Shown: piece by piece, positions 1 through 12,484 of the stretch
Numbering within the stretch: the first letter of the stretch is position 1
Layout of the letters: every line of letters begins with the position of its first letter
NCBI GenBank assembly: GCA_030620695.1
Contig: JAUXEA010000010.1
Coordinates: 1-12,484 of the forward strand
Reading direction: 5' to 3'
From: Candidatus Aenigmatarchaeota archaeon
GTDB lineage: Archaea > Aenigmatarchaeota > Aenigmatarchaeia > QMZS01
DNA length: 12,484 nt
Made by a program: the position numbers and the translations under genes
Notes under the pieces: model-generated
Told to the model about the DNA's origin: nothing
The model's input: the letters and a program-made list of their open reading frames with translations, nothing else
The model's database searches: none

Positions 1-35
1 AACTGTAAAAATTTTGTTACTAATTTTTTATACAT
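1..35 (-). CDS. Start of an unidentified leftward gene (partial)
   Basis: Only the first 11 codons lie in the window (MYKKLVTKFLQ), so no family can be named. The start is supported by a purine-rich AGAGG (complement of 44-48) eight bases before the ATG, one of the better Shine-Dalgarno matches in the window, and by an AT-rich TATA-like box just upstream. The basic, mixed hydrophobic N-terminus is not diagnostic. It could be a chance start codon in AT-rich DNA; the correctly spaced AGAGG is the main argument that it is real. Confidence 0.4.
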   Translation of the reverse strand, partial: MYKKLVTKFLQ

Positions 36-55
36 AATATAAACCTCTTTAAATA

Positions 56-64
56 TATTTATAA
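56..64 (-). promoter_or_regulatory. Possible TATA box for the leftward gene
   Basis: The minus strand reads TTATAAATA, a good archaeal TATA-like sequence, centred about 25 bases before the ATG at 35. That spacing would start transcription almost at the ATG, which conflicts with use of the AGAGG at 44-48. Either the start site is further upstream or the AGAGG is fortuitous. The whole area is AT-rich, so confidence is low. Confidence 0.3.
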
Positions 65-73
65 TATGCATTA

Positions 74-96
74 TTAGTTTCAACTTCTGAAACTAA
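74..96 (-). terminator. Perfect 8-bp hairpin downstream of the phosphoesterase gene
   Basis: TTAGTTTC (74-81) and GAAACTAA (89-96) pair perfectly around a 7-base loop. The hairpin lies 55 bases past the stop of the minus-strand phosphoesterase gene and before the next leftward gene, so it may mark the 3' end of that transcript. No long T run follows on the minus strand, so it is not a classical intrinsic terminator. Confidence 0.3.
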
Positions 97-150
97 ACAC
101 CAACCTCAACCAACCATCCAACTTCTTTAACCTCAAATTACCCTAAATAT

Positions 151-867
151 TTATTTATAACCAATCCAGTCTCTTTTGTTTGAAACTATTTCACCCCCAT
201 CAATCTTGAGTTCAACTATCCACGCCCCAATATCAGGATCATATTTATTCTTTCTGTTATCTGGTTCATCAAGAAAAGTCCCCAAATGATAACAACCAAC
301 ACCCTCACACAAATTGTAATCAGCTATGTGCTTATGGCCTATGCCCAGAAGGTCTGGTTTTTTAGGAGATAAATTCAAATATTCTTCCGATTTAAATAAT
401 CTTCTATATGGGGACCGTCTGCTCGGATGGATTATTTCCAGGGTAACCCCGTCTTTCAGTTCACCAAAACTTTCATATCGACCAAGATAATCTATATCAT
501 TTCTCCGGGCACATAAGTCTGTAACAACATTTTTTCCTTTATTACCTTTAATCAAATGATTACCTGAGATTAATTTAATGTTTAAATCTTTTTTTCTTGG
601 AATTAATTTATTAAAATATTTTATCTGTTCTTCCAGCCCACAACACCCAGGAAGCAGGTTATTTAATGGAGGAGTATGTGGTATATACCCTTCAAACAAA
701 TCACCCCCGTGAAATATCTGTTTAACTCCCCGTTCTTTTAATAAGTCCAGATAATCCAAAATATACGCTTCCATAGTATATTTATTGCATATATGCCAGT
801 CGCTTGTAAATCCAAAAAAATCACACTCAATTTGGAAAGTAGGCTTGAATTTATTCTTACGTTTCAT
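151..867 (-). CDS. Calcineurin-like metallophosphoesterase
   Basis: A 238-residue protein with all the metal-binding blocks of the calcineurin-like phosphoesterase superfamily in order: SDWH (D23, H25), HGGD (D56), SGNH (N103, H104), a lone His near 147 in EIIHPS, and GHKH (H178, H180). Together these bind a two-metal centre and hydrolyse phosphoesters. The substrate cannot be read from the sequence; single-domain members cleave nucleic acids, nucleotides or phosphoproteins. There is no signal peptide or membrane segment, so it should be cytoplasmic. The ATG is preceded by AAGGGAT six bases away, a weak ribosome site. It lies 51 bp downstream of rtcA on the same strand, but a T-rich tract between them may separate the transcripts. 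A link to RNA end processing through the rtcA neighbour is only a guess. Confidence 0.8.
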   Translation of the reverse strand: MKRKNKFKPTFQIECDFFGFTSDWHICNKYTMEAYILDYLDLLKERGVKQIFHGGDLFEGYIPHTPPLNNLLPGCCGLEEQIKYFNKLIPRKKDLNIKLISGNHLIKGNKGKNVVTDLCARRNDIDYLGRYESFGELKDGVTLEIIHPSRRSPYRRLFKSEEYLNLSPKKPDLLGIGHKHIADYNLCEGVGCYHLGTFLDEPDNRKNKYDPDIGAWIVELKIDGGEIVSNKRDWIGYK

Positions 868-882
868 ACTTATCCCTTGATT

Positions 883-900
883 TAAAAAATAATAAAAAAA
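883..900 (-). terminator. T-rich termination tract after rtcA
   Basis: On the minus strand, about 18 bases after the rtcA stop, come two long T runs (TTTTTTT ATTA TTTTTT). Oligo-T without a stem is the usual intrinsic terminator signal in archaea. The same AT-rich tract could also supply promoter sequence for the phosphoesterase gene. Confidence 0.45.
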
Positions 901-918
901 GGAGAAAACACTTACGAT

Positions 919-1974
919 TCAAACACAAACCCCATACAAATCACCGGCTCTTTTAACCTCAAATTTCCTATTAATAAATTTTTCAGTAACCCAGATGTTT
1001 GTTTTTGTGTGGTTTGTTAATTCAGAAACTTTGTAACCTGAATTTCCTTTTGTCAATGCCATAAAAGGAATTAACTGGTCTGCAAGGTGTTTGTCAACTG
1101 TGGCTTCAGAGTTAATCTCATCTATTAATTCTTTGGCAGCTTCTTCTCCAACCTTCTCTGCTTTCTTCCCTAATTCTCCAAGGGAATTTGCTCCTAAAAT
1201 TGCTGGACTTGTCCAGAGTTCAATACCTGTTCCAGCAGACAGGGAAGAAACATATTTACTTCTAATTTCTATAGGTAAATTTAGAGTTCTCAAAATTTGT
1301 TTTGCACTTTCTGCCTGTCTCTCTGCAACTCTTGCATTTCTTAAATTTTCTGAGGCAATTGATATTCCATTAATTTTTTCTATACCTTCTTTTTCGCAAA
1401 GCGAAAAAGGGGCCCCCGAAGGACGAGTGTCTCTGTCAATAGAAAAGCCTTTCAGTTTTGAAGGAAAAATTTCTGCAACAACTTTTGCCCCACCTTTTGG
1501 ATAAAAACCACATTTCAGAATTTTTATATTTGCTTTGAACCCAAATTTTTCCAGAGTCGGCATAAAAACTTTTTGCAAATAAACAACTGAAGGGGCCCAC
1601 TTTCCAAAAGTTCCGCCTCCATCTACTTCAATTCTCAGATTTCTGTCTGTGTTGACAGATGAAAGAAAAATTGTTTGTAAAACCAATCCAACAGAACCTG
1701 CTGTTGAAATTTTTATCTTCAATTCTTCTTTATCAATTTTATCTGGGTGAAAATAAATTTCCTTTGAGCCTATTTTTGCACCTTCTATTTTTGCATTGTA
1801 TAAATCCCTAACTGCAAGCAGGGAAGCAAGATGTTGTGCCTTTAGTCCGGGTTGTTTTCTTCCAGCTCTAATATTGTAGATATGAATTGGATTTTTTGTT
1901 AAACAGGATAAAGCCATACTTGTTCTTAAAATTTGCCCCCCACCTTCTAAATAAATTCCATCTATCTCAAGCAT
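919..1974 (-). CDS. rtcA: RNA 3'-terminal phosphate cyclase (RtcA) with an in-frame repeat insertion
   Basis: RtcA uses ATP to convert RNA 3'-phosphate ends to 2',3'-cyclic phosphates through an adenylated enzyme histidine. Family marks are the N-terminal EGGGQILRTSMALS block (~10-23), KWAPSVVYLQ (~125-134), GFYPKGGAKV (~156-165), and the C-terminal KHLADQLIPFMAL, whose His (~296) matches the adenylated histidine. The start at 1974 gives 351 residues beginning MLEIDGIYLEGGGQ, as expected of the family. The reading frame stays open for 44 more codons upstream, but these would run back through the tRNA gene and resemble nothing in RtcA. Residues ~181-196 (DTRPSGAPF and following) are extra relative to what I know of archaeal RtcA and coincide with the palindromic repeat at 1389-1431. 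Catalytic blocks are intact, so the enzyme is probably active. No Shine-Dalgarno is visible; the mRNA is likely leaderless. Confidence 0.93.
   Translation of the reverse strand: MLEIDGIYLEGGGQILRTSMALSCLTKNPIHIYNIRAGRKQPGLKAQHLASLLAVRDLYNAKIEGAKIGSKEIYFHPDKIDKEELKIKISTAGSVGLVLQTIFLSSVNTDRNLRIEVDGGGTFGKWAPSVVYLQKVFMPTLEKFGFKANIKILKCGFYPKGGAKVVAEIFPSKLKGFSIDRDTRPSGAPFSLCEKEGIEKINGISIASENLRNARVAERQAESAKQILRTLNLPIEIRSKYVSSLSAGTGIELWTSPAILGANSLGELGKKAEKVGEEAAKELIDEINSEATVDKHLADQLIPFMALTKGNSGYKVSELTNHTKTNIWVTEKFINRKFEVKRAGDLYGVCV
1389..1431 (-). repeat. Two-hairpin palindromic repeat, copy A (inside rtcA)
   Basis: Read on the minus strand this begins ACACTCGTCC, passes a short UUCG-type hairpin (TCC-TTCG-GGG) and a GGGGCCCC box, and ends in a perfect 9-bp hairpin CTTTTTCGC/GCGAAAAAG with a 3-base loop (plus-strand arms 1389-1397 and 1401-1409). 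The first ~22 bases are nearly identical to copy B1 in the AlbA_2 gene. It is translated in frame as D-T-R-P-S-G-A-P-F and following residues, giving the same TRPxGAPF peptide as copy B1. Confidence 0.85.
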
Positions 1975-2001
1975 AACTAAAAATGCAAAATTATAGATTA
2001 T
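1975..2001. promoter_or_regulatory. Compact divergent promoter between rtcA and tRNA-Gly
   Basis: Only 27 AT-rich bases separate the rtcA start codon from base 1 of the tRNA, so both promoters must overlap here or extend into the genes. TATA-like candidates are CTATAATTTT on the minus strand (1987-1996) and TAACTAAAAA on the plus strand (~1974-1983). Neither has ideal spacing, so I do not assign exact boxes. Confidence 0.4.
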
Positions 2002-2060
2002 GCGGCTGTAGTCTAGTTGGTTAGGATACAGGCTTCCCATGAACTTTTCTTTCTCAAAAG

Positions 2061-2110
2061 AACACTCGTTTTTCCTTGAAAAACGGTGCATCGTTTGCTT
2101 ACGCAAACGA
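2061..2110 (+). repeat. Two-hairpin palindromic repeat, copy C (inside tRNA intron 1)
   Basis: AACACTCG (2061-2068) leads into hairpin one, CGTTTTTC (2067-2074)/GAAAAACG (2078-2085) with loop CTT, then GTGCA, then hairpin two, TCGTTTGC (2091-2098)/GCAAACGA (2103-2110) with a 4-base loop. The start and first stem match copy B2 in the AlbA_2 gene almost base for base; the second stem has a different sequence but full pairing. It would be removed with the intron during tRNA splicing. Confidence 0.85.
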
Positions 2111-2146
2111 ATGAATTCTCAAGCCAAAAAAATAAAAAATCAAAAG

Positions 2147-2172
2147 CCTGCCGAGTTGAAAGCGAAGGCAGG
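2147..2172 (+). repeat. Additional hairpin within the intron insert
   Basis: CCTGCC (2147-2152) and GGCAGG (2167-2172) form a 6-bp, GC-rich stem with a 14-base loop. It stands out in an AT-rich intron and lies 3' of the palindromic repeat within the segment bounded by the 9-bp duplications. It may be a third structural part of the inserted element. Confidence 0.6.
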
Positions 2173-2222
2173 GTAAATGATTGAACTTTTTGAAGTTCAC
2201 GGAAACAGCCTGTGACCCGGGT

Positions 2223-2248
2223 AAATTTCGTCAACAGAAATTCCGCAA
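2223..2248 (+). other. tRNA-Gly intron 2: 26-nt T-loop intron (54/55)
   Basis: Removal restores the conserved T-loop TTCAAAT. The intron folds into a hairpin, AATTTC (2224-2229)/GAAATT (2237-2242), and its 3' part CCGC (2243-2246) can pair three of four bases with T-stem CCGG (2217-2220). This leaves bulges GT^A and AA^T in the arrangement cut by the archaeal splicing endonuclease. A shift of one base left is also possible but would place A at position 54, against the conserved T. Non-canonical intron sites are known in archaeal tRNAs; this BHB is a relaxed form. Confidence 0.82.
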
Positions 2249-2294
2249 TCAAATCCCGGCAGCCGCAGAATATAATATTAAAACAAGTTAAATA

Positions 2295-3560
2295 ATGAAA
2301 ATATTGAATTTATTAGCCTGTTTTATATTTTTTCTGTTAATTCTCTCTCCAATATTCGCAGCACAAAATTCAACTTACAAAGAAATAATTAATTCTGTTC
2401 ACCCTTACTTGTTATATTATGAAATAAACCTCCCAAATCAAAATACTTTTAATGCGGGGGATATTGTCCCTGTTTCTCTCTATCTAAAAAATATTGGTGA
2501 GACCTCAATTCCTGAATTATATTTTGTTATTGATTTATCAGAAGGGTGCTCAGAAACAAATGCAGACTGCCATAATCTATTCTACGAAGAAAAATTAACA
2601 ACAAGTTTAGACAAAAGAGAAAATAAAACAATAAACACAGGAATAAACTTATCAGACAACTTAAGGCAGGGAAATTATACTTTTAGTTTTTATATAAGAA
2701 GTCCAAGACTTGACATTTTTGGGGTTCATCCTTCCTACCAGCCTTTTGAACAGTATAATTTCTTTGTTAAAGGAGCAGGAAATTTTCCAAATGTAAAAAT
2801 TCTTCCAGATAAAACAACATTCGGAATGGCAGCAGACCAGAGAGGTCCGGCAGTTAGCAGAAACGCGGTTGTAGAAGGGTATTTTGCTGCCCGGAATTTA
2901 TTAAATGAACAATTTAATGGAAAAGTTAAATTATATTCCTGTCCTTTTAATGATGTTGGTTATTTTTCCTGCAAATATTTAAAGGAACATTCAATTTCAA
3001 TTCCGCCAAAAAGTGAGAATGGTTTTGTTTATGAAGTAACAACAAATCAGGAGCAAGATGCTTATTCTTTAAAATTTGAATTAGTGGACGAGCAGGGAAA
3101 AATTAACTCTATCTGGAAAAGCAGATATATTGTAAGTGGTGAAGATGCCCCAATTCTTGTTCTGGCTCCGGATAAATTTTATTATAAATCCGGGGAAAAA
3201 GTTTTGATTTCTGTTTATATTACAGGACCTTATTATCCATCTTCTGTTAAAGAAACAAACGCCAGTGTTAAAGTTTCTATCCATCAAAATAATGAAGAAA
3301 TATCTTCAGATACAAAAACAGATTTTTTCAAGCGAGGTATTGCTAAACAACTAAGTTTTAAATTTACAACACCAATTGATTTAACAAATTATAAAGTTTG
3401 TGCCCAGACATTCTCAAGTTCCGGGGAAAAGTTGGATGAAATTTGTCATTTTATAAATGCAGAAAAAGAAGTTGTACAACCTAATATTCAATTATATACC
3501 TTTATCTTAATATTAGTTATTGTAATTGGTATATTTGGTTACTTGGTGAAGAGAAAATGA
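2295..3560 (+). CDS. Exported, C-terminally anchored surface protein of unknown function
   Basis: A 421-residue protein with a clear N-terminal signal peptide (hydrophobic run within residues 3-22, small residues before AQNST) and a single C-terminal membrane segment (about 400-417) followed by KRK, so the bulk should face outside. The body is beta-rich in composition with repeated blocks such as FNAGDIVPVSLYLKNIGE and KFYYKSGEKVLISVYITG, reminiscent of CARDB/Ig-like domains of archaeal surface proteins; this family assignment is inference. Sequons NST, NKT, NLS, NYT and NAS would allow N-glycosylation. There is no Shine-Dalgarno before the ATG, which lies 27 bp after the tRNA with an AT-rich stretch (AATATAATATTAAAA) that may act as promoter. 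It overlaps the next gene by ATGA, indicating an operon. Confidence 0.85.
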   Translation: MKILNLLACFIFFLLILSPIFAAQNSTYKEIINSVHPYLLYYEINLPNQNTFNAGDIVPVSLYLKNIGETSIPELYFVIDLSEGCSETNADCHNLFYEEKLTTSLDKRENKTINTGINLSDNLRQGNYTFSFYIRSPRLDIFGVHPSYQPFEQYNFFVKGAGNFPNVKILPDKTTFGMAADQRGPAVSRNAVVEGYFAARNLLNEQFNGKVKLYSCPFNDVGYFSCKYLKEHSISIPPKSENGFVYEVTTNQEQDAYSLKFELVDEQGKINSIWKSRYIVSGEDAPILVLAPDKFYYKSGEKVLISVYITGPYYPSSVKETNASVKVSIHQNNEEISSDTKTDFFKRGIAKQLSFKFTTPIDLTNYKVCAQTFSSSGEKLDEICHFINAEKEVVQPNIQLYTFILILVIVIGIFGYLVKRK

Positions 3561-4348
3561 GATGGAAAATAGCAGGTTTGGTATTTGTAATTTTATTGGT
3601 AATAGGATTTTTGCCTATTTCTTTAGCAGCCTCTTGCCCTAAAGTTAGTGGTTGCACAAATAAAGCCTTTCCCGGAAGATTTTGTTATCAGGGAGAAGAC
3701 ATAACAGATACAATTTTACAGTATTATGTGAGTGGTGGAAAATTTTATCTTCCTGAAAAGGTAACAATATATGGGTGCAAATTCACAGGAAATTATCATT
3801 GGTGCAGTAACACCGCATATAGAAAAGAAACTATGTCTAAACGTTTTTCTCTGACTGAGACAGGAACTATCAATTGCACAGATGTAATGACTTATAATAT
3901 AACAGTAACAGAAGACCAGTTAATTAATATTACAAAGAAATATGTTTATACTGATGTAAGTTTTCAAACAAAAAAAGAAGGTCTGCCTTTAATTTTAGAA
4001 GACCTGAACTCAACAAAGTTGGAGGAAGTAAGAAATGAAGGAAATCAAAGCAAGTATGAAGAATTGGTTATTTATGAAATGTTAAATAATACTGTAAGAA
4101 GGCTGAACAAGGGAGGAACTAATGTGACTTATTCTGTTCCGGCAACTTCTTATGGTGTTTTGAAAGTAAAAAAAGAGAAATATTATATATCGTTTGAGAA
4201 ATCTTATACTCACATGATGGATATAGGTTTAATTAAAGTAAAAATAGAAAAAAAATGTAGTAGTGAAGGAACCTCTGGTTATACAATACTAAATGTATTG
4301 CAACACACTATTACTGTTACTAATAAAATTTTGAAGTTATTTTGGTAA
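3557..4348 (+). CDS. Secreted sequon-rich protein of unknown function
   Basis: I do not recognise a family. The 263-residue product has a signal peptide (MRWKIAGLVFVILLVIGF, then SLAAS) but no C-terminal membrane segment, so it is probably secreted or held by partners. The N-terminal 90 residues carry many cysteines (e.g. CPKVSGC, CYQ, GCKFTGNYHWC), suggesting disulfide-bonded structure outside the cell. Seven N-X-S/T sequons (NCT, NIT twice, NST, NQS, NNT, NVT) follow. The start codon overlaps the upstream stop by ATGA and the next gene begins 3 bp downstream, so the three surface-protein genes are almost certainly co-transcribed and may form one complex. Confidence 0.82.
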   Translation: MRWKIAGLVFVILLVIGFLPISLAASCPKVSGCTNKAFPGRFCYQGEDITDTILQYYVSGGKFYLPEKVTIYGCKFTGNYHWCSNTAYRKETMSKRFSLTETGTINCTDVMTYNITVTEDQLINITKKYVYTDVSFQTKKEGLPLILEDLNSTKLEEVRNEGNQSKYEELVIYEMLNNTVRRLNKGGTNVTYSVPATSYGVLKVKKEKYYISFEKSYTHMMDIGLIKVKIEKKCSSEGTSGYTILNVLQHTITVTNKILKLFW

Positions 4349-4351
4349 ATT

Positions 4352-6910
4352 ATGAAATACATAATTATCTTACTAAGTTTCTTGATTTTCTCTTTTCAGG
4401 GACTTGTTTTTGCAGATAACGCAACTGTTATTGTAAAGCCTCCGGATTTGGTGTTAGAATATTTTACTTCTCCTTTATATCTTTTACCACCCACAGAAGC
4501 CTCAGTAGAATTTAAATTAAGAAATCCAAATGAATTTGATGAAAATCTTATAAATATTTCTTTTTCTAATTTTAAATTTTCCGGAGTTTCTTTACCAACA
4601 TTATTTTTATCTAATGAATCAAAAACATTTTCTTCTGCTTTATTTTTTGAAGAGATGAAAGACCCGGATTTCTATTATTATAATTATAAAAATATAGCTA
4701 ATCTGCTAAATACCGGAACCAAACTAATAGTTAAAGGTAATTTTTTTGGTGCAACTATTGATTATGCTTATCTTCCACCAAACCCAAAAACAAAAATTCT
4801 AAATAGAACTTTATCTATAATTCATTCCTGTAATAATGATTATCATCCCTTTCAGTTAGTAAATGCTTCCGGAAGTTTGTATATTTGCTCTGATAATTGT
4901 GGTGAATCTTATGAATGGAGAGATGCTTATTATCCGGAAGTTGACAGTATTTCAGCCTTTCCGAAAATAGTTGACGGGACAAAAGAGGCGGGAATAACTA
5001 CTAGTCCTATAATAACTTCTTTTGTATCTGACAAAAATTGTTATAAAGATATTTATAAAGCATATTTAACAGCAATTTCACCAAATGGAACAAAAGTGGT
5101 TGATAATGTTGAGATGTCCTGCTCTTATTATAATTTTACAACAAAAAAATGTGTGTATGAATTAATCAATTGCACAGAATTAGGAAATTATAGTGCAGAA
5201 GTCAGGGTTGTTGATAATGAAGGCCTGGAAGATAAAAAAAGTGAATTAAATATTTTTAGAGGTGTTGATTTACAGGTTTCAATCACAAAATTCTATGGAA
5301 ACACAACAGACTTTTTTATTGAAGGAAACGCAAAAATATTACCGGAAAATTTGGATATAACAAATGTTCTAAACTTATGTTATTGCGGTTATCCAAACCC
5401 ATTTTATTTAGGGGGCAGAACAGAAAAATGCGGGATAGCAAATAACTGTTCCTTCTTGGGTCCCGGAAAATTTAAATGCTATATCAGAGATTTGAAATTA
5501 ACAGATGTACTTACAAGTATTTCTTTTATAATCACAACTAATGCTTTTTCAATTAATCTGTCCGGTTATGACAGGCAGGAAATTGATATTAACGGAACAA
5601 TTAACTCTGTAAAAATAGAACCAAAAAAAAGTTTTTTCAACATTTTTGAGCTAACAAATTATACAATAAGTTTTTCAAATCTTGGGAATCTTGGATGGCA
5701 TGGAAAAATCTATAATCAGACAAGAATTTCTGTTTATTCTTTAAACAACCCTTCAAATAGAGAATGCTATTTTGCTGATTACACCGATAAAAACTCATTT
5801 GTAAACTTACAAAAAGGAAAAACAGGAAACTTCTCCTATCTTGGTAGTTCTTACTTTATTCTTGGAACTTATAAAGATTACCTTGTTGACTTAAAATACT
5901 TCTGGCCCGAATTTAATAATAATTATGGAGTCTCCCCTTTGAATTTTTCAATTGCAAAAAAAGATATTCCTGACTTGGACTACAGTGTTGCAGCAATAGA
6001 TATAACAGAATATGAATTGCCAGGTGAGGTAATAAGAGGAGACTTGGTAATCGGAAAAGCAAAAGCTTATTTTGTTGGCTCAATGAACTTTGATTATTGG
6101 GAGCTTGTTCAGGGTTTTAAATATAGGGCAACGGATAAAACTTCTGAAGGAAAATTCTGGGTTACAAAGTATAATAAAACAAGCAAAAATGAAATTTCTG
6201 AATTAGGGAGTAAAGCTAAAAAATTAAATATGGAATTTAATAGTGCAACAAATTTTTGGGAGGCTGAGATTAATACTTTTAATTTGAGTTGCGATGATGA
6301 GGGAACCACTCACAGAGTTTATTTCCTAATTAACTGGACAGATTATGGAATTTACACTCCATATATAAAAGGATATTTTGAGCCAAGATATTGGCCTTAT
6401 TTCTATCAGGATTTAAAAATAAATTGCATCTCAAGAGATTTTTTTGAAGTAAACCCGGAAACAATAAATTTAAGATTAGGAGAGGAGAATAAAGAGTTAT
6501 GGCAGACTACAGTTTTAAACAAGGAAGAAAATCAAATAGAAGTTGATGTTTTGTTATTATCAAAAAAATATCCGGATGTCATCAACTGGTTGGAATTCAG
6601 GGGAAATACTTCTTTTTGCGGGGAAAGTTGTAAAAAAACAAGTCTGATTCTTCCTGGTTATACTACTCCTGGAATATTAAGTGGGGGGTCAACTTTAGTT
6701 CACTTAATTAAAGCAACCAGAACCGGAAATTATGAATTGGAATTTGTTGTTAAAGAAGTTTCAACCGGCCGGGAATTATACAGGAGAAAAGCTTGGTTAA
6801 ATGTTTATTCAGAAGCGATTGGTTCAGAAAACATATTCTTCCTGATTTTGTTGTTCTTGTTTGTGGTTGCTCTAAATTTTAAATTAAATAAGAGAGAAAT
6901 TTGTAAGTGA
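4352..6910 (+). CDS. Large exported, membrane-anchored surface protein
   Basis: An 852-residue protein with a signal peptide (hydrophobic within residues 3-21, ending VFADN) and a C-terminal membrane helix (FFLILLFLFVVALNF) before a short basic tail. The ectodomain begins with a CARDB-like stretch (DLVLEYFTSPLYLLPPTEAS), typical of archaeal envelope proteins, then cysteine-rich patches (e.g. LCYCGYPNPF) and about twenty N-glycosylation sequons. No enzymatic motif is visible. A structural, adhesive or cell-cell contact role is plausible but unproven. It is the last gene of the three-gene operon and converges on the flippase gene 34 bp away. No Shine-Dalgarno precedes its ATG, so translation may be coupled to the upstream gene. 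Confidence 0.85.
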   Translation: MKYIIILLSFLIFSFQGLVFADNATVIVKPPDLVLEYFTSPLYLLPPTEASVEFKLRNPNEFDENLINISFSNFKFSGVSLPTLFLSNESKTFSSALFFEEMKDPDFYYYNYKNIANLLNTGTKLIVKGNFFGATIDYAYLPPNPKTKILNRTLSIIHSCNNDYHPFQLVNASGSLYICSDNCGESYEWRDAYYPEVDSISAFPKIVDGTKEAGITTSPIITSFVSDKNCYKDIYKAYLTAISPNGTKVVDNVEMSCSYYNFTTKKCVYELINCTELGNYSAEVRVVDNEGLEDKKSELNIFRGVDLQVSITKFYGNTTDFFIEGNAKILPENLDITNVLNLCYCGYPNPFYLGGRTEKCGIANNCSFLGPGKFKCYIRDLKLTDVLTSISFIITTNAFSINLSGYDRQEIDINGTINSVKIEPKKSFFNIFELTNYTISFSNLGNLGWHGKIYNQTRISVYSLNNPSNRECYFADYTDKNSFVNLQKGKTGNFSYLGSSYFILGTYKDYLVDLKYFWPEFNNNYGVSPLNFSIAKKDIPDLDYSVAAIDITEYELPGEVIRGDLVIGKAKAYFVGSMNFDYWELVQGFKYRATDKTSEGKFWVTKYNKTSKNEISELGSKAKKLNMEFNSATNFWEAEINTFNLSCDDEGTTHRVYFLINWTDYGIYTPYIKGYFEPRYWPYFYQDLKINCISRDFFEVNPETINLRLGEENKELWQTTVLNKEENQIEVDVLLLSKKYPDVINWLEFRGNTSFCGESCKKTSLILPGYTTPGILSGGSTLVHLIKATRTGNYELEFVVKEVSTGRELYRRKAWLNVYSEAIGSENIFFLILLFLFVVALNFKLNKREICK

Positions 6911-6944
6911 GTATTGAGTGGTTACTTTGGAAGGTTTTAAAAAT

Positions 6945-8528
6945 TCATTTCCTGATTATTTGTTTGATTAAATCAAGAATCTCCTTCAGGTTTATTATTT
7001 TAAACAAAAACAACAGAATAATAAATATAGAGATAAAAACAGAAAAACAAATAAAAACTTCAAGAAATATATTAGTAACAAGCAAGTTTTTGAGAAAATA
7101 AACAGAAAGAAGTGAAATAATGCCTATAATTAAAGTTTTAGTCCAGTCTAAAACCGGAACTTTTATTCTGACAAATTTTCTTAACTCAACAAATGAAAAT
7201 AAAAACATTACTATATAAGTTAAGAGGGTGGATATTGCAGCTCCTATAATTCCAATTATTGGGATTAAAATTATGTTTCCAACAAGGTTTATTATTGCAC
7301 CAAGATACACAATTTTTGTATAATTTTTTGGTTTCCCCAACCCGTTCAAAACAGTCCCGTTTATCTGAACTATTGAGAAAAAAATTGCACCAATTGCAAG
7401 AATTTTTAAAACATCAGAACCCTGTGCATAAAAAGAGCCGAAGAAGAGATTCAAAATTTCTGCTGAAAAAGAAAAAGCCATCGAAGCAAAAGGAATTATA
7501 ATTATCCAGATATATCTGTAAATTAAAGAAATGCCGATCTCGAGACCTCTTATCTTTTTTGTTTTTAGTTCTGTGACTAGAGGAAATAAAACCGTTGCAA
7601 ATGCCCCTGAAAAAAACCAGAGAAGCCCGGCTGTTGGTTGGGCAGTCTGGTAAATTCCAACTTCTTCAAGACTTTTGAAAAGAGTAATTAAAATTGTGTC
7701 TGTATACCCAATTATAACTCCTGCCACAGAAGAAAGCATTATCGGGAACCCGTAGAAAAGTAATTTCTTTGTCAGTTCCCTATCAAATATTTTTCTTTTG
7801 GGATGTCGGTCATTATTACCCAACTTCGTTTTTTGGCTTGATGCTTTTTCAGGTTCACATAGAAAAGCCTCATTTTTAAAGGCTGATTTTGGGATTAATT
7901 TCAAAACAAAAGGTAAAAATATCAGGATTACAAAAATATAAGAAATTAAGAAACCCAGGGCAGGAGAAAGAACAGAGAAGTTTAATGAAATAAATAACCA
8001 GGTTATTATAAAATAAAATAACATTCTGCAGAAATTTGCTATTGCAAAAAGTTTTATTTTCTGAAAACCCTGGAATATTGATTGAATTGTAGTATAAAAT
8101 ATTTCAACAAAATAAGCAATTGCCAGAAATTTTATAACAAGAACGCCTTTTAATATATTTCCGGACAGATGTAAATAATTTACTGCAAGAAAATCAGCAG
8201 AAAGGAAAATAATTATTGTAATTATCAGGGCAGGAAATAATTGGATAAGAAAAACAGTAAAAACAGAAGTTTTTAATTTTTTAAATTTCTTTTCTGCTTT
8301 AAATTTTGAGATATGATAAACTAAACTTTGTGTAAGACCAAAATCCTTAAACAATACAAATAGACCAATAAGAGACAAAGAAGCATAAAAAAGACCGTAA
8401 TCTGCGGGGGTTAAATTTGAAGTTAAAACAAATCTTAGCAAATAACCAACAACTGCTCCAAGAACACCAAACAGAAAAACAAAGAATGCCCCGGATGCAA
8501 CTTTTTTTAAATAGCTTTGATTAGACAT
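6945..8528 (-). CDS. Wzx/RfbX-type polysaccharide (lipid-linked glycan) flippase
   Basis: A 527-residue, very hydrophobic protein with about 12-14 membrane segments. The N-terminus (KKVASGAFFVFLFGVLGAVV, then TPADYGLFYASLSLIGLFVL and DFGLTQSLV) is characteristic of the polysaccharide transporter/MATE-like flippase superfamily (COG2244), which moves lipid-linked glycans across the membrane. The two halves are separated by a polar, charged linker (about residues 222-252: CEPEKASSQKTKLGNNDRHP and on), as expected for the central cytoplasmic loop but rather long. It probably supplies glycans for the surface layer, in keeping with the sugar-epimerase genes to the right and sequon-rich proteins to the left. 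The start has no Shine-Dalgarno, and the gene ends against the convergent surface-protein operon. Confidence 0.9.
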   Translation of the reverse strand: MSNQSYLKKVASGAFFVFLFGVLGAVVGYLLRFVLTSNLTPADYGLFYASLSLIGLFVLFKDFGLTQSLVYHISKFKAEKKFKKLKTSVFTVFLIQLFPALIITIIIFLSADFLAVNYLHLSGNILKGVLVIKFLAIAYFVEIFYTTIQSIFQGFQKIKLFAIANFCRMLFYFIITWLFISLNFSVLSPALGFLISYIFVILIFLPFVLKLIPKSAFKNEAFLCEPEKASSQKTKLGNNDRHPKRKIFDRELTKKLLFYGFPIMLSSVAGVIIGYTDTILITLFKSLEEVGIYQTAQPTAGLLWFFSGAFATVLFPLVTELKTKKIRGLEIGISLIYRYIWIIIIPFASMAFSFSAEILNLFFGSFYAQGSDVLKILAIGAIFFSIVQINGTVLNGLGKPKNYTKIVYLGAIINLVGNIILIPIIGIIGAAISTLLTYIVMFLFSFVELRKFVRIKVPVLDWTKTLIIGIISLLSVYFLKNLLVTNIFLEVFICFSVFISIFIILLFLFKIINLKEILDLIKQIIRK

Positions 8529-8830
8529 AATTTTATTTGCAATTAATTTATGCCCCTTGTTTCTGTTGTTTTGCCAAGTTTTAGTGGATATTTGAAAAAA
8601 TTAGATAGGTATTAATATGAAACTTTCAATAATTTTGGAAAAATGTTGGCATTTACACAACAGAAAGTTAATAACCACCCTTTAATATATTGGATATAAT
8701 AACATTATTATGGATATAAAAGTAACCAACCTTATGATAAAAATATTGGAAAAATATACAACTTATCAATTTCTTTAAACTAAGTTAGAAGAAGAAAACA
8801 TATTCAGATTAATTAATTTCTGAGCTATTT
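8529..8830. other. 302-bp intergenic region between flippase and AlbA_2 genes
   Basis: This divergent spacer must hold promoters for both neighbours. It contains an imperfect inverted repeat (8560-8666), TATA-like runs on the plus strand (TTTAATATAT at 8681-8690; GGATATAA at 8692-8699 and 8712-8719), and two 22-codon open frames (8617-8685, with AGGT six bases before its ATG, and 8710-8778). The small frames show no recognisable family and are short enough to be chance. I see no tRNA, CRISPR or other RNA gene here. Confidence 0.5.
8560..8666. repeat. Imperfect inverted repeat, ~107 bp
   Basis: TTTCTGTTGT (8560-8569) is the exact reverse complement of ACAACAGAAA (8657-8666), and inside these GCCAA (8573-8577) is complementary to TTGGC (8646-8650). 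The arms total 15 bp and are interrupted by 3 and 6 unpaired bases; the centre is 68 bp. It could be terminal repeats of a small element, a long RNA hairpin, or an operator pair. Confidence 0.5.
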
Positions 8831-10375
8831 ATGAAGGAGCAAAACATTATAGATTTAATTAAAAAGGGTGAATCTGAAACTCTTGAGTTCAAAGAAACAC
8901 CAAAGTTAAATAATGAAATTGGAGAGGTGGTTGGTGCTTTTTCAAATACAAAGGGTGGAAGAATTCTAATTGGTGTTTCTGACTCGGGGAGAGTAATTGG
9001 AGTAACAATCGGGAAAAATACAATAGAGGAACTTGCGAATTATATAAAAAGAAATACAGACCCTCAGACTTATCCTTCAATCAGGATTGAGGAGGTGGAA
9101 AATAAGAACACTCGTCCTCTGGGGGCCCCTTTTTTGCAAAGCAACACTCGTTTTTCTGAAAGAAAAACGGTGCCCCTTTTGCCAAAGGCAAAATCAGGAA
9201 AAGAAGGAATAATTTTTATAGAAATTCCGGAAAACAAAGAAAAACCGGTTTTCTTTAAAAATCATGCTTACAAAAGAGTTGGGAAAACAAATCTGAAGTT
9301 AAATTCTTCTGAAATAAGAAAATTGGCAAAAGAAACAGGAGAGAAAGTTTACTGGGATGAGCAGATTTGCAAAGAAGCGACACTTGAAGATATTAATGAA
9401 GAAAAAGTTAAATGGTTTTTGAGAAAAGCAAAATATGAAAGAAACTTTGATATTGAACCGGAAACTCCGGTTAAGGAATCGTTGGAAAGATTAGAACTTA
9501 TAAGAAATGATGAGTTGACAAATGCAGCAATTTTGCTTTTTGGAAAAAATCCTCAAAAATTCTTTTATCAAGTTGAAACAAGATGTGGAAGGTTTAAAGG
9601 GACAGAACCTGTTAAACCATTTATAGACATGAAAGTTTTTTCCGGAAATATTATTGATCAGGTTGACAAATCTCTTGGTTTTGTGCTGGAACATATATCT
9701 ATGAAAGTTTATCTTGCAGGAAAACCTGCCAGAGAGGAAAAATATGAGTATCCAATTGATGCAATAAGGGAAGCAATAATAAATGCAGTTTGTCATAGAG
9801 ATTATGAAACTTCAACAAATATTCAGATTAGAATTTTTGATGACAGGATTGAAGTCTGGGGTTGTGGACCCCTGCCAAAACCTTTGAAACTAGAAGATTT
9901 AAGGAAAAAACATAAATCAATTTTGAGGAATCCTTTAATTGCCAAATGCTTCTTTTTGATAAAATTTATTGAGCAGTGGGGGACAGGAACAAATGATATG
10001 ATTGATATGTGTCTGGATTGGGAACTCCCTGAACCCTTATTTGAATATGTTGCAGGTGATTTTGTTATTACATTTAGAAAATCCAGATTAACAGAAGAAT
10101 TTTTAGAAAAATCAGGATTGGGTGAAAGACAAAAGAAAGCAGTAGAATATTTGCTAAAGCATAAAAAAATAACAAACAGGGAATATCAGGAAATTAATAA
10201 AGTCTCAAAGCCAACAGCCACAAGAGAATTAAAAGAATTGGTAGATAAAAAAATATTTGTTAAACATGGGGAAACCGGAAAAGGTACCCATTATACTTTA
10301 TTTGAAAGGGCTCACAAAGGGCTCACAAAGGGCTCACAGGAATCTATTTCAATAGGCAAAAAAGGTGAAAAATGA
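8831..10375 (+). CDS. AlbA_2 (Schlafen-type) / RecG-like ATPase-fold putative transcription regulator
   Basis: A 514-residue protein with an N-terminal AlbA_2 putative DNA-binding domain (ESETLEFKETP near residue 14; GAFSNTKGGRILIGVSDSG near 35-53), a RecG-like HATPase_c_4 region (DAIREAIINAVCHRDY ~309-324; EQWGTGTNDMI ~380-390) and a C-terminal winged helix (~430-490, SKPTATRELKELVDKK). The family is widespread and often linked to stress or mobile-element contexts; its ligand here is unknown. Residues ~93-121 are an insertion made by two tandem palindromic repeats within the AlbA_2 domain, between strands reading YPSIRIEEVEN and EGIIFIEIPE. The C-terminus ends in a segment encoded by three 11-bp repeats. 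The stop overlaps the next start by ATGA, so it is translationally coupled to the sugar-epimerase gene. Confidence 0.88.
   Translation: MKEQNIIDLIKKGESETLEFKETPKLNNEIGEVVGAFSNTKGGRILIGVSDSGRVIGVTIGKNTIEELANYIKRNTDPQTYPSIRIEEVENKNTRPLGAPFLQSNTRFSERKTVPLLPKAKSGKEGIIFIEIPENKEKPVFFKNHAYKRVGKTNLKLNSSEIRKLAKETGEKVYWDEQICKEATLEDINEEKVKWFLRKAKYERNFDIEPETPVKESLERLELIRNDELTNAAILLFGKNPQKFFYQVETRCGRFKGTEPVKPFIDMKVFSGNIIDQVDKSLGFVLEHISMKVYLAGKPAREEKYEYPIDAIREAIINAVCHRDYETSTNIQIRIFDDRIEVWGCGPLPKPLKLEDLRKKHKSILRNPLIAKCFFLIKFIEQWGTGTNDMIDMCLDWELPEPLFEYVAGDFVITFRKSRLTEEFLEKSGLGERQKKAVEYLLKHKKITNREYQEINKVSKPTATRELKELVDKKIFVKHGETGKGTHYTLFERAHKGLTKGSQESISIGKKGEK
9107..9144 (+). repeat. Two-hairpin palindromic repeat, copy B1 (inside AlbA_2 gene)
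   Basis: AACACTCGTCCTCT leads to GGGGGCCCC and then a short hairpin TTGC (9134-9137)/GCAA (9141-9144) with loop AAA. The first ~22 bases differ from the rtcA copy at only two or three positions. It is translated in frame as N-T-R-P-L-G-A-P-F. The copy is immediately followed by copy B2, sharing bases at the junction, with start-to-start spacing of exactly 36 bases. Confidence 0.85.
9143..9193 (+). repeat. Two-hairpin palindromic repeat, copy B2 (inside AlbA_2 gene)
   Basis: The most complete copy. AACACTCG is followed by hairpin one, CGTTTTTCT (9149-9157)/AGAAAAACG (9161-9169) with loop GAA, box GTGCCCC (9170-9176), and hairpin two, TTTTGCC (9177-9183)/GGCAAAA (9187-9193) with loop AAA. It is in frame as N-T-R-F-S-E-R-K. 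Its first half matches the tRNA-intron copy and its middle box matches the rtcA copy, tying all copies into one family. Confidence 0.87.
10305..10337 (+). repeat. Three tandem 11-bp repeats at the 3' end of the AlbA_2 gene
   Basis: AAAGGGCTCAC is repeated exactly three times (10305-10315, 10316-10326, 10327-10337). The 33 bp span codes RAHKGLTKGSQ. Because 11 is not divisible by three, losing or gaining one unit changes the frame: one fewer unit ends at a TGA a little before the present stop, one more runs into TAG, and either would disturb the ATGA coupling to the downstream gene. Confidence 0.9.
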
Positions 10376-10446
10376 ATGAAAATAAGATTATTATTACAGG
10401 AGGCGCTGGTTTTGTTGGGAGAAATTTGGTTGAATATTTTAAAATA
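10372..10446 (+). pseudogene. N-terminal fragment of an SDR sugar epimerase fused to WecB
   Basis: The first 25 codons of the wecB reading frame encode a Rossmann-fold start, KIIITGGAGFVGRNLVEYF, with the NAD-binding GGAGFVG loop of extended short-chain dehydrogenases. It resembles the start of the SDR gene 1.1 kb downstream at protein level but is clearly different in DNA sequence, so it is not a recent copy of it. The rest of the enzyme is missing: the frame passes directly into the normal WecB start at 10447. The ATG overlaps the AlbA_2 stop and has GGTG four bases upstream. It appears to be a relic of a replaced or rearranged epimerase gene. Confidence 0.75.
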
Positions 10447-11526
10447 ATGAAGGTTGCAATAATCCTGGGGACAAGGCCGGAGATAATTAAGATGGCTCCA
10501 ATAATAAGAGCGTGTGAGAAGTCTAAAATAGATTATTTTATATTGCATACCGGGCAGCATTATTCATATAATTTAGATAAACTTTTTTTTGAAGAACTTG
10601 AATTACCAAAACCAAAATATAATCTGGAAGTTGGCTCAGGAACCCATGCAGAAGAAACAGGAAAAATGTTGATTGGAATTGAGAGAATTTTAAAAAAAGA
10701 AAAACCTTCTCTTATTTTGGTTGAGGGGGATACAAACACGGTTTTAGCAGGAGCGTTAGCAGCTTCTAAACTTCACATTAAAGTTGGTCATGTTGAGGCT
10801 GGTCTTAGAAGTTGTGACCGGAGAATGCCTGAAGAAATAAACAGACTTTTAACAGACCATACTTCTGATTTCTTATTTGCACCAACACAATCAGCAAACA
10901 GAAATTTATTGAGGGAAGGAATAGATAAAAATAAAATTTTTATTACTGGAAACACAATTGTTGATGCCATCTATCAAAATTTGGAATTAGCCAACAAAAA
11001 ATCAAATATACTTAAAGACCTTAATCTAACCAAGAGAAAATATATTCTTGTCACAGCACACCGGGAAGAAAATGTTGATAATGAATCAAGATTGAAGGGA
11101 ATTTTGGATGGTTTAGAAAAGACTTATAAAGAGTTCAATTTTATGGTAATTTATCCAATTCATCCAAGAGCTAAGAAGAAAATAGAAAAATTTAATTTGA
11201 AAGTCCCGGAAGGAATTAAATTAATTGAACCAATTAGTTTTTTAGAATTCCTGCAGTTGGAAGCAAATGCAAAATTAGTTTTAACAGATTCCGGAGGTGT
11301 CCAGGAAGAAACCTGTATTTTAAAAATACCTTGTGTAACTCTAAGAGATAACACAGAGAGACCTGAAACCTTGGAAGTTGGTTCAAATATTTTGGCCGGA
11401 ACACATCCTAAAAAAATTCTTGAATGTGCAAAATTAATGAGTGATAAGGAAAGAAAGTGGGAGAACCCTTTTGGAGACGGAAAAGCAGGAGAAAGAATAT
11501 TGAAAATTTTGAAGGAAAAACTTTAA
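10372..11526 (+). CDS. wecB: UDP-N-acetylglucosamine 2-epimerase (non-hydrolysing) with stray N-terminal extension
   Basis: From Met26 (10447) onward this is a full-length WecB-type enzyme of about 359 residues. It interconverts UDP-GlcNAc and UDP-ManNAc in the cytoplasm for surface glycans. Family blocks are present in order: LGTRPEIIKMAP (~32-43), HTGQHYS (~59-65), VEGDTNT (~117-123), GHVEAGLRS (~139-147), MPEEINR (~152-158), TAHREEN (~228-234), PIHPR (~262-266), LTDSGGVQEE (~304-313). The first 25 residues belong to a different family, a truncated Rossmann epimerase. The outer ATG has the better ribosome site (GGTG) and the ATGA overlap with the upstream gene; the inner ATG has none visible. 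The enzyme may therefore carry the extra leader or start internally from a leaderless message. An SDR enzyme follows 20 bp later, an expected pairing in glycan clusters. Confidence 0.92.
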   Translation: MNENKIIITGGAGFVGRNLVEYFKIMKVAIILGTRPEIIKMAPIIRACEKSKIDYFILHTGQHYSYNLDKLFFEELELPKPKYNLEVGSGTHAEETGKMLIGIERILKKEKPSLILVEGDTNTVLAGALAASKLHIKVGHVEAGLRSCDRRMPEEINRLLTDHTSDFLFAPTQSANRNLLREGIDKNKIFITGNTIVDAIYQNLELANKKSNILKDLNLTKRKYILVTAHREENVDNESRLKGILDGLEKTYKEFNFMVIYPIHPRAKKKIEKFNLKVPEGIKLIEPISFLEFLQLEANAKLVLTDSGGVQEETCILKIPCVTLRDNTERPETLEVGSNILAGTHPKKILECAKLMSDKERKWENPFGDGKAGERILKILKEKL

Positions 11527-11546
11527 TTATTTTAGTAACTGCTATT

Positions 11547-12484
11547 ATGGAAACATCCAAAATATTAGTAACAGGCGGAGCCGGGTTTATTGGCACTAAT
11601 TTGGTAAATGAGTTGAGGAAAAGAGGGCATACAGTTATTGCTTCGGATCTCTTTAACACAGCCAGGGAGAATTACATTAGAGGGGATGTTAGAAATTACA
11701 GACAATTAGAAAGAGTATTCACCCAGTTTGGGCCTTTTGATTTTGTTTATCATTTAGCCGCAGAGTATGGGCGGTGGAATGGTGAAGACTATTATGAAAA
11801 TCTTTGGCAGACAAATGTAGTTGGAACAAAACACTTAATTAGGCTGCAGGAGAAATCAAAATTTAAAATGATTTTTTTCTCCAGTGCAGAAGTTTATGGA
11901 GATTACAAGGGGAGAATGGTTGAGAGTGTGATGGTTAATAATCCTATTAAAGATACCTATCAGATGAATGATTACGCAATAACAAAGTGGGCCGGGGAAT
12001 TAATGTGTTTGAATTCTGCCAAGATGTTTGGAACAGAGACGGTTAGGGTGAGACCTGTAAATTGTTATGGTCCGCATGAACATTACACACCTTATAGAGG
12101 GTTTATTCCAAAGTTTATTTATCACGCTCTTTTTAACAAACCTTATGTTGTTTATAAAGGCCACAAGAGAATTATAGACTATGTTGAAGATTCCTGCAGA
12201 ACATGGGCAAATATTGTGGATAATTTTATTCCCGGGAAAGTTTATAATGTGGCCGGGAGACCTGAATGGGAAAAACCAATTGAAGAATATTCTGATATTA
12301 TCCTAAAAGCTGTTGGGAGAGATAATTCACTTATTACTTACAAAGAGGCAGAACCTTTTACCACAAAAATAAAAACAATTGATTGTTCAAAAGCAATAAA
12401 AGATTTAAAGCATGACCCAAAAATTCCCCCGGAAGAAGGAATTAAAAGAACGGTGGAATGGATGAAATGGTTTTATAGACTGAA
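11547..12484 (+). CDS. NAD-dependent sugar epimerase/dehydratase (SDR), 3' end beyond window
   Basis: The ATG opens a frame that runs to the window edge (312 codons). It is an extended SDR enzyme: Rossmann loop TGGAGFIG (~9-16), acidic cofactor residue in IASDLF (D34), catalytic Ser in FFSSAEVYG (~111-118), and YxxxK at Y143/K147 (DYAITKWAGE). RPVNCYGP and YVVYKGHKRIIDYVED are typical of UDP-glucose 4-epimerase/dTDP-glucose 4,6-dehydratase relatives; the exact sugar cannot be assigned. The final residues (EEGIKRTVEWMKWFYRL) resemble the usual family C-terminus, so only a few codons are probably missing. It lies 20 bp after wecB with no Shine-Dalgarno and probably acts in the same nucleotide-sugar pathway. 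Confidence 0.9.
   Translation, partial: METSKILVTGGAGFIGTNLVNELRKRGHTVIASDLFNTARENYIRGDVRNYRQLERVFTQFGPFDFVYHLAAEYGRWNGEDYYENLWQTNVVGTKHLIRLQEKSKFKMIFFSSAEVYGDYKGRMVESVMVNNPIKDTYQMNDYAITKWAGELMCLNSAKMFGTETVRVRPVNCYGPHEHYTPYRGFIPKFIYHALFNKPYVVYKGHKRIIDYVEDSCRTWANIVDNFIPGKVYNVAGRPEWEKPIEEYSDIILKAVGRDNSLITYKEAEPFTTKIKTIDCSKAIKDLKHDPKIPPEEGIKRTVEWMKWFYRL

Follow-up and report, generated by a model that had tools for sequence, protein, structure and literature searches.

How does one small repeat with two hairpins come to lie both within protein-coding genes and within the intron of a tRNA gene? The question arises from a window of 12,484 nucleotides, by which we mean the whole stretch of DNA analysed here, one contig of a 547,495-base, 122-contig Candidatus Aenigmatarchaeota assembly given as 66% complete (genome label G000). 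An original prediction, made from the letters of this window, had placed four copies of the repeat in two protein genes and a tRNA intron and had drawn a parallel with Rickettsia palindromic elements (RPE).

Four copies in the window, one interrupting another

All four predicted copies were recovered, and in each a CACTCG is followed by two hairpins with a GTGC or GGGCCCC box between them. Copy A (1385..1429, minus strand, 45 nt; model match of 44.1 bits) lies in frame inside rtcA, the gene for RNA 3'-terminal phosphate cyclase (919..1974, minus strand; Pfam PF01137, E 9.3e-78, and PF05189, E 1e-16). The inserted peptide reads about TRPSGAPFSLCEKEG, and translation of the insert would give RtcA peptides such as TRPSGAPFSLCEK. 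Copy C (2063..2113, plus strand, 51 nt; 59.1 bits), with a 3' end placed by analogy with the copy at locus L175, which has an empty site, was found in an anticodon-loop intron, intron 1 of tRNA-Gly(CCC) (2002..2267, plus strand), in agreement with its predicted position inside a tRNA intron. Both of its hairpins appear in the RNA fold.

The remaining two copies, B1 and B2, lie in a Schlafen AlbA_2/HATPase_c_4 gene (8831..10375, plus strand; PF04326, PF13749) and had been given adjoining coordinates, an arrangement that did not survive closer reading. Copy B2 (9145..9198, plus strand, 54 nt; 54 bits) is situated within the second hairpin of B1, which it divides into a 5' part (9109..9144, plus strand, 36 nt) and a 3' part that resumes at 9199 (9199..9207, plus strand, 9 nt). 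If B2 is removed, what remains of B1 is a complete 45-nt element whose second stem is intact. The combined length of B1 and B2, 99 nt, equals the net insertion of the AlbA_2 gene relative to its relatives. The nesting of B2 in B1 implies two separate insertions. An Rfam scan of the window gave no matches above the curated score.

Element architecture and covariation

The element has the layout CACTCG-hairpin-GTGC-hairpin-AGG/ATG and is mostly 42–60 nt long. Comparison of copies showed that the unit consists of CAC-T-CG-stem-CG-GTG, then a short box, then a second hairpin with AGG or ATG at its end, and the span less two bases of the copies in the window genome was 33 to 61, with a median of 52. 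The claim that stems stay paired while their bases change was strongly upheld across 84 distinct aligned rows, which include both-strand duplicates and come from an alignment fitted to the structure: 93.0% of cells pair, and in 18 of the 20 pairs both partners have changed. Double-change cells numbered 277, where shuffles gave 76.7 and slid controls no more than 36, and the covariation score was 0.417 versus 0.153 when shuffled and at most 0.134 with partners slid. At the base of stem 1 the covarying combinations were CAC/GTG, CAT/ATG, TGC/GCA and one TAC/GTA, with incomplete pairing in CAA/GTG (5/85) and with some GGG partners. These sequences are compatible with stem pairing that is maintained in either DNA or RNA. 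Because the ATC-type element has near-symmetry, its orientation is partly ambiguous. An A precedes CAC at position −1 in 69/86 copies and at −2 in 57/86, an A- or purine-rich context that is partly built in, as the search pattern and the model contain the A.

Spread within one archaeal family

The core pattern of the element had five matches in the window genome versus none for the reversed pattern, and ACACTCG occurred at 33 places versus 16 for its reversed pattern, with about two dozen of the 33 showing the two-hairpin layout by reading. A covariance model trained on 19 copies was run on 130 kb of sequence from the same genome, in stretches that had been picked for containing hits, and matched 85 times at E ≤ 0.001; once both-strand duplicates were removed these corresponded to 67 distinct places, some of which overlap or nest. 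Copies occupy protein genes and intergenic DNA as well as tRNA introns, and some lie within further copies of the element itself.

All nine genomes of the genus matched the model at E ≤ 0.01, with counts of 88 (the window genome), 42 (G006), 19, 15, 15, 14, 11, 1 and 1 (the last two G002 and G003), where counts include both strands, 150 candidates were scored per genome and the assemblies are incomplete. The covariance-model scan proposed with the original prediction thus yielded the further copies in this genome and its close relatives, and the large copy-number differences (88 versus 1), that had been anticipated. In a class-wide search of 115 genomes with stricter filters and 50 candidates scored per genome, 11 matched at E ≤ 1e-4, namely 9/9 of the genus and 2/2 of the other family genomes searched (one match each), and none of the remaining 104 did. 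When the core pattern, which covers one hairpin subset, was scanned against the genome collection, the three stretches that matched were all from Aenigmatarchaeota. As far as tested, the family is lineage-specific and confined to one Aenigmatarchaeota family. Carriage of the element by viruses was considered and rejected, the core pattern having no matches in viral contigs.

Empty sites in orthologous genes

The original prediction had also called for a comparison of orthologous proteins, and the inserted peptides are absent from the close orthologues of rtcA, the AlbA_2 gene and pgk. In rtcA, 15 codons (45 nt) are absent from all eight orthologues found (six from the genus and two from the family; the two genus genomes that lack an rtcA match are not counted among them), and the 45 nt of copy A equal the net insertion. 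Loop length varies among 15 more distant rtcA homologues, in which part of the insert is aligned with different residues. In the AlbA_2 gene, 33 residues (99 nt) are absent from the three closest orthologues (3/3; G002, G003 and G005), and the window flanks, when joined, read ENKKIIFIEI, which is identical in G002 and G003. The third gene, encoding Pgk (locus L130), contains 15 residues (45 nt) that are absent from 6/6 genus orthologues found.

Empty sites were also found at the DNA level. The gene copy at L190 has a relative at L154 that is 95% identical over the joined flanks and carries no element, and further empty-site pairs are L156 versus L181 and L035 versus L190. The L175 copy, which by eye occupies the D-loop intron of a tRNA, differs by 46 nt from its empty counterparts in two genomes, L197 and L149; this is the cleanest empty site, with a target duplication of at most 1 nt. 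The L148 copy has a possible 4-nt flanking repeat by reading, at a site with no empty allele.

Copies in protein genes are mostly in frame

Host proteins in the window genome include RtcA, the AlbA_2 protein, Pgk, ribosomal protein L22 (with the element in its tail), a ThiI/NFACT-R-like protein, DUF63, a TP_methylase (DPH5-like by reading) and a RIO-type kinase (Bud32-like by reading), as well as ArgRS, class I LysRS and a class I synthetase read as LeuRS. The coding copies had been predicted to be entered in the same frame, which holds for the three in the window but not for the genome as a whole, in which copies are read in each of the three frames: mostly (N/D/G/H)-T-R, with others read as K-T-L/I or x-H-S. 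The copy at L140 (GH130) is excluded from our claims, as it is probably upstream of the real start codon.

By the codon usage of their flanks, a call that needs no open frame through the element, 20 of 142 places gave coding rows, or 18 sites without two overlapping second readings. Copies were in frame at 16/18 of these sites (binomial p 1.7e-6 versus one third) and out of frame at the other two (L151 and L162). Lengths divisible by three were found in 19/24 coding copies versus 46/115 others (Fisher p 5.8e-4), under a mechanical end rule that leaves 3 of the 142 without a recognisable end and with a hand-chosen coding list that omits complex nested coding copies and counts the orthologous pair L169 and L172 twice.

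In an AlphaFold2 model of RtcA built with 20 relatives (mean pLDDT 90.8), the sole segment below 50 comprised residues 183–196, within the insert, a low value that is partly expected given that the aligned relatives have no insert. The structure model of Pgk was unusable (mean pLDDT 61.2). In G006, a dispensable host gene, that of an IS1595-type transposase, is split into two frames by an element copy (L148, 46 nt by reading) that is antisense to it and out of frame. This out-of-frame split indicates that insertion is not frame-guided, and selection is the likelier filter of coding copies.

Copies in tRNA introns

Joining 2002–2039, 2207–2222 and 2249–2267 of the window gave a tRNA-Gly(CCC) that ARAGORN accepted, with cut points uncertain by at least 1 nt, as shifts of 1 nt were accepted too. 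Copy C is contained in the first of its two introns (~2040–2206, about 167 nt), and the second (~2223–2248, 26 nt) splits the T loop. When introns were removed in silico around 142 places and both strands were passed to ARAGORN, a tRNA was restored at 10/142, eight in the sense and two in the antisense orientation of the element, versus 0/150 random controls. The threshold behind this count, five splice combinations, was chosen after the results were seen, and five weaker rows were left uncounted because one of them, with two combinations, was the coding copy B2. The procedure permits one intron and misses the tRNA-Gly(CCC) of the window and L175, so that further element-bearing tRNA genes likely exist beyond these ten; several other loci look like tRNAs by eye.

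The same copy was also seen at the same place in introns of different tRNAs. From such sequence likeness, whole introns seem to have been copied between tRNA genes as well, and not every copy would then be an independent insertion.

Other features of these introns were recorded. Alike tRNA introns (TGAACTTTTCTTTC...GAAAGAAAAA) are present in different tRNA genes at window 2040–2206, L034:1480–1620 and L136:1590–1730, which suggests that introns are copied as units. A longer composite, GCCTTTTATTGG-element-AGGAAGGCTTAAGCC, is found both as a T-loop intron (L032, L132 and L020, by eye) and in intergenic DNA outside tRNAs (L127:2067, L011 and L038). A hairpin at window 2146–2182 ends in GCGAAGGCAGGGTAAATGAT and has look-alikes in the tRNA introns of L128, L138, L175 and L197. 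Unspliced ARAGORN searches of 37 sources from the window genome gave no uninterrupted tRNAs, and the tRNA genes recognised in these sources all have introns.

Orientation and candidate mobilising enzymes

Element orientation within genes is biased to sense, and the bias is not absolute. At 21 places in the window genome where the longest spanning frame has at least 200 residues, 14 copies were sense and seven opposite. Four of the opposite places are second readings that overlap a sense place, one is copy C in the tRNA gene of the window, just at the margin of an extended reading frame, and codon usage supports neither of the last two (L031). Copies of the CCC/CTC type were stop-free in 70/90 sense frames and 73/90 antisense frames, and this near-equality on the two strands means that stops do not explain the sense bias. 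Sense-only insertion was rejected, because antisense copies were found in reading frames (L128:2562, in a 131-aa frame, L158, L159 and the split transposase at L148) and in tRNA introns (L191 and L151).

No mobilising enzyme was found among the two kinds examined in the nine genus genomes, RVT_1 and Y1. A reverse transcriptase was rejected as the mover, with RVT_1 found in 0/9 of these genomes. The Y1 transposase (PF01797) was detected in 5/9 and not in the copy-rich G000, whose assembly is 66% complete; its presence does not track copy number in these assemblies, which makes it a less likely mover. One copy in G006 (L148), about 540 bp from a Y1 match, is the copy within the IS1595-type transposase gene.

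Relation to known elements

RPE are described as short palindromic repeats in frame within unrelated, probably working protein genes and elsewhere (PMC3733652, PMC10969869). The elements found here share with them an in-frame palindrome in conserved proteins that is absent from orthologues (rtcA, AlbA_2 and Pgk; 16/18 sites in frame). They differ in their archaeal host, in length (mostly 42–60 nt versus ~150 bp for RPE), in a two-hairpin layout with a GTGC box and in their additional presence in tRNA introns. The Rickettsia parallel stands as a way of living and does not extend to a demonstrated common descent.

REP elements, tagged with GTAG or CGTC and associated with RAYT transposases, are likewise small dispersed hairpins that sometimes lie in coding genes, including those of tRNA synthetases (PMC3733652). 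Here, in contrast, GTAG is not a fixed tag, being near the 3' end in 9/67 copies of the window genome and 0/75 copies of relatives, and the most copy-rich genome (66% complete) has no detected Y1 transposase. Prokaryotic MITEs are likewise short, non-coding, dispersed and presumably moved in trans (PMC10969869). Our elements fall below the 70–300 bp given for MITEs (PMC3733652), and differ further in target duplication, which is at most 1 nt at L175, the net insertions in rtcA and the AlbA_2 gene being equal to the element. A model for Caldiarchaeum has archaeal tRNA introns gained through a mobile element (PMC3293823) and likewise ties mobile DNA to the disruption of tRNA genes; it involves a 1.8-kb sequence with a predicted recombinase, whereas a ~50-nt palindrome inside an intron is seen here.

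By analogy, the element would work like bacterial RPE and intragenic REP, with tRNA introns as a second refuge, and this does not imply descent from them. Protein-coding palindromes are described for bacteria in the text available to us (PMC3733652, PMC10969869); the present genomes show the same way of living in archaea, with tRNA introns in addition and several related genomes with empty sites. The publication listings of our literature search, with most subscription papers and all preprints outside its scope, contained no archaeal palindrome of such a kind.

Explanations for the family

These copies very probably constitute a family of non-autonomous, REP/RPE-like mobile palindromes, mostly 42–60 nt long, in one Aenigmatarchaeota family: the copies are dispersed, their stems covary, empty sites are present, copies nest and those in genes are biased to be in frame. 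The predicted selfish element that stays open in genes and is spliced out of tRNA fits the sequence data, with translation and splicing being predicted steps. Copies that break needed genes would be lost, and survivors in genes would be those that have lengths divisible by three, are free of stops and are situated in tolerant loops, while copies in tRNA genes would persist within introns that splicing removes. Movement would be in the form of DNA hairpins on which an enzyme acts in trans, a route that we prefer with chances that we put at about even; spread may also have involved recombination or replication slippage around the hairpins.

Movement at the RNA level, by insertion into transcripts (for example through reverse tRNA splicing) and copying back into DNA, would account for the sense bias at the 21 places (14 versus 7), which is not due to stops, and for the 8 sense versus 2 antisense tRNA hits. 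We consider it very unlikely nonetheless, as RVT_1 was found in none of the nine genus genomes, the near-symmetry of the ATC-type element blurs some orientations, and the antisense copies noted above occur in reading frames as well as in tRNA introns. The presence of copies in tRNA gene introns at several positions could also be taken to mean that the elements are structured introns, or pieces of introns, that splicing removes from mRNA just as from tRNA, the protein never holding the peptide, and archaea splice bulge-helix-bulge introns out of a few mRNAs. Yet most coding copies stay in frame, remain open and have a length that is a multiple of three, none of which splicing needs, and the net insertions in rtcA and the AlbA_2 gene equal the element and have no extra sequence for splice sites. 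In the window tRNA-Gly the element is not itself the excised bulge-helix-bulge unit, being 51 nt inside an intron of ~167 nt. As a general explanation, splicing from mRNA appears very unlikely.

Very well kept stems and the intergenic position of some copies would suit functional regulatory RNA or DNA motifs, such as terminators or protein-binding sites, that are under selection and not selfish. Against this, match counts range from 88 to 1 within the genus (in incomplete assemblies), orthologous sites are without copies, and copies lie inside enzymes in three frames, making such a function highly improbable. Returning to mobile palindromes, we tentatively propose, with rather more doubt than belief, that they might represent a new class of archaeal selfish palindrome of ~50 nt whose spread has made tRNA introns longer and added new peptide loops to core enzymes in one genus, the mover being an enzyme that recognises hairpins and whose kind has yet to be connected with repeats like these. 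This family makes two questions testable: the way in which tiny palindromes move, and the part of mobile repeats in any growth and spread of archaeal tRNA introns. The inserts are natural experiments on the tolerance of conserved enzymes for new peptides.

Further observations

Between the tRNA gene and the AlbA_2 gene, at window 2295–6910, lie three successive frames with hydrophobic, signal-like starts and no Pfam matches. A second two-hairpin module, CTGC-hairpin-GAGACCC-hairpin-AAAGGTT, was seen in or beside the second hairpin of several element copies, at L129:137–192, L133:3234–3289, L135:3209–3264, L140:1508–1564, L142:1609–1664 and L181:8881–8936.
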